Part shown: positions 1 to 51,446 of the stretch, piece by piece
How the letters are laid out: every line of letters begins with the position of its first letter
Position numbering within the stretch: the first letter of the stretch is position 1
Assembly (NCBI RefSeq): GCF_002970935.1
Contig: NZ_CP027195.1
Location: forward strand, 1 to 51,446
Reading direction: 5' to 3'
Source: Lactobacillus sp. CBA3606
GTDB lineage: Bacteria; Bacillota; Bacilli; Lactobacillales; Lactobacillaceae
DNA: 51,446 bases
Made by a program: the position numbers and the translations under genes
The notes under the pieces: model-generated
What the model saw: only the letters and a program-made list of their open reading frames with translations
Told to the model about the DNA's origin: nothing
The model's database searches: none

Positions 1-1076
1 GATACTGCTTCCATTAAAGTCAATTCGGACTTCCAATGATCATTTGTTATCTCAACAGGTTCTTTAAATTGAATTATAGTTTCAGAATTCAATTCACCTG
101 TACAATATCGTGTTATTAAGCTCTTCATCTTATCACTACTTGAAGGGGAGCTATCTGAATTAGTTGCAATTCCAATAATTGTGCTAGCAATGATATGGTT
201 TTTCAATTTGTTGATTATTTCATTATCATCAGAATTAAATGCCTTAACAATCTGAATGGCTCTTCTTATAACGGGTATTTGTGTTTTCTCAGAAGCATTC
301 AATAAAATAGCCCAATCATCAACACTTAGCGCCCATACTGGTATCTGAAATACTTCTGGTGAATCGACTGAATTACCGACTTTAATATTTCTGTATCCAA
401 TTTCAGGATTGATTACGGGGATCTTATTAAATGCCTTATCGTACTCACCATTTGAGTCTAGCATTATAATATGCGCTCCACTAGCAGACCGATTTGTCTT
501 GGAAAATATTTTCTGTATGATATTTGCAATAGTGTTAGATTTGCCAGCACCAGTATTTCCAAACACAGCAAAATGATAACCAAAAAAGTTGTTAAGGTTA
601 ATCTTGACTTGATAATTATCAAATATTGTAGATTTGCCAATTGATAAAGCATTAATATATGTTTCATTTGAATCGGCTTCGATAGGAGGTTCTGCATTAT
701 TGACACTTAGAATGGTATCAAGTTCTTGAGTACTGATTAAATTAATTTCCATAAAAAGTCTTGGTAGTCTCGTTACTCCAAAAGTAAAACTACCATCATG
801 AATTTCACCAAGTAAATCTAAGGTAATCTGTTCTACAGAATTTGGCTTTTCATATTCTTGATAACCATTCTTAAGTTCCTCATTAATACCGCTTATTTCG
901 GCAATAACATCTCTATCAAAATCGTGAATTGTGACATAGCTCCCAACTTCACCAACAAAATTAATACCATCCAGAGTATTAACATACTCTCCAAGATCTG
1001 ACGAAATTTCAGCAATAATCTGTCCATTACGAATCGATACCAATTTACCAATTGTTCTACTTCCCAAGTTGATCAC
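1..1076 (-). CDS. herA: HerA-family ATPase, N-terminal part (continues at 51446)
   Basis: This is the first 358 codons of a 659-residue HerA/FtsK-superfamily ATPase; the rest lies at 51446 to 50543. Translation begins at a GTG at 1076, the first possible start after an in-frame TAG, and overlaps the end of the SIR2 gene by 20 bp, which suggests coupled expression. The N-terminal ~150 residues are beta-rich, as in the HAS-barrel of HerA. A Walker A motif (FGNTGAGKS) lies near residues 172-180 and a Walker B-like LDSNGEY follows. HerA proteins form hexameric DNA-translocating rings; in known SIR2-HerA defence systems the ring assembles with SIR2 and controls its NADase/nuclease activity. The role is inferred from the gene pair; the ATPase assignment is firm. 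Confidence 0.9.
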   Translation of the reverse strand, partial: MINLGSRTIGKLVSIRNGQIIAEISSDLGEYVNTLDGINFVGEVGSYVTIHDFDRDVIAEISGINEELKNGYQEYEKPNSVEQITLDLLGEIHDGSFTFGVTRLPRLFMEINLISTQELDTILSVNNAEPPIEADSNETYINALSIGKSTIFDNYQVKINLNNFFGYHFAVFGNTGAGKSNTIANIIQKIFSKTNRSASGAHIIMLDSNGEYDKAFNKIPVINPEIGYRNIKVGNSVDSPEVFQIPVWALSVDDWAILLNASEKTQIPVIRRAIQIVKAFNSDDNEIINKLKNHIIASTIIGIATNSDSSPSSSDKMKSLITRYCTGELNSETIIQFKEPVEITNDHWKSELTLMEAV

Positions 1077-2271
1077 CTGCCTGTAACACTGAACCTATAT
1101 TTCTAATTGCTTCTGATAATTTTTGATTTTCTTGTACATCAACTAGCGGGCTAGGCATAATTTTATTAATGAAACTTTCAAAATAATGTATCTTATTTTC
1201 TGAATTAACTACAATAATTCTTGGATCATGAGCCTTAAGCAACCGAAGAATATTTGAATCTTTCTCTTGACCATCAATAACTTTCTCAGTCCCTGCATCT
1301 CCAAAAATAATTAATCTAAAAGAAGGTATCGATAAATTATCTAGAATTACCCGATTAATATGATCGTCTCCAAAACTGTAGCCTAGTGTAATTAAAACTG
1401 CATTTGGTTTTGCCAAATGATTCTGAAAATTTCTGAATAAATCTGAATAAGGCACCATTAATGTACTTCTATCCTTTAATGGAGTTGGATAAATCATAAC
1501 ATTTTCAGCTTTAATATTTTCAGGATCTTTTTCATAAATATTGCCATTTTGTTTCTCCCAAGAAACCGAACCATGTATTTTAAAGAGATTATAGAAGTTG
1601 TCTACCCTATTCCAAACACTTTTGTTTAGGTTCATATTATTAGCATATATATAGTTGTAAACTAGTGGATTAAACCTTCTTCTGAAGGTACCAGAAAAAC
1701 CATCGTTGTAAAAAAAGCCAAGACTATCTAAAGCCAACTCATTAAATAAGTCATAGTTAGTAGTTACAATATTAATTGGATTCTGTCGAGATTTTCTTAT
1801 CGTACGCATATAAAACTCTTTATAAAGCTTAATAACAGCTTCACTGTGAATATTCTTTTTAATTTGTGCCTTAATAAACTTGCGTACCTCATTTATTTGC
1901 TCATCAGGATCGGTTCTCGTTTCTATATAATTTTTAGCTTCTCTTAATGAAATGAGTATATCCATAAGTCTTTCTAAATTACCTTCAAAATCAGGATCAT
2001 TCAGATCTTTATCCCCAATTTTAAAGTTTGGATGCTCATCTTTGAATTTCGAATAAAGACCAGCCATAGTATCTATACCAACCTGCTCCTTATCGCCATT
2101 CTCGTTAGTTTCAATTACACTTGAACAACCAGATCCAAATAAAAAGTTTAAATTATCACTTTGCATATATTTTCCAAACTCCGCCCTAAAAACAGATAGA
2201 TCTGTTTCCTGTGGTGTGTCACTACCACGATAAACGTTAATTTTTTCTTCGTCTTCTTGCTCCAAATCCAT
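1057..2271 (-). CDS. SIR2-domain defence protein (probable NADase of a SIR2-HerA system)
   Basis: A SIR2-like protein of about 404 residues. Visible motifs, numbered from the upstream ATG at 2277, are the nucleotide-binding GSG (48-50), TTNYD (172-176), the catalytic-type HGS (235-237) and GYSFGDDHIN (299-308). This combination is typical of prokaryotic antiviral SIR2 proteins rather than deacetylases. In studied SIR2-HerA pairs, SIR2 depletes NAD+ (and may cut DNA) on phage infection, stopping growth. It lies directly before herA and overlaps it. Two ATG codons compete for the start: 2277 is only 3 nt from the AGAGGAG ribosome site, while 2271 has a 9-nt spacing and is preferred here. A promoter candidate lies 30-60 bp upstream. 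Confidence 0.88.
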   Translation of the reverse strand: MDLEQEDEEKINVYRGSDTPQETDLSVFRAEFGKYMQSDNLNFLFGSGCSSVIETNENGDKEQVGIDTMAGLYSKFKDEHPNFKIGDKDLNDPDFEGNLERLMDILISLREAKNYIETRTDPDEQINEVRKFIKAQIKKNIHSEAVIKLYKEFYMRTIRKSRQNPINIVTTNYDLFNELALDSLGFFYNDGFSGTFRRRFNPLVYNYIYANNMNLNKSVWNRVDNFYNLFKIHGSVSWEKQNGNIYEKDPENIKAENVMIYPTPLKDRSTLMVPYSDLFRNFQNHLAKPNAVLITLGYSFGDDHINRVILDNLSIPSFRLIIFGDAGTEKVIDGQEKDSNILRLLKAHDPRIIVVNSENKIHYFESFINKIMPSPLVDVQENQKLSEAIRNIGSVLQAGDQLGK

Positions 2272-2300
2272 AACCATAATCTCCTCTATATCAACTTAAT

Positions 2301-2329
2301 ATTTTGTGCTATTGGGAATAAAGTTACAA
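2301..2329 (-). promoter_or_regulatory. Candidate promoter of the SIR2-herA pair
   Basis: On the minus strand TTGTAA (2329-2324) and CAAAAT (2306-2301) are separated by 17 bp, just upstream of the SIR2 ribosome site. It would let SIR2-herA be expressed apart from the restriction genes. The -10 match is only moderate. Confidence 0.35.
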
Positions 2330-2372
2330 GAAATACAATTTAAAAATCACGAGCAAGCCCTCAGCTGGTTGC

Positions 2373-2652
2373 TCAATTTTCAGTATTTAACCAGTTAGAA
2401 TAGACAACCTTTGTTTTGAGCTCACTACTGTATTTCCTCCATGAAAAGTTCCCACAAGCATTAGGCTTTGATATGTACTCCACTTTTCGTCTAACACTCG
2501 AGGGTACTTCAAAAAACTGTGTTTTCTTGTTAAAGCGATGTTTATATAACAAGCCATTTAGCAAGAAGGGACAGATCTCATACCCATTATAATCTTAGTT
2601 GAACTCTCCAAGATAGAACTGATATGCGTTGTCCTTTAATGTTACCTTATCT
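2373..2652 (-). pseudogene. Decayed reading frame after the type IIG gene
   Basis: One minus-strand frame reads as plausible protein from about 2652 to 2373, broken by a single TAA at 2597-2595. The upper part ends in a stretch reading QFYLGEFN; the lower part would give about 63 residues from a TTG at 2564, rich in Lys, Arg, Tyr and Asn, with no family I recognise. One extra G in the GGGGG run at the end of the type IIG gene would join that gene to this frame. It could therefore be a lost C-terminal segment of the restriction enzyme, or the remains of a separate small gene. No good ribosome site precedes the TTG, so an independent 63-residue product is doubtful. Confidence 0.35.
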
Positions 2653-2653
2653 T

Positions 2654-5428
2654 TTATGATCCCCCGATCATCTTTCGACGAGTCATTATTCTTGTTATGG
2701 AGGCTACAATTTTGGGATATAGGTTTACATCAATATTAAATTGCTCAAGAACGACTTTGTTAAAAGCTATCCAAGATTTTTGTTGAAGTTGACTAACGAT
2801 ATCAACTACAGAAGAGTTAACAACAGTATGCCAAGCATCAACAATAACTTGTTTCTTTTCATCTGTTAGCAGTGACGGGTTTAGAATAGACAGATGTTTC
2901 AATCCATCAGAAGTAAGATCTGTCACACCTTGAGCACGCGAAAACCCTGAGGCCCCGAGTATAAATAAGGAGATAGCTGAATTTAGTAACGCATGTATAA
3001 GTTCATGATCATGCTGATATTCACTTTTTAGCGAAGCGGCGACACCTCGTTGATTAAATGCGGTAGGCTCTTCAAAAGCTGCCCAAAACAGATGCTGATT
3101 GGGATTCATAGAAGTAACATAGTCACCGTAGCGAGGCTTATCATCGGGAATATACCAAGCCTCACCTTTTCCTTTAGTTAGCCTTTCTTTGAGGGCTTCT
3201 GGATCGTTTTCCTTAGATTTCATGTACCTAAGAGTTTTCAAATGTCCTGCATCTTTCAGTTCTTGTGGCGTTTTAATCGTGTAAAACAGATATTTTCCCG
3301 AAGATTTTATTGTTAAAGTGGAGAGTCCCTTAAGCGTTTTTACATATGGGAATGAATCGGTTTTGTCGGTTAATAGACCATCAGTGACATACAGCTTATC
3401 CCGCCCCGTTCTAGTACCACGTGTGATATTAACAATGTTTGATAGAGTGGTTAGCTTTTTCTCTTTAATTATCTCATCTAACCAACTAATGTCATCAAAT
3501 AGACCTTCTAAGCTTATACCGGTGCTCATCAAATTCTTAGCATCTGCTGGCGTGTATTCATTAAGTTCATAAGTAGAATTAAGTGTTCCAGCAATAATCC
3601 GGTCGCTTAATTGATCCACCTCGTCTAATTCCATAGAGCGAATATCCACATTGAGTCCGATCAGTTTCATCTTTTCAGGACTATTTGATTTCTTTTTCAG
3701 TATAAGAATTGTTGCAACAACACTGGCGTTATCAAACCATTTTGCAACATTTGAGTAAACGATACTATCTATATCGTATAACTTAACAAGTATGTCAAAA
3801 AATGACCCCTTGGCAGTATTTTTCATCCATGAATTTGATACAATAACTCCGGCACGAGCATCGGGATTATCACTTAATAAGGATTTAAGATGTAAAAGTA
3901 TGCTTTGATACAGATCAGCTCGTGCAGTTAAGCCGTTAGAACTGTTGACTCGACTGATAAGTATCCGGTCATCTTCAGAGCGATTGTTACTGCTAACAAA
4001 TGGCAAATTTGATGTAATGGTATCCATTTTGGGATAACTCAGAGTATCAATCTTACCCGTCTGGGGATTTGTGATATACACCTTTTCTCCAACCTTGAGT
4101 GAAAGTGCATTGTGTCGAAATACAATATTCATTAAATTTAATGAATTGACAGAGGTGATATTCATATTCGCTGCTTGTAGTGGGTATGAATACTTATCTG
4201 ATAACCACAAATGCTCGTGAATATAAGAAAGACTTTTGAAACTGATTAACTTATTAAGAAGTACCTTGGCAATAGTTCCAGATCCGACTGTGACATCAGC
4301 GTAATTTCCTTCAGCGGTAACTAACGTTAAATTAACTAACAATTCAGCTAACGGCTGAGGAGTCGTGTAAAGTCCCATTAATTCACGTTTAGTAACAGTG
4401 ACCATTGATTCAAGAGACTTAGAAATAAAATTGGCGCTAACATCAGACATATCAGCTTGCCAGAGGTAGTTATTAAAATCAACTAAATCTGATATTACCA
4501 GTTTAGGAATTTGTGTTTCGTTTTTATTAACATGCAGTATTGAATAAAAATCTGTGGTGCTAATGGCATCGTTTAATTCACTAGCAAACTGTTTAATATC
4601 ACTAGATTGATGGAAATCATATAGAACTTTTGAAAATAGATTTTGATGCTTTCTAATTAAATTACAAAAAAGAATGCGATTTACCCAGCGGATAACTACA
4701 TTTTTAGCGAACGCCAACATAACTTCTTCATCGGTTAATTTATTTGCTGCTTTATTTGCTGAAAATTCAGCCTTGTCATTTAAATACCACTCTCTCACTT
4801 CAGCTCTAAATTGTGGGCGCATTATTTTTAGATAAGCCGAGCTTGTAATAGGTGCAAGCTTCTTGGTAATAGTGTCAACATAATCAGATATATGAAACTC
4901 TATAGGAGCTACGTCGTAAATTTTATTCACATAGTCGCGGTTAAGATCTGATAGTACTTTTCCCAAGAGTTGCTGCCAAATCTGTTCATTGTCACCAACA
5001 GCCCTTCGACTTACCAGGGTGTCTGCACATTCATCGTACAATTTAGAAGGCGTTGTGGGCCATGATCTGTCTTGATTGCGGTAATATACTGCACAGTATT
5101 GAAAATTCCAAAGCACAAATACTTCAGTACCCATGCGGTTGGCTTTATCGCGTGCATTTGATATTAATTCTTTATTGTCAATCGGTGTGTCAGGCATTTT
5201 AAATTCCCAACCCATCACTGGTATGAGGCGCTTTTGGTCTTGATAAATCACGGCATCGGGAAACAGTGTTACATTTCTTGTATCAGTAGCATGATTTGAT
5301 TTGAGTGATAATTCTCCAACAGCACTAGCGTAATTCCAATCGTTTTTTGCAAACAATAAATTCATTTGTGTGATAAGGAAACCACCTTCGCTGCGCTCGT
5401 TGACGTGTAATTCGTTTCCTGTACTCAT
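2654..5428 (-). CDS. Type IIG-like restriction enzyme: nuclease fused to N6-adenine methyltransferase
   Basis: A 924-residue protein. Near the N-terminus a PD-(D/E)xK-type nuclease site is visible: PD at 57-58 and EFK at 75-77. A helical linker follows. The methyltransferase part has GLYTTPQP (~352-359, motif X-like), ADVTVGSG (~377-384, motif I, SAM binding) and SNLPF (473-477), in the place of the catalytic NPPF motif. The C-terminal third is probably the DNA recognition domain. No helicase motifs are seen, so it is not type I or type ISP. Such enzymes both cut and methylate a short asymmetric site. The ATG at 5428 overlaps the stop of the upstream methyltransferase (ATGA), as in a coupled operon. 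The C-terminus may be shortened by a frameshift near position 2658. Confidence 0.8.
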   Translation of the reverse strand: MSTGNELHVNERSEGGFLITQMNLLFAKNDWNYASAVGELSLKSNHATDTRNVTLFPDAVIYQDQKRLIPVMGWEFKMPDTPIDNKELISNARDKANRMGTEVFVLWNFQYCAVYYRNQDRSWPTTPSKLYDECADTLVSRRAVGDNEQIWQQLLGKVLSDLNRDYVNKIYDVAPIEFHISDYVDTITKKLAPITSSAYLKIMRPQFRAEVREWYLNDKAEFSANKAANKLTDEEVMLAFAKNVVIRWVNRILFCNLIRKHQNLFSKVLYDFHQSSDIKQFASELNDAISTTDFYSILHVNKNETQIPKLVISDLVDFNNYLWQADMSDVSANFISKSLESMVTVTKRELMGLYTTPQPLAELLVNLTLVTAEGNYADVTVGSGTIAKVLLNKLISFKSLSYIHEHLWLSDKYSYPLQAANMNITSVNSLNLMNIVFRHNALSLKVGEKVYITNPQTGKIDTLSYPKMDTITSNLPFVSSNNRSEDDRILISRVNSSNGLTARADLYQSILLHLKSLLSDNPDARAGVIVSNSWMKNTAKGSFFDILVKLYDIDSIVYSNVAKWFDNASVVATILILKKKSNSPEKMKLIGLNVDIRSMELDEVDQLSDRIIAGTLNSTYELNEYTPADAKNLMSTGISLEGLFDDISWLDEIIKEKKLTTLSNIVNITRGTRTGRDKLYVTDGLLTDKTDSFPYVKTLKGLSTLTIKSSGKYLFYTIKTPQELKDAGHLKTLRYMKSKENDPEALKERLTKGKGEAWYIPDDKPRYGDYVTSMNPNQHLFWAAFEEPTAFNQRGVAASLKSEYQHDHELIHALLNSAISLFILGASGFSRAQGVTDLTSDGLKHLSILNPSLLTDEKKQVIVDAWHTVVNSSVVDIVSQLQQKSWIAFNKVVLEQFNIDVNLYPKIVASITRIMTRRKMIGGS

Positions 5429-6282
5429 TTTTTAGACCCCACAATTATGTTTTTTAGCAGATTTACCGGGTCAAGGTATTTTAGATTTTCAGAATTGGCA
5501 TTTAGCATTTTTTTAAGTGCTTGAGAAACTCGAGACTTGGTGATTTCAATATAATCAACCGGTTTTCTTTTAAATAAAGCTACATCTTCATTTTTTTCAA
5601 TTCCAACAAAATTTCTTCCCTCTAAGAGGGCTGATATGAGAAATGATCCTGATCCTGAGGTATTATCCAATACCGTATCACCAGGATTAGTAAATGTTCG
5701 TATGAGATATCGCCCTAAAGAAACTGGCTTTTGCGTAGGATGTACCACAGGGCCCTCAGACTCTGCAGTTTTAAAATAAAGAATATCAACTGGGTACCGA
5801 CCACCAGAACTAGCTACTAAAGTAGGGTCAAAGTCCCCGTATGATCCAGTAACTTGATTTTTTCTTATTCCTTTAGAATAGGGCTCTCCCTTAGTCATTT
5901 GTGGGTGATATGTCGGCTGTTTTCGATAGAATACAACAATATCTTCATGCTTTCTTAACGGCTGTTTTTTTGCATTAAGAAAATTGGTAGATTTAGATTT
6001 AATCCAAATATAGCTATATTTATATTCCTTCGGATTAGATAACATCAATGAGGCAGTGAACAACCCTGAGGCAGTAAACACCATAGCACCATTTTCCTTT
6101 ACAATTCTATGATACTCCGTCCATAACTGGTCTAGTGGTATCACACTATCCCATTTATTTTGAGTTGTTCCATATGGCAAGTCAACCAGGAGAAAATCGA
6201 TAGCATTATCTGGAATGGATTTCATAATCTCAAGGGTATCGCCTTGAGTAACGTTATTTATCATTTTTGAGTAGTTAATCAT
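5425..6282 (-). CDS. DNA methyltransferase, beta class (adenine or cytosine-N4)
   Basis: A 285-residue DNA methyltransferase with motifs in the order of the beta class: the catalytic motif DLPYG first (34-38), then HPTQKP (181-186), then the SAM-binding VLDNTSGSGSF (204-214). DLPY replaces the textbook DPPY, a variant that occurs in this class. It is the first gene of the minus-strand operon and overlaps the type IIG gene by 4 bp. In Eco57I-like systems a separate methylase protects both strands of a site that the fused enzyme methylates on one strand; this pair fits that scheme, which is an inference. The ATG at 6282 has an AAAGG ribosome site about 10 nt upstream. Confidence 0.88.
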   Translation of the reverse strand: MINYSKMINNVTQGDTLEIMKSIPDNAIDFLLVDLPYGTTQNKWDSVIPLDQLWTEYHRIVKENGAMVFTASGLFTASLMLSNPKEYKYSYIWIKSKSTNFLNAKKQPLRKHEDIVVFYRKQPTYHPQMTKGEPYSKGIRKNQVTGSYGDFDPTLVASSGGRYPVDILYFKTAESEGPVVHPTQKPVSLGRYLIRTFTNPGDTVLDNTSGSGSFLISALLEGRNFVGIEKNEDVALFKRKPVDYIEITKSRVSQALKKMLNANSENLKYLDPVNLLKNIIVGSKK

Positions 6283-6340
6283 TAAATCAGCCTTTCATAT
6301 TAACGGCTTTAGGGCCAATTTTATTTGTGGGTTATGGTTC

Positions 6341-6349
6341 AGTATATCA
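6341..6349 (-). promoter_or_regulatory. Extended -10 promoter for the methyltransferase operon
   Basis: The minus strand reads TGaTATACT here, an extended -10 element, about 60 bp upstream of the methyltransferase ATG. No convincing -35 is seen, which extended -10 promoters do not strictly need. It faces away from a matching promoter for the recombinase across a palindrome. Confidence 0.5.
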
Positions 6350-6363
6350 TGAAACCCCAAATA

Positions 6364-6387
6364 GCCACTAGGGTATACCCTAGTGGC
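6364..6387. promoter_or_regulatory. 24-bp perfect palindrome between divergent promoters (operator, res site or terminator)
   Basis: Positions 6364-6387 form a perfect palindrome with GGGTATACCC at its centre. It lies midway between the minus-strand extended -10 (6341-6349) and the plus-strand extended -10 (6402-6410). A T run follows on the plus strand only (6389-6394), so it could act as a terminator in that direction, but no plus-strand gene lies upstream to need one. An operator shared by the two promoters, or a recombinase binding site, is equally possible. Confidence 0.6.
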
Positions 6388-6401
6388 CTTTTTTATTTCT
6401 G

Positions 6402-6410
6402 TGCTATACT
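6402..6410 (+). promoter_or_regulatory. Extended -10 promoter for the serine recombinase
   Basis: TGcTATACT on the plus strand, 47 bp before the recombinase ATG, mirrors the element driving the methyltransferase operon. No clear -35. Confidence 0.45.
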
Positions 6411-6456
6411 AGGAATTACAAGTGTTCATTAGAACTGTCCAAAAGGAGAATTGGAA

Positions 6457-7041
6457 ATGGCTAAAATCGGTTATGCGCGTGTGAGTTCCAAGGAGCAACA
6501 TTTAGATCGACAGTTAGCGGCTTTAAAAGACGTTGATAAATTATTTACGGATAAATTAAGTGGGGCTAACACTAATCGGCCAGAACTGCAAAAAATACTG
6601 GCCTATATTCGTGAGGGTGATATTGTAATGGTCACTGAATTAGATCGCTTAGGCAGAAACAACCATGATTTGACTAAGATCATGAACTCCATTCAAAATA
6701 AGGGTGCCACCCTAGATGTGTTAAATTTGCCGTCCATGACAGGGATTGCTGATCCTAACTTGCGTCAACTGATGACTAACCTCATCATTGAACTGTATAA
6801 GTATCAGGCTGAAAGCGAACGTAAGCGAATCATCGAGCGTCAGCAACAAGGGATTGCCCTCGCCAAACAGCAGGGTAAATATCATGGACGCAAACCCCAA
6901 TATGCCAAAGATGATCCCCGTTTGCAACATGCTTTTAAGCTTTATCGAGCTGGCATAAGTGACATTGATGTTGCCCGTAATACAGGGATTAAACGGACGA
7001 CCTTTATCAGATATCGAAAGAAATTCAATATACAAAGATGA
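6457..7041 (+). CDS. Serine recombinase (resolvase/invertase family), intact copy
   Basis: A 194-residue small serine recombinase. It starts with the family signature GYARVSS (catalytic Ser near residue 10), carries the resolvase core with ELDRLGRN and ends in a helix-turn-helix domain (ISDIDVARNTGIKRTTFIRY) that binds the crossover site. The ATG at 6457 lies 8 nt after AAAGGAG; a TTG two codons upstream is less likely. These enzymes resolve plasmid multimers or transposition cointegrates. It is divergent from the restriction operon and shares the palindromic intergenic region with it. A second, broken copy of the gene lies at 18106-18602 in the same orientation. Confidence 0.92.
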   Translation: MAKIGYARVSSKEQHLDRQLAALKDVDKLFTDKLSGANTNRPELQKILAYIREGDIVMVTELDRLGRNNHDLTKIMNSIQNKGATLDVLNLPSMTGIADPNLRQLMTNLIIELYKYQAESERKRIIERQQQGIALAKQQGKYHGRKPQYAKDDPRLQHAFKLYRAGISDIDVARNTGIKRTTFIRYRKKFNIQR

Positions 7042-7400
7042 TGTTTACATGAGAGAATCATAGCAGAGCGGACCACTTGAAACTTCTAACTCCACTAAAA
7101 TCCGAGAAATGACCAAGAAAAATGACAACTCTTCGAATATTGTTACTTCAAATTAAAATCAAAAATGATTACCTTAAAAATTGAGGTTTTTTAATTAAAA
7201 TAATATTATTTTATGCTGTGTTATCCGCAATTCTAAATCTGGATCATAGTGATATTTGATAGCTTTGTAGCAGTATGTAAATAAAATTATTATTCTGATA
7301 AAAGCAAGCAACGATTGACAATTCTGATCGTTATTTTTCGAATCATGGCGTTTTTATATTACAATGATCCTAGAAAAAGTAAAGTTATGGAGGCGATTAG
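7042..7400. other. AT-rich gap without a gene
   Basis: About 360 bp with no credible reading frame. A TTGACA at 7315 is a good -35 sequence, but no well-spaced -10 follows; AT-rich TATATT appears some 35 bp later. It presumably holds the promoter of the downstream oxidoreductase. Confidence 0.4.
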
Positions 7401-8606
7401 ATGAGTGATTTGGATCAGACAAACAGCTATCGATACGTCATTGCTGGTGGCGGAGTGGTTGCTGGCTATGCCATCAAGGGAATTCGACAGGAAGATTCAG
7501 AGGGTGAGATCTTAATTATTTCGCAAGAGGCGGATGTCCCATATGAACGACCGGCACTGAGTAAAAAACTATGGCTAGATGATGAATTTACTGAAGAGAA
7601 CATTCAGATTGGTGCTGAAAATTATCCCAATGTGACTTTTAAGTTCAAGACAACGGTTACGGCTATTAATCGGCAAGATAAGGTCATTACATTGGCCGAT
7701 AGTGAGCAAATCAAGTATGAACAGCTATTGCTAGCAACTGGCGGAGAACCTAGACAAATCCAGGGACCTTCTGATCCACATGTGCTAGTCTTTAGACAGT
7801 GGTCAGATTATCGCAAGTTACGTAAATTTAGTGGTCCGAACAAGCGAGTTGTGATCATTGGTGGTGGATATGTTGGTACAGAGCTCGCATCGTCACTGAC
7901 CCAAAATGAGACTGAAGTTACAATGATTTTTCCAGAAAAAGCGCTGGGTGAGGGTAAATTTCCTGAGTCTATTCAGACTGAGTATGAAGCCACGTTCAAA
8001 CGCAATGGTGTCACACTGATGAGTGGTCAGTTTGTCCAATCATATCAACGCCAAGGTGACCACTTGACTCTATTGACAAAGGATGGTACGGTGATCGCAG
8101 CCGATACGATCATTGTTGGGTTAGGCGTTACGCCGCGGATTAGTTTAGCTGAAGACAGTTGTTTGGATTTAGCTGATGGTGGTGTGAAAGTTAATGAGTA
8201 TCTCAATACTAGTGACCCAGCCATCTGGTCTGCTGGAGATATTGCCTCTTATCCAGATCACATCTTGGGTCGGCAACGGATTGAGCACGTGGACCATGCC
8301 CGAATTTCTGGTGAATTAGTTGGCCGTAATATGGCAGGTGCTCACATGAGCTATCAGCATACCCCATACTTCTATTCCATGATTTTTGATATTTCCTGGC
8401 AAGCAATCGGTAATATTGATCCTAAATTGCAATTGATTTTTGATCGGCGAACGCATGGATCGCTTGTCTATTTCATAGATACCGATAAGTTAGTTGGTGT
8501 TTTAGTTTGGAATGTTAAGGTGAATCTTGATGATGTTCGCGCATTGCTTGCGAACGCTCCAGCTACAGATGATCTGGTGGGCTCCATTCGAGAGAAGAAG
8601 GCTTAG
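7401..8606 (+). CDS. FAD/NAD(P)-dependent oxidoreductase (ferredoxin reductase / AIF-like)
   Basis: A 401-residue two-dinucleotide-fold flavoprotein. An FAD-binding motif lies at the N-terminus (IAGGGVVAG, from residue ~14), the NAD(P)H motif at ~150 (IIGGGYVGTE), and the second FAD motif near WSAGDIASY. The C-terminal domain (YSMIFDISWQAIGN) matches ferredoxin/rubredoxin-reductase or AIF-like enzymes. There is no redox-active CxxxxC or CP pair near the FAD, so it is not a disulfide reductase. It would pass electrons from NAD(P)H to an unknown acceptor. GGAGG lies 7 nt before the ATG. It is a single gene bordered downstream by IS debris, so it looks like cargo. Confidence 0.85.
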   Translation: MSDLDQTNSYRYVIAGGGVVAGYAIKGIRQEDSEGEILIISQEADVPYERPALSKKLWLDDEFTEENIQIGAENYPNVTFKFKTTVTAINRQDKVITLADSEQIKYEQLLLATGGEPRQIQGPSDPHVLVFRQWSDYRKLRKFSGPNKRVVIIGGGYVGTELASSLTQNETEVTMIFPEKALGEGKFPESIQTEYEATFKRNGVTLMSGQFVQSYQRQGDHLTLLTKDGTVIAADTIIVGLGVTPRISLAEDSCLDLADGGVKVNEYLNTSDPAIWSAGDIASYPDHILGRQRIEHVDHARISGELVGRNMAGAHMSYQHTPYFYSMIFDISWQAIGNIDPKLQLIFDRRTHGSLVYFIDTDKLVGVLVWNVKVNLDDVRALLANAPATDDLVGSIREKKA

Positions 8607-8765
8607 TAGCTGGATGAGATATCGGTGAATCATTGCGTCATCACGAATGTACTTTAGAACAAAATGGCCATCATTAACGATGGCTCAGTAGCAAATAAAA
8701 ACTAGCCTTGAGTCATTTTAAAGTGCATGAAGTGCAACACAAAAGTTAGACAAAAGTAAATATTA

Positions 8766-8880
8766 TTATGCCGCTAAGGTATGTTCTCGATATTCACACG
8801 GGGACATACCCTTTGTTTTTGATGAGATTCGTCGGTAATTGAACCAATTAACATATTCTAAAGAAACTGGATGTAAGCTG
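8766..8880 (-). pseudogene. IS3-family transposase orfB, C-terminal remnant
   Basis: The minus strand encodes about 37 residues resembling the end of an IS3/IS150-group transposase (VNWFNYRRISSKTKGMSP, then a stop at 8768). The rest of the gene is absent. A 34-bp piece at its upstream edge (8868-8901) recurs inverted at 18654-18687. It is unrelated in orientation to the IS3 element that follows. Confidence 0.6.
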
Positions 8881-8948
8881 ATTCCTGAGACAACTTTTAA
8901 GAGAGGGTATAATGAATAAATCGTCTCTCAAAAGGAAGGAATTTTTAC

Positions 8949-9200
8949 ATGCCAACTCGTTACGACAAAGAATTCAAACAAAACATTATCAACCTATATA
9001 AGCAAGGCGAATCAGCTGCCCAACTGGCCAGAGAATATGGCATTGGCTATTCAACAGTTCATAAGTGGATCCAGGGCCAGGCCAAAACTCAATCCGGTAA
9101 ATCGCCAGACGAAATCAAAGCGATGGAAAAGCGACTGGCTTCGCTGTCTGAGGAGAACGAAATCCTAAAAAAAGCCCTGGGCTTCCTTGCGCAGAAGTAA
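8949..9200 (+). CDS. IS3-family transposase orfA
   Basis: An 83-residue protein with an N-terminal helix-turn-helix (SAAQLAREYGIGYSTVHKWI) and a C-terminal leucine-zipper-like coil, typical of IS3 OrfA. Near the end lies A7 read as CTA AAA AAA, the classical A_AAA_AAG-type slippery site for -1 frameshifting into orfB. OrfA alone normally acts as a regulator; the frameshift product OrfAB is the transposase. Confidence 0.9.
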   Translation: MPTRYDKEFKQNIINLYKQGESAAQLAREYGIGYSTVHKWIQGQAKTQSGKSPDEIKAMEKRLASLSEENEILKKALGFLAQK

Positions 9201-9736
9201 CCAATATCTTTGATTACATTCACCAAGAAAGCCATCACCACCAGGTAACCAAGATGTGCCGAATCCTCGGTGTTTCCAGAGCTCAGTATTATCGTTATCG
9301 ATCCCCCAAACCTTCAAAACGCCGGGCCGAAGATGCGGACTTGAAACAACGGATTCTGCGGATCTTTGCGGAATTTAAGCAGCGATACGGTGTTATGAAG
9401 ATCCACCATGAATTGAATCTGGAACTTCAACCACTGCAGCTTCGGTGCAGTCCACGACGGATTTCCCGGCTCATGAAGGAACTGGATATCCACTCCGTTA
9501 CCGTCAATAAGTGGAAAGCGGCTTCGGCTTCCAAAACCAAGGTTGAACAGCGTCCCAACTTGCTTAAGCAGGATTTCTCGACCACTGGTTTAAATCAAAA
9601 ATGGACCGCTGATATGACCTATATTCAAACGAAGCGTAATGGCTGGTGTTACTTATCAACCATCATGGACCTGCACTCACGACGGATTATCGGCTATTCG
9701 TTCTCAAAAAAGATGGCTACTGATTTAGTCTTAAAG
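9170..9736 (+). pseudogene. IS3-family transposase orfB, truncated
   Basis: The -1 frame is open from the slippery A7 (about 9165) through an internal ATG at 9254. It has the HTH_21 region (QRYGVMKIHHEL) and the start of the integrase core (KWTADMTYIQTKRNGWCYLSTIMDLHSRRIIG is spread over 9600-9700, containing the first catalytic Asp). The frame leaves the IS3 sequence at 9736, where an ISL3 terminus starts, so the second Asp and the Glu of the DDE triad are missing. The transposase must be dead. Confidence 0.85.
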
Positions 9737-11204
9737 GGCTCTTCGTCAACTGTTGTTGGTGAATCCATATTTCGAGTTCTAATCACTTCGTGATTAGGGC
9801 TCTTTTTGTTTTGATTTTGAAAACGTATAGTACTCGAGTTCTAAACCTCCAGAAGCTGCGATAGCCAAAACTGGCTCGTTTGATCGCCTTGATTTTATTA
9901 TTAGAACCTTCCAAAGGACCATTTGAATAGTGTGTGGTAAAGGTGTTACGAATCTCATCATGATGGCTTTCAAGTGTTTTAATCGTGTTCTTCATTTCTT
10001 CAGAATACGTTTTGTTATTCCAAAATGCCGCATTGTAGTTATGCCAATCTTGATGTTGGACAGCTGACCGGACGCTGTTTAAGACTTGATAAGTTTGTTC
10101 TAGTTCTGAATCCAACGATAACAGCTGGTGGACAACGTCGGTGGCAGCTATCCAGTAAGGAAAATTAGTCCACTTTTTGAATTGTTCAAAGTTAAGCTGT
10201 TCAGTTGGTACTAACAACAGCTTCCAGTAGCGCTTAAGGGCGTGAAATTCGCGAGAAGACGGGGTAAACTTCTTCATCACCTTGATTCTGGTTTTGTTAA
10301 ACGCCCGATTTAGGGCGTTGATAATATGAAACTTGTCCATGACCACCATGGCATTGGGGAACACGGTCTGCACAAGCTTGGGGTAGGTATAATTCATATC
10401 AGTCACAATAATTTTGACGTTTTCTCGGGCAGCTTGATCGAAGCGGTAAAAATACTTCTCTAGTTTATTGATGGTTCGATAAGGGAGTAAGTCGATTAAT
10501 TCATGGGTTTCGCCATTCATGAACTCAAAGCTCATGGCACCAGTAGCGCTCTTGGTACTCTTCACCTCATCCATTAAGATGATCTCTGGTAAATAGTGCC
10601 AATTGGTTTGAAAGTCTCGTTCAGCGCGCATTAACTGGCGGCCCACAAATGAATCTGATGCCGATACTTCATTGGCAATGTGCTTCAAAGAGACCGGTTC
10701 ACCGAGCTTCTCTAGGAATTCTTTGCGGCTGGTGTTTGAAATTGTACAGTGTTTCGGAACTGCCACTGTTTGTGCAAGAAAGTTGCCGTGACATTCTTTA
10801 CAGTGGAAATAGCGGCGCTTTAAGGCTAAGATGACGGTGTTGCTCAGAACCTTCGAGAATCTGATAGTGGTATTGCGCCAGCCGTAGTTAATAATCTTTT
10901 GATCATTGATAATCCCGCACTTGGGACAAGCCTTCGGCGTGTAATCCAAGTGGCCAGTTAAGCGAATAACCCCGCCTTCTCCAGTTTCACCGTCAGTAAT
11001 TTTTAGGTTCTCGTCAGCTATTCCTAATAATAATTTTGTAGTATCATGACACATAGGGCATTTCCTTCTTTCTGAAAAATCTTCGTGGTGGTTGACTTGG
11101 ATGAACGGACAGGAAATGTCCGCTTTTTTATTCTAGCCATAAATAAAAAATCTGTCATCAGTAATAGATGAAAATCTATTACCAACAACAGATATTGTAG
11201 AACC
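9737..11204 (-). mobile_element. ISL3-family insertion sequence, apparently complete
   Basis: Left end GGCTCTTCGTCAACTGTTGT at 9737; the right end near 11179-11204 is an imperfect inverted copy (about 18 of 26 positions match by eye). Length about 1468 bp. No 8-bp target duplication is seen (flanks TCTTAAAG and ACATATTT), so the flanks have probably recombined since insertion. A partial second copy lies at 13611-14111. Confidence 0.75.
9783..11054 (-). CDS. ISL3-family transposase
   Basis: A 423-residue transposase. The N-terminal zinc finger (CPKCG at ~38-42 and CKEC some 50 residues on) and the helix-turn-helix are followed by the ISL3-type DDE core: LMDEVKS, IIVTDMNY and VVMDKFHI carry conserved acidic positions, and NGPLEGSNNKIKAIKR near the C-terminus is the family signature. 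Full length for the family. The C-terminal 144 residues are nearly identical to the partial copy at 13657-14091 (differences include Ile/Met and Ser/Thr changes). Confidence 0.92.
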   Translation of the reverse strand: MCHDTTKLLLGIADENLKITDGETGEGGVIRLTGHLDYTPKACPKCGIINDQKIINYGWRNTTIRFSKVLSNTVILALKRRYFHCKECHGNFLAQTVAVPKHCTISNTSRKEFLEKLGEPVSLKHIANEVSASDSFVGRQLMRAERDFQTNWHYLPEIILMDEVKSTKSATGAMSFEFMNGETHELIDLLPYRTINKLEKYFYRFDQAARENVKIIVTDMNYTYPKLVQTVFPNAMVVMDKFHIINALNRAFNKTRIKVMKKFTPSSREFHALKRYWKLLLVPTEQLNFEQFKKWTNFPYWIAATDVVHQLLSLDSELEQTYQVLNSVRSAVQHQDWHNYNAAFWNNKTYSEEMKNTIKTLESHHDEIRNTFTTHYSNGPLEGSNNKIKAIKRASFGYRSFWRFRTRVLYVFKIKTKRALITK

Positions 11205-11561
11205 ACATATTTGTAGGGGATTTGTAACTTCTAAGCAAAAACAGTTGAGGAATTATTAGTAGCATTGCAAAGCAACAGACATCGTAAGCTATTAGAAGAC
11301 GGCTTGATAAGTTACAGGAGTGAAATAATGCTATGTCCGTGCTCTTTAAATGAATTTAGAAATATCTAAAGCGATGAGCGATTATGGAATAAAATTATTG
11401 GCGGAAGAAACCAAAAAATGCAAGAATTGATGTACTTGGCTAACATTAGATGTAAAAAATCAATATAGCTTCTTGAAAGTAGCTATAATTCTTAACGATG
11501 TTCGGGTTCTTTGGAAATCTTATTCTCTTTTTGTAGAGGTCTCGAAATCATAGCTGCTAGT
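11205..11561. other. Gap with only gene debris
   Basis: About 360 bp between the ISL3 end and the LysR gene. Several short frames broken by stops occur around 11330-11480; none resembles a family I can name. The segment next to the LysR stop may hold its terminator (inverted repeat around AGCTGCTAGTTTATTGCAGC, 11551-11570, overlapping the 3' end of the gene). Confidence 0.4.
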
Positions 11562-12449
11562 TTATTGCAGCTGCTGTTTAAGTTCTGTAAACCATTTAAA
11601 ATATTGTTGCGCAAAATAATTTTCTTTGGCATAAATAAAATATAGATCATGGGCAATTGTCCCGCGTTCAAGCGGTAGTTGTTTAATTGTCCCAGCTGCT
11701 AACTCTTTTTTGATTAATAAGCGATAAAGAAAGCTAATTCCTGATCCGGCACAGACCAATTGGCGAATTAAGGTTGGTTCAGAAATGGTAATTAACTGCT
11801 TAAAGTCATTTAAACTGATGTTTTCTTTTTGTGCCAAAGCAGTTAACAAGGTTCGTGATCCAGATCCGGGTTCGCGAATTAGCAGCGGGTAGGACGCTAA
11901 TTCATTCCAACTAACAATTTTCTTTTTTGCTAAGGGATGAGTTGGGCTGCAAATGGGAATGAATTCTTCTTGGCTGAGGATATGGTATGAAAATTTAGCT
12001 TTATTAAAATTGCCTTCAATAATGCCAAAGTCCATTTTTCCAAGTTCGATTTGTTGTAAAATGTGTTGTGTATTTTCAGCTAAACAACTAATTTTTTGCA
12101 AATCATTTTTGAGTTGCAAAAATTCAATCAACTGACTACCAAAAACTTCACCTAATGAACGAGTGATTCCGAATTGAATCTCGTGTTTTTGGTGATCATC
12201 TTGTAAAATTTCCATTAACTGTGTTGTTTGCGAACGTATTCGGGTAAGAAAAACTGCTAATTCTTCGCCAGCAGGTGTAAGTTTCAGATAAGGCCGCTGA
12301 TAATTAACTAATTTTATTTCTAATTGGTTTTCAAGCCGTTGAATTTGTTGGGTGACAGCTGGTTGAGAAATGAAAAGCTTAGCCGCTGTTTTAGTGTAAG
12401 AAAGGGTTTCACTTAAAATTAAAAAAGTTTGATATTCAGCAGTTATCAT
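11562..12449 (-). CDS. LysR-family transcriptional regulator
   Basis: A 295-residue LysR regulator. The N-terminal winged helix-turn-helix is clear (KTAAKLFISQPAVTQQIQRLE, within residues ~18-40), followed by the periplasmic-binding-protein-like effector domain. It is divergent from the YeiH-type transporter gene with a 103-bp intergenic region between the two starts, the standard arrangement in which a LysR protein controls the neighbouring gene; CysL/YeiE-type regulators pair with YeiH homologues in many bacteria. GGGAG precedes the ATG at 12449. The effector is unknown. The region is notably AT-rich compared with the flanking IS elements. Confidence 0.9.
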   Translation of the reverse strand: MITAEYQTFLILSETLSYTKTAAKLFISQPAVTQQIQRLENQLEIKLVNYQRPYLKLTPAGEELAVFLTRIRSQTTQLMEILQDDHQKHEIQFGITRSLGEVFGSQLIEFLQLKNDLQKISCLAENTQHILQQIELGKMDFGIIEGNFNKAKFSYHILSQEEFIPICSPTHPLAKKKIVSWNELASYPLLIREPGSGSRTLLTALAQKENISLNDFKQLITISEPTLIRQLVCAGSGISFLYRLLIKKELAAGTIKQLPLERGTIAHDLYFIYAKENYFAQQYFKWFTELKQQLQ

Positions 12450-12552
12450 TGCAAGCTCCCATAAGTATTCATTATATTACTATAGCAAATAATAATTTTA
12501 TTTTATGACTGATAGTTAGTATTATTAAAACATTACTTGGGAGGGAATGCTA

Positions 12553-13587
12553 GTGGAATTTTCAATAGTTTTAAAAACAAAGAGTTTTTGGTTAGCAACT
12601 GCGATGACACTGATTTGTGCTGTAATTGGTAGTTTGTTAGCACAATTGCCATATTTTTCGTTATTTGGAGCTTTAATTATTGCTTTGATTTTAGGGATGA
12701 TATTTCAAACAGCAGGAACTTTAAAGAGTCAGGCTGGAATTGGAATTGGCTTTATTTCAAATAAATTTTTGCGTTTAGGAATTATTTTATTAGGATTTAA
12801 GCTAAATTTAATTCAATTGGCACAAGCGGGAATTAAAACGATTCTGTTAGCGGTGGTCGTGGTTAGTGGAACGATTTGTTTGACTTATTTTATAGAAAGA
12901 AAGTTTGGAGTCGAACCAGAATTAGCTATTCTGGCAGCCAGTGGAACTGGAATTTGTGGGGCAGCAGCAGTAATGGGAATTTCCCCGCAGATAAAAGTGC
13001 CGGCAAAACAAGCTGAACGTCAACGGGAGAATGAAGTTTTAGCCGTGGCAATTGTTGTAATTATGGGAACAATTTTTTCTTTTATCGACCTAGGCTTAAA
13101 ACCTTTGTTAGGGTTAAATGCCACTCAGTTTGGCGTTTTTGTCGGCGGATCATTGCATGAAATAGCTCATGCCGTTGCTGCTGGCAGTGCTGCTGGTTCA
13201 ATCGGTTTAGACAATGCAATTATTACTAAGTTATCTCGTGTTTTAATGTTGGCACCGGCAACGTTAGCCATTGGTTTCTGGTATCAAAAACACAGTCAAA
13301 AGACACAACCAGTTAGTGATAAAAAAGCTAAATTACCGATTCCTTGGTTTATGGGTGGCTTTATTTTAGCAAGTGTTTTAGGAACCTTTTTGCCATTTAG
13401 TACAGTAGCTTTAACAGCCTTGGTTAAAGTAGCTTATATTTTTTTGGGGATGGCAATGGCAGCCTTAGGTATGAGTGTTAATTTTAGAGTTATTTTAAAA
13501 AGAGGGTTGCCGGCATTTGCTGCAGCTTTCATTTCATCAGTAATTTTGGCAATTGGAGTTTTAATTGCTAGCAAAATTTGGTTTTAA
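12553..13587 (+). CDS. YeiH/UPF0324 family membrane protein (putative sulfate exporter family)
   Basis: About 344 residues with roughly ten hydrophobic membrane segments and the conserved UPF0324 blocks: GIILLGFKL, a GTGICGAAAVMG stretch, and GGSLHEIAHAVAAG. The family is annotated as putative sulfate exporters, but the substrate is not settled. An ATG at 12547 is only 2 nt from the GGGAGGG ribosome site; the GTG at 12553 has an 8-nt spacing and is the likelier start. It is regulated presumably by the divergent LysR gene. An ISL3 fragment begins 23 bp after the stop and may have removed its terminator. Confidence 0.88.
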   Translation: MEFSIVLKTKSFWLATAMTLICAVIGSLLAQLPYFSLFGALIIALILGMIFQTAGTLKSQAGIGIGFISNKFLRLGIILLGFKLNLIQLAQAGIKTILLAVVVVSGTICLTYFIERKFGVEPELAILAASGTGICGAAAVMGISPQIKVPAKQAERQRENEVLAVAIVVIMGTIFSFIDLGLKPLLGLNATQFGVFVGGSLHEIAHAVAAGSAAGSIGLDNAIITKLSRVLMLAPATLAIGFWYQKHSQKTQPVSDKKAKLPIPWFMGGFILASVLGTFLPFSTVALTALVKVAYIFLGMAMAALGMSVNFRVILKRGLPAFAAAFISSVILAIGVLIASKIWF

Positions 13588-13610
13588 AAAAAGGCTCAGC
13601 AAGATTTTCT

Positions 13611-14111
13611 GGCTCTTCGTCAACTGTTGTTGGTGAATCCATATTTCGAGTTCTAATCACTTCGTGATTAGGGCTCTTTTTGTTTTGATTTTGAAAACGT
13701 ATAGTACTCGAGTTCTAAACCTCCAGAAGCTGCGATAGCCAAAACTGGCTCGTTTGATCGCCTTGATTTTATTATTAGAACCTTCCAAAGGACCATTTGA
13801 ATAGTGTGTGGTAAAGGTGTTACGAATCTCATCATGATGGCTTTCAAGTGTTTTAATCGTGTTCTTCATTTCTTCAGAATACGTTTTGTTATTCCAAAAT
13901 GCCGCATTGTAGTTATGCCAATCTTGATGTTGGACAGCTGTCCGGACGCTGTTTAAGACTTGATAAGTTTGTTCTAGTTCTGAATCCAACGATAACAGCT
14001 GATGGACAACATCGGTGGCAGCCATCCAGTAAGGAAAATTAGTCCACTTTTTGAATTGTTCAAAGTTAAGCTGTTCAGTTGGTACTAACAACAGCTTCCA
14101 GTAGCGCTTAA
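13611..14111 (-). mobile_element. ISL3 fragment carrying the transposase C-terminus (13657-14091)
   Basis: The same terminus as at 9737 (GGCTCTTCGTCAAC) begins at 13611 and the sequence follows the intact ISL3 copy, with a few substitutions, until 14111, where an IS5 element starts. It encodes only the last ~144 residues of the transposase, with no N-terminal domain or right end. The remaining ISL3 sequence is not found beyond the IS5 copy, so a deletion followed or accompanied the IS5 insertion. Confidence 0.88.
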
Positions 14112-14965
14112 GAAGCTGTCTAAAATCTCTTAAGTAATAGTGCTAAAAATGCTAAAACGACCATTTGCAGACTGGTGGTTAATTGACGCTCACAATTTTT
14201 CCAAAGTCGCCGACAATTCTCTAGCCAACTAAAAGATCGTTCGACTACCCAACGTTGGGGCATGACTTCGAATCGATGCAACTCATTGCGCTTCGCAACC
14301 TGCACGGTTGCGTTTAAATTACTGGCTACATCGAGCTGAAAATTAACGCCTGAATAACCACCATCAACTAAGACATTTTGAACCTGGCGTAAATGCATGG
14401 CATGTAAAGCGATCATTGCACTGGCCCCGTCTCGATCAGAGACGTTCGCTCGCGTCATGTGAATGGCCTGCGGAAAGCCATTGATATCAACTGCCAGATG
14501 GCGCTTAATCCCTGAGATTTTCTTACCAGCGTCGTAACCTTTGTTTTCAGCAGTAGCGGTGTTTTTGACGCTCTGAGCGTCAACGATAATAAAGGAAGTT
14601 AAAGCTGAACGTCCTTGGTAAGTTCGCCGAGCAATGACAATTTTTTTAAAACTTGTTCCAATAAAGAATCAGCCGTAGGCTCAGCTTTAGTTGACCAAAT
14701 TTTGTAATAGTTGTAAACTGACCGCCATTCTGGGAAATCACCGGGGACTTGACGCCATTGGCAACCGGTTTTCAAGACATATAGGACCGCACAGAAGACC
14801 TCGTAGAGGTCATATTTTCGAGGCTTAGTTCGCTTACGAAAATTTTCTAAAGCTGGTCGAATTAATTCAAATTGTTGCCGAGTAATATTGCTGGGATAAT
14901 TTTTCATAGCTTAAACTCGCTTTTTACATAGAAGTATATCAAAAACCATAGATCTTGGACAGCTT
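14112..14965 (-). mobile_element. IS5-family (IS427-like) insertion sequence, complete
   Basis: Ends are inverted repeats beginning GAAGCTGTC (14112 and, inverted, ending 14965); TTA/TAA on both sides fits the short target duplication of this group. Length about 854 bp. Confidence 0.82.
14120..14907 (-). CDS. IS5-family transposase made by -1 frameshifting
   Basis: Two overlapping frames encode one DDE transposase. The first (14907-14599, 102 residues) has the N-terminal DUF4096-type domain (GCQWRQVPGDFPEW). The second runs from about 14650 to 14120 and carries the catalytic core (IIVDAQSVKNT with the first Asp, DGGYSG, and VVERSFSWLENCRRL with the last Glu region). They overlap at A7 (complement of 14641-14647), read TTA AAA AAA in the first frame, a canonical slippery heptamer for -1 frameshifting; after slipping the second frame is open. 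The IS427 group is known for this, so I regard it as intact rather than broken. Confidence 0.85.
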
Positions 14966-15285
14966 CTTAAACCCAAAGTGGAATATATGCCCGAGGAGTG
15001 ACAAGAGATCTGGTATGACAAACGTTGCAATGGCTACCAATGCAGCTGTGTGAAACACGAAAAAGATTGCATATGCTCCCAAAGCAACGAGAATAACGGC
15101 CAATACCGTTTCCCCTGTGCAATAGATTGCGGTCCGAAAAGCCATTTACAAAAATCAGCAAGCGGATGTTGGAAGAACCAAACAAACGGTGATAATACGA
15201 TTGAAATAAGCTGATCCAGCGCGACTAGGACTTGATCTATAAATTGATCAAGCTGCCAATTCATCATTTTAAATGTCTCACTCAT
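14966..15285 (-). pseudogene. Membrane protein gene broken by a frameshift and by IS5
   Basis: An ATG at 15285 with AGAGG upstream starts a frame reading MSETFKMMNWQLDQF and ending near LFGPQSIA. From about 15115 on, the protein-like reading moves to another frame with two strong hydrophobic segments (VLAVILVALGAYAIFFVF and AALVAIATFVIPDLLSLL). The switch coincides with a CCCC/TTT run at 15108-15116. The 3' end is cut by the IS5 element. A small membrane protein of unknown function, inactive as read here; a sequencing error in the homopolymer could also explain the frame switch. I do not recognise the family. Confidence 0.5.
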
Positions 15286-15403
15286 GTCCTTACCTCTATT
15301 CTCATTTTTCACGCACTTCACGTTTCCCATCGGGTCACCTATATGTTACTAATGTTTGTTGAACTTACAGGTGGTAACAATAGGGTACATCATTAGTTTT
15401 ACT

Positions 15404-16221
15404 GGTTCTGGTGCAAATTTTCCTTGCTGACTTGATTTTAGTATACTGGGTGCCAAGAAACGAGGGATTGCGCGCATGAATCACTTTAAGGGACGCCACT
15501 TTCAAAAGGACATCATCTTAGTAGCCGTTGGCTACTATTTCAGATTCAGTTTCAGCTATCGTGACATCGTTGAATTGCTTCGGGATCGGGGTATCACTGT
15601 TCATCACACCACGGTCATGCGTTGGGTTCATCACTATGGCCCCATCTTTAAGGCTCTATGGCGTCGGCATCAAACAGCTCACGCTAAAAGTTGGCGAATC
15701 GATGAGACCTATATTCGAGTTAAAGGCCGTTGGGCCTATTTGTATCGCGCTATTGACAGTAACGGTTTGTCCATGGATTTTGAGCTACGAAAACACCGCG
15801 ATTATACCGCATCCTATCACTTTTTGAAGCGTCTCTTGACGACCAATGGTCGGCCTGATCGATTAGTCACTGATCAATATCGGGCAACACTGAAAGCAGT
15901 GAAGCACCTGATAAAGCAAGACTATTTGAGCAAATCAGCCCACCAATGTTCCAAATATCGAAATAATTTGATTGAACAGGACCACCGATTCATTAAACGT
16001 CATCGTGTCCGCTCAGCAAGCTTTCAAAGCATTCGAACCGCTAGTGCAACGTTGAGCGGTGTGGAAATTGTTCACGCAATACGCAAAAGAACCCGACGAG
16101 AGTTAAGTCTCATCGGGTTCTCAGTCGTGGACGAATTAGAAGCATTGTTAGCTGCATAACCTTCAACATAGGATCAATAGCTGGTTAGATGGTCATCTCT
16201 CACACTGTTTGCACCAGATCC
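15404..16221 (+). mobile_element. IS6-family insertion sequence, complete
   Basis: Inverted ends GGTTCTGGTGCAAA (15404) and TTTGCACCAGATCC (ending 16221); about 818 bp. No 8-bp duplication at the flanks. A truncated copy in the same orientation lies at 20164-20668, so the segment between them could move or be lost by IS6-type (translocatable unit) events. Confidence 0.88.
15476..16159 (+). CDS. IS6-family transposase
   Basis: A 227-residue transposase with the features of the IS6/IS26 family: FSYRDIVELLRDRGI and HHTTVMRWVHHYGP (DNA-binding), then the DDE core with WRIDETYIRVKGRW (first Asp), LVTDQYRATLKAV (second Asp) and NLIEQDHRFIKRHRV (Glu). Full length for the family, and no stops. Proteins of this family move by replicative or conservative cointegrate formation. 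Confidence 0.93.
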   Translation: MNHFKGRHFQKDIILVAVGYYFRFSFSYRDIVELLRDRGITVHHTTVMRWVHHYGPIFKALWRRHQTAHAKSWRIDETYIRVKGRWAYLYRAIDSNGLSMDFELRKHRDYTASYHFLKRLLTTNGRPDRLVTDQYRATLKAVKHLIKQDYLSKSAHQCSKYRNNLIEQDHRFIKRHRVRSASFQSIRTASATLSGVEIVHAIRKRTRRELSLIGFSVVDELEALLAA

Positions 16222-16274
16222 TTTAACTTTAACTGTTCAGGACCGCCCGGCTGATCAATCACAATTGCTTTCAA
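16222..16274 (-). pseudogene. N-terminal stub of a zinc/quinone-type oxidoreductase gene
   Basis: From a TTG at 16274 the minus strand reads LKAIVIDQPGGPEQLKL, the typical start of NADPH:quinone reductase / zinc-type alcohol dehydrogenase proteins. AAGGGA lies upstream. After about 17 residues the IS6 terminus begins, so the gene has been cut off by the IS6 side. Confidence 0.5.
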
Positions 16275-16401
16275 TTCTGATCATTCCCTTCTTCATTTTA
16301 CTACAGACTTATCATAACGCCAATTGAAGCGGGCTTCAGTCAAAGAAGCTTTTCCAAAAAGAAAAAGCCAAAACAACATAAGCTGCTTTAGCGACTTTGA
16401 T

Positions 16402-16767
16402 TTAAATTTTTTGTTCAATCTTATCGATATCGACTTTCAAAACTCTGGTAATCCAAGGAAATTTCTTCTTCATTGTATCGAAGTCATCACCGGATGTTAA
16501 GAATTGGCCGGTCCCATAAACGTGAAAGCCGGCACCGGGTCCCTGGGTACCTTCGACCTCTTTACTCCCAACCGTTATAATCACGTGGTTGTCAGTTGAA
16601 AAATCCTGCTCTATGCTGTGCATGCCGGCCGCCGGAATCAGCAATTGCTTGTCTGTTACCTGGACGTATGACATCCAGGTATTAACAACGTGGGCTGGTT
16701 GCGCATTAATGGTTACAATTGTGGCAGGACCCTCATGCTTCATGACACCTAAAAATTTTTGATCCAT
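16402..16767 (-). CDS. Pyridoxamine 5'-phosphate oxidase-like FMN-binding protein
   Basis: A 121-residue split-barrel protein of the pyridoxamine-phosphate-oxidase-like superfamily: KHEGPATIVTINAQPAHVVN, AHVVNTWMSY and the VEGTQGPGAGFHVYGTG region match small FMN-binding proteins of this fold. Such proteins bind flavin and are thought to reduce small substrates; the substrate here is unknown. The ATG at 16767 has GGGGAG 8 nt upstream and is preferred over an ATG at 16830. It lies beside the stub of a quinone reductase-like gene, consistent with a former redox cluster. Confidence 0.75.
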   Translation of the reverse strand: MDQKFLGVMKHEGPATIVTINAQPAHVVNTWMSYVQVTDKQLLIPAAGMHSIEQDFSTDNHVIITVGSKEVEGTQGPGAGFHVYGTGQFLTSGDDFDTMKKKFPWITRVLKVDIDKIEQKI

Positions 16768-17008
16768 CGTAATTCTCCCCTTCATCAACGTTTCAGTGAT
16801 CGCAATTTGATCATTATCACCAATAATCATTTTACACCACCAAATTGATCAAAACACTTTTTTTAAAAAACGTTCTTCAAGATCTTTCTCATTTCGAGAT
16901 GAAATGAGTGATGACGTAGTGTAGAATGATAGGAAGTTCTTTAACATCACGTATAACCATCGCACCACAAACACAAAAACGGAAAATGAGACTGATTTTA
17001 TTTCCCCC

Positions 17009-18105
17009 TGGCGAATTGTCAAACTAAGTGCAACGGTTTGTCAAAAAATACTTCATATGGGGTTTCATAGTTTAACACTTTGCGAGGACGTTGATTTAAC
17101 TGCTTTTGGCGGTGCTCAACGTCCTGTTCCGTATAATTATCAATATCTGTTCGCTTAGGAAAATATTCCCGAATTAATCCATTTGTATTCTCATTTGTTC
17201 CACGCTGTTCAGGCGAATATGGATCGGGCCAATAGACAGTAACACCTAACCTTTCACTGATTTCATCAAGATGAAGAAATTCGGTCCCATGATCTGGTGT
17301 AATAGAATGAACAAATTCTTTAGGAATGGCCCCTAACAGTTCAACTAAGCCTTTATTTATCTCCTGCGAGTCCTTTTGCGCAACCTTTTTGATAAGCGTA
17401 AGCCGACTAAGCCGATCGACAACCGTTAAAAGGATGGAGTGACCCGTTCGACCAATCACAGTATCAATTTCCCAGTCACCTATACGTTGACGCTGGTTGA
17501 TAAAACCGGGGCGCTCATGAATTGAGATATAGTCCGTCTGTACTTCTCGATGTCGTCTAGTATTCTTTGAATGTCGAGTCCGATGTTTATGTCTGAGATG
17601 GCGCTGAATACCGGTATCACCACGTGAGGAGTACTTCTCACCTAAATTGTGTTGATAGATATGACGGTAAATTGTGTTATAGCTAACACACCATTGATGT
17701 TCCTTATTAAAGCGAGCGGTAATCTGCTCTGGTGACCAGTGCAGATCTAAGATGTAATGAACAATTTGACGGCGTAGTTGTGGATGGCTGTCTAATAGCC
17801 GCTTCTTATGACAATTCTGCCGCTTTTGATGATAGTCATTTTCTGCTTTGCTTGGGGAATAATTACCTACACAACGTTTTAATTCTCGTGAAATAGTGCT
17901 TGGATTTCGCCCCAGCCGTAACGCAACAGCCCGGATAGATAACCCCTTAGCTCGTAAAAACATAAGCATTTCACGTTCTTTTATAGTAAGATGTTTATAG
18001 CTCATACCGGATACCTCGAATTGTTTGATTTGGTCGTTAAACATATTCTACCCGGTATGGGTTTATTTTTTTACTTTGTGTTGCATTTTAATTGTAAATT
18101 CGCCA
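17009..18105 (-). mobile_element. IS30-family insertion sequence, complete
   Basis: Inverted ends TGGCGAATTGTCAAACT (17009) and ATTGTAAATTCGCCA (ending 18105), about 1097 bp. The right end abuts the interior of a recombinase gene. No matching target duplication at the left flank, so the left side has rearranged. Confidence 0.85.
17019..18006 (-). CDS. IS30-family transposase
   Basis: About 328 residues from an ATG at 18006 (a longer frame begins at 18044). The N-terminus MSYKHLTIKEREMLMFLRAKG and the helix-turn-helix RLGRNPSTISRELKR are typical of IS30. The DDE core follows, with GDWEIDTVIG (first Asp), TPDHGTEF (second Asp) and DPYSPEQRGTNENTNGLIRE (Glu region). Full length and uninterrupted. 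Confidence 0.93.
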
Positions 18106-18602
18106 CGGATAAATTAAGTGGGGCTAACACTAATCGGCCAGAACTGCAAAAAATGCTGGCCTATATTCGTGAGGGAGATATTGTCCTGGTCACTGAATTA
18201 GATCGCTTAGGCAGAAACAACCATGATTTGACTAAGATCATGAACTCCATTCAAAATAAGGGTGCCACCCTAGATGTGTTGAATTTACCGTCCATGACAG
18301 GGATTGCTGACCCAAATTTACGTTAACTGATGACCAACTTGATTATTGAACTCTATAAGTATCAGGCCGAAAGTGAACGTAAGCGAATCATTGAGCGCCA
18401 GCAACAAGGGATTGCCTTAGCTAAGCAGCAGGGTAAATATCATGGGCGCAAACCCCAATATGCCAAAGATGATCCCCGTTTGCAACATGCTTTTAAGCTT
18501 TATCGAGCTGGCATGAGTGACATTGATGTGTCCCGAAATACAGGTATTAAACGGACGACCTTTATTCGATACCGTGTGAAATACGGTATTAAAAGAAAAT
18601 AG
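18106..18602 (+). pseudogene. Serine recombinase, second copy, truncated and with an internal stop
   Basis: The sequence follows the intact recombinase at 6457-7041 from about its codon 29 to the end, with a few changes. The first ~28 codons, including the catalytic Ser, are replaced by the IS30 end. A CAA (Gln) codon of the intact copy is TAA here (18324-18326). Two lesions therefore make it inactive. The helix-turn-helix end is preserved. Confidence 0.9.
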
Positions 18603-18653
18603 GGCCCCCTTTTGGTTAGCACATGTTAACTGAAAGGGCCCCTATTTTCTTTA
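18597..18653 (+). terminator. Stem-loop terminator after the recombinase remnant
   Basis: Arms AAAATAGGGCCCCC and GGGCCCCTATTTT, with further pairing TTA/TAA around the loop, overlap the recombinase stop. The symmetric A and T flanks would make it bidirectional. Confidence 0.65.
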
Positions 18654-18769
18654 CTTAAAAGTTGTCTCAGGAATCAGCTTACATCCAAATTGTGTACAAT
18701 CTATATTATGAGAACTAATTTTAGAGTATGATAAAGTTGATTAACAATTTCGATAAAGGCGATGATGGG

Positions 18770-20098
18770 ATGAAAAGCACGACGAAATGGGTAACACGGT
18801 GGCCCGAACGAATTAGTTACGGCTTAAGTGACGCCGCCGATAATTTAGTCTTTCAAATGATGACGACCTATTTGCTATTCTTTTACACTGATGTTTATGG
18901 ACTGACACCAAGCGCGGTGGCCATTTTATTTGTCGTGGCGCGGGTAGCTGACGTTGTTGAAAGTTTTGTCATCGGGATCATGATTGATCACACACATTCA
19001 CGGTTTGGCAAGAGCCGACCGTTCTTCCTCTGGTATTCGTTACCTTACGTTATTTTTGCGGTTCTCACCTTTGTGACGCCTAACTTTTCGTATAATGGTA
19101 AATTAATCTGGGCATATGTGACGTATTTAGGCCTTGGATTTCTGTATACGGCTGTTAATCTGCCAATCACGTCAATCTTACCAACGATGTCGCAGAATAC
19201 TCGTGAGTTGACGTTGTTGGGTGTCATTCGTCAATTCTTTGGCAGTTCGGTTCAAATTGTGGTGGCGGTATTCACATTACCCTTGGTTGCGTTCTTCGGC
19301 CACGGTAATCAGCAAAAAGGGTTCTTGGGCACAATCATCGTGTTTAGCCTGATTTCATTTCTTTTGATTATCAACACGTTTGTCCATGTTCGCGAACGGT
19401 TCGCGAATCCTGAAATTGCCCATCAACCGTTAACAACTGTCCTAAAAATGTTGAAACATAATCAGCCATGGATCGTTATGTCAATCGTGATTATCATGTA
19501 CTGGCTGGTGACGGCAATTAAGAATCAGACAACCATTTACTATTTTAAATATACGGTGGGAAACGAAAACCTGGTACCACTAGCTAACAGTTTTACCCTG
19601 GCAGCGTTAATCGGGGTATTGCTGATCATTCGAATTACCGAGGTTCGCAGTAAGAAGCAAACGATGCTTCGCGGTATTTTAATAGCGCTGGTTGGTCAAG
19701 CCGTGATTGCGATTGGGGTTTATACCAAAATACTGTGGTTCTTGTTTGGCGGTGTCTTGATTAACTCGATTGGCAATGGGATCATTATCGGCCTCGTCTC
19801 AATCATGATTGCTGACACAATCCGTTATGGTGCCAGCATGGGGATCCAAGCCGAGGGAGTTCTGGCTTCAACGGATGACTTTGGCGTTAACGTCGGCCTT
19901 GGTGTTGGCGGCTTGATTACAGCTGGTTTGTTTCACTTTTCGGGTTACGTTGCCAATCGAACCCAGAATGCCGCAACTCTCACCATGATTGATTTGAATT
20001 ATGTTTGGATTCCGTTGGTTATTTATGTGGGGATGTATTTTGTATTGCGGCTTTATGATGAGGGGCGGATTGAACGAGCAATAGAAGCAAGAAAATAA
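18770..20098 (+). CDS. GPH-family sugar:cation symporter (MFS)
   Basis: About 442 residues with twelve hydrophobic segments. The N-terminus (RISYGLSDAADNLVFQMMTT) and the loop IGIMIDHTHSRFGKSRPFFLW match the glycoside-pentoside-hexuronide:cation symporter family, which imports sugars or glycosides with Na+ or H+. There is no C-terminal EIIA-like domain as in LacS. The ATG at 18770 has AAAGGCG about 10 nt upstream; an in-frame ATG at 18728 would add 14 residues. No glycosidase neighbour remains, so the substrate cannot be inferred. It lies between two IS6 copies. Confidence 0.88.
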   Translation: MKSTTKWVTRWPERISYGLSDAADNLVFQMMTTYLLFFYTDVYGLTPSAVAILFVVARVADVVESFVIGIMIDHTHSRFGKSRPFFLWYSLPYVIFAVLTFVTPNFSYNGKLIWAYVTYLGLGFLYTAVNLPITSILPTMSQNTRELTLLGVIRQFFGSSVQIVVAVFTLPLVAFFGHGNQQKGFLGTIIVFSLISFLLIINTFVHVRERFANPEIAHQPLTTVLKMLKHNQPWIVMSIVIIMYWLVTAIKNQTTIYYFKYTVGNENLVPLANSFTLAALIGVLLIIRITEVRSKKQTMLRGILIALVGQAVIAIGVYTKILWFLFGGVLINSIGNGIIIGLVSIMIADTIRYGASMGIQAEGVLASTDDFGVNVGLGVGGLITAGLFHFSGYVANRTQNAATLTMIDLNYVWIPLVIYVGMYFVLRLYDEGRIERAIEARK

Positions 20099-20163
20099 GT
20101 CCGAATTATATTCTAAATAATAGTTTTTGATTTGCTAACTAACACCGGTGCGGTGTGATATTA

Positions 20164-20668
20164 TTGGTTCTGGTGCAAATTTTCCTCGCTGACTTGATTT
20201 TAGTATACTGGGTGCCAAGAAACGAGGGATTGCGCGCATGAATCACTTTAAGGGACGCCACTTTCAAAAGGACATCATCTTAGTAGCCGTTGGCTACTAT
20301 TTCAGATTCAGTCTCAGCTATCGTGACATCGTTGAATTGCTTCGGGATCGGGGTATCACTGTTCATCACACCACGGTCATGCGTTGGGTTCATCACTATG
20401 GCCCCATCTTTAAGGCTCTATGGCGTCGGCATCAAACAGCTCACGCTAAAAGTTGGCGAATCGATGAGACCTATATTCGAGTTAAAGGCCGTTGGGCCTA
20501 TTTGTATCGCGCTATTGACAGTAACGGTTTGACCATGGATTTTGAGTTACGAAAACACCGCGATTATACCGCATCCTATCACTTTTTGAAGCGTCTCTTG
20601 ACGACCAATGGTCGGCCTGATCGATTAGTCACTGATCAATATCGGGCAACACTGAAAGCAGTGAAGCA
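20164..20668 (+). mobile_element. IS6 fragment (left end and transposase N-terminal two thirds)
   Basis: Nearly identical to the complete IS6 at 15404 from its left end GGTTCTGGTGCAAA until 20668, then diverges. The transposase frame (20238-20678) keeps the first two Asp residues but ends after about 146 codons, losing the catalytic Glu. A broken copy. Confidence 0.9.
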
Positions 20669-20756
20669 AATTTATTGAACAAAATATGATAGACATTAAG
20701 TAATAAGTGTTACCCTTGAAAATGTAATGAAGAAACTATTGTGTTAGGAGGATTTT

Positions 20757-22121
20757 ATGGATAAACGTAAAATTGTAATTGTTGGTGCTTCACATGGTGG
20801 TCATGAATCAGCAATTGAGCTGTTGGATAAATATAATGATGTAGATGTAACTGTTTATGAAGCTGGCGACTTTATTTCATTTATGTCCTGTGGTATGCAA
20901 TTATACTTAGAAAATAAAGTTACGGCTGAAGATGACGTCAGAAACTTTGCTCCTGAAGATGTTGAAAAGAAGGGCGGTCATGTTTATGCCAACCATGAAG
21001 TAACCGCGATTCATCCTGAACATAAGACAGTAACAGTTAAGGATTTAACCAATAATTCTGAAGAAGAAGTTCAATATGATAAGTTAATTCTTTCATCAGG
21101 TGTAACGCCAAAGGTTTTACCAGTACCTGGCAATGATCTTAAGAATATCTATTTAATGCGTGGACGTGATTGGGCTTCTAAGTTAATGAGTGCTGTTAAC
21201 AATCCAGCAATTAAGAATGTTGCTATTGTTGGTGCTGGTTATATTGGTACTGAAGCTAGTGAAGTATTTGCTAAAGCTGGCAAGCATGTAACTTTAATGG
21301 ACATGATTGATCGTCCATTAGGAACTTACTTGAACCCTGAATTGCTTGATGTTTTGGAACCTACCTTTAAGAAGAATATGGACTTGAAGATGGGCGTTAA
21401 AATTGAAGGCTTCAACGGTAATGAAAAAGTTGAAAGCGTCAAGACCGATCAAGGCGATATACCAGCTGACTTGGTTGTTGTTTCAGCAGGGGTAACTCCT
21501 AATACTGATTGGATAAAGGGCACAGTTGATTTAGATCAAAGAGGCTGGATTAAGACTGATCCATACTTGAGAACGAATGTTAAAGACGTTTACGCTATTG
21601 GAGATGCAATTTTGCCACTTTCTATTCCAGCAGGTAAGCCAATGCCAATTGCTTTAGCTACTACTGCTAGAAGAGAAGCACAATATGTGGTTGATCATAT
21701 CTTTGAAGATAAGCCAGATCGCGCTTTCAAGGGTGTTATCGGTGCTTCAGCTCTTAGCGTCTTTGACTATCACTTCGCTACTGCGGGATTAAATAAGTTT
21801 TCAGCTGCTAAGAATAAGCTTGATTATCAAACTAGCTTCTATGAAGATCATATGCGTCCAGCTTATGTCCCAGAAGCAGATAATCCTAAGGTATATGTCA
21901 GCTTAACCTTTAATCCATATACTCACCAAATCTTAGGCGGTGCTGTCCTTTCTAAGTATGATATTACTGCTCAAGGCAATGTTTTAGCTTTGGCAATTAG
22001 TCATAAGATGCGCTTGGAAGACTTGGCTGAACAAGACTTCTTCTTCCAACCAGGATTTGACCGTCAATGGAGTTTGCTTAACCTAGCTGCTCAACATGCA
22101 TTAGGTATGGCAAGATTCTAA
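20757..22121 (+). CDS. nox: NADH oxidase (probably water-forming)
   Basis: A 454-residue flavoprotein disulfide reductase-family enzyme. FAD-binding IVGASHGGHES lies at the N-terminus, a single redox-active Cys at residue ~45 (SFMSCGMQLYL), the NADH motif at VAIVGAGYIGTE and the second FAD motif at VYAIGDAILPL. This is the layout of NADH oxidases, which reduce O2 to water through a Cys-sulfenic acid, or of CoA-disulfide reductases; the lactobacillus-type sequence favours Nox. It regenerates NAD+ and detoxifies oxygen in the cytoplasm. AGGAGG lies 8 nt before the ATG. Codon use (many TTA, GAA, AAG) differs from the neighbouring transporter, suggesting a separate origin. Whether its own promoter survives between 20669 and 20750 is unclear. 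Confidence 0.9.
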   Translation: MDKRKIVIVGASHGGHESAIELLDKYNDVDVTVYEAGDFISFMSCGMQLYLENKVTAEDDVRNFAPEDVEKKGGHVYANHEVTAIHPEHKTVTVKDLTNNSEEEVQYDKLILSSGVTPKVLPVPGNDLKNIYLMRGRDWASKLMSAVNNPAIKNVAIVGAGYIGTEASEVFAKAGKHVTLMDMIDRPLGTYLNPELLDVLEPTFKKNMDLKMGVKIEGFNGNEKVESVKTDQGDIPADLVVVSAGVTPNTDWIKGTVDLDQRGWIKTDPYLRTNVKDVYAIGDAILPLSIPAGKPMPIALATTARREAQYVVDHIFEDKPDRAFKGVIGASALSVFDYHFATAGLNKFSAAKNKLDYQTSFYEDHMRPAYVPEADNPKVYVSLTFNPYTHQILGGAVLSKYDITAQGNVLALAISHKMRLEDLAEQDFFFQPGFDRQWSLLNLAAQHALGMARF

Positions 22122-22200
22122 TTTAATCGTTAATAAAAATAAATTATAAAGATAAAAACTAGTCATGTTTTTAACGGCTCTTTGTCAAACATCCTAAAGT

Positions 22201-22240
22201 AAGAGGTATCAAGATTGTGACGACAATCTTGATACCTCTT
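22201..22240. terminator. 18-bp perfect stem with a 4-nt loop
   Basis: Arms 22201-22218 and 22223-22240 pair perfectly around GACG, about 80 bp after nox and followed by a short T run. It can serve as the nox terminator. It may instead belong to the left end of the IS110 element, whose non-coding end can carry a structured RNA. A GGCTCTTTGTCAA just upstream (22175-22187) resembles an ISL3 terminus. Confidence 0.6.
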
Positions 22241-22370
22241 TTACTATACTTAAATTGAGGTTGAGGTCGTCAACATCAGTGGAATATACATTCCGAGTGT
22301 CAAACTGGCCCAACAACACGTAGTGAACAGTTAGATTTAGGATGTGGGTCCTTGAGATCGAATTTAGAAA

Positions 22371-23624
22371 ATGAACGAATCTGCGAAGTTGTTACCTCAA
22401 AAATATATGGAAGGCGATAAAGTGCACGTTTTAGGTATTGATGTGAGTCGTGGAAAGAGTAATTGTGCTCTTTTACACGATCATACGGTTATTAAGGAGT
22501 TTCAGATTATCCATAATAAGTCTGGATTGGCAAAGCTCAAGTCAATAATTACGAGTGACCTGCCAGTCATGGCAGTATTTGAAACGACTGGTATTTATTC
22601 TAGAGTTCTGACTCGTTTTTTTAGCGAGGAAGGAATGAATTACCTTGAAATAAATCCTTTGGAGTCCTCAATTCGCATGGCGGGGTTGAGAAGGCAAAAA
22701 ACAGACCGTTCAGATGCAGTTAAATTAGCGCTCCTGGGAATTGATCAGAAGTCACTGATTCATGGTCGTAGACCATATTCAAGGCCATATGAGCAACTTC
22801 ATTTAATGGCACACCGCTATCTAGAAATAACTAAGGAGAGATCCCGGATTATCAATCATTTACATGCCGCACTTGATCAAACATTTCCCGAGTTAAACGA
22901 TATATTTAACCCAATTCGATCAGTGCTCGGCTTAACTTTTGTTAGTCTCTTTCCCCACCCTGATTTTTTAACAGGATATATTCCAGGAACGATGGCAAAA
23001 CAAATCATTGGCTTGGTAAGTCCTAAAATCCATTCGGATTTAATCGTACGTAGATGTAATGAGGTCTGGCAGGCAGGCCAATTGTCGTACCCAGCACAAC
23101 CTGCGAATTCATTTCTAACTAATCAAATCCATAGTTATTGTGAAGAGATTCAGCGATATAATCAGGCCCATGACTTATTAAAACGCCAATTGATCACTTA
23201 CGCGAAAACTTTTCCGGAGTTTAAACTCATTGCGAGTATTCCTGGGGCGGGAGAGATATCAACTGCCCTGTTACTAGGATTTACAGGAAAAATAGCGAGA
23301 TTCCCAAGTTATAAGCAGCTGAATGCTTACGTAGGAATAGATCTACGACGAACCCAATCCGGAGGGCTCAAAGAAGCTGACCGGATTAATCGGAGAGGCC
23401 AAAGTAGTGCCCGTTATATTATGTTTGAAATGATTAGATCCATGCTTAGAAATAAAGCACGCATTGATAATCACATTGTGGATTACTACTATAAGTTAAA
23501 AAAAGGACCACATCCTAAACCGGATATGGTTGCCATGATTGCTTGTGTGAACAGGCTTGATAGGACGATTATGAATTTGGTCCGCACAAACCAAATTTAT
23601 AATTACGCAAGAACTTCCCATTAA
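22371..23624 (+). CDS. IS110-family transposase (DEDD recombinase)
   Basis: A 417-residue transposase of the IS110 family. The N-terminal RuvC-like DEDD domain begins VLGIDVSRGKSN and includes AVFETTGIYS and TDRSDAVKLA (acidic catalytic positions). The C-terminal transposase_20 domain has IPGAGEISTALLLGFTG and NAYVGIDLRRTQSGG, with the serine region near RRGQSSARY. Full length and intact. IS110 elements have no terminal inverted repeats, and family members studied use a non-coding 'bridge' RNA from the element's end to choose the target, so the element's exact ends cannot be set by eye. Confidence 0.92.
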   Translation: MNESAKLLPQKYMEGDKVHVLGIDVSRGKSNCALLHDHTVIKEFQIIHNKSGLAKLKSIITSDLPVMAVFETTGIYSRVLTRFFSEEGMNYLEINPLESSIRMAGLRRQKTDRSDAVKLALLGIDQKSLIHGRRPYSRPYEQLHLMAHRYLEITKERSRIINHLHAALDQTFPELNDIFNPIRSVLGLTFVSLFPHPDFLTGYIPGTMAKQIIGLVSPKIHSDLIVRRCNEVWQAGQLSYPAQPANSFLTNQIHSYCEEIQRYNQAHDLLKRQLITYAKTFPEFKLIASIPGAGEISTALLLGFTGKIARFPSYKQLNAYVGIDLRRTQSGGLKEADRINRRGQSSARYIMFEMIRSMLRNKARIDNHIVDYYYKLKKGPHPKPDMVAMIACVNRLDRTIMNLVRTNQIYNYARTSH

Positions 23625-23904
23625 GCAGACTATTTAAATACCAGTATAGTTGATATTTATGACAGCTTTTTTCTGTCAAAAAGCTATCACTGTTTAGTGT
23701 ACTCTTTTTTTAATAAGTTGATACTTGACATCATATTAGAAATGGTGTTGAAGGATAGTTTCTATCCTTTGGAGATCTCCTCGTGTGGGAGATCTTTTTT
23801 GTTTTTTTATTAGTTGCGGCGTTTAATCTGGTGTGTCGTCTGAATATCGTACTTGAAGGCATAACAAATAAGCCTACCATCGTGACGTTATTGTGGTAGA
23901 TAAT
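23625..23904. other. Intergenic gap between IS110 and ISL3 transposases
   Basis: No gene seen. It holds several small hairpins: GACAGCttttttcTGTC near 23660, AGGATAGtttCTATCCT near 23752, and a terminator-like AGATCTCC/GGGAGATCT followed by TTTTTT (about 23773-23800). It contains the right end of the IS110 element and the end of the ISL3 element. Confidence 0.5.
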
Positions 23905-25141
23905 CTAGGCAATCAGCTGGTAGACGCGTGTGAACATATTGGCCTGATTGGAGAAGCCATAACAAGCACGTTTGAGCTCCTTGATCTTACGGTTGATGCC
24001 TTCTATCGGTCCGTTAGAGTAGGACGATTTGGCGGCATTAATTACTCCATTAAGATTCTTTCGTAGGGTATGCATGGCCGTATCTAGGGGCGTGCCGTTA
24101 GGCTGATAGTTAGTGATGATATTCTTGAGTTCATCAGCGTGACGCCCCATCAAAGCATCGTGGAGATCGATGTAGGTTTCATAAGCTGTTTTGAAGGCCG
24201 GAAACGTATCGGTTCCAATATCAATAGCGTTCTGTTCGGTCGAGTACTCATTCAGGCCGAAGAGGTAGCGGCTCTTTTGTGCGTCAGGGGTGGCCTTGTG
24301 GAATAGGCGCCATAGTGATTTCAGTACTTTATATTCCCGCGAATGCTTGTCGAGTTGCTTTAAACATTGAGTGCGAATGGTATCCATCGTCCGGCCCATT
24401 AATTGAATAATGTGGAACCGATCAATAATGAGTTCGGCGTTAGGGAATAGTTCGTGCACGAATGCCTGATAGGAGGCGTTCATGTCCATGATGACGCGTT
24501 GAACCGCGGCCCGTTCTGCGGTGCTGTACTGACTAAGAAAGAACTGTTTGATGGTTCTATTAAGGCGGTCGCTAAGTACTTTAACTGATTTGTGAGTGTC
24601 GGCGTCAATGCAAATAAACGACATGGAGCCGTGCGTGGAACGGAATTCATCAAAGCATAGATTAATCGGTAACCGGCGGCTCGCGTGTGGATGAATATTA
24701 GCCGTCAAAATACGCTGAACTGAGTTTGTCGAAATACCGGTGAGACTGGCGATAGTCTTATCCGGGAGTGATTTACTGGCTAGCTTCAGCACATGAGTCG
24801 CTAGTCCGTGACCGATGGCGTGGTTGGTTGATACCACTGGAGTGGTGGCCGTACAAGTGCTATGGCAGTTACTACAACGCCAGCGTTGCTTGTTTAGCTC
24901 TAGAATTACGGGCCGGTCCATGGGTCCTGAAATGTGGACATGAGTGAGCTTGTGTCCGTTAGGGTGCAACGTATTGTATCCACAGCTGGGACAGCGCCTG
25001 AGTGTGTAGGTAAGCTCTGCCTGGATGACCAAATACTTTTTGCGACCCGAGCCCCGACCATTAAATTCCTCACGAGTACCGAACACCTGAATGTTTGTGT
25101 CTGTAATTCCCAGTAATTTAAGTGTATTATCTAGTTGAGAC
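23905..25141 (-). CDS. ISL3-family transposase, separated from its ATG by a composite transposon
   Basis: A 412-residue ISL3 transposase, different from the copy at 9783: zinc-finger pairs CPSCG and CSNCH, core [17 protein letters not shown] and LIIDRFHI, and the signature [21 protein letters not shown]. Its first codons (SQLDN) lie inside a 9-bp duplicated target. The original ATG, with its ribosome site, is stranded at 28022-28020 beyond the IS982 composite. A GTG made at the junction (25143-25141) keeps the frame open, 8 nt after the IS982 transposase stop, so low expression by read-through is possible. Otherwise the protein is whole. Confidence 0.85.
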
Positions 25142-26126
25142 ACGCGTGGTGCTAGTTCGTCACAAAATTAAAAAATCCTAAATTATAGACTAAAATTGCC
25201 AGTTCAATTTTTAGTTGAAAGCCAAAGGCACTCCGCGTTAAGTTAGTTTCAATTTCAAAATCACTAACTAAGGTAGAAAAACGCGATTCAATTGTGCGAC
25301 GTAACGCCTTGAGCGCGCGCTTATTATGTTCCTTGGCCCCCTTCATATTCGAACGGTATGGTGTCCATAACGTGTAGCCTAATTGCTTAAATTCAGCGCC
25401 AAGTCGCTTGCCTACATAACCGACATCGGCCAAAACAATTGGACAAGGACAATCATCAATCAAGCTAACGGCAACTTTTGTATCATGGACCGAAGCGGCA
25501 GTCACCACATAATTCAGAATGTAGCCATCAGTGGTTACTAGCATGTGGGTTTTAAACCCATAGAACGACATTTGCTTAGTGGCATTGTAGCCAATATTAG
25601 CTTGCCCAGCCAAAATACGTGCTCTAAATTTACGTACTGGTTCACACAATGGATTCGGCAAACTATCAATGATTGCGATCTGTCCAGGTTGGGCTGCTTC
25701 ACGCGTCAAACCAGTACGGATCGCATTGACCACGGGTAATAATTGTAGTGCGCGACGGTTGAACCGTGACCGACTAATGGTGATTTTTTGCGGCATAAAG
25801 GCGGTCATCAAGCGCCAAAAACGGCGTTGTGATTGGATACCAAGCGTTGTTTGTAAACACAGTAGCGCCAACAATCGACAGTCATCGATTTTAACGTGCG
25901 CCACATTACGCCGTTGCGTCACACAACGCGGGCAATAGCGCTGGTAAAGCGACTGGCACAGCTGATAAAAATAATGATAGTTACCTTGTAATTCGTGACG
26001 AATTTGTTTAAACTTAGGATGGTTCAACATCGTTAGGACTCCTTTTAAGTTTAGTCACTTATGAGTCTAACTGTGTTGGACTTTTTTGTTAATTTTTTTG
26101 TATTATTACAAACTAGCACCACGCGT
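25142..26126 (-). mobile_element. IS982-family insertion sequence, left copy
   Basis: Ends are inverted repeats beginning ACGCGTGGTGCTAGTT; 985 bp, apparently identical to the right copy in opposite orientation. Its inner end carries an AT-rich stretch with promoter-like TTGGAC and TATTAT elements directed at the cargo gene (19-bp spacing, so weak evidence). Confidence 0.9.
25152..26030 (-). CDS. IS982-family transposase (left copy)
   Basis: A 292-residue DDE transposase. The N-terminal helical region is followed by the catalytic core with [13 protein letters not shown] (first Asp), [14 protein letters not shown] (second Asp) and [11 protein letters not shown] (Glu), and the [16 protein letters not shown] block characteristic of IS982. 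The translation is identical to that of the right copy. AAAGGAGT lies 10 nt before the ATG at 26030. Confidence 0.93.
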
Positions 26127-26154
26127 ATTTTACTACTTAAAAGGAGTCGATCTT

Positions 26155-26949
26155 ATGCAAATAACTAAAACACCACTTAACCAGGTAAATCCTCAATCTC
26201 AAGCAGAGTTAATTTCCTACGTTGATCCCAGCCTTACCGACGCGCTTAACCCTGCGCTAATTTTTGTACCGGGAGGCTCTTATACTCACATTGATTTTAA
26301 GCAATCCGAAAAAGTTGCGCTACGCTTTTTGTCACTTGGTTTTCAAGTTTCCATCTTACGGTACTCTTTTGTCGATGAAGTTCAACCGCTCTTCCCGGCT
26401 CCCCTGTTGGAAACTGCGCAAGCAATCGCCACTACTAAACAAAATGCCGCACAATGGCACGTTGATCGCCAAAAAGTCATGTTGATGGGCTTTTCCGTCG
26501 GCGGACACGTAGTTGCTAATTACAACAATTTATGGTCTTCAGACTGGTTACAAGCACAAACCCACTTATCTGCAGAAGACTTAAAGCCCGCCACTACTAT
26601 TTTAGGTTACCCAGTAATTACCCCATTTGATGGCTTCCCTGACCAACCTACTTTGGCGCAGTGGACTAACAACCCCGATGAGATTGCTGCTGACCAACAC
26701 GTAACCGCCGATAATGCTCCAACTTTCATTTGGGCCACCACTGACGACCAGTTAGTTTCTTCAAAAAACGCCGTGGACTACTTCTTAGCGCTCCAAGCTC
26801 ATCAAGTGCCCACCGAACTACACCTTTACCACCACGGTCCTCACGGAATGGCGTTAGCTGACGAAACTACGGCTTACGACGAGCGTCACCAAGATTCTCG
26901 CATTGCCGATTGGATTGCTAATGCATTAGCTTTTTTACGCGAACTATAA
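26155..26949 (+). CDS. Alpha/beta hydrolase (acetyl-esterase / BD-FAE-like)
   Basis: A 264-residue alpha/beta hydrolase. The oxyanion region FVPGGSY lies at ~37-43, the nucleophile elbow MGFSVGGH around Ser114, an Asp candidate in ATTDDQLV, and the catalytic His in HHGPHGMAL near the C-terminus. No signal peptide, so cytoplasmic. This family removes acetyl or other short acyl groups from sugars and related compounds. The ATG at 26155 has AAAAGGAG 10 nt upstream; a longer frame from 26086 begins inside the IS982 end and is unlikely. It is the sole cargo of the composite transposon and may depend on a promoter in the IS end. Its C-rich codon use differs from the plasmid backbone. Confidence 0.87.
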   Translation: MQITKTPLNQVNPQSQAELISYVDPSLTDALNPALIFVPGGSYTHIDFKQSEKVALRFLSLGFQVSILRYSFVDEVQPLFPAPLLETAQAIATTKQNAAQWHVDRQKVMLMGFSVGGHVVANYNNLWSSDWLQAQTHLSAEDLKPATTILGYPVITPFDGFPDQPTLAQWTNNPDEIAADQHVTADNAPTFIWATTDDQLVSSKNAVDYFLALQAHQVPTELHLYHHGPHGMALADETTAYDERHQDSRIADWIANALAFLREL

Positions 26950-27026
26950 CGAGGCTTATTTTCCATTAGTAAAGAAAATGGACCTTTATTCTTCAAAAGC
27001 ACAAAAACTACTTTTTTATACACTAA

Positions 27027-28011
27027 ACGCGTGGTGCTAGTTTGTAATAATACAAAAAAATTAACAAAAAAGTCCAACACAGTTAGACTCATAAGTGACT
27101 AAACTTAAAAGGAGTCCTAACGATGTTGAACCATCCTAAGTTTAAACAAATTCGTCACGAATTACAAGGTAACTATCATTATTTTTATCAGCTGTGCCAG
27201 TCGCTTTACCAGCGCTATTGCCCGCGTTGTGTGACGCAACGGCGTAATGTGGCGCACGTTAAAATCGATGACTGTCGATTGTTGGCGCTACTGTGTTTAC
27301 AAACAACGCTTGGTATCCAATCACAACGCCGTTTTTGGCGCTTGATGACCGCCTTTATGCCGCAAAAAATCACCATTAGTCGGTCACGGTTCAACCGTCG
27401 CGCACTACAATTATTACCCGTGGTCAATGCGATCCGTACTGGTTTGACGCGTGAAGCAGCCCAACCTGGACAGATCGCAATCATTGATAGTTTGCCGAAT
27501 CCATTGTGTGAACCAGTACGTAAATTTAGAGCACGTATTTTGGCTGGGCAAGCTAATATTGGCTACAATGCCACTAAGCAAATGTCGTTCTATGGGTTTA
27601 AAACCCACATGCTAGTAACCACTGATGGCTACATTCTGAATTATGTGGTGACTGCCGCTTCGGTCCATGATACAAAAGTTGCCGTTAGCTTGATTGATGA
27701 TTGTCCTTGTCCAATTGTTTTGGCCGATGTCGGTTATGTAGGCAAGCGACTTGGCGCTGAATTTAAGCAATTAGGCTACACGTTATGGACACCATACCGT
27801 TCGAATATGAAGGGGGCCAAGGAACATAATAAGCGCGCGCTCAAGGCGTTACGTCGCACAATTGAATCGCGTTTTTCTACCTTAGTTAGTGATTTTGAAA
27901 TTGAAACTAACTTAACGCGGAGTGCCTTTGGCTTTCAACTAAAAATTGAACTGGCAATTTTAGTCTATAATTTAGGATTTTTTAATTTTGTGACGAACTA
28001 GCACCACGCGT
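27027..28011 (+). mobile_element. IS982-family insertion sequence, right copy
   Basis: Mirror image of the left copy, 985 bp, with the same ends. The lack of differences between copies suggests a recent event. Confidence 0.9.
27123..28001 (+). CDS. IS982-family transposase (right copy)
   Basis: Identical in translation to the left copy (292 residues with the IS982 DDE core), reading outward from the composite transposon. Both copies look functional. Confidence 0.93.
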   Translation: MLNHPKFKQIRHELQGNYHYFYQLCQSLYQRYCPRCVTQRRNVAHVKIDDCRLLALLCLQTTLGIQSQRRFWRLMTAFMPQKITISRSRFNRRALQLLPVVNAIRTGLTREAAQPGQIAIIDSLPNPLCEPVRKFRARILAGQANIGYNATKQMSFYGFKTHMLVTTDGYILNYVVTAASVHDTKVAVSLIDDCPCPIVLADVGYVGKRLGAEFKQLGYTLWTPYRSNMKGAKEHNKRALKALRRTIESRFSTLVSDFEIETNLTRSAFGFQLKIELAILVYNLGFFNFVTN

Positions 28012-28020
28012 AGTTGAGAC

Positions 28021-28226
28021 ATCTATTCCTACCCCGCTTATCTTGAGTTTCGTCGCTTAAAGCATAGCACTAGGGAGGCTTAGATGCTTTTTTTGTTATC
28101 AAAAAGGGCCTAGTACTTTTGGAATGGAAATACTTTCCAACACCAAAAATTCTAGACCCCTAAATTTGCGATCTACCACGTATGTTTAAATCAAATTTAT
28201 TTTAAATATACCTTGTACAGTGAAGT
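28021..28226. other. Remaining 5' part of the ISL3 element and a long imperfect hairpin
   Basis: The stranded ATG of the interrupted ISL3 transposase lies at 28022-28020 (minus strand), with GGGGTAGG upstream as ribosome site. Between 28107 and 28160 an imperfect hairpin pairs GGGCCTAG, TTTTGG and GGAAA with TTTCC, CCAAAA and CTAGACCC. It may be a terminator or an element end. No gene. Confidence 0.5.
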
Positions 28227-28288
28227 TTACTGATTGTGTGATTTATGATAAAAGATTAATCTTTTATCATAAATCACACAATCAGTAA
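28227..28288. repeat. 62-bp perfect palindrome next to the partition genes (candidate centromere)
   Basis: Arms 28227-28257 and 28258-28288 are exact inverted copies with no spacer. Each arm contains GATTTATGAT preceded by TGTGT. The same ten-base motif occurs three times at the parA promoter (29351, 29379 and inverted at 29391). The palindrome starts 20 bp after the stop of the RHH gene. A binding site (parS/parC) for the RHH protein is the simplest reading; a terminator is less likely because no T run follows. Confidence 0.65.
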
Positions 28289-28308
28289 TACATAAGTTAA
28301 GCTCAATC

Positions 28309-28524
28309 TTATTTACGTTTGGCAAGGCCTTCACGAATAATTTTTTCTAAGACATCAACAATTTTTTCGTCATTCTCAAAAGCGATGCGTTTAACTTCTT
28401 TATATGTGCTCATGCGAAGTTGAACGGTTTTAGTTCTTTCTGTTTCGAATTGGTATGGACTTTTTAGATTTTTAAGTTGTTCAGATGCCTTTTTACTAAC
28501 TTTATTTAAAAAATCTTCTGCCAT
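28309..28524 (-). CDS. Ribbon-helix-helix partition partner (ParB-like)
   Basis: A 71-residue basic protein. A ribbon-helix-helix fold fits the C-terminal half: a beta strand TKTVQLRMS, then two helices (TYKEVKRIAFENDEK and IVDVLEKIIREGL). The N-terminal part is a charged tail of the kind that stimulates ParA ATPase in type Ib systems. It follows parA by 6 bp in one operon. It would bind the centromere and repress the operon; the repeated motif on both sides of the pair is its probable target. Confidence 0.75.
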   Translation of the reverse strand: MAEDFLNKVSKKASEQLKNLKSPYQFETERTKTVQLRMSTYKEVKRIAFENDEKIVDVLEKIIREGLAKRK

Positions 28525-28530
28525 GATAAA

Positions 28531-29316
28531 TTACTCCTCTAACTGTTGAATTCTAAGTATTTGTTCATTAAGAACCATTTGGTACATTTGGATTGCTCTT
28601 TTATCCCAATGGTCTTTATTCCGTATTCCTTCATTAGCAAACGTTTTAACCCGTTCTTGAGTTCTAATTGAGTTTGAAAAGACCCCTTCGCCAAAAAAGT
28701 CTTTTGCTTGTGCAGAAATTTCAGTATCAACTTTTGCACGTGGCTTCATTAAGTACAATATGGCACCAACTAACTGAAAACTTCCATTGTATTGTTCACG
28801 TAGTTCACCTAAATGCGTAGCTGTTTTTAAAGAACTTGTATATGACTGCTTTTGAGTTTGTAAGACAATTGAGATGAAATCTGAAGCCATGATTGCGTTA
28901 TTAGTAAAGACATTTATTGTTGGTGGTACGTCAATAAAAATATAATCGTAATTTTGTTTTAACTTTGAAAGCATTTGTGGTAATAGAATATTACGTTTAA
29001 CCCGACTAACTTTTTCTACAGCACCAATCCATAAAGACAATGTCCAATCTGTAGGAATCATATCAATTTGGTTTGTAACAGACACAATAGATTTAGACAA
29101 ATTCCCTCCAAGAAGGCCCTCATATAATGAAAGTTCCGGCTTTAAATCGGCTTTATAAGTCTCCTTCATAATTTCAGTTGCATTTCCCTGGGGATCGAAA
29201 TCTATAAGTAGTACTTTTTTCCCCTCTTGACCCAATAAATAGGTTTCCATTACAGTCAAGGTGGTCTTACCAACGCCACCTTTAAAGTTGAAGTTTAATA
29301 GTGTTTTCCCATTCAT
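28531..29316 (-). CDS. parA: ParA-family partition ATPase
   Basis: A 261-residue ParA/MinD-type P-loop ATPase with a deviant Walker A motif (FKGGVGKTT, residues ~11-19), Walker A' (LLIDFDPQGN) and Walker B-like YIFIDVPPT. There is no N-terminal helix-turn-helix, so it belongs to the short type Ib ParA proteins, whose operon is repressed by the small partner. It moves plasmid copies apart over the nucleoid. ATG at 29316 with GTAGGTG upstream. First gene of the parA-RHH operon. Confidence 0.93.
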   Translation of the reverse strand: MNGKTLLNFNFKGGVGKTTLTVMETYLLGQEGKKVLLIDFDPQGNATEIMKETYKADLKPELSLYEGLLGGNLSKSIVSVTNQIDMIPTDWTLSLWIGAVEKVSRVKRNILLPQMLSKLKQNYDYIFIDVPPTINVFTNNAIMASDFISIVLQTQKQSYTSSLKTATHLGELREQYNGSFQLVGAILYLMKPRAKVDTEISAQAKDFFGEGVFSNSIRTQERVKTFANEGIRNKDHWDKRAIQMYQMVLNEQILRIQQLEE

Positions 29317-29340
29317 AGTAGCACCTACCTTTACATAAAC

Positions 29341-29404
29341 ATTTTACCATGATTTATGATTAATCACAAATTTTATATGATTTATGATTAATCATAAATC
29401 ATAT
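29341..29404 (-). promoter_or_regulatory. parA promoter with overlapping operator palindromes
   Basis: On the minus strand TTGTGA (29369-29364) and TAAAAT (29346-29341) are 17 bp apart. A copy of GATTTATGAT (29351-29360) fills the spacer. A 30-bp perfect palindrome (29375-29404), made of two inverted copies of the motif around TA, lies just upstream of the -35. AATCACA near 29362 resembles the WATCACW heptads bound by the omega repressor of pSM19035-type plasmids. The arrangement indicates autorepression by the RHH protein. Confidence 0.7.
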
Positions 29405-29459
29405 CCATAAAACTATTTACTTAACCTTTGCAGAATGATATGCTTTTTTCATAAACAAA

Positions 29460-29490
29460 AAATCCCAATCCACTCGGGATTGGAATTTTT
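29460..29490. terminator. Bidirectional terminator
   Basis: CCAATCC (29465-29471) and GGATTGG (29477-29483) form a stem flanked by an A run on the left and TTTTT on the right. It insulates the par operon from the replication region. Confidence 0.65.
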
Positions 29491-29894
29491 GCAGTATTGA
29501 CAAGTAGCTATCTTGCAGCTACCTAGTCCAAGCAATTTTCACCGGCAAGTTAAAATTGCTTGAAAAAATTGTAATCTTGTTTACGTGCTAATTATACCGC
29601 AAGCAAACCTTAAGGGCAAGCAAAGGTAAACTAATTAAAACGAAGATAAGACCAATGGACTAAGTAGCTTGTAATAACTACTTAGTCCATTTTTAGTTCT
29701 TAAAAATTAAAAAAGTTGCCGACTGGGCAACTCACAAACAGACACATGCTGGTGAAACTACAAAGCCGATCACGACCAATGTTCGCTTTGTAATTCAGTT
29801 AGAGCATATCAGATTTGTATTTTAAAGCAAATCAAATGTTTTAGCAACTCTCTTTTGAGACAGCGTGTGTCAGTCAAGAAAGGGAGTTTTTATT
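29491..29894 (+). promoter_or_regulatory. Structured leader upstream of repA
   Basis: This 400-bp stretch holds no gene but many inverted repeats: GTAGCT/AGCTAC (29503-29521), CAAGCAATTTT/AAAATTGCTTG (29529-29562), a strong 14-bp stem with T run (29654-29667/29678-29691), GTTGCC/GGGCAAC (about 29714-29731) and ACAAAGC/GCTTTGT (about 29759-29793). A possible promoter is TTGTAA (29569) and TATACC (29593), 18 bp apart. Stem plus T run before repA suggests transcription attenuation or a countertranscript controlling copy number. Confidence 0.5.
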
Positions 29895-31004
29895 ATGACA
29901 AAATCAACAGATTTCAATTACTATGACGCCAATAGCGTATATGGATCCTTGTTTTTCCAGTTCCCTAAGGTATTAATGTATGGCGAGCAATACAAACATT
30001 TAAGTGATGCCGCTAAGCTAGCTTACATGGTACTAAAAGACCGGCTAGAGTATTCTTTACGCAATCACTGGATTGATGAGGAAGGGCACGTCTACTTTAT
30101 TTTTACCAATCAAGAACTTAAAGATTTATTCGACTGCTCAAATGATAAGTTAGCAGCCGTGAAAAAAGACTTGGAACGTGCAGGACTACTTTATCAAAAA
30201 GCCATGCATTTCAATCCCAAAACTGGCAAAAACGAACCCAATCGACTTTACCTGGCCGAACTAGATATGCAGTCAACTGACGTCTATTTACGCGGTGAAT
30301 ATGCTCAAAAAGAGCCGCAAACCCTTGCTACGAGCGAAAATCCGAAAATCGGACGTTCGCGGGAGACCGTTGGAACCCTTGCTACGAGCGAAAATCCGAA
30401 AATCGGACATTCGCGAAAGTTCGTTGACAACACCCCGCAAACCCTTGCTACGAGCGAAAATCCGAAAATCGGACACGATCTAGATAAAGAACTTAAAGAA
30501 AGAGATACTAATAGATACAATATAGATACTCAAAAGTTGGACTTTTCCACAGCCAATTTCTCCCCAGCAGAAATTCAAAAGCAAAACCAGGATTTGGTGA
30601 ACCATGCTAATGATTTCTTAACTGATGAAGACAGTGGCTTACCGGTTTTCTTAGAACCAGAAGCTGTGCAACTACTTAGTTTTTGGTGCCGTACCCCGCA
30701 ACAAATGCGGCGCTTCATTGGCATTATCTTAAATGCTAAGTACCGAGTTGAGAAAGATCACAAAGATATTGGTGTCATAATCCTACTTGGTGATGAGGAA
30801 CTGAGACCTTTAATGACTAAAGCCTTGAGACGCTACTTTAACGTCCTTAGAAGCAATGAGAAGCACATCAAGAATGTTGAGAACTACTTATACGGCACCA
30901 TGCAAAACCTATTTGGCGTTTGGTGGAATAAACAAGCGGCTAGAGAATATGCAGCCAAACACCCCGAAGAACAGAACACTTACAATGAACCTTATTGGAA
31001 TTAA
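29895..31004 (+). CDS. repA: RepA_N-family replication initiator
   Basis: About 369 residues. The N-terminal RepA_N domain is clear: YGSLFFQFPKVLMYGEQYKHLS, AKLAYMVLKDRLEYS and the winged-helix part FTNQELKDLFDCSNDKLAAVKKDLERAGLL (spread over residues ~15-115). The middle contains three near-identical TLATSENPKIG repeats, encoded by the iterons. The C-terminal domain begins near residue 230 and is lineage-specific. RepA_N initiators bind repeats inside their own gene to start theta replication. The ATG at 29895 has AAAGGGAG 9 nt upstream; a longer frame from 29865 is less likely. Confidence 0.93.
   Translation: MTKSTDFNYYDANSVYGSLFFQFPKVLMYGEQYKHLSDAAKLAYMVLKDRLEYSLRNHWIDEEGHVYFIFTNQELKDLFDCSNDKLAAVKKDLERAGLLYQKAMHFNPKTGKNEPNRLYLAELDMQSTDVYLRGEYAQKEPQTLATSENPKIGRSRETVGTLATSENPKIGHSRKFVDNTPQTLATSENPKIGHDLDKELKERDTNRYNIDTQKLDFSTANFSPAEIQKQNQDLVNHANDFLTDEDSGLPVFLEPEAVQLLSFWCRTPQQMRRFIGIILNAKYRVEKDHKDIGVIILLGDEELRPLMTKALRRYFNVLRSNEKHIKNVENYLYGTMQNLFGVWWNKQAAREYAAKHPEEQNTYNEPYWN
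30320..30474 (+). repeat. Three direct repeats within repA (candidate origin iterons)
   Basis: A 35-bp unit is repeated exactly at 30320-30354, 30374-30408 and 30440-30474, with offsets of 54 and 66 bp. Each unit includes the small dyad TCCGAAAATCGGA. Offsets divisible by three keep the protein frame. In RepA_N plasmids such repeats inside repA are the origin of replication. Confidence 0.85.
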
Positions 31005-31407
31005 ACGCCGTATAAGCTCATTTAAGCCGTTTTAAGCATTACATGCATAATTATATTAAAATCGCTTTAAAATCGCTTAGAAGCAAAAATAGACACCTTG
31101 AGTGGCTGAATTGGCGCTTGGTGGAATAAACAAGCGGCTAGAGAATATGCGGCCAAACACCCTAACGATGAGCGTGCTTAAAACTAAAAAGCTATATAAG
31201 GCCATTTAAGCTGTTTTAAACAGATAGAGCATAATTATATTAAACGAGTTTTAAAATGCGCTTACGGGCACTTTAGGAACGTTGTATAAGTGCCATTGCG
31301 GAAAGGACAGCAAACTTAAATTCACAACTTTTAAAGAAGCAGGCTAATTGAGATGATACTCAAAGATTAGTATAATGTGAGTAGTAATAAAGGGGGGCGA
31401 GAAAATC
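31005..31407 (+). repeat. Partial duplication of the repA 3' end and flank
   Basis: The block 31111-31266 is an imperfect copy of 30913-31082, which covers the last ~28 codons of repA and the AT-rich sequence after its stop. The copy reads WWNKQAAREYAAKHPN in frame and then stops. It has no start of its own. The rest of the gap, up to the relB promoter region, has nothing else I recognise. Confidence 0.8.
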
Positions 31408-31689
31408 ATGGCAGTTAAGGAAAAGAAACGCGTACAAGTCCAGATTGACAAAGAATTGGCAGATAATACCGAAGCCGTTTTAAGCCAGTTAGGTCTAAAC
31501 CCAACTACCGCGATCAATATGTTTTATAAGCGGATTGTTGCTAATGGTGCCTTACCTTTTAATGTGTCTTTAAGCGAAGAAGAACGAGCTAATTTACGCT
31601 TTTTAAAGGCTACCAAAGAGACACCAGTCACCGAGTTCAAAGACGCTAAAGAGGTCGCTGATTGGCTCAATGATCCAGATGAGGACTAA
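31408..31689 (+). CDS. RelB/DinJ-family antitoxin
   Basis: A 93-residue protein with the N-terminal ribbon-helix-helix of RelB/DinJ antitoxins (KRVQVQIDKELADNTEAVL, then LGLNPTTAINMFYKRIVANGALPF, the family signature, spread over residues 6-52). GGGGGGCGAG precedes the ATG. A YafQ/RelE toxin normally follows, but the next genes encode short proteins without RelE-type features. It may be an orphan antitoxin, for example counteracting chromosomal toxins, or may pair with an unknown toxin. Confidence 0.85.
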   Translation: MAVKEKKRVQVQIDKELADNTEAVLSQLGLNPTTAINMFYKRIVANGALPFNVSLSEEERANLRFLKATKETPVTEFKDAKEVADWLNDPDED

Positions 31690-31735
31690 TGACTTATCAG
31701 ATTAAATAAATTAATAACTTGGAAGTGTGATGAAC

Positions 31736-31921
31736 ATGAAAGATACAATCACAATTAATGACTTTTTTGAAATTGCCAAAGAAACTGATTTAAAAGATTT
31801 ACTTGATAAGTCATTACATGAGCCAGATCCAGAAAAGCGCAAAGTATATGACGCTTTATATACCTACTTTTTAGATAAAAGGCAAGATGAGGTTATTAAG
31901 CGAAAGGACTTTGTCCGTTGA
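31736..31921 (+). CDS. Small acidic protein of unknown function, downstream of relB
   Basis: About 61 residues, mostly helical and charged (ITINDFFEIAKETDLKDLLD, then DKRQDEVIKRKDF). The ATG at 31736 is 10 nt after TTGGAAG; GTG and ATG codons at 31727 and 31730 are too close to it. It follows relB by 46 bp and its stop overlaps the next frame. No toxin motif is visible. I do not recognise the family. Confidence 0.6.
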   Translation: MKDTITINDFFEIAKETDLKDLLDKSLHEPDPEKRKVYDALYTYFLDKRQDEVIKRKDFVR

Positions 31922-32082
31922 TAGATAAACCCCAATATATATTGAAGAATTTTCCTTGGATAAACCAAAATATTACTTATCCAGAAAAGGTGCAAAAGCA
32001 GTTACAAAATTTTGCAGATCAAAACCCAGAAGTAAAGCCTAGAAATGATCCAGAAAATAAAAACGATCGGCCTAGTTATTAG
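31918..32082 (+). CDS. Possible 54-residue protein with TTG start, coupled to the preceding gene
   Basis: A TTG overlaps the preceding TGA stop (TTGA), and the frame stays open for 54 codons (IDKPQYILKNFPWINQNITY near the N-terminus; charged C-terminus). Overlap and protein-like composition support translation, though the TTG start and lack of homology leave doubt. Its end overlaps the convergent gene at 32072 by 11 bp. Confidence 0.45.
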   Translation: MIDKPQYILKNFPWINQNITYPEKVQKQLQNFADQNPEVKPRNDPENKNDRPSY

Positions 32083-32350
32083 GTTGATCGTTTTTTAATT
32101 TATCCGGTTTATGGGCGTTAACATAGTCAGCAAATATTTTTAAAAGTTCTTCGGTTTGTTCGACCGAGAGGTTATCAGCTTGGAAGTACTTTTCTAATAA
32201 AGCCCCTTTTTGAATTAATCGGCGAGAACGGGCTTTGCGGGCTTGCCGATTTTCATAGTATTTAGATTGCCGTAATTTAAAATCTTCCCGCTCAATTTTT
32301 TGTTTTAACCGCGCTTGTTGCTCGACTAGTTTTTCATATTGATTAGACAT
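32072..32350 (-). CDS. Small coiled-coil protein, possible relaxase accessory protein
   Basis: A 92-residue, strongly charged protein: a long N-terminal coiled coil (EKLVEQQARLKQKIEREDFK) and a C-terminal helix pair (LSVEQTEELLKIFADYVNAH). It resembles its neighbour at 32373-32582 in layout, and both lie divergent from the relaxase across the probable oriT, where mobilisation accessory proteins are often found. Function inferred from position only. Confidence 0.6.
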   Translation of the reverse strand: MSNQYEKLVEQQARLKQKIEREDFKLRQSKYYENRQARKARSRRLIQKGALLEKYFQADNLSVEQTEELLKIFADYVNAHKPDKLKNDQPNN

Positions 32351-32372
32351 GGAATTTCCCCATCTCGTATGG

Positions 32373-32582
32373 CTAATGATCTACGGACTTTACCTTTAAA
32401 AATTCAGAAAATTGCTTAGCTAAAAGCTTAATCTGATCGTTAGACAAATTAGCATAATCTAAATTGGCTTGACTGATGATTTGTTTACCTAGCCGTTGTT
32501 CAATCTTATTTTTTTCGTCCTTAATTTTTTGATTAAGGGCTTTTAATTTAGCTTCTTGTTTTTCTAAGTTGCTTTGAGACAT
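32373..32582 (-). CDS. Small coiled-coil protein, possible mobilisation (MobC-like) protein
   Basis: A 69-residue protein: coiled coil (NLEKQEAKLKALNQKIKDEK) followed by LSNDQIKLLAKQFSEFL, the same plan as the next gene, suggesting an old duplication. The ATG at 32582 has GGAGGG 6 nt upstream; an in-frame start at 32621 is less likely. It is the first gene leftward from the oriT region. Confidence 0.6.
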   Translation of the reverse strand: MSQSNLEKQEAKLKALNQKIKDEKNKIEQRLGKQIISQANLDYANLSNDQIKLLAKQFSEFLKVKSVDH

Positions 32583-32689
32583 AACGATCCCTCCAATCAT
32601 ATTATAAATAATCACCGACACTATATCATAAGGGAAACGTTAAGTCAAAGTATAAAAGTTGAAATAGCGAAGCGGAAGGCATACACTAA

Positions 32690-32810
32690 GTTAAAGTTAA
32701 GAGAATCAGAAGACCGAGTGAAACGAGGTTAATGCGCACTTACACTCCAAATAAATTGGAGTTGTGCTAAAACACTTAAACCTGTATCAGAAGTCGCCTA
32801 TGGCGACAAC
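32690..32810 (+). other. Candidate origin of transfer (oriT)
   Basis: TTAATGCGCACTTAC (32729-32743) resembles the nick region of MobQ-type plasmids such as RSF1010 and pSK41/pGO1, where nicking falls within TGCG/C. It is followed by a hairpin ACTCCAA/TTGGAGT (32744-32750/32756-32762) that can extend with GCAC/GTGC. A further hairpin GTCGCC-TAT-GGCGAC (32793-32807) lies before the relaxase ribosome site. Position between the relaxase and the divergent small genes supports the assignment; the nick site itself is inferred. Confidence 0.6.
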
Positions 32811-32851
32811 AAAAACCAAAAACAAAACCCTAAAAGAAAGGAGACAACAGC

Positions 32852-34909
32852 ATGGCAATTTTCCATATGAGTTTTCAAAATATAAGCGCAGGAAAAATGC
32901 GTAGTGCTGTTGCTAGTGCGAGTTATAGAAGTGGTGAAAAGTTATTCGATCAAAAAGAAGGTCGAAGCTATTTTTATGGTCGGTCAGTCATGCCAGAAAG
33001 CTTTATTTTGACACCAAAGAATGCGCCAGAATGGGCGAGTGATAGAGAGAAATTATGGAATGAAGTCGAAAGAAAAGATCGGCGAGCAAATTCACGCTAT
33101 GCAAAAGAGTTTAACGTGGCTTTACCAGTTGAATTAAGTGAAGACGAACAGAAAGAATTATTGACAAAATATGTACAAGAAAATTTTGTTGATGATGGTA
33201 TGGTAGCCGATGTGGCAATTCATCGCGATCACCCAGATAATCCACACGCTCATGTGATGTTAACTAACCGTCCATTTAACCCAGACGGAACGTGGGGAAT
33301 TAAAAGTAGAAAAGAATATATATTAGATGAAAAAGGGAATAAAACATATACAAAAAGTGGGTATGCAAGAAATAGAAAAATATGGCTAACTGATTGGGAT
33401 AAAAAAGAAAAAATAACTGAATGGCGTCACAATTGGGCTACCGCTGTTAATCAAGTTTTAGAAGCTAAAAATTTACCAGACCGTATTAGTGAAAAATCAT
33501 ATGAAGAACAAGGAATTGATGAAGTGGCAACACAACACGAGGGTATCAATTCACAGAAAGAAAAACGCCAAGAATTTAATCAAAATGTTAAGCAACAACG
33601 ACAAGCAAAAGCAGAAGCAAAAAATGCTAATGAAAAAATCCATAATGAACGCCGTATGCAAACCTTACAGCGCCATTATTCATTTGATGAAAAACGACTG
33701 GTTGCACAGTTAAGTAATCGACTAAAAACATTTGTTAGCTTAGAGAACCTAGATGAGAAACAACGTATGCTGTTTAATTGGAAAAATAGTGCCATGATTA
33801 AGCAAGCAGTAGGGGAAGATGTGACTAAACAATTAGTTACAATTACACAACAAGAAAAGTCACTATCAGAAGCCAATCAATTATTGGATAAAGTCGTTAA
33901 TCGAACCGTTTCAAAACTTTATCCTGACGTTGATTTTGAGCAAATAACAATGGCAGAAAAACGGGAGTTAGTTAAGGAGACGGACAGCGAACAAAGGGTA
34001 TTTACAGGAGATGAACTAAAAGACCGTTTAGCCATGATAAGAACAAACATTATCAACCAACAGGTTCTGACGTTTACAAAGCGCCCATTTGCTAGTTGGT
34101 TAATGCTTGAAAAACAAGAACAGCGAGCTAAGGAAACTATTAGTGATATTTTGGCTAATAAAGGTTACCAACTAGCAGATATTAAGCGTACAAAAGGTAC
34201 TCTGTTAAGTGACTTTGATGAGAAACAACAAGCTGTTTTAAAGAAGAATATCAAAGAACTTTCAGCAATAAATGAGACTAAACAAGTGGTTGATACGCAA
34301 TATAACAACGTATTAAGTAAGACTTTCCCTGATATGAGCCTTGATCAAGTCAAAATGACTGAAAAAGAACGCCTATATACAGCAGTTGTTTATTATAATC
34401 CTGAACTTAAATCACTCGAAAAGCGTGATTTAGATCAGTTGAGAAATAATCCGCCTGTTCAATTCACGACCCAGGAACATGCCCAGGGACTTGCTTATCT
34501 AAGCGGACAGGTTAAATCTGATGAGATTCAAAACGCTAATTTGTTACGTGTATTGAAGAATAGGGGGACACAACAGTTATTCATTGGGGAAGCAGGACAA
34601 GATAAAAAGATTTCTGCTAAGCAACTTGAGCAGGCTAAGCAGGCAGTAAAGCAACATAATCAAAAGAATGATGATTTCCGAAAAGAGAATATGCCTGATT
34701 ATCGAGCCGTTAATTATAACGAAAATACCCCAGCAAACTATATGAACAAATTATTGTCAGATACCTTAATGAGCTTACTTTACGAGAATGGACAAGACCA
34801 CGAACTTAACAGACAAAAGAAAGCACAAAAAGAATTAGAATACGAACTGGATAAAAAGAAGCGTCAACATCAGAAGCACAGTCGCCACAGTGGCACAATC
34901 CATAGATAG
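32852..34909 (+). CDS. mobA: MobA/MobL-family relaxase (MobQ type)
   Basis: A 685-residue relaxase. The N-terminal ~220 residues carry the MobA/MobL signature: catalytic Tyr near residue 25 (SASYRSGE) and the metal-binding HPDNPHAH motif (His 127, 132 and 134). The C-terminal two thirds are charged and helical, without helicase motifs, unlike TraI/TraA of larger systems. It nicks oriT, stays bound to the 5' end and is pumped with the strand into the recipient. AAAGGAG lies 8 nt before the ATG. Confidence 0.93.
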
Positions 34910-34946
34910 GCTAGGTGTAAGATAGATGTAATGAAAAAGAAAAAAT

Positions 34947-34981
34947 AAATGGTTACAACGTAACCATTTTTGTGATATAAT
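34947..34981 (+). promoter_or_regulatory. Promoter of the tra/trs operon with an overlapping dyad
   Basis: TTACAA (34953-34958) and TATAAT (34976-34981) are exactly 17 bp apart. A dyad with 10-bp arms (34947-34956 and 34960-34969, centre AAC) overlaps the -35, so a dimeric repressor binding here would block the promoter. The first gene encodes a DNA-binding protein that may be that repressor. Confidence 0.7.
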
Positions 34982-35015
34982 GTATTCATACAAATAAAGA
35001 AAGGAGGGATAGCAT

Positions 35016-35309
35016 TTGAAAAATAGCAACGAGTGGCACACATTAGCGGAGGCTAGCCGAATTTTAGGAAAAAATGACCGCTATGTGAGTAATTGGATAA
35101 AGCGTCATGATGATTTCCCCAAGCCAATGCTAATGGATATTTCAGGTAAGAAAATCATTCATGATAAAGGTATTCAATGGATTTCTGAACACACAAAAAA
35201 AGAGGGCGTCCTCAAAAGCAAGGTTAGTGCTATTGAGGATAAATTCCTAAAATTGACGGTTTTAGGAAAACACCCTAACATACCATTTTACATGTGTATG
35301 AATGGATAG
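35016..35309 (+). CDS. Small helix-turn-helix DNA-binding protein, first gene of the tra operon
   Basis: A 97-residue protein with a MerR/excisionase-like helix-turn-helix (LAEASRILGKNDRYVSNWIK, residues ~9-28) and a basic C-terminal half. It starts at a TTG (35016), 7 nt after AAGGAGGG. Similar small HTH proteins (TraN-like) occur in Gram-positive conjugative plasmids, where they bind near oriT or control tra expression. The dyad in its own promoter is an obvious candidate target. Confidence 0.7.
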   Translation: MKNSNEWHTLAEASRILGKNDRYVSNWIKRHDDFPKPMLMDISGKKIIHDKGIQWISEHTKKEGVLKSKVSAIEDKFLKLTVLGKHPNIPFYMCMNG

Positions 35310-35348
35310 GCTAGATATACTTAATAACCATTTAAAGGGGGTGGCGCA

Positions 35349-35963
35349 ATGAAGATAGAGAACTGGCAAGATGTGGACGAACATTTGGTAGTTGATAATG
35401 ACAAAGCAATTATTGTTAAGGATTCAAAACTACTGGATAATCCCGAAGCGTTAAAAACCGAAATGCAAAGAAGCGGTAAGCCAGTCACAGAAGTTAGAAG
35501 TAAGTTAGTTCAGAAGTCAGTCAAAAGTAGGGTCAAAACCGATCCAATAAAAATCAGTGCTTGGTTTGACCGTAAACATGAGAGTGACAATGCTCAAAAA
35601 GCCGAAAAGCTGGTAAGTAATAAGCCAACTCATCAATATAAGCAAATCAAAAATGAAATGACCTTTTTTGGTGAGAGCTTCTTGGAAGGCTTCTTAGGCT
35701 TCTATGGCTTAGAAGTTGATAACGCCTTAGGACGTTACGAACATAATTTGCATGTCTTAGAGACACAAGAGTTAGGAAGTTCTGAAAAAGAATATTACTT
35801 AGCTCAAGTTAAGTCAGGCGAGCTAAAACAGGTAACCAAAAGCTTACCAAATCGGGAAATTGCTGAAGAAGAACTAAACAAATTCTATCAGCGTGAACCA
35901 GAAGAAACGCAAGCAGAACAAATTCAATTACGAACATCAGAAGACGATAGGAAGGAGGAATAA
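35349..35963 (+). CDS. Conjugation operon protein of unknown function (TrsA position)
   Basis: A 204-residue soluble, charged protein with no membrane segment or recognisable catalytic motif. It follows a strong GGGGGTGG site and is followed by the pilin-like gene after 1 bp. Its place at the head of the transfer genes matches trsA/traA-like genes of related plasmids, but I cannot confirm this from sequence. The C-terminal tail is rich in Glu and Gln. Confidence 0.6.
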   Translation: MKIENWQDVDEHLVVDNDKAIIVKDSKLLDNPEALKTEMQRSGKPVTEVRSKLVQKSVKSRVKTDPIKISAWFDRKHESDNAQKAEKLVSNKPTHQYKQIKNEMTFFGESFLEGFLGFYGLEVDNALGRYEHNLHVLETQELGSSEKEYYLAQVKSGELKQVTKSLPNREIAEEELNKFYQREPEETQAEQIQLRTSEDDRKEE

Positions 35964-35964
35964 C

Positions 35965-36300
35965 ATGAAGTTCAGCAAAGTAAAAGCGTTAGCAACTACT
36001 GGAGCCACCACAATTTACTTGGGATTGATGAACGCTCAGGTCGTCTTTGCCGCAGACGGTGGCGAAGTTAAAAGTAAGTTAACTCAAGCTGGTAAGACGA
36101 TTCAAGGTATTTTAACCGGGTTAGTCGTTTTAGTCGGGATTTGTGTCGCACTATTTATTATTATCAAAAGAATGCCTGACGCAGACGACCCGCGGGAAAA
36201 ATCAGAAGTTTACCACGCGGTTGGTCGAGTAGCTGGTTTAGTTGCCTTGGCGGCGGCCATTATCTGGATCTTACCTTGGGTTTACAGTCTATTTACCTAA
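35965..36300 (+). CDS. CagC/VirB2-like type IV secretion protein (pilin-like)
   Basis: A 111-residue protein. The N-terminal signal peptide ends around residue 29 (AQVVFA before ADGGE), then come two hydrophobic segments (ILTGLVVLVGICVALFIII and VAGLVALAAAIIWILPWVY) separated by a charged loop. This is the layout of CagC-family proteins, regarded as VirB2-pilin analogues in Gram-positive systems. AGGAGG precedes the ATG at 35965; it is 1 bp from the preceding stop. Confidence 0.82.
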   Translation: MKFSKVKALATTGATTIYLGLMNAQVVFAADGGEVKSKLTQAGKTIQGILTGLVVLVGICVALFIIIKRMPDADDPREKSEVYHAVGRVAGLVALAAAIIWILPWVYSLFT

Positions 36301-36320
36301 TTTAAAAAGGAGCCTGCCAA

Positions 36321-36683
36321 ATGAAGAAAGGAAAAGAATTTATCTTCCCAGAAAACGTGGATAAAGATTACGGGATCTGGAAAGACTACACCTTGAAGGA
36401 TTTTGGCTATGCGGCGCTGGCAGGACTAGTGGGCTTAATTTTTATTGCGATCCCACCCTATGGTTTGATCTTAGTCCTGATAAAAATAGTGATTGTTGTC
36501 TTAGCCATGACGATTGTCATGGCTATTTTAACAATTCGGCCAGTTGCGGCGCGGAAGAATATTAAAGTGCGGGATAACTTTAAGCTGAAACGCCGCTATG
36601 CCAATGGTCAGAAACTGTTTTATTTAAAACCGAAGAAGCGAGGTGAACTAAATGCGTTTGAAGAAGAACAAAACCGCCAATAA
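36321..36683 (+). CDS. VirB3/PrgI-like inner membrane protein (TrsC position)
   Basis: A 120-residue protein with two closely spaced membrane segments (YAALAGLVGLIFIAIPPYGL and ILVLIKIVIVVLAMTIVMAI) flanked by a short N-terminal and a basic C-terminal soluble part, as in VirB3/PrgI proteins. It lies directly before the VirB4-type genes, where VirB3 is expected; its end overlaps trsD by 32 bp. Confidence 0.75.
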   Translation: MKKGKEFIFPENVDKDYGIWKDYTLKDFGYAALAGLVGLIFIAIPPYGLILVLIKIVIVVLAMTIVMAILTIRPVAARKNIKVRDNFKLKRRYANGQKLFYLKPKKRGELNAFEEEQNRQ

Positions 36684-37311
36684 ATCAGCCAGGCTAGATT
36701 GGGATTACCAACCGCCCAAAATCAATGGTGGCAAAGAAACCATTGATGACATGAGCTTGGTGGTGGGTATGTATGGTAATTACGAAGTTACCAAAACGGG
36801 TAATCTCGTTGGCATTTTGGAAGTTAGTGGGATCAACCTTGATCTACTTAATGAAACCGAACAGCAAGACGTCTTTGAGGACTATGGCGCCTTTCTCATG
36901 AGTACGTTAGGCGAAGGGGTTGATGACACCTTACAGTTCTTAGAGCCGACAATTCCCGTCAATATGACAGCTTATCTCAATGGTCTCAAGCGGCGGTATC
37001 TCGCTTTACAAAAAGATCACCCCGAGCAACAGTTCAAAATCCAGCTCATAGCCAGTTATTTGGACCACTTTACTAAAGTCCAAGAATCCAAAAACATGAC
37101 AACTAAGCAACATCTGCTAATCGTTAAGGTGCCAATTAAAGACAAAAGTGTTAAGAGCTTAAACCTAGCGGTCACTCATTTAGACGAAAAGATCGAACAG
37201 ATTAAACGAGACATTGAAAATGCGTTAACGGATTTTGATGTGACGGCCAAAGTGTTGACTAGTCAAGAAGTCCAGGAGATCTTAAAGAACTTAATCAATT
37301 TCAATGGATAG
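36652..37311 (+). CDS. trsD: TrsD/TraD-family conjugation protein (detached VirB4-type N-terminal domain)
   Basis: A 219-residue soluble protein that resembles the N-terminal accessory domain of VirB4-type proteins (VGMYGNYEVTKTGNLVGILE, and DIENALTDFDVTAKVLTSQE near the end). In pSK41-like systems TrsD precedes the TrsE ATPase and this order is seen here. It overlaps the previous gene by 32 bp with a GAGGTG site, and ends 11 bp before trsE. No ATPase motif of its own. Confidence 0.78.
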   Translation: MRLKKNKTANKSARLDWDYQPPKINGGKETIDDMSLVVGMYGNYEVTKTGNLVGILEVSGINLDLLNETEQQDVFEDYGAFLMSTLGEGVDDTLQFLEPTIPVNMTAYLNGLKRRYLALQKDHPEQQFKIQLIASYLDHFTKVQESKNMTTKQHLLIVKVPIKDKSVKSLNLAVTHLDEKIEQIKRDIENALTDFDVTAKVLTSQEVQEILKNLINFNG

Positions 37312-37322
37312 GGGGAAACAAA

Positions 37323-39341
37323 ATGAATTTTGGTGATAAAGTCATTGACTTATTCATGCCAACTAAAAAAGAGCATAACCAAGGCAACAGCGACCAAACG
37401 GGTAGTAAGCCCAAACCGGAGGTTGAGGATTTTACCGAGCTGATTGATCGCGATAGCTTGCATTCACTATTCCCGTTTAGCTGGGAACAGTACCCCACCT
37501 ACGTCCAGTCGGGCGAGAATTTTATTCGGGTGTTAGCGATTGCCGACTATCCTAAGCGGGTGTATGGCAACTGGTTATCGGAGTTAAAGCGCAAAAAAGG
37601 CGTTATCGATATTGTGCAATATATCGACAGCGCCAGTAACAATTCAATGATTACCTATTACAAGAAGACGATTCAAAACAAGGAAGCGCAGAAGTTAAAT
37701 ACGTTCGACCCGTATAAAAAGAAAATTCTGCAAAACTATATTGATTCAGCCAACATGCAACTAGATAAATACCTAGATAATTCTACCACATTTGTCTACC
37801 AACACATGCTAGTTTATTTACGGGCAAATAGTTTAGCAGAACTAGACGACTTAACCGAAAACGTTAAGAATACGTTGATTAAGTTGCAAATGAAACCTTT
37901 AGTACCAGTTAAAGCAACTTTCCAAGCTTTTTGGTCAACAATGCCGATTAATGAAAACTTAATGAGTGATTATACGTATAAGGAAAGCAATACCGAGGTT
38001 GCTAGCTCAATGTTTCCATTTGACGACGCAGAAATTCTAGACCTGAAACCAAGAAGTGATATTGAGGGTGTCAACAAGGACACAAATAGTTTAATTGCAG
38101 TTGATATGTTGGATCGTAACAAGACCTTGAACCAGAATATGGTTGTTATTGGTACTTCCGGTGTGGGTAAAACAACCTACATGATCCAGAAGATTTTAAG
38201 ATATGCCATTCAAGACTATCAAATTTATATCATTGATCCAGAAAATGAATATACCAAAATTGTCGAATCCCTAGGTGGGGCAGTCCTGCACCTAACTTCT
38301 AATGCTAAGTACAAAATTAATCCAATGCAAATCTTTTCCGAGGAGATTTTGAGTGCTGATGAAGCCGTGACAAATCTTGATGAATTGGTAAAAGATAAAA
38401 TTCAACGTCTGAAAGGTTTCTTTGAAGTCCTTAAAACCGGGATTACCCAAGTTGAGCTGGCAATCCTTGATGATGTCGTTAAACAAGCTTACGTCAACAG
38501 TGGCGTTTTGAAATATAGCCGCTTAAAAGAGATTAAAGACGATCAGTGGCCGACCTTATCCAATGTTTATGACGAGTTGGAAAAACTGGCAGATAAGGAC
38601 GCCGACAAATTCAATCGGGTTAAAGACTTCTACTACATCTTAGGTAGTTATACCCATGGTTCTAACAGCCTATTTGACGGCCACACCAACGTCAACCTAA
38701 AGGGAAAGATCATTTCTTTTGATCTAAAACCCCTACAAAGTGAACAGGAAGTCCAATCAGCGGCTTATCTGAATACCTTCCAGTATTTGTGGGACGAAAT
38801 CACCAAAGATCGGCATAGCCGCAAAAAGTTATTTGTTGATGAATTTCACTTTTTGACCTTGCACAAAGCGGCCGCCACCTTTTTCCACCAAGCATACAAG
38901 CGGTTTAGAAAGTACAATGCCGGAGCCATTGCCGGAACGCAGCAAATCCAAGATGTGATTGAGGGAACAACTGATACCGGGCAGAACATTGGTGAAGCCA
39001 TTATTGGAAACTCCTACACCAAAGTATTCTTTGGTCTTGACGGTAAAGGCGTTGATGATGTGATTACCAAATTGCGTATGACGTTCTCGGATAAAGAAAA
39101 GAAGCTACTAGAACGCCGTAGGCAAGGTGAAGCCCTGATGATTTATGGTAGCCAACGTGCCTTTATGAAAGTCGAGTTGACCGAAGAAGAATTGCGGTTA
39201 ATTGATCCCGAAGCTTACCAAGAAAAATACAACCGTGAGACAGCCGAACAACCGGATTATCAAAAGCGCGTGGTCTTAACACCTAGTGAGATTGACGCCT
39301 TAACCACTACCGAAGAGGAAGGAGGGACTTTAAATGAGTAA
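37323..39341 (+). CDS. trsE: VirB4-type conjugation ATPase (TrsE)
   Basis: A 672-residue ATPase. The N-terminal ~240 residues are the CagE/TrbE/VirB4 domain; the C-terminal P-loop domain has Walker A GTSGVGKTT (~277-285), then YIIDPENEY, and Walker B KLFVDEFHFL with FRKYNAGAIAGTQQIQDV downstream, as in VirB4 proteins. It energises assembly of the secretion channel at the inner face of the membrane. Full length for the family. It overlaps the next gene by 8 bp, consistent with coupling. Confidence 0.93.
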   Translation: MNFGDKVIDLFMPTKKEHNQGNSDQTGSKPKPEVEDFTELIDRDSLHSLFPFSWEQYPTYVQSGENFIRVLAIADYPKRVYGNWLSELKRKKGVIDIVQYIDSASNNSMITYYKKTIQNKEAQKLNTFDPYKKKILQNYIDSANMQLDKYLDNSTTFVYQHMLVYLRANSLAELDDLTENVKNTLIKLQMKPLVPVKATFQAFWSTMPINENLMSDYTYKESNTEVASSMFPFDDAEILDLKPRSDIEGVNKDTNSLIAVDMLDRNKTLNQNMVVIGTSGVGKTTYMIQKILRYAIQDYQIYIIDPENEYTKIVESLGGAVLHLTSNAKYKINPMQIFSEEILSADEAVTNLDELVKDKIQRLKGFFEVLKTGITQVELAILDDVVKQAYVNSGVLKYSRLKEIKDDQWPTLSNVYDELEKLADKDADKFNRVKDFYYILGSYTHGSNSLFDGHTNVNLKGKIISFDLKPLQSEQEVQSAAYLNTFQYLWDEITKDRHSRKKLFVDEFHFLTLHKAAATFFHQAYKRFRKYNAGAIAGTQQIQDVIEGTTDTGQNIGEAIIGNSYTKVFFGLDGKGVDDVITKLRMTFSDKEKKLLERRRQGEALMIYGSQRAFMKVELTEEELRLIDPEAYQEKYNRETAEQPDYQKRVVLTPSEIDALTTTEEEGGTLNE

Positions 39342-40752
39342 ATCAAATCAGTTATTAAATATCGAAGTTGGGACTTTCAAACGACTGGGGAACAAGTTAA
39401 TTCTCGAACTCAATCACAATCAGTTTCGATATGACCAGTTGAGTGAGCTAAACGAATTAAAGCAAGCTGATTCCAATTTCTTACAGTTGGTTAACGTGGT
39501 TGAGCAAGATCAGAAGGTCGTTTTAACTTATACCTTGCCAGATAAGGTCAGATCATTAAAGGAATTACCGCAGGAAAATAAGGCGATCCGGGCAGCCATT
39601 GCCAAGAAAATTATGGCGCAAAAGGTGGTTGCTGATAGCCAGTATCACATTGCGTTGAACCCAGCTAACCTCTGGTATTACCCCATGCAACATGTTTGGT
39701 ACGCCTATCGGGCAAATGAACTCATGCCCTATGATGACAAGCACAGCAATTTAGCTAAATACAAAGCGCTGATTCTATTTTGTTTGACGGGGACGCCCTA
39801 TGAACGGCTACTAAGCAATCCTAAAGAAGCCCTAGCTAAACACCCGGACGACTATTTACAACAAGTAGCTAAAGCTACGTCGTTAAATGAGTTAACGGAA
39901 GTGGTTAACAGCATTGAGGACTTTGTGAGCTATCACGAATGGCAGGAAGTTGAAACGGCCCAGCAGAAAACCAAACAACGTTTATGGTTGAGCGTGGCCG
40001 GGGTGGCGATTGTGGCCGTTTTGGCCGTCGGCTTAGTCCATAAAAGTGACGAACGAAAGTATCAATCTCTAGCCGACCAAAGTCAAACCCAAGTTACTCG
40101 GTTAAAATACAGTAACCAAATTCAAATGGCCTTAAACAATCATCAATGGTCAAAAGCCAAGAAAGCTATGCAAAAAGCCAATTATAGTGAGACCCGTCAG
40201 GCTCAAACATTCTTGAAACACAAACAATACCAGCAAGCCTTGAATGTTGACCCAAGTCAGTTGAACAAAATTATAAATACTGCTTACGACAACAAAGATA
40301 GCAGTCAAGTGGCCGATTGGCAGTTACCAACTAAGGCGACGAGTAAGCAAAAAGATCAATTGAAACTCGAAAAAGCGATTGTTAATTATGATACCAATAC
40401 GCTTAATAACCAATTATCCTTTACGACGAACGCTGATGTTTTATTGAGAATGGGACAAGCTTTCCTCGCCCATAATGATACGCAAGACGCCCAGACCGTC
40501 CAAACCAAATTAGCCGGTGTGAATAGTCCTAAAGCTAAGTATTTGAAAGCCCTGTTAAGTCTCAATGCCGCTAAGAACGAAGTTAGTGACGCCCAAAAGA
40601 AGTTAGATGACGCCAACAAGATTGATGGCAGTAAAGATAAGGACAAAGACAAGAAGGTGGATTCGGCTAAGTCGGACTTAAAGAACGCGCAGAGTGACCA
40701 ATCAGCAGCGCAAGATAAAGTTGATAAGGCAAAGCAAAAAGTAGGTGCTTAA
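39334..40752 (+). CDS. trsF: TrsF-like membrane protein with an EssB/pseudokinase-like N-terminal domain
   Basis: A 472-residue protein with one membrane segment near residues 215-235 (LWLSVAGVAIVAVLAVGLV). The cytoplasmic N-terminal half (FRYDQLSELNELKQADSNFL, then HIALNPANLWYYPMQHVWY) has the look of the pseudokinase-like domain of type VII secretion protein EssB/YukC. The outer half is helical and Gln/Asp-rich and ends in a coil of Lys/Asp repeats. It probably bridges the VirB4 ATPase and the envelope part. The EssB relation is a visual judgement. Confidence 0.72.
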   Translation: MSKSNQLLNIEVGTFKRLGNKLILELNHNQFRYDQLSELNELKQADSNFLQLVNVVEQDQKVVLTYTLPDKVRSLKELPQENKAIRAAIAKKIMAQKVVADSQYHIALNPANLWYYPMQHVWYAYRANELMPYDDKHSNLAKYKALILFCLTGTPYERLLSNPKEALAKHPDDYLQQVAKATSLNELTEVVNSIEDFVSYHEWQEVETAQQKTKQRLWLSVAGVAIVAVLAVGLVHKSDERKYQSLADQSQTQVTRLKYSNQIQMALNNHQWSKAKKAMQKANYSETRQAQTFLKHKQYQQALNVDPSQLNKIINTAYDNKDSSQVADWQLPTKATSKQKDQLKLEKAIVNYDTNTLNNQLSFTTNADVLLRMGQAFLAHNDTQDAQTVQTKLAGVNSPKAKYLKALLSLNAAKNEVSDAQKKLDDANKIDGSKDKDKDKKVDSAKSDLKNAQSDQSAAQDKVDKAKQKVGA

Positions 40753-40753
40753 C

Positions 40754-41908
40754 ATGGGACTAGCCTATGAATTTCAAAAGAAAAAAGTCAAATTCATATT
40801 ATATGGTATCGTAGGCTTTTTCATAGCAATTATATTGATAATTGCAGGATTAACAGGAGATTTAGAAGAAAATTGTGGAGATGATACCACATCAAGCCAA
40901 GTTACCAATTTAGACAATAAAGGTATGGAAGAAAATGCCAAAAATATCTATGCGCACTGGAAACAGAAGTATGGTGCGACCCCACAAGCGGCCGCTGGAA
41001 TTTTAGGTGTTTTGCAACTAGAAAGTCGCCTTGATCCTAACTCTGTTAATTCAAGTTCGGGAGCTACTGGTTTAGCCCAATGGTTAGGTGGTCGGAAGGA
41101 TAAGTTGGAAGACTTAGCCCACAAAGAAAACAAACCAGCGACGAATCTCGGCGTGCAGTTGGACTATCTCGATCAAGAATTGAACAGTAGTTACTATGCG
41201 TCAAACAAGCAGATATTTAAATATACAGATGTGCACAAAGCGACGAAATCCTGGTTAATGGATTATGAAGGCATGAGTAAGAACCCGGAACAATGGTATT
41301 TAAGCCAAAGATACGGGTATGCCGATCACTGGTATTCCGTGTTCGGGGCGAGTGATCCAGTGGCTGGTAATACTTTAGATAATGCGAGTTCGGGAGACCT
41401 GACCGAGCTAGGTTGCGATAGTGACCCAAGCTATTCCGGTGGGAGTATTGTTAAAAACGCGGAAAGTATGAAGGGCGACTTCTATTATGTTCAAACCCAC
41501 CCCAGCCCCGATTTAGGCAGTGATTTAAAGAATCCCAGCAAAACTGGTGGAACTGATTGTTCAGGCTTTGTCTGGTTAGCGCTTAATAAAGCTGGTTACA
41601 AGGTACCGGCTAACATGGGCTGGTTTACCGGCACCATGGCAAGTGACGCCAAAGGCAGTCATCAATATCTGAAACAGATCAGTGAAAATGACGCCAAAGC
41701 CGGCGATATTGTGATTGTTAATCAAGGTGCCGGGGCCGGGAACAATGGGCACACCGCAATCTTGTTAGACAAGTGGCAAGGCAAAGCCACCAAAATCATT
41801 GAGCAAGGTGGTGTCGGCGACAAGGTTAACGAAAGCACATTTGGCACCGCGTTTTATAGCTTATTGAACGGTAGCGATGTGACGTTAGCCCGGCCAATCA
41901 AGAAGTAA
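40754..41908 (+). CDS. trsG: Two-domain peptidoglycan hydrolase of the transfer apparatus (TrsG)
   Basis: About 384 residues. After an N-terminal membrane anchor (ILYGIVGFFIAIILIIAGL), a lysozyme-like domain of phage-tail type is seen (AAGILGVLQLESRLDPNSV, with the catalytic Glu in LES, and GLAQWLGGRKDKL), then a linker and a C-terminal NlpC/P60-type domain with the Cys in GGTDCSGFV and the His in NNGHTAILL. It opens the cell wall for the channel. ATG at 40754, 6 nt after TAGGTG; a GTG at 40745 is possible. Confidence 0.9.
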   Translation: MGLAYEFQKKKVKFILYGIVGFFIAIILIIAGLTGDLEENCGDDTTSSQVTNLDNKGMEENAKNIYAHWKQKYGATPQAAAGILGVLQLESRLDPNSVNSSSGATGLAQWLGGRKDKLEDLAHKENKPATNLGVQLDYLDQELNSSYYASNKQIFKYTDVHKATKSWLMDYEGMSKNPEQWYLSQRYGYADHWYSVFGASDPVAGNTLDNASSGDLTELGCDSDPSYSGGSIVKNAESMKGDFYYVQTHPSPDLGSDLKNPSKTGGTDCSGFVWLALNKAGYKVPANMGWFTGTMASDAKGSHQYLKQISENDAKAGDIVIVNQGAGAGNNGHTAILLDKWQGKATKIIEQGGVGDKVNESTFGTAFYSLLNGSDVTLARPIKK

Positions 41909-41921
41909 GGAGGACGAGTAA

Positions 41922-42539
41922 ATGAAACGCAGCATGGTTTTAAGTATTGCGATTGGTAGTTTGATCTTAGTTATGTCATTAGGGGCGAATGCCTATCAGC
42001 ATAGCCAAATTAAGCAGGCACAACAACAGATCAGTCGCTTACAACAACAGAAGCGTCAAGTTAACCAGCAATTGACTAAAGCCAACCAACAAAAGCAGTT
42101 ATTGAGCACCCAAATTGACAGCTATAAGACCTACCAAAATAATAAAGACAAAAGTCAGGCTGAATTGAGCTTTAATACGGTAGTCACCAAGTTCTTTAAG
42201 GTCATGAATAACTTTAAGCCCAAGACCTACGGCCAGCGTAAAGATGGCGTGAAAGACTTGATTTCCGACAAGTTGTACCAGCAATACTTTTCAAATAAGG
42301 GCACGTATGGTGATAGCAATAGTGTTTCAGCTAAGTTAAATCAACTGAACCTGTATACGCAAAGTAAGCAGGGGCAAAATATGAAAGGCTTGGCCGTTGT
42401 CAGTTACGAAAGTAAGAGTGGCGACAACGACTGGCAAAAGGCAACGGTGCTTTATCAAGTGACTTTCGATACCACCACGAATCGAATCACTAATGTACAA
42501 AATCTTGGAAACAGTTTTAAAGCAAGTGACCTTGATTAA
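41922..42539 (+). CDS. Conjugation protein with membrane anchor and coiled coil (TrsH position)
   Basis: A 205-residue protein: an N-terminal membrane segment (MVLSIAIGSLILVMSLGANA), a Gln-rich coiled coil (QISRLQQQKRQVNQQLTKAN), and a C-terminal domain resembling the small NTF2-like/VirB8-like fold of conjugation proteins (FNTVVTKFFKVMNNFKPKTY, ATVLYQVTFDTTTN). A VirB8-like role as a channel scaffold is inferred from layout. GGAGG lies 8 nt before the ATG; 13 bp after trsG. Confidence 0.65.
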   Translation: MKRSMVLSIAIGSLILVMSLGANAYQHSQIKQAQQQISRLQQQKRQVNQQLTKANQQKQLLSTQIDSYKTYQNNKDKSQAELSFNTVVTKFFKVMNNFKPKTYGQRKDGVKDLISDKLYQQYFSNKGTYGDSNSVSAKLNQLNLYTQSKQGQNMKGLAVVSYESKSGDNDWQKATVLYQVTFDTTTNRITNVQNLGNSFKASDLD

Positions 42540-42894
42540 AAAAGTAAGCAAAGTCCTAGCGGTGATCGTGGTGGTTTTAGCCGTTAGCGTGTTTGCTGGT
42601 CATCAATACGTCAATCACGTGGAAAAACAGCGGCCAGTTGTGACGCTGGCTAAGCACCCTAAAAAAGTGTTGTTCTTCTATCGCGATGATTGCCCGGATT
42701 GCCAAGCTATTTTTCACCGAATCTATTGGCACAACGTCATTAGCCATAACGTTGTTTTTATTAACATGAATCAATCGCAGAATCGGCATTACATTCAGCA
42801 ATATCAATTAACGTCAGTCCCAACCTTGATCCATGGCAAGCAACGGTACACCGGCACTAACCAAAAAAGGATTAAACAGATAGTAGGTGATTAG
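42493..42894 (+). CDS. Membrane-anchored thioredoxin-like protein
   Basis: About 133 residues or fewer. A hydrophobic anchor (VLAVIVVVLAVSVFAGH) is followed by a thioredoxin fold with the active site CPDC (Cys 67 and 70) and the cis-Pro loop SVPTLI. The domain would face outside and make or repair disulfides in secreted channel parts such as the hydrolase. The ATG at 42493 overlaps the previous gene by 47 bp and lacks a clear ribosome site; GTG or TTG codons near 42525-42532 are alternative starts. The stop directly abuts the next ATG. Confidence 0.78.
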   Translation: MYKILETVLKQVTLIKKVSKVLAVIVVVLAVSVFAGHQYVNHVEKQRPVVTLAKHPKKVLFFYRDDCPDCQAIFHRIYWHNVISHNVVFINMNQSQNRHYIQQYQLTSVPTLIHGKQRYTGTNQKRIKQIVGD

Positions 42895-43365
42895 ATGAAA
42901 GACAAATTATTAAACAGCATTAAAGCTAGTTGGCCGTATTTACTAACACTAATCATTGGCTTGTATTTAGCGGAGATTTTAGCTGGCTCTGTCATGGCCT
43001 TGTCGCGCTATAAACTAACTTTTGCGGATCATATGCCAACGGTGTTAAAACAATTAGCTTTACACCCCTGGCATTATTACAACTTGTATTTGGGCCAAAA
43101 GAACCCAGTACTAATTATTGTCAGTGTCGCCGTGATCCTATACACCATCTATTTTGCCTTGAAACGAAATAGCAAACATAAAGCGTGGGAAACTGCGGAC
43201 ACTGAAACCCACGGGAGTGCGACCTGGGGTGATCTAAAAGAGTTGAGTGACCATTACTTTAGTATCAATGCCAAAGACCTCACCACAGCATTTAACAGGA
43301 GCACCACAACAGAAATATTAGAGGCATTAACAAAACAAGAAACACAATCCAAGACAGGCAAGTGA
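42895..43365 (+). CDS. Conjugation membrane protein, N-terminal part of a coupling-protein module (TrsJ position)
   Basis: A 156-residue protein with two membrane segments (YLLTLIIGLYLAEILAGSVMAL and VLIIVSVAVILYTIYFALK) and a cytoplasmic tail containing THGSATWGDLKEL, a motif found before the ATPase domain of VirD4/TraG coupling proteins. Here the membrane part and the ATPase (43595) are separate genes, as in TrsJ-TrsK of pSK41-like systems. ATG immediately follows the preceding stop. Confidence 0.78.
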   Translation: MKDKLLNSIKASWPYLLTLIIGLYLAEILAGSVMALSRYKLTFADHMPTVLKQLALHPWHYYNLYLGQKNPVLIIVSVAVILYTIYFALKRNSKHKAWETADTETHGSATWGDLKELSDHYFSINAKDLTTAFNRSTTTEILEALTKQETQSKTGK

Positions 43366-43380
43366 AAGGAAGTAAGAAGC

Positions 43381-43551
43381 ATGAACAGACCAGATTTATT
43401 AGTACGAATAGTTACGATCATCACGTTGTTAATTGCGATAGTTTTGTTCCTATTTCAGAGAGGGAGCACACTAACTTTTGTATTTACAATTATCACAGTC
43501 ATTTTATCTTTCATTTATCAGTTAATCAGAATACAGATGAAAAAGAAGTAA
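43381..43551 (+). CDS. 56-residue two-span membrane protein
   Basis: A short gene between trsJ and trsK. The frame from ATG 43381 to TAA 43551 encodes two hydrophobic segments (IVTIITLLIAIVLFLF and LTFVFTIITVILSFIYQLI) joined by QRGS and ending in a Lys-rich tail. GAAAGGAAG lies about 9 nt upstream. A longer frame overlaps it but has a hydrophilic, improbable product. Probably a small subunit of the membrane complex; I know no family for it. Confidence 0.7.
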   Translation: MNRPDLLVRIVTIITLLIAIVLFLFQRGSTLTFVFTIITVILSFIYQLIRIQMKKK

Positions 43552-43594
43552 ATCAGAAAAGTCATCTAAAGCTAACCGCATTGGAGGTAAACGC

Positions 43595-45124
43595 ATGAAT
43601 GGGACAATTTTAGGAATCGTGGATAAACAAATTGTTTACCAAAATAACAGTACCAAACCCAACCGGAACATCTTTGTGGTTGGGGGCCCAGGATCGTATA
43701 AGACTCAATCAGTCGTGATTACCAACCTGTTTAACGAAACGGAGAACAGCATTGTCGTGACCGATCCAAAAGGGGAATTATACGAAAAGACGGCCGGTAT
43801 CAAACTAGCCCAGGGTTATCAAGTACATGTCGTCAACTTTGCCAACATGGCGCACAGTGATCGCTACAATCCTTTTGATTATATTCAACGGGATATTCAA
43901 GCTGAAACCGTGGCAACAAAGATCGTCCAGAGTGAAAATGCCGAAGGTAAAAAAGACGTGTGGTTCAGTACCCAACGTCAGTTGCTGAAAGCCTTAATCT
44001 TATTTGTAATGAACCACAGAGAGCCAAAAGAACGCAACTTAGCAGGAGTTACCAACATTTTACAAAAGTTTGATGTTGAACCAGACAAAGATGAAACTGA
44101 TAGCCCCCTAGATTCACTTTTCTTAGACTTAACCATGACTGATCCAGCTAGACGAGCTTATGAACTAGGTTTCAAAAAAGCCAAAGGAGAGATGAAAGCC
44201 AGTATCATTGAAAGCTTGTTAGCAACCGTCAGCAAGTTTGTTGACGCCGAAGTTGCCGACTTTACAGGATTTTCAGATTTCGATTTAAAAGAGATTGGCA
44301 ACGACAAAGTTGTGCTGTACGTGATTATCCCCGTCATGGATAACACTTATGAAAGCTTCATCAATCTGTTTTTCTCACAATTATTTGATGAATTATACAA
44401 ATTAGCGGCTGATAATCACGCTAAATTGCCCCACCAAGTGGACTTTATCCTTGATGAATTTGTCAATTTAGGAAAGTTTCCTAAGTACGAAGAGTTCCTA
44501 GCGACGTGTCGGGGATATGGTATTGGTGTGACGACTATTTGTCAGACGTTAACCCAGCTACAAGCCTTGTATGGCAAGGATAAGGCCGAGAGTATCTTAG
44601 GTAATCATGCGGTTAAAATTTGCTTGAATGCCGCTAATGATGTGACTGCGAAATACTTTAGCGATCTGTTAGGCAAATCAACGGTGAAAGTTGAAACCGG
44701 TAGTGAGAGTACCAGTCACAGCAAGGAAGAAAGCCACAGCAAGAGCGATAGTTACAGCTATACGAGCCGTTCGCTCATGACACCCGATGAAATTATGCGT
44801 ATGCCCGAAGATCAGAGCTTATTAATTTTTAGTAATGCGCGACCAGTCAAAGCGACAAAAGCGTTCCAATTTAAACTATTTCCAGGAGCCGATCATTTGG
44901 TTAACTTGTCACAGAACGATTATCAAGGCCAACCAGAAGCCAGTCAAGAAACCAACTTTAAGAATAAAGTAGAAAAATGGAAAGCGGAGTTAGCAAAAGC
45001 CAAAGCTACAAGAGCAAAGAATGATGTAAAACCCGAAGAAGAAGAAGATATGCAAGACGAATTAGACCAGGCAACGAAACAACAAAAAAGCGTTCAAAAC
45101 GAAAACGAAGATGTGGACTTTTAG
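43595..45124 (+). CDS. trsK: Type IV coupling protein, VirD4/TraG family (TrsK)
   Basis: A 509-residue DNA-pumping ATPase. Walker A GGPGSYKT lies at ~30-37, IVVTDPKGELY follows, and Walker B FILDEFVNLG with ATCRGYGIGVTTICQTLTQL comes later, all diagnostic for VirD4/TraG. It has no membrane segments; the preceding gene supplies them. It recruits the relaxase-DNA complex to the channel. The C-terminus is a charged Lys/Glu/Gln tail. GGAGG lies 7 nt before the ATG at 43595. Confidence 0.93.
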   Translation: MNGTILGIVDKQIVYQNNSTKPNRNIFVVGGPGSYKTQSVVITNLFNETENSIVVTDPKGELYEKTAGIKLAQGYQVHVVNFANMAHSDRYNPFDYIQRDIQAETVATKIVQSENAEGKKDVWFSTQRQLLKALILFVMNHREPKERNLAGVTNILQKFDVEPDKDETDSPLDSLFLDLTMTDPARRAYELGFKKAKGEMKASIIESLLATVSKFVDAEVADFTGFSDFDLKEIGNDKVVLYVIIPVMDNTYESFINLFFSQLFDELYKLAADNHAKLPHQVDFILDEFVNLGKFPKYEEFLATCRGYGIGVTTICQTLTQLQALYGKDKAESILGNHAVKICLNAANDVTAKYFSDLLGKSTVKVETGSESTSHSKEESHSKSDSYSYTSRSLMTPDEIMRMPEDQSLLIFSNARPVKATKAFQFKLFPGADHLVNLSQNDYQGQPEASQETNFKNKVEKWKAELAKAKATRAKNDVKPEEEEDMQDELDQATKQQKSVQNENEDVDF

Positions 45125-45136
45125 GAGGCTATATTG

Positions 45137-45544
45137 ATGAGTAATAAGAAAATCACAATTGCTAGTATTGTTCTATTAGCAGTCCTACTAGGTATTGCTT
45201 TTATATTTGGACATAAAACCACCGCAGAAAAGTTACAAGCACAAGAATGGACTTTAACAAGCCAAGAAGAAAGCAATACCGTTAATTTTAAAAAAGATAA
45301 CACCATGATTTTAGGGAAAGAACCAATGACCGAGAATTTTAAATACTCAATCAAAAAGCAAGGTAATGTTGAATATTTGAAACTTACACACCACGAAGAT
45401 TTAGGAAGTGACGGTAAATATTACTTCAAAATCAAAAAAACAGATAGTGGCTACTCATTGATTTTGGATCAAGGTAAAACTAATCAACCAGCTAAAAATG
45501 CAATGTATGGTATGACAGATAAAAACAACTTAGTCTCAAAGTAA
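45137..45544 (+). CDS. Small anchored extracellular protein of the transfer operon, unknown function
   Basis: A 135-residue protein with an N-terminal membrane segment (ITIASIVLLAVLLGIAFIFG) and a beta-rich outer domain (LQAQEWTLTSQEESNTVNF, YFKIKKTDSGYSLILDQG), without a lipobox Cys. The ATG at 45137 is 8 nt after AGGAGG; the TTG just before it is not needed. Placed between trsK and the VirB6-like gene, it probably belongs to the envelope complex or is a surface/entry-exclusion type factor; neither can be shown. Confidence 0.65.
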   Translation: MSNKKITIASIVLLAVLLGIAFIFGHKTTAEKLQAQEWTLTSQEESNTVNFKKDNTMILGKEPMTENFKYSIKKQGNVEYLKLTHHEDLGSDGKYYFKIKKTDSGYSLILDQGKTNQPAKNAMYGMTDKNNLVSK

Positions 45545-45556
45545 GGAGGAAAGCGT

Positions 45557-46426
45557 ATGTACTCACAAAATTTTGTTGTTGGGTCAATTATTGGAGATAA
45601 AATAAACGACTGGTTGAAAGATGTATTTAAATCAATCATGAACTTTGCTGTATCAGGTGTAAAAGCAATTTTAGACCAATTAAGTACATCTCTACCAATC
45701 ATTGATACATGGTACGGTATATTTCTTGCTTTTGCGACATCAATGGTTGTCGTGGTTGTCCTAGCAAGAATTATCATTACACTTATTGGCGAGGCGGACG
45801 AAAGTACAGATGTAACGTGGGCGAATATTATTATAGACGCTGTTAGATCCGCAATTGCAATTCCGGTCATGGTCTTTTTACAAGCATTTTTGCAAACAAG
45901 AATCATCTTACCACTTGCAAAAGGCATGTTTGATATGAGTGGTAAATTTTCCGCAGACGCTGTTTATTCAACATCACAAGTCACGAAAAGCATTAAAATT
46001 ACAGGATTTATGCAAATACTATTTCTAGCCTTTTTTGCAATCGTAACCGTAGCATTTTTCCTTAAAATGTGTATCTACTTTGCAGATATGGCATTTTATA
46101 ACTTATCAATCCCGATTGTTGCTATGTCGATTGCCAGTGAAAGTTTTGATTATAGCTCAACCTGGTGGAAAAAATTAGTCTATTACAATGTTTCCATGTT
46201 GTCCCAAGTGTTATCACTAACCTTATCAATTTGGTGTTTCACACATATTGGCTCAAAATGGAGCTTTGTTGCCTTTATGGGAACTATTGGTTTTGGCTGG
46301 TTAGTACTACACACACCACATGTAATTCAAGACTTTTGGGCTTCAACAGGGATTACCAAAAGTGCTGGACGGTCAGTTATGCGGGGTATGGGTAATATTG
46401 GACGAAACATGCTTAGAGGACAGTAA
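45557..46426 (+). CDS. trsL: VirB6/TrbL-like polytopic membrane protein (TrsL)
   Basis: A 289-residue protein with about six membrane segments, among them FLAFATSMVVVVVLARIIIT, QILFLAFFAIVTVAFFLKM and VLSLTLSIWCFTHIG. An amphipathic N-terminus and a basic Gly/Arg-rich C-terminal tail follow the plan of VirB6/TrbL-type channel proteins. GGAGG lies 6 nt before the ATG. The last gene of the channel set; topB follows after 16 bp. Confidence 0.82.
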   Translation: MYSQNFVVGSIIGDKINDWLKDVFKSIMNFAVSGVKAILDQLSTSLPIIDTWYGIFLAFATSMVVVVVLARIIITLIGEADESTDVTWANIIIDAVRSAIAIPVMVFLQAFLQTRIILPLAKGMFDMSGKFSADAVYSTSQVTKSIKITGFMQILFLAFFAIVTVAFFLKMCIYFADMAFYNLSIPIVAMSIASESFDYSSTWWKKLVYYNVSMLSQVLSLTLSIWCFTHIGSKWSFVAFMGTIGFGWLVLHTPHVIQDFWASTGITKSAGRSVMRGMGNIGRNMLRGQ

Positions 46427-46442
46427 AGGGGGAAACATTAAA

Positions 46443-48581
46443 ATGTCAAACACAGTAATCTTAGCTGAAAAACCGAGCCAAGCAAGGTCATACGTTGAGG
46501 CATTTCAAAAAAGCACAAAAAAACAGGGTTACTATACGGTTAGTGACCCTGTTTTGCCCCAAAATACTGTAATCACGTATGGATTCGGCCATTTGGTCGA
46601 ATTAGCAACACCAGAAAAATACGATCAAAAGTACAAGCAATGGGCGCTATCTAATTTACCGATTTTCCCCGATAAATACAAGTTTATCGTGCCAACCGAT
46701 AAGAAAACGCAGTTTAAAGTCGTCAAAGATTTACTAACGAAAGCAGATACAGTGATTGTTGCCACAGATAGCGACCGAGAAGGGTCAAATATCGCGTGGT
46801 CGATCATGAACCAAGCGCATATTGATGTTAAGTCGAAAACGATTAAGCGCCTTTGGTTGAATAGCCTAGAAAAAGACGCGATTATTACCGGCTTTAAAAA
46901 TCTTGGTGATTGGCACAAAGACTATTTGGCTTATAAAGAAGCCCAAACCCGTCAAATTAGTGACTGGTTAATTGGTATGAATGGCAGTCCTTTATATACT
47001 TTGTTATTAAGACAAAACGGGGTACGCGGGGTGTATTCGATTGGTCGAGTACAGACGCCAACCTTATATATGGTCTATCAAAGAGACCAGGCAATCAAAA
47101 ACTTTAAGCCGGAACCCTATTTTGAACTAAATGCGGAAATTTTAGCTAATCAGCAAAAGTTTGTCGCAAAATTAGACCCCTATCAGCGATTTAAAGACGA
47201 AGCAGGGTTAATGACATTCATGCAAGCTAAACACGTTCAGAAAGGCTCACAGAGCGGTTTAATCAAGGACGTCCAAAAACAGGCTAAAAAGAGTGCCAGT
47301 CCCCAACTATTCTCGCTATCCAGTCTGCAAAGTGCCACGAATAAACGGTATCATGCCAGTGCCAGCCAAACCTTAGCGGCCATTCAGAGTTTATACGAAG
47401 CTAAATTTCTTAGCTATCCCCGAACCGATTGTGCTTATATCACTGATGAAGAATTTGAGTATTTAGTGGCTAATCTGACGAAGTATCTGGGGTTAGTCTC
47501 TAAGCGAATCGCTTTAACCAATACCACCCCGAATAAGCGCTATGTTAATGGAAAAAAGGTTGAAGAACACTACGCCATTATCATGACTAAAGTTGTGCCG
47601 ACTAAAGAGAAACTAGCCAGCTTACCTAAATTACAGCAACAAGTCTATGACTTGGTTTTAAGAACAACCTTAGCGATGTTTGCTGATCCGTACGAGTACG
47701 AGGAAAACACCATTATTACCCAAGTTGGTGACGCCAATTTTAAAGCAACGGGTAAGGTCCCAACGAAGCAAGGTTGGCAAGCATTATTTGATGATCACAC
47801 AGCCGACCAGCAAGAGGCAGCCACCCTACCGCTCGTTCACCAAGGCGATCAAGTTCAAGCAAATCTGCAAACGCCGCAAAAAGAAACGACACCACCGGTA
47901 CCCTTTACCGAAGGTACCCTGATTACGGCAATGAAGACCGCCGGTAAAACGCTTGATGACGAAGAAGCCCAGGCGATTCTCAAAGATGTGCAAGGCATTG
48001 GGACAAGTGCGACCCGGGCCAATGTGCTGGAAGTGTTAAAAAAACGCGGCTATTTGGTTACTGAAAAGAACAAGCTCCACGTCAGTGAAGCGGGAACTAC
48101 TTTATGTAAAGCGGTCGAACTCGAACCCTTGCTAACTAGCCCAGAAATGACGGCTAAATGGGAACAAGCGTTACAACAAATCAGTACCGAAGAACGCACC
48201 CCGGATAACTTTTTGAGCCAAATCAAAAAGTTCGTGGCAAAATTGATTGCTGATGTCCCCGCGCAATTGACTGGCAGTTCAGCCATTAAGCAACAAATCG
48301 ATCACCAACAGCAAACGCAAAAAGCCGCCGAGGTCTTCTTAGAAACGCCGCAAGCGACCGTTTTAAATAAACAGAAGTTTTACATTGTGAAGCCTAAGCA
48401 AGGCGAAGACTTTACCTTACCCAAGAAATGGAGCAGCAAAACCCTCGGTAAAACTGCGATCAAAGCCTTAGTCACCAAGGGTGAAACCAGCAAACTAAAG
48501 GGTTTCAAGAGCAAAAAAGGAAAGTTGTTTGACGCCAAGTTAAAGCTTGACGGCCACAAATTAAGTTTTGATTTTGATTAG
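46443..48581 (+). CDS. topB: Type IA DNA topoisomerase (topoisomerase III-like; TrsI)
   Basis: A 712-residue type IA topoisomerase. The toprim domain has AEKPSQAR (catalytic Glu 9) and the acidic triad DSDREG (109-114); the core includes IGRVQTPTL and the active-site Tyr in FLSYPRTDCAY (near residue 322). There are no zinc fingers; a basic tail ends the protein. In pSK41-like plasmids a topoisomerase of this type is encoded within the transfer region and may relax the plasmid during strand transfer. The ATG at 46443, 10 nt after AAGGGGG, is preferred to a start inside trsL. Confidence 0.92.
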   Translation: MSNTVILAEKPSQARSYVEAFQKSTKKQGYYTVSDPVLPQNTVITYGFGHLVELATPEKYDQKYKQWALSNLPIFPDKYKFIVPTDKKTQFKVVKDLLTKADTVIVATDSDREGSNIAWSIMNQAHIDVKSKTIKRLWLNSLEKDAIITGFKNLGDWHKDYLAYKEAQTRQISDWLIGMNGSPLYTLLLRQNGVRGVYSIGRVQTPTLYMVYQRDQAIKNFKPEPYFELNAEILANQQKFVAKLDPYQRFKDEAGLMTFMQAKHVQKGSQSGLIKDVQKQAKKSASPQLFSLSSLQSATNKRYHASASQTLAAIQSLYEAKFLSYPRTDCAYITDEEFEYLVANLTKYLGLVSKRIALTNTTPNKRYVNGKKVEEHYAIIMTKVVPTKEKLASLPKLQQQVYDLVLRTTLAMFADPYEYEENTIITQVGDANFKATGKVPTKQGWQALFDDHTADQQEAATLPLVHQGDQVQANLQTPQKETTPPVPFTEGTLITAMKTAGKTLDDEEAQAILKDVQGIGTSATRANVLEVLKKRGYLVTEKNKLHVSEAGTTLCKAVELEPLLTSPEMTAKWEQALQQISTEERTPDNFLSQIKKFVAKLIADVPAQLTGSSAIKQQIDHQQQTQKAAEVFLETPQATVLNKQKFYIVKPKQGEDFTLPKKWSSKTLGKTAIKALVTKGETSKLKGFKSKKGKLFDAKLKLDGHKLSFDFD

Positions 48582-48619
48582 AACCTGCCTACCGCCCTGC
48601 ACTACGTTTCGGTTGGTGA

Positions 48620-48674
48620 ACTCGTCAGTTAGGTTTACTTTTCAAAAACCAAAAAGTGAACCTAACCAACGAGT
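48620..48674 (+). other. Long imperfect stem-loop between topB and the next gene
   Basis: ACTCGTcaGTTAGGTT (48620 on) pairs with AACCTAACcaACGAGT (ending 48674); the stem continues with ACTTTT/AAAAGT. No T run follows, so it is not a typical terminator. It could separate expression of the 3' genes, by mRNA processing or protection, from the trs genes. Confidence 0.55.
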
Positions 48675-48701
48675 GTAATTGTAAAAGAAGGAGGATATAT
48701 C

Positions 48702-48917
48702 ATGAAAAATGAACTGGAAGCATTAGCAAGCGAATTACCTATTTTGACGGATAAAAGCAGTTATAAGTACCTATCAGAAGTTGCGGGTAATGGCAAATAT
48801 ATTCAAGTTGCGTGGCAAAAAAAGAATGCTGAATATTTAGCACTTTACGGTACACAATCTATCAAGTTACCCCAAATTGATAATTCTGTAGAGTTTGTAG
48901 ACGCCGAGGAGGTTTAA
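48702..48917 (+). CDS. Small protein of unknown function upstream of ArdC-like gene
   Basis: A 71-residue acidic protein (LEALASELPILTDKSSYKYL at the start; VEFVDAEEV at the end), with AAGGAGG 9 nt before the ATG. It lies 2 bp before the next start, so both are probably made from one message. Acidic composition is common in DNA-mimic antirestriction proteins, but the size and sequence do not allow that claim. I do not recognise the family. Confidence 0.65.
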   Translation: MKNELEALASELPILTDKSSYKYLSEVAGNGKYIQVAWQKKNAEYLALYGTQSIKLPQIDNSVEFVDAEEV

Positions 48918-48919
48918 AT

Positions 48920-50044
48920 ATGCCAACTAAAGAAGAAGCAGAAGAATGGAAGAAACAACTTGTAGATAATGCAGAACAGCAAATTTTGAACTTAACTGAT
49001 AGTGAAAAGTTTAAAAGTTATCTTGATACCGTAGCAAAGTTTCACCGGTATAGCCAACGTAATATTGACCTTATCTATTCTCAAAATCCAAGTGCCAGCC
49101 AAGTTGCAGGCTTTAAAAAATGGCAGAATGATTTTAAACGATCAGTAAATAAAGGAGAAAAAGGGATCAGGATTACGGCCCCTATTATTAAAAAACTAAC
49201 TCCAGAGGATCAGAAAAGGCTTGATACGACCGAAGAAAAAGCCATAGTTGGTTATCGCTATATTCCAGTATTTGACATATCACAGACAAGCGGCGAACCA
49301 GTCCTAAGTGCTAAAGATTTTGTCAAAGAAAATTTAGCGGATCATCAGAATGTGACAAGCTTGTATAACGCATTCAAGGACTATCTAAACCAGCAAACCG
49401 ACCTTAAAGTCAGTGAAGTGCCTTTAGCGACGCTAAATGGGGCTAAGGGGTATTTTCAACCCAGCACTAATGAAATCGTCATTGGTGGCGATGAGCCCGA
49501 CAATGCTTTGAAACTAAAGACGCTATACCACGAATATGCGCATAGCCAGCTACACGGCTTAAAATCAGCCTTTAAAGATCGGCCACGAGCCTATCAGGAA
49601 ACCCAGGCCGAAGCGGTCGCCTATGTTGCCATGCAAAATATTGGCGTTGATACCAGTAACTATTCACTCGGTTATGTGGCTACCTGGGCTAAAGATAAAG
49701 CCGTGATCCATAGCGCTTTAAGTGAAATTCAGCAAGTTAGTAACAAAGTGATTGAGCTTAGTGACGGGTTAACCAAACAATTAGGCTTACAAGAAGCCCA
49801 AAAAGAGCCTGAGCATGATCTAAAAAAGCTATCAGCTCAGTCACTGAATAAGTCCTATCAAAGCTTGCAACAACAAGTTCAGCAAGCAAGGAACCCACAA
49901 CAAAAATCAGAACTAAAAAATAAACTAAATGATATACACCATGAAATCAGTAATCGAACACAAAAACAGCTACAAGCATTTGCTGAACAGAATCCGGAAA
50001 TCAAACAACCCGAATCCGAACTTGATCAAAGTTTAAAACGTTAG
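48920..50044 (+). CDS. ArdC/LtrC-like antirestriction protein
   Basis: A 374-residue two-domain protein. The N-terminal ~125 residues match the ArdC ssDNA-binding domain (FHRYSQRNIDLIYSQNPSA, VAGFKKWQNDFKRSVNKGEK and GIRITAPI). A zincin-type metallopeptidase domain follows with HEYAH at 204-208, and a likely third ligand in QETQAEAVAYVA. The C-terminus is a coiled tail. ArdC binds and protects the incoming single strand against restriction in the recipient; LtrC homologues are standard in lactic acid bacterial conjugative plasmids. GAGGAGG lies 8 nt before the ATG. Confidence 0.85.
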   Translation: MPTKEEAEEWKKQLVDNAEQQILNLTDSEKFKSYLDTVAKFHRYSQRNIDLIYSQNPSASQVAGFKKWQNDFKRSVNKGEKGIRITAPIIKKLTPEDQKRLDTTEEKAIVGYRYIPVFDISQTSGEPVLSAKDFVKENLADHQNVTSLYNAFKDYLNQQTDLKVSEVPLATLNGAKGYFQPSTNEIVIGGDEPDNALKLKTLYHEYAHSQLHGLKSAFKDRPRAYQETQAEAVAYVAMQNIGVDTSNYSLGYVATWAKDKAVIHSALSEIQQVSNKVIELSDGLTKQLGLQEAQKEPEHDLKKLSAQSLNKSYQSLQQQVQQARNPQQKSELKNKLNDIHHEISNRTQKQLQAFAEQNPEIKQPESELDQSLKR

Positions 50045-50205
50045 CCAGTTTTTAAAGGGCATGCTATAATGGAGACAGAAAAAGGAAGACCCGCCGAAAA
50101 CAGGACTTCCCACGCAAGCCGCTTCAAAGGCGGTGGCATAATTACAAAACTATATTAATGTCGTCCCGTAACTCGCCAAAGTTATAATCGGGGCGGCTTT
50201 TTTAT
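50041..50205 (+). ncRNA. Antitoxin RNA of a Fst/Lpt-like type I toxin-antitoxin locus
   Basis: An extended -10 promoter TGcTATAAT (50062-50070) with a weak -35 (TAGCCA, 17 bp upstream) starts a short non-coding transcript toward the toxin gene. It ends at a stem formed by GTCGTCCCG and CGGGGCGGC (about 50160-50197) followed by TTTTTTATTT. The convergent layout, small size and shared terminator match RNA II of the par locus of pAD1. No reading frame lies in it. Confidence 0.68.
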
Positions 50206-50291
50206 TTGTGGTGCTTGTCTATATAGCTGAGAAGCGCGATTAAAAACGTGCCAAACAGCAACATCAACGAGAGTGTCTGAAAGACGCTCAT
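50202..50291 (-). CDS. Fst/Lpt-like small membrane toxin (29 residues)
   Basis: ATG 50291 to TAA 50202 encodes 29 residues: MSVFQTLSLMLLFGTFLIAL is the membrane span and LSYIDKHHK the charged tail. This is the plan and typical length of the Lpt and Fst toxins of lactobacillus and enterococcus plasmids. CAGGAAGG lies 9 nt upstream. The toxin damages the membrane if plasmid loss removes the short-lived antisense RNA. The gene is too small for ordinary gene finding. Family assignment is by pattern of the span (LSLMLLFGTF) and locus layout. Confidence 0.75.
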   Translation of the reverse strand: MSVFQTLSLMLLFGTFLIALLSYIDKHHK

Positions 50292-50390
50292 TGACTGTGA
50301 AACCTTCCTGAAGATTATTCCATGTTCCCATGGGCCTCACCTCACAAGGGAAAAGACAGCCACCGTCCTTAAAAACTTCTTACTTAATCC

Positions 50391-50419
50391 ATTATACAAG
50401 GGAACTAGGGATTGACCAA
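50391..50419 (-). promoter_or_regulatory. Promoter of the toxin transcript
   Basis: On the minus strand TTGGTC (50419-50414) and a consensus TATAAT (50396-50391) are 17 bp apart. The predicted leader of about 90 nt before the toxin ATG can fold and includes GACGGTGGCTGTC, the likely antisense-controlled region. Confidence 0.65.
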
Positions 50420-50542
50420 GCATAATAAAAGCTGTGACGATTGAATGATGTTTCATAAGTTTTCATATTCAATTGAATTAAGAAACTGGTCTGGTTGTTA
50501 TATACACTGGATATTACAACGATAATATCTGAATCTCGGTCA

Positions 50543-51446
50543 TTAATCGTTCTTATTTTTCAAATGAAACCATGATTTTGAAATTTCAGCACTATCACTA
50601 TCTGTTTTAGGATTAGCTGGTGCAAATTCGGTCAAAGTCGGTATATTGATTGCTGTTCCAAATACTAGTGCAGATCCAGTTTTAAGATATGTTAATCTAT
50701 CAATAATTCCCTTATTGATATAAGGAACCATTCTAGAAATATAACTAAGATCATCAGGATTCTGAACCCGATGAACTATGAAGTTACTGCATTGTGAAAC
50801 AACAGTACGAGAAAGTTCACTGGGACGTTGTGAAGATATACCTAGCAAGAATCTAAATTTTCTACCCTCTTTTGCCACACGTTCAAAGATATCGAATCCC
50901 AATTCAGTTTGAAATTTATTTTCAGCAACATATCTATGAGCTTCTTCAATAATTAAATTAATTGGATAAATCGATTCAGTTTGAGGCTCTTCATCTTCAG
51001 TTTCATTCAGTTCATTATCAATGTGAGTTTGCTGTTTACGCATTTTTTGAAAATCAAGAATCATCTTAGAAAGTACGCGTATAAGAACTTCGCCCGTTGA
51101 GTCATCAATACTGCTAACATCAATATTTACTAACTGCTTTTCTTTTACAAGATGATCTACGAAATCTGCTGTTGTCGAAAATCCAGTTTTCCCAAAAATT
51201 GCACCCATAGCAGATTCGCTCAATGACTGTAGTCTGGACATCATAGGAGCGGTATATTCCTGAACTCTTTGACTGCTAACACTGCCTTCATATAAAACAG
51301 CAAATTTCATAGCTTCAATAAAATCTGAAAAATCAAAAACTACATCTTGCATTTTATTAATACTCGTAAATAAATCATCTTTACAAACGTAACTCTGACA
51401 ATATTGAACTAACTTATCAATCACAACAAGCTGTCCATAGTATGTG
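50543..51446 (-). CDS. herA: HerA-family ATPase, C-terminal part (continues from position 1)
   Basis: The remaining 301 codons of the ATPase whose start is at 1076. Reading across the ends gives MEAVS then TYYGQLVVIDK without a frame change. This half has the Walker B helix INLIIEEAHRYV and the SSQRPSELSRTVVSQCSNF block with an arginine finger-like Arg, both typical of HerA. The stop at 50543 is followed by 120 bp and then the toxin locus. Confidence 0.9.
   Translation of the reverse strand, partial: TYYGQLVVIDKLVQYCQSYVCKDDLFTSINKMQDVVFDFSDFIEAMKFAVLYEGSVSSQRVQEYTAPMMSRLQSLSESAMGAIFGKTGFSTTADFVDHLVKEKQLVNIDVSSIDDSTGEVLIRVLSKMILDFQKMRKQQTHIDNELNETEDEEPQTESIYPINLIIEEAHRYVAENKFQTELGFDIFERVAKEGRKFRFLLGISSQRPSELSRTVVSQCSNFIVHRVQNPDDLSYISRMVPYINKGIIDRLTYLKTGSALVFGTAINIPTLTEFAPANPKTDSDSAEISKSWFHLKNKND

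Follow-up and report, generated by a model that had tools for sequence, protein, structure and literature searches.

Two putative defence modules, a type IIG-like restriction pair and a SIR2-HerA pair, in a plasmid cargo slot of Lactobacillus sp. CBA3606

Results

A four-gene array crosses the contig join

The stretch of DNA analysed here (the window) is 51,446 bp long, exactly the length of the contig from which it comes. A single BLAST alignment to the Lactobacillus kefiranofaciens plasmid pWW2 crosses the contig join unbroken (window 46440–51446 plus 1–2347). Hence, the contig is circular, a plasmid of 51,446 bp. Four genes with open frames lie in the same direction on the minus strand (Table 1), and their arrangement is as the initial annotation described: the stop of the methylase gene overlaps the start of the IIG-like gene by 4 bp (5425–5428), a gap of 376 bp (2278–2653) follows, and the SIR2 gene overlaps the HerA gene, by 20 bp with the GTG at 1076 taken as the HerA start. 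HerA is thus present and overlaps SIR2 as claimed, but it is not whole within 1–6282; the window edge splits it, with the rest at 50543–51446. Counted from the GTG at 1076, it encodes 659 aa. The description of a “three-layer” island was an overcount, since the genes form two two-gene modules. Homology supports the proposed gene identities and gene order, as well as the notion of two layers that complement each other, in which restriction would be followed by NAD depletion.

Table 1. Features of the array and of the slot that contains it
Feature	Position	Strand	Details
Beta-class (N6/N4) DNA methyltransferase	5425..6282	-	285 aa; N6_N4_Mtase 2.2e-22
Type IIG-like fused PD-(D/E)XK nuclease and N6-methylase	2654..5428	-	924 aa; N6_Mtase 1.1e-8; PADLOC REase_MTase_IIG 1.6e-128
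IS30-family transposase gene relic, seam between modules	2511..2623	.	blastn
SIR2-family protein, SIR2-HerA (Nezha/GAO_19) type	1057..2277	-	406 aa; SIR2_2 2.6e-9; PADLOC SIR2 3.3e-96
HerA, N-terminal part	1..1076	-	~358 codons; DUF87 4.7e-24; PADLOC HerA 1.3e-85
HerA, C-terminal part, beyond contig join	50543..51446	-	~300 codons; frame continues 51446-50543
ArdC-like gene, left border of cargo slot	48920..50044	+	
Holin-like toxin, type I toxin-antitoxin locus, left slot border	50202..50291	-	29 aa; translation
RatA-type antitoxin RNA	50067..50159	+	Rfam RF01776, 55.5 bits vs gathering score 49
Hairpin with T tail, right slot border	6364..6387	+	10 bp
Serine resolvase/invertase family recombinase	6451..7041	+	Pfam Resolvase 2.4e-33

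The methylase and the type IIG-like enzyme form a conserved unit

We take the methylase to be of the beta class, with DLPY as its motif IV; its relatives in the PDB are the RsrI, MboIIA and CcrM methylases. Its partner carries a PD-(D/E)XK nuclease and an N6-methylase in one chain, as do type IIG enzymes, which cleave site-specifically outside their recognition site. Residues P57-D58 and E75-x-K77, the GSG of motif I and the SNLPF of motif IV are invariant in six aligned members. Motif IV is canonically NPP[YF], and we call the enzyme type IIG-like because it departs from this form. The presence of SNLPF in all six members suggests a variant rather than decay. A search of the PDB with a profile of the enzyme gave no match at E 0.01.

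A relative of the methylase lies beside the IIG-like gene in 79 of the 80 genome loci sampled, and the 80th locus ends at a contig edge. Both genes are likewise present in all seven viral contigs recovered with the IIG alignment, and in one locus (L043) they are fused into one open frame. The two genes are therefore a conserved unit. Relative to sister plasmids, dN/dS is 0.125–0.133 for the IIG-like gene and 0.32–0.42 for the methylase, with a value of 0.135 for HerA. We liken the pair to type IIG systems of the Eco57I kind that have a separate methylase. In both, one chain combines an N6-methylase with a PD-(D/E)XK motif near its N-terminus, and a separate methylase accompanies it; the pair described here differs in its SNLPF motif IV, the beta class of the separate methylase, the L043 fusion and the lack of a PDB relative.

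The SIR2-HerA pair is a diverged member of its family

SIR2-HerA systems (Nezha, GAO_19) deplete NAD+ on infection and form a 12:6 complex. As in those systems, the SIR2 gene of the window directly adjoins a gene for a HerA-type ATPase, and HerA is found on the same strand, at most 0.8 kb from SIR2, in 39 of the 40 SIR2 loci sampled. N174 and H235 of SIR2 are invariant in five sequences and align with the TTNYD and HGS of PDB chains (8yhx, 8j4u), i.e. the catalytic Asn and His of the NADase are conserved. HerA has a Walker A motif, GNTGAGKS, at residue 173 and a Walker B-like motif, LIIEEAH, at residue 523. The pair thus shares with known SIR2-HerA systems two overlapping genes (SIR2_2 and HerA/DUF87), the positions of the catalytic Asn and His, and matches to the PADLOC profiles. 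It differs in its location on a plasmid beside a type IIG-like pair and in its divergence: the SIR2 score falls far below the NCBIfam equivalog cut-off (136 vs 500 bits, HerA having been scanned as its window half only), and we therefore place the pair in a diverged subfamily.

For Vibrio cholerae SIR2, one study reports that defence is lost when N168 or H227 is mutated (PMC11559045); these residues would be the equivalents of N174 and H235. The same study describes SIR2-HerA that keeps protecting once the remainder of the island has been removed, and another describes cloned SIR2-HerA that protects alone (PMC11514479).

Comparison of the SIR2 gene with that of pWW2 revealed 10 nonsynonymous changes and one synonymous change, which are too few to judge, yet give no sign of strong constraint. 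No match to the SIR2 protein was found in viral contigs, and neither SIR2 nor HerA in the seven viral loci that match the IIG alignment.

The modules occupy a slot with exchangeable contents

The array consists of two modules in a cargo slot bordered on one side by ardC and a type I toxin-antitoxin locus, and on the other by a serine resolvase gene. Relatives have the same borders with differing defence contents. On the left, a “putative holin-like toxin”, which we take to be of the TxpA/Fst type, is annotated directly after ArdC in pWW2 and in 8 of 10 surveyed plasmids. On the right, among the 40 listed of 530 records, 34 plasmid rows align to the resolvase side alone, and 33 of these start at 6356–6369.

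In plasmids of P. damnosus, L. brevis and P. pentosaceus, the slot contains the same restriction–modification (RM) pair (91–92% protein identity for the IIG-like enzyme) and, in place of SIR2-HerA, a gene with the motifs of RloC. Conversely, pWW2 retains open SIR2 and HerA frames and has lost the RM pair; its scar is a methylase stub, in which the initial 57 codons (173 nt) run directly into the SIR2 side (window 2378 joined with 6110).

The ten surveyed plasmids were additional ArdC plasmids, hand-picked from 60 rows evenly stepped through 506 records. R-M genes directly follow ArdC in four (L118, L119, L125 and L126), with the right border visible in L118 and L125 only. They are absent from this position in six (L120, L121, L122, L124, L127 and L123), of which L120 has a Pycsar pair ~3.6 kb further on and L123 ends at the end of the record. 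With 6 of 10 plasmids lacking R-M genes directly after ArdC, the view of the slot as a dedicated defence hotspot was not upheld.

The seam between the modules contains an IS30 relic (76–78% identity by blastn; of the 97 matches, 15 were listed, and 12 of these carry an IS30 transposase annotation). When the seam was scanned, no site resembling a terminator and none resembling a promoter on the minus strand came up, the promoter scan being at chance level. Since the genes are also co-directional, one shared transcript for both modules is possible. Divergence is uneven along both modules, a sign of mosaic recombination. The four nearest relatives of the slot are typed as conjugative (MOBQ/MPF_T). 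By eye, the window ORFs at 37–48 kb resemble the transfer genes of these relatives in size and order.

The two pairs are usually found apart

SIR2 and HerA are near one of the 80 IIG loci, a lower bound because only 51 of these loci have at least 3 kb on both sides; the IIG-like gene is near none of the 40 SIR2 loci. Both sets are capped or partial samples. Among 397 Lactobacillaceae genomes, the IIG-like gene is present in 4 and SIR2 in 19, and the only genome with both is that of the window. A relative of the methylase lies near SIR2 at one of the 40 loci (L176), and a broader HerA profile revealed one further IIG locus (L092) with a HerA relative, without SIR2. Effector and restriction genes are thus not constantly linked in these samples (1 of 80 and 0 of 40), as they would be in a single system of the PrrC kind.

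The single IIG locus with SIR2-HerA is in an Odoribacter MAG (L076) and has the order abiEi-abiEii-SIR2-HerA-methylase-IIG, in which successive genes either overlap or are separated by no more than 11 bp. This locus joined the modules independently, which shows that they have been joined more than once. The initial annotation would have been refuted by pairs that co-occur only in this plasmid and act independently. The pairs are indeed mostly separate; co-occurrence restricted to this plasmid is rejected, given all four genes in Odoribacter and the methylase stub in pWW2, which points to an ancestor with both pairs.

Other operonic partners of the RM family are RloC (L053, L058), Olokun (L061, L062), Gabija (L101) and a ThsA-like protein (L044). 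These counts are lower bounds, the PADLOC scan having covered 20 proteins out of 57 listed partners with at least 180 aa, and 7 of these 20 had no PADLOC match at 1e-6. The RloC of L053 was missed by a single-sequence profile, found by PADLOC, and returned by a four-sequence profile that included L053. The neighbours of the IIG-like gene also include housekeeping genes, for the phenylalanyl-tRNA synthetase beta chain (L103), carbamoyl-phosphate synthase (L111) and a YitT-family protein (L066).

Discussion

The array is very probably a plasmid-borne defence island in which two self-contained modules share one recombinational cargo slot and work independently of each other. Gene content, catalytic motifs, slot, seam and the separate distribution of the pairs are matters of direct observation, and we favour an ordinary defence island over one new system because the pairs are usually apart in relatives. 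Enzyme activities, order of action and phage protection would be those expected from homologues. From what is known of its family, the IIG-like enzyme would cut unmodified DNA and methylate one strand of the site, and the methylase would protect the site, probably on the other strand. By analogy with studied homologues, HerA would provide a hexameric ATPase platform and SIR2, activated by phage infection, would hydrolyse NAD+, such that phage production is stopped and the cell is sacrificed. The modules would protect sequentially, neither requiring the other.

Could the four genes instead be a single system? The initial annotation suggested that SIR2-HerA is triggered by restriction products, and a breach of restriction could act similarly, as PrrC is freed upon inhibition of EcoprrI (PMC2610378). 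The co-directional genes, a seam in which the scan detected no sites like a terminator or a minus-strand promoter, and the independent Odoribacter locus are consistent with this, as are the other operonic partners of the RM family, which are also of suicide or signalling type. However, in our samples one pair is almost never accompanied by the other, the partners are interchangeable, pWW2 retains SIR2-HerA after loss of the RM pair, an IS30 relic lies within the seam, and SIR2-HerA works without its neighbours in published accounts (PMC11514479, PMC11559045). Hence, we consider a single system highly improbable. Another form of coupling, also very unlikely, is that the RM pair is a sensor that draws exchangeable suicide effectors (SIR2-HerA, RloC, Gabija, Olokun or ThsA-like) into its operon and releases them on restriction breach; the window would then show a modular “restrict, else die” system in one of its states, with an NADase plug-in.

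Two further explanations concern function. The pairs might act less against phage than in conflict between plasmids and other mobile elements. Their position as cargo beside ardC, a toxin-antitoxin locus and a resolvase gene, the conjugative type of the nearest slot relatives, and the resemblance by eye to transfer genes all fit such a role, which we nonetheless regard as unlikely since homologous SIR2-HerA systems act on phages, as two studies describe (PMC11514479, PMC11559045). Decay of the array to a remnant without function is the least probable explanation. Decay is evident in some relatives: a C. kimchii relative of the IIG gene has an in-frame stop, plasmid pCM-BB2-1 of P. inopinatus holds just a 3ʹ fragment of the IIG gene, and pWW2 has lost the RM pair; the few SIR2 changes relative to pWW2 may point the same way. 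In the window, however, four frames are open and catalytic residues are kept, and the dN/dS values for the IIG-like, methylase and HerA genes argue against a loss of function.

As an independent stack of defences, the array provides a clean example from nature of the way in which lactic acid bacteria would combine restriction and abortive defence through module swaps in one plasmid slot. The sister plasmids (RM with RloC, RM with SIR2-HerA, and SIR2-HerA with an RM scar) offer a ready comparison between additive and coupled layers, which could be useful for phage resistance of starter cultures. If coupling were true, the principle of PrrC would extend to NAD-depleting effectors.

Searches of the literature on SIR2-HerA, RloC, lactobacillus plasmids and defence, Nezha, and type IIG with HerA returned no title on this four-gene order among the matches listed, which does not establish its absence from print. 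The proximity of SIR2-HerA to R/M systems in Streptococcus thermophilus is already published: the CR3 defence island has SIR2/HerA inserted between or downstream of R/M systems (PMC11514479). In both cases, a lactic acid bacterium has SIR2/HerA by R/M systems; the CR3 island is chromosomal, whereas the array described here is on a plasmid, in an ardC–resolvase slot. Its own RM genes are the type IIG-like pair. The array also has in common with the restriction-linked anticodon nucleases PrrC (with EcoprrI) and RloC a death effector beside restriction genes. Unlike for PrrC, there is no evidence here that the restriction enzyme holds or releases SIR2-HerA; in the sister plasmids, a partner with RloC motifs takes the place of SIR2-HerA.

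Four defence genes on a circular plasmid

The initial annotation named four gene products, a methylase, a type IIG-like methylase-nuclease (IIG), SIR2 and HerA, and Pfam and PADLOC are concordant with all four names. Only part of HerA falls within the annotated interval, positions 1–6282; the gene extends past the contig join, in a frame that is stop-free from 51446 to 50543 of a contig of exactly 51,446 bp. The join is bridged by a single BLAST alignment to pWW2, a Lactobacillus kefiranofaciens plasmid with SIR2-HerA. Together, the HerA frame and this alignment indicate that the contig is a whole circular plasmid. The island starts at ~50.5 kb.

Features of the plasmid and of related loci (L-numbers are handles of surveyed loci)
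Feature	Location	Strand	Remark
DNA methyltransferase, 285 aa	5425-6282	minus	beta class
Type IIG-like methylase-nuclease, 924 aa	2654-5428	minus	4-bp overlap with methylase
SIR2 protein, 406 aa	1057-2277	minus	
HerA	from 1076 downward, then 51446 to 50543	minus	across contig join
RatA/TxpA-type type I toxin-antitoxin locus	50067-50291		directly past ardC
rli28 Rfam match	50221-50406	minus	48.8 bits; gathering score 45
RloC-type proteins	L002:12640-14826, L003:845-3031, L004:10283-12469, L006:7642-9828, L053:10802-13003, L058:4226-6568		Walker A, CxxC, R-x3-E-x38-42-H
Methylase-IIG open frame	L043:9035-12736		3,702 nt
Odoribacter six-gene locus	L076:4011-12811		one direction

When IIG is aligned with five relatives (six rows, one a Rhizorhabdus protein at 24% identity), P57-D58, E75-x-K77 and the GSG of methylase motif I are kept. 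Motif IV reads SNLPF, invariant in all six rows including distant members, whereas the canonical motif is NPP[YF]. N174 and H235 of SIR2 are present in 5/5 aligned sequences and align with SIR2 chains 8yhx and 8j4u; in HerA, Walker A lies at 173 and a motif resembling Walker B at 523. Relative to sister plasmids, dN/dS is 0.125–0.133 (IIG), 0.32–0.42 (methylase) and 0.135 (HerA). SIR2 differs from that of pWW2 by 10 nonsynonymous changes and one synonymous change, a ratio above 1 from too few sites to judge.

The two pairs are mostly found apart

It had been suggested that the four genes form a single system. Their distribution does not support this. We surveyed 80 loci with an IIG relative in named genomes, the best 80 of 147 relatives, with at least 3 kb on both sides in only 51. 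A methylase relative accompanies IIG in 79 (the remaining locus starts at a contig edge); in L096 it lies on the other strand, and in L043 it is joined to IIG in one open frame, an apparent natural fusion. SIR2 plus HerA lie near 1/80 IIG loci; in one further locus, L092, there is a relative of HerA but no SIR2. Seven viral contigs with an IIG relative all carry the methylase, and none carries SIR2 or HerA. From the SIR2 side, 40 loci were sampled (23 from the same phylum and 17 of 18 from the same family): HerA lies within 0.8 kb of SIR2 in 39, and a broader profile, to which some of these loci contributed, detects HerA in 40/40; a methylase relative is nearby in one (L176) and IIG in none. 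Among 397 Lactobacillaceae genomes, IIG occurs in four and SIR2 in 19, and both only in the genome studied here. IIG relatives occur in 7 of 72,556 plasmid records; for SIR2, the only plasmid matches exceeding 60% identity are in two records of L. kefiranofaciens.

The pairs are not joined only in this plasmid: in an Odoribacter MAG (L076), abiEi, abiEii, SIR2, HerA, methylase and IIG follow one another with overlaps or gaps of at most 11 bp. Since the best PADLOC models for its SIR2 and HerA differ from ours, this joining looks independent. Operonic partners elsewhere include RloC (L053, L058), Olokun (L061, L062), Gabija (L101) and a ThsA-like protein (L044), and SIR2-HerA is not favoured among the partner proteins scanned (20 of 57). 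Such varied partners next to the RM pair (methylase and IIG) are ordinary defence-island behaviour. As far as our searches show, known modules are combined here in a new way.

Is there any functional link? The two-layer arrangement proposed earlier is sensible, and its genes are real: the RM pair would cut incoming unmodified DNA, and SIR2-HerA would drain NAD+ in cells where phage escapes restriction. Gene content, motifs, slot, seam and the separate distribution of the modules are shown here, the order of action is inferred, and the pairs might also be coupled. A scan of the 376-bp seam between SIR2 and IIG found neither a terminator-like nor a minus-strand promoter-like site, which leaves room for a shared transcript. 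In published work, Nezha of V. cholerae depends on HerA as well as on an intact SIR2 active site, and its protection persists after deletion of the remaining island (PMC11559045); S. thermophilus SIR2/HerA, located between or downstream of R/M systems, protects when cloned alone (PMC11514479); and CRISPR with Gabija, Thoeris or Hachiman is reported to give additive or synergistic layers, so that layers can combine without gene coupling (PMC12322248).

RloC and the history of the array

Three sister plasmids, of P. damnosus, L. brevis and P. pentosaceus, carry the RM pair in the same slot (IIG 91–92% identical in protein), with extra genes between the pair and the resolvase in P. pentosaceus. 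In place of SIR2-HerA they have a convergent 728-aa AAA_13 protein with Walker A, CxxC, and an Arg-x3-Glu-x39-His pattern in which Ser precedes His; these are the RloC motifs as described in PMC2610378. All six proteins examined, of three distinct kinds, have these motifs; they comprise four near-identical plasmid copies and two proteins from unrelated genomes (~24% identity). All six adjoin a type IIG-like RM pair, of which L006 retains only a fragment. The associations reported in the 2008 RloC paper are with type I and III RM and with ArdC; in L002–L004, RloC lies past ArdC.

Similarity to pWW2 extends out of the backbone across HerA and SIR2 as far as position 2378, then jumps to 6110; pWW2 keeps the first 57 methylase codons and open SIR2 and HerA frames. 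On the simplest reading of these sequences, pWW2 would have descended from a plasmid carrying these four genes and later lost the RM pair. A 113-bp IS30 relic lies between SIR2 and IIG. In IIG, identity to the three sister plasmids is 87–95% over 2645–5144 and ~97–100% from 5145 on through the methylase. The middle of HerA (51000–303, across the join) is 81–89% identical to pWW2, with indels, versus 93–96% in the shoulders and 98–100% beyond. Identity is thus uneven along the modules, and the array is a mosaic. The HerA pattern resembles an allele-like swap inside the gene.

A general cargo slot

Other lactobacillus plasmids resemble the backbone through topB and ardC on the left, up to a point between 50.05 and 50.43 kb, and again on the right from a hairpin at 6364, shortly upstream of a serine resolvase gene; HerA, SIR2, IIG and methylase occupy the interval. 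Among ten further plasmids, hand-picked from the list of ArdC matches, type I- or III-like R-M genes directly follow ArdC in four; of the six that lack them there, one has a Pycsar pair ~3.6 kb further on. The slot takes general cargo and frequently houses defence genes.

In several lactobacillus plasmids the left similarity also takes in the toxin-antitoxin locus, whose small holin-like toxin is of the TxpA type. A holin-like toxin is annotated past ArdC in pWW2 and in 8/10 surveyed plasmids. The match to rli28, a Listeria sRNA, overlaps this gene, and rli28 may on that account be a toxin mRNA of the RatA/TxpA kind.
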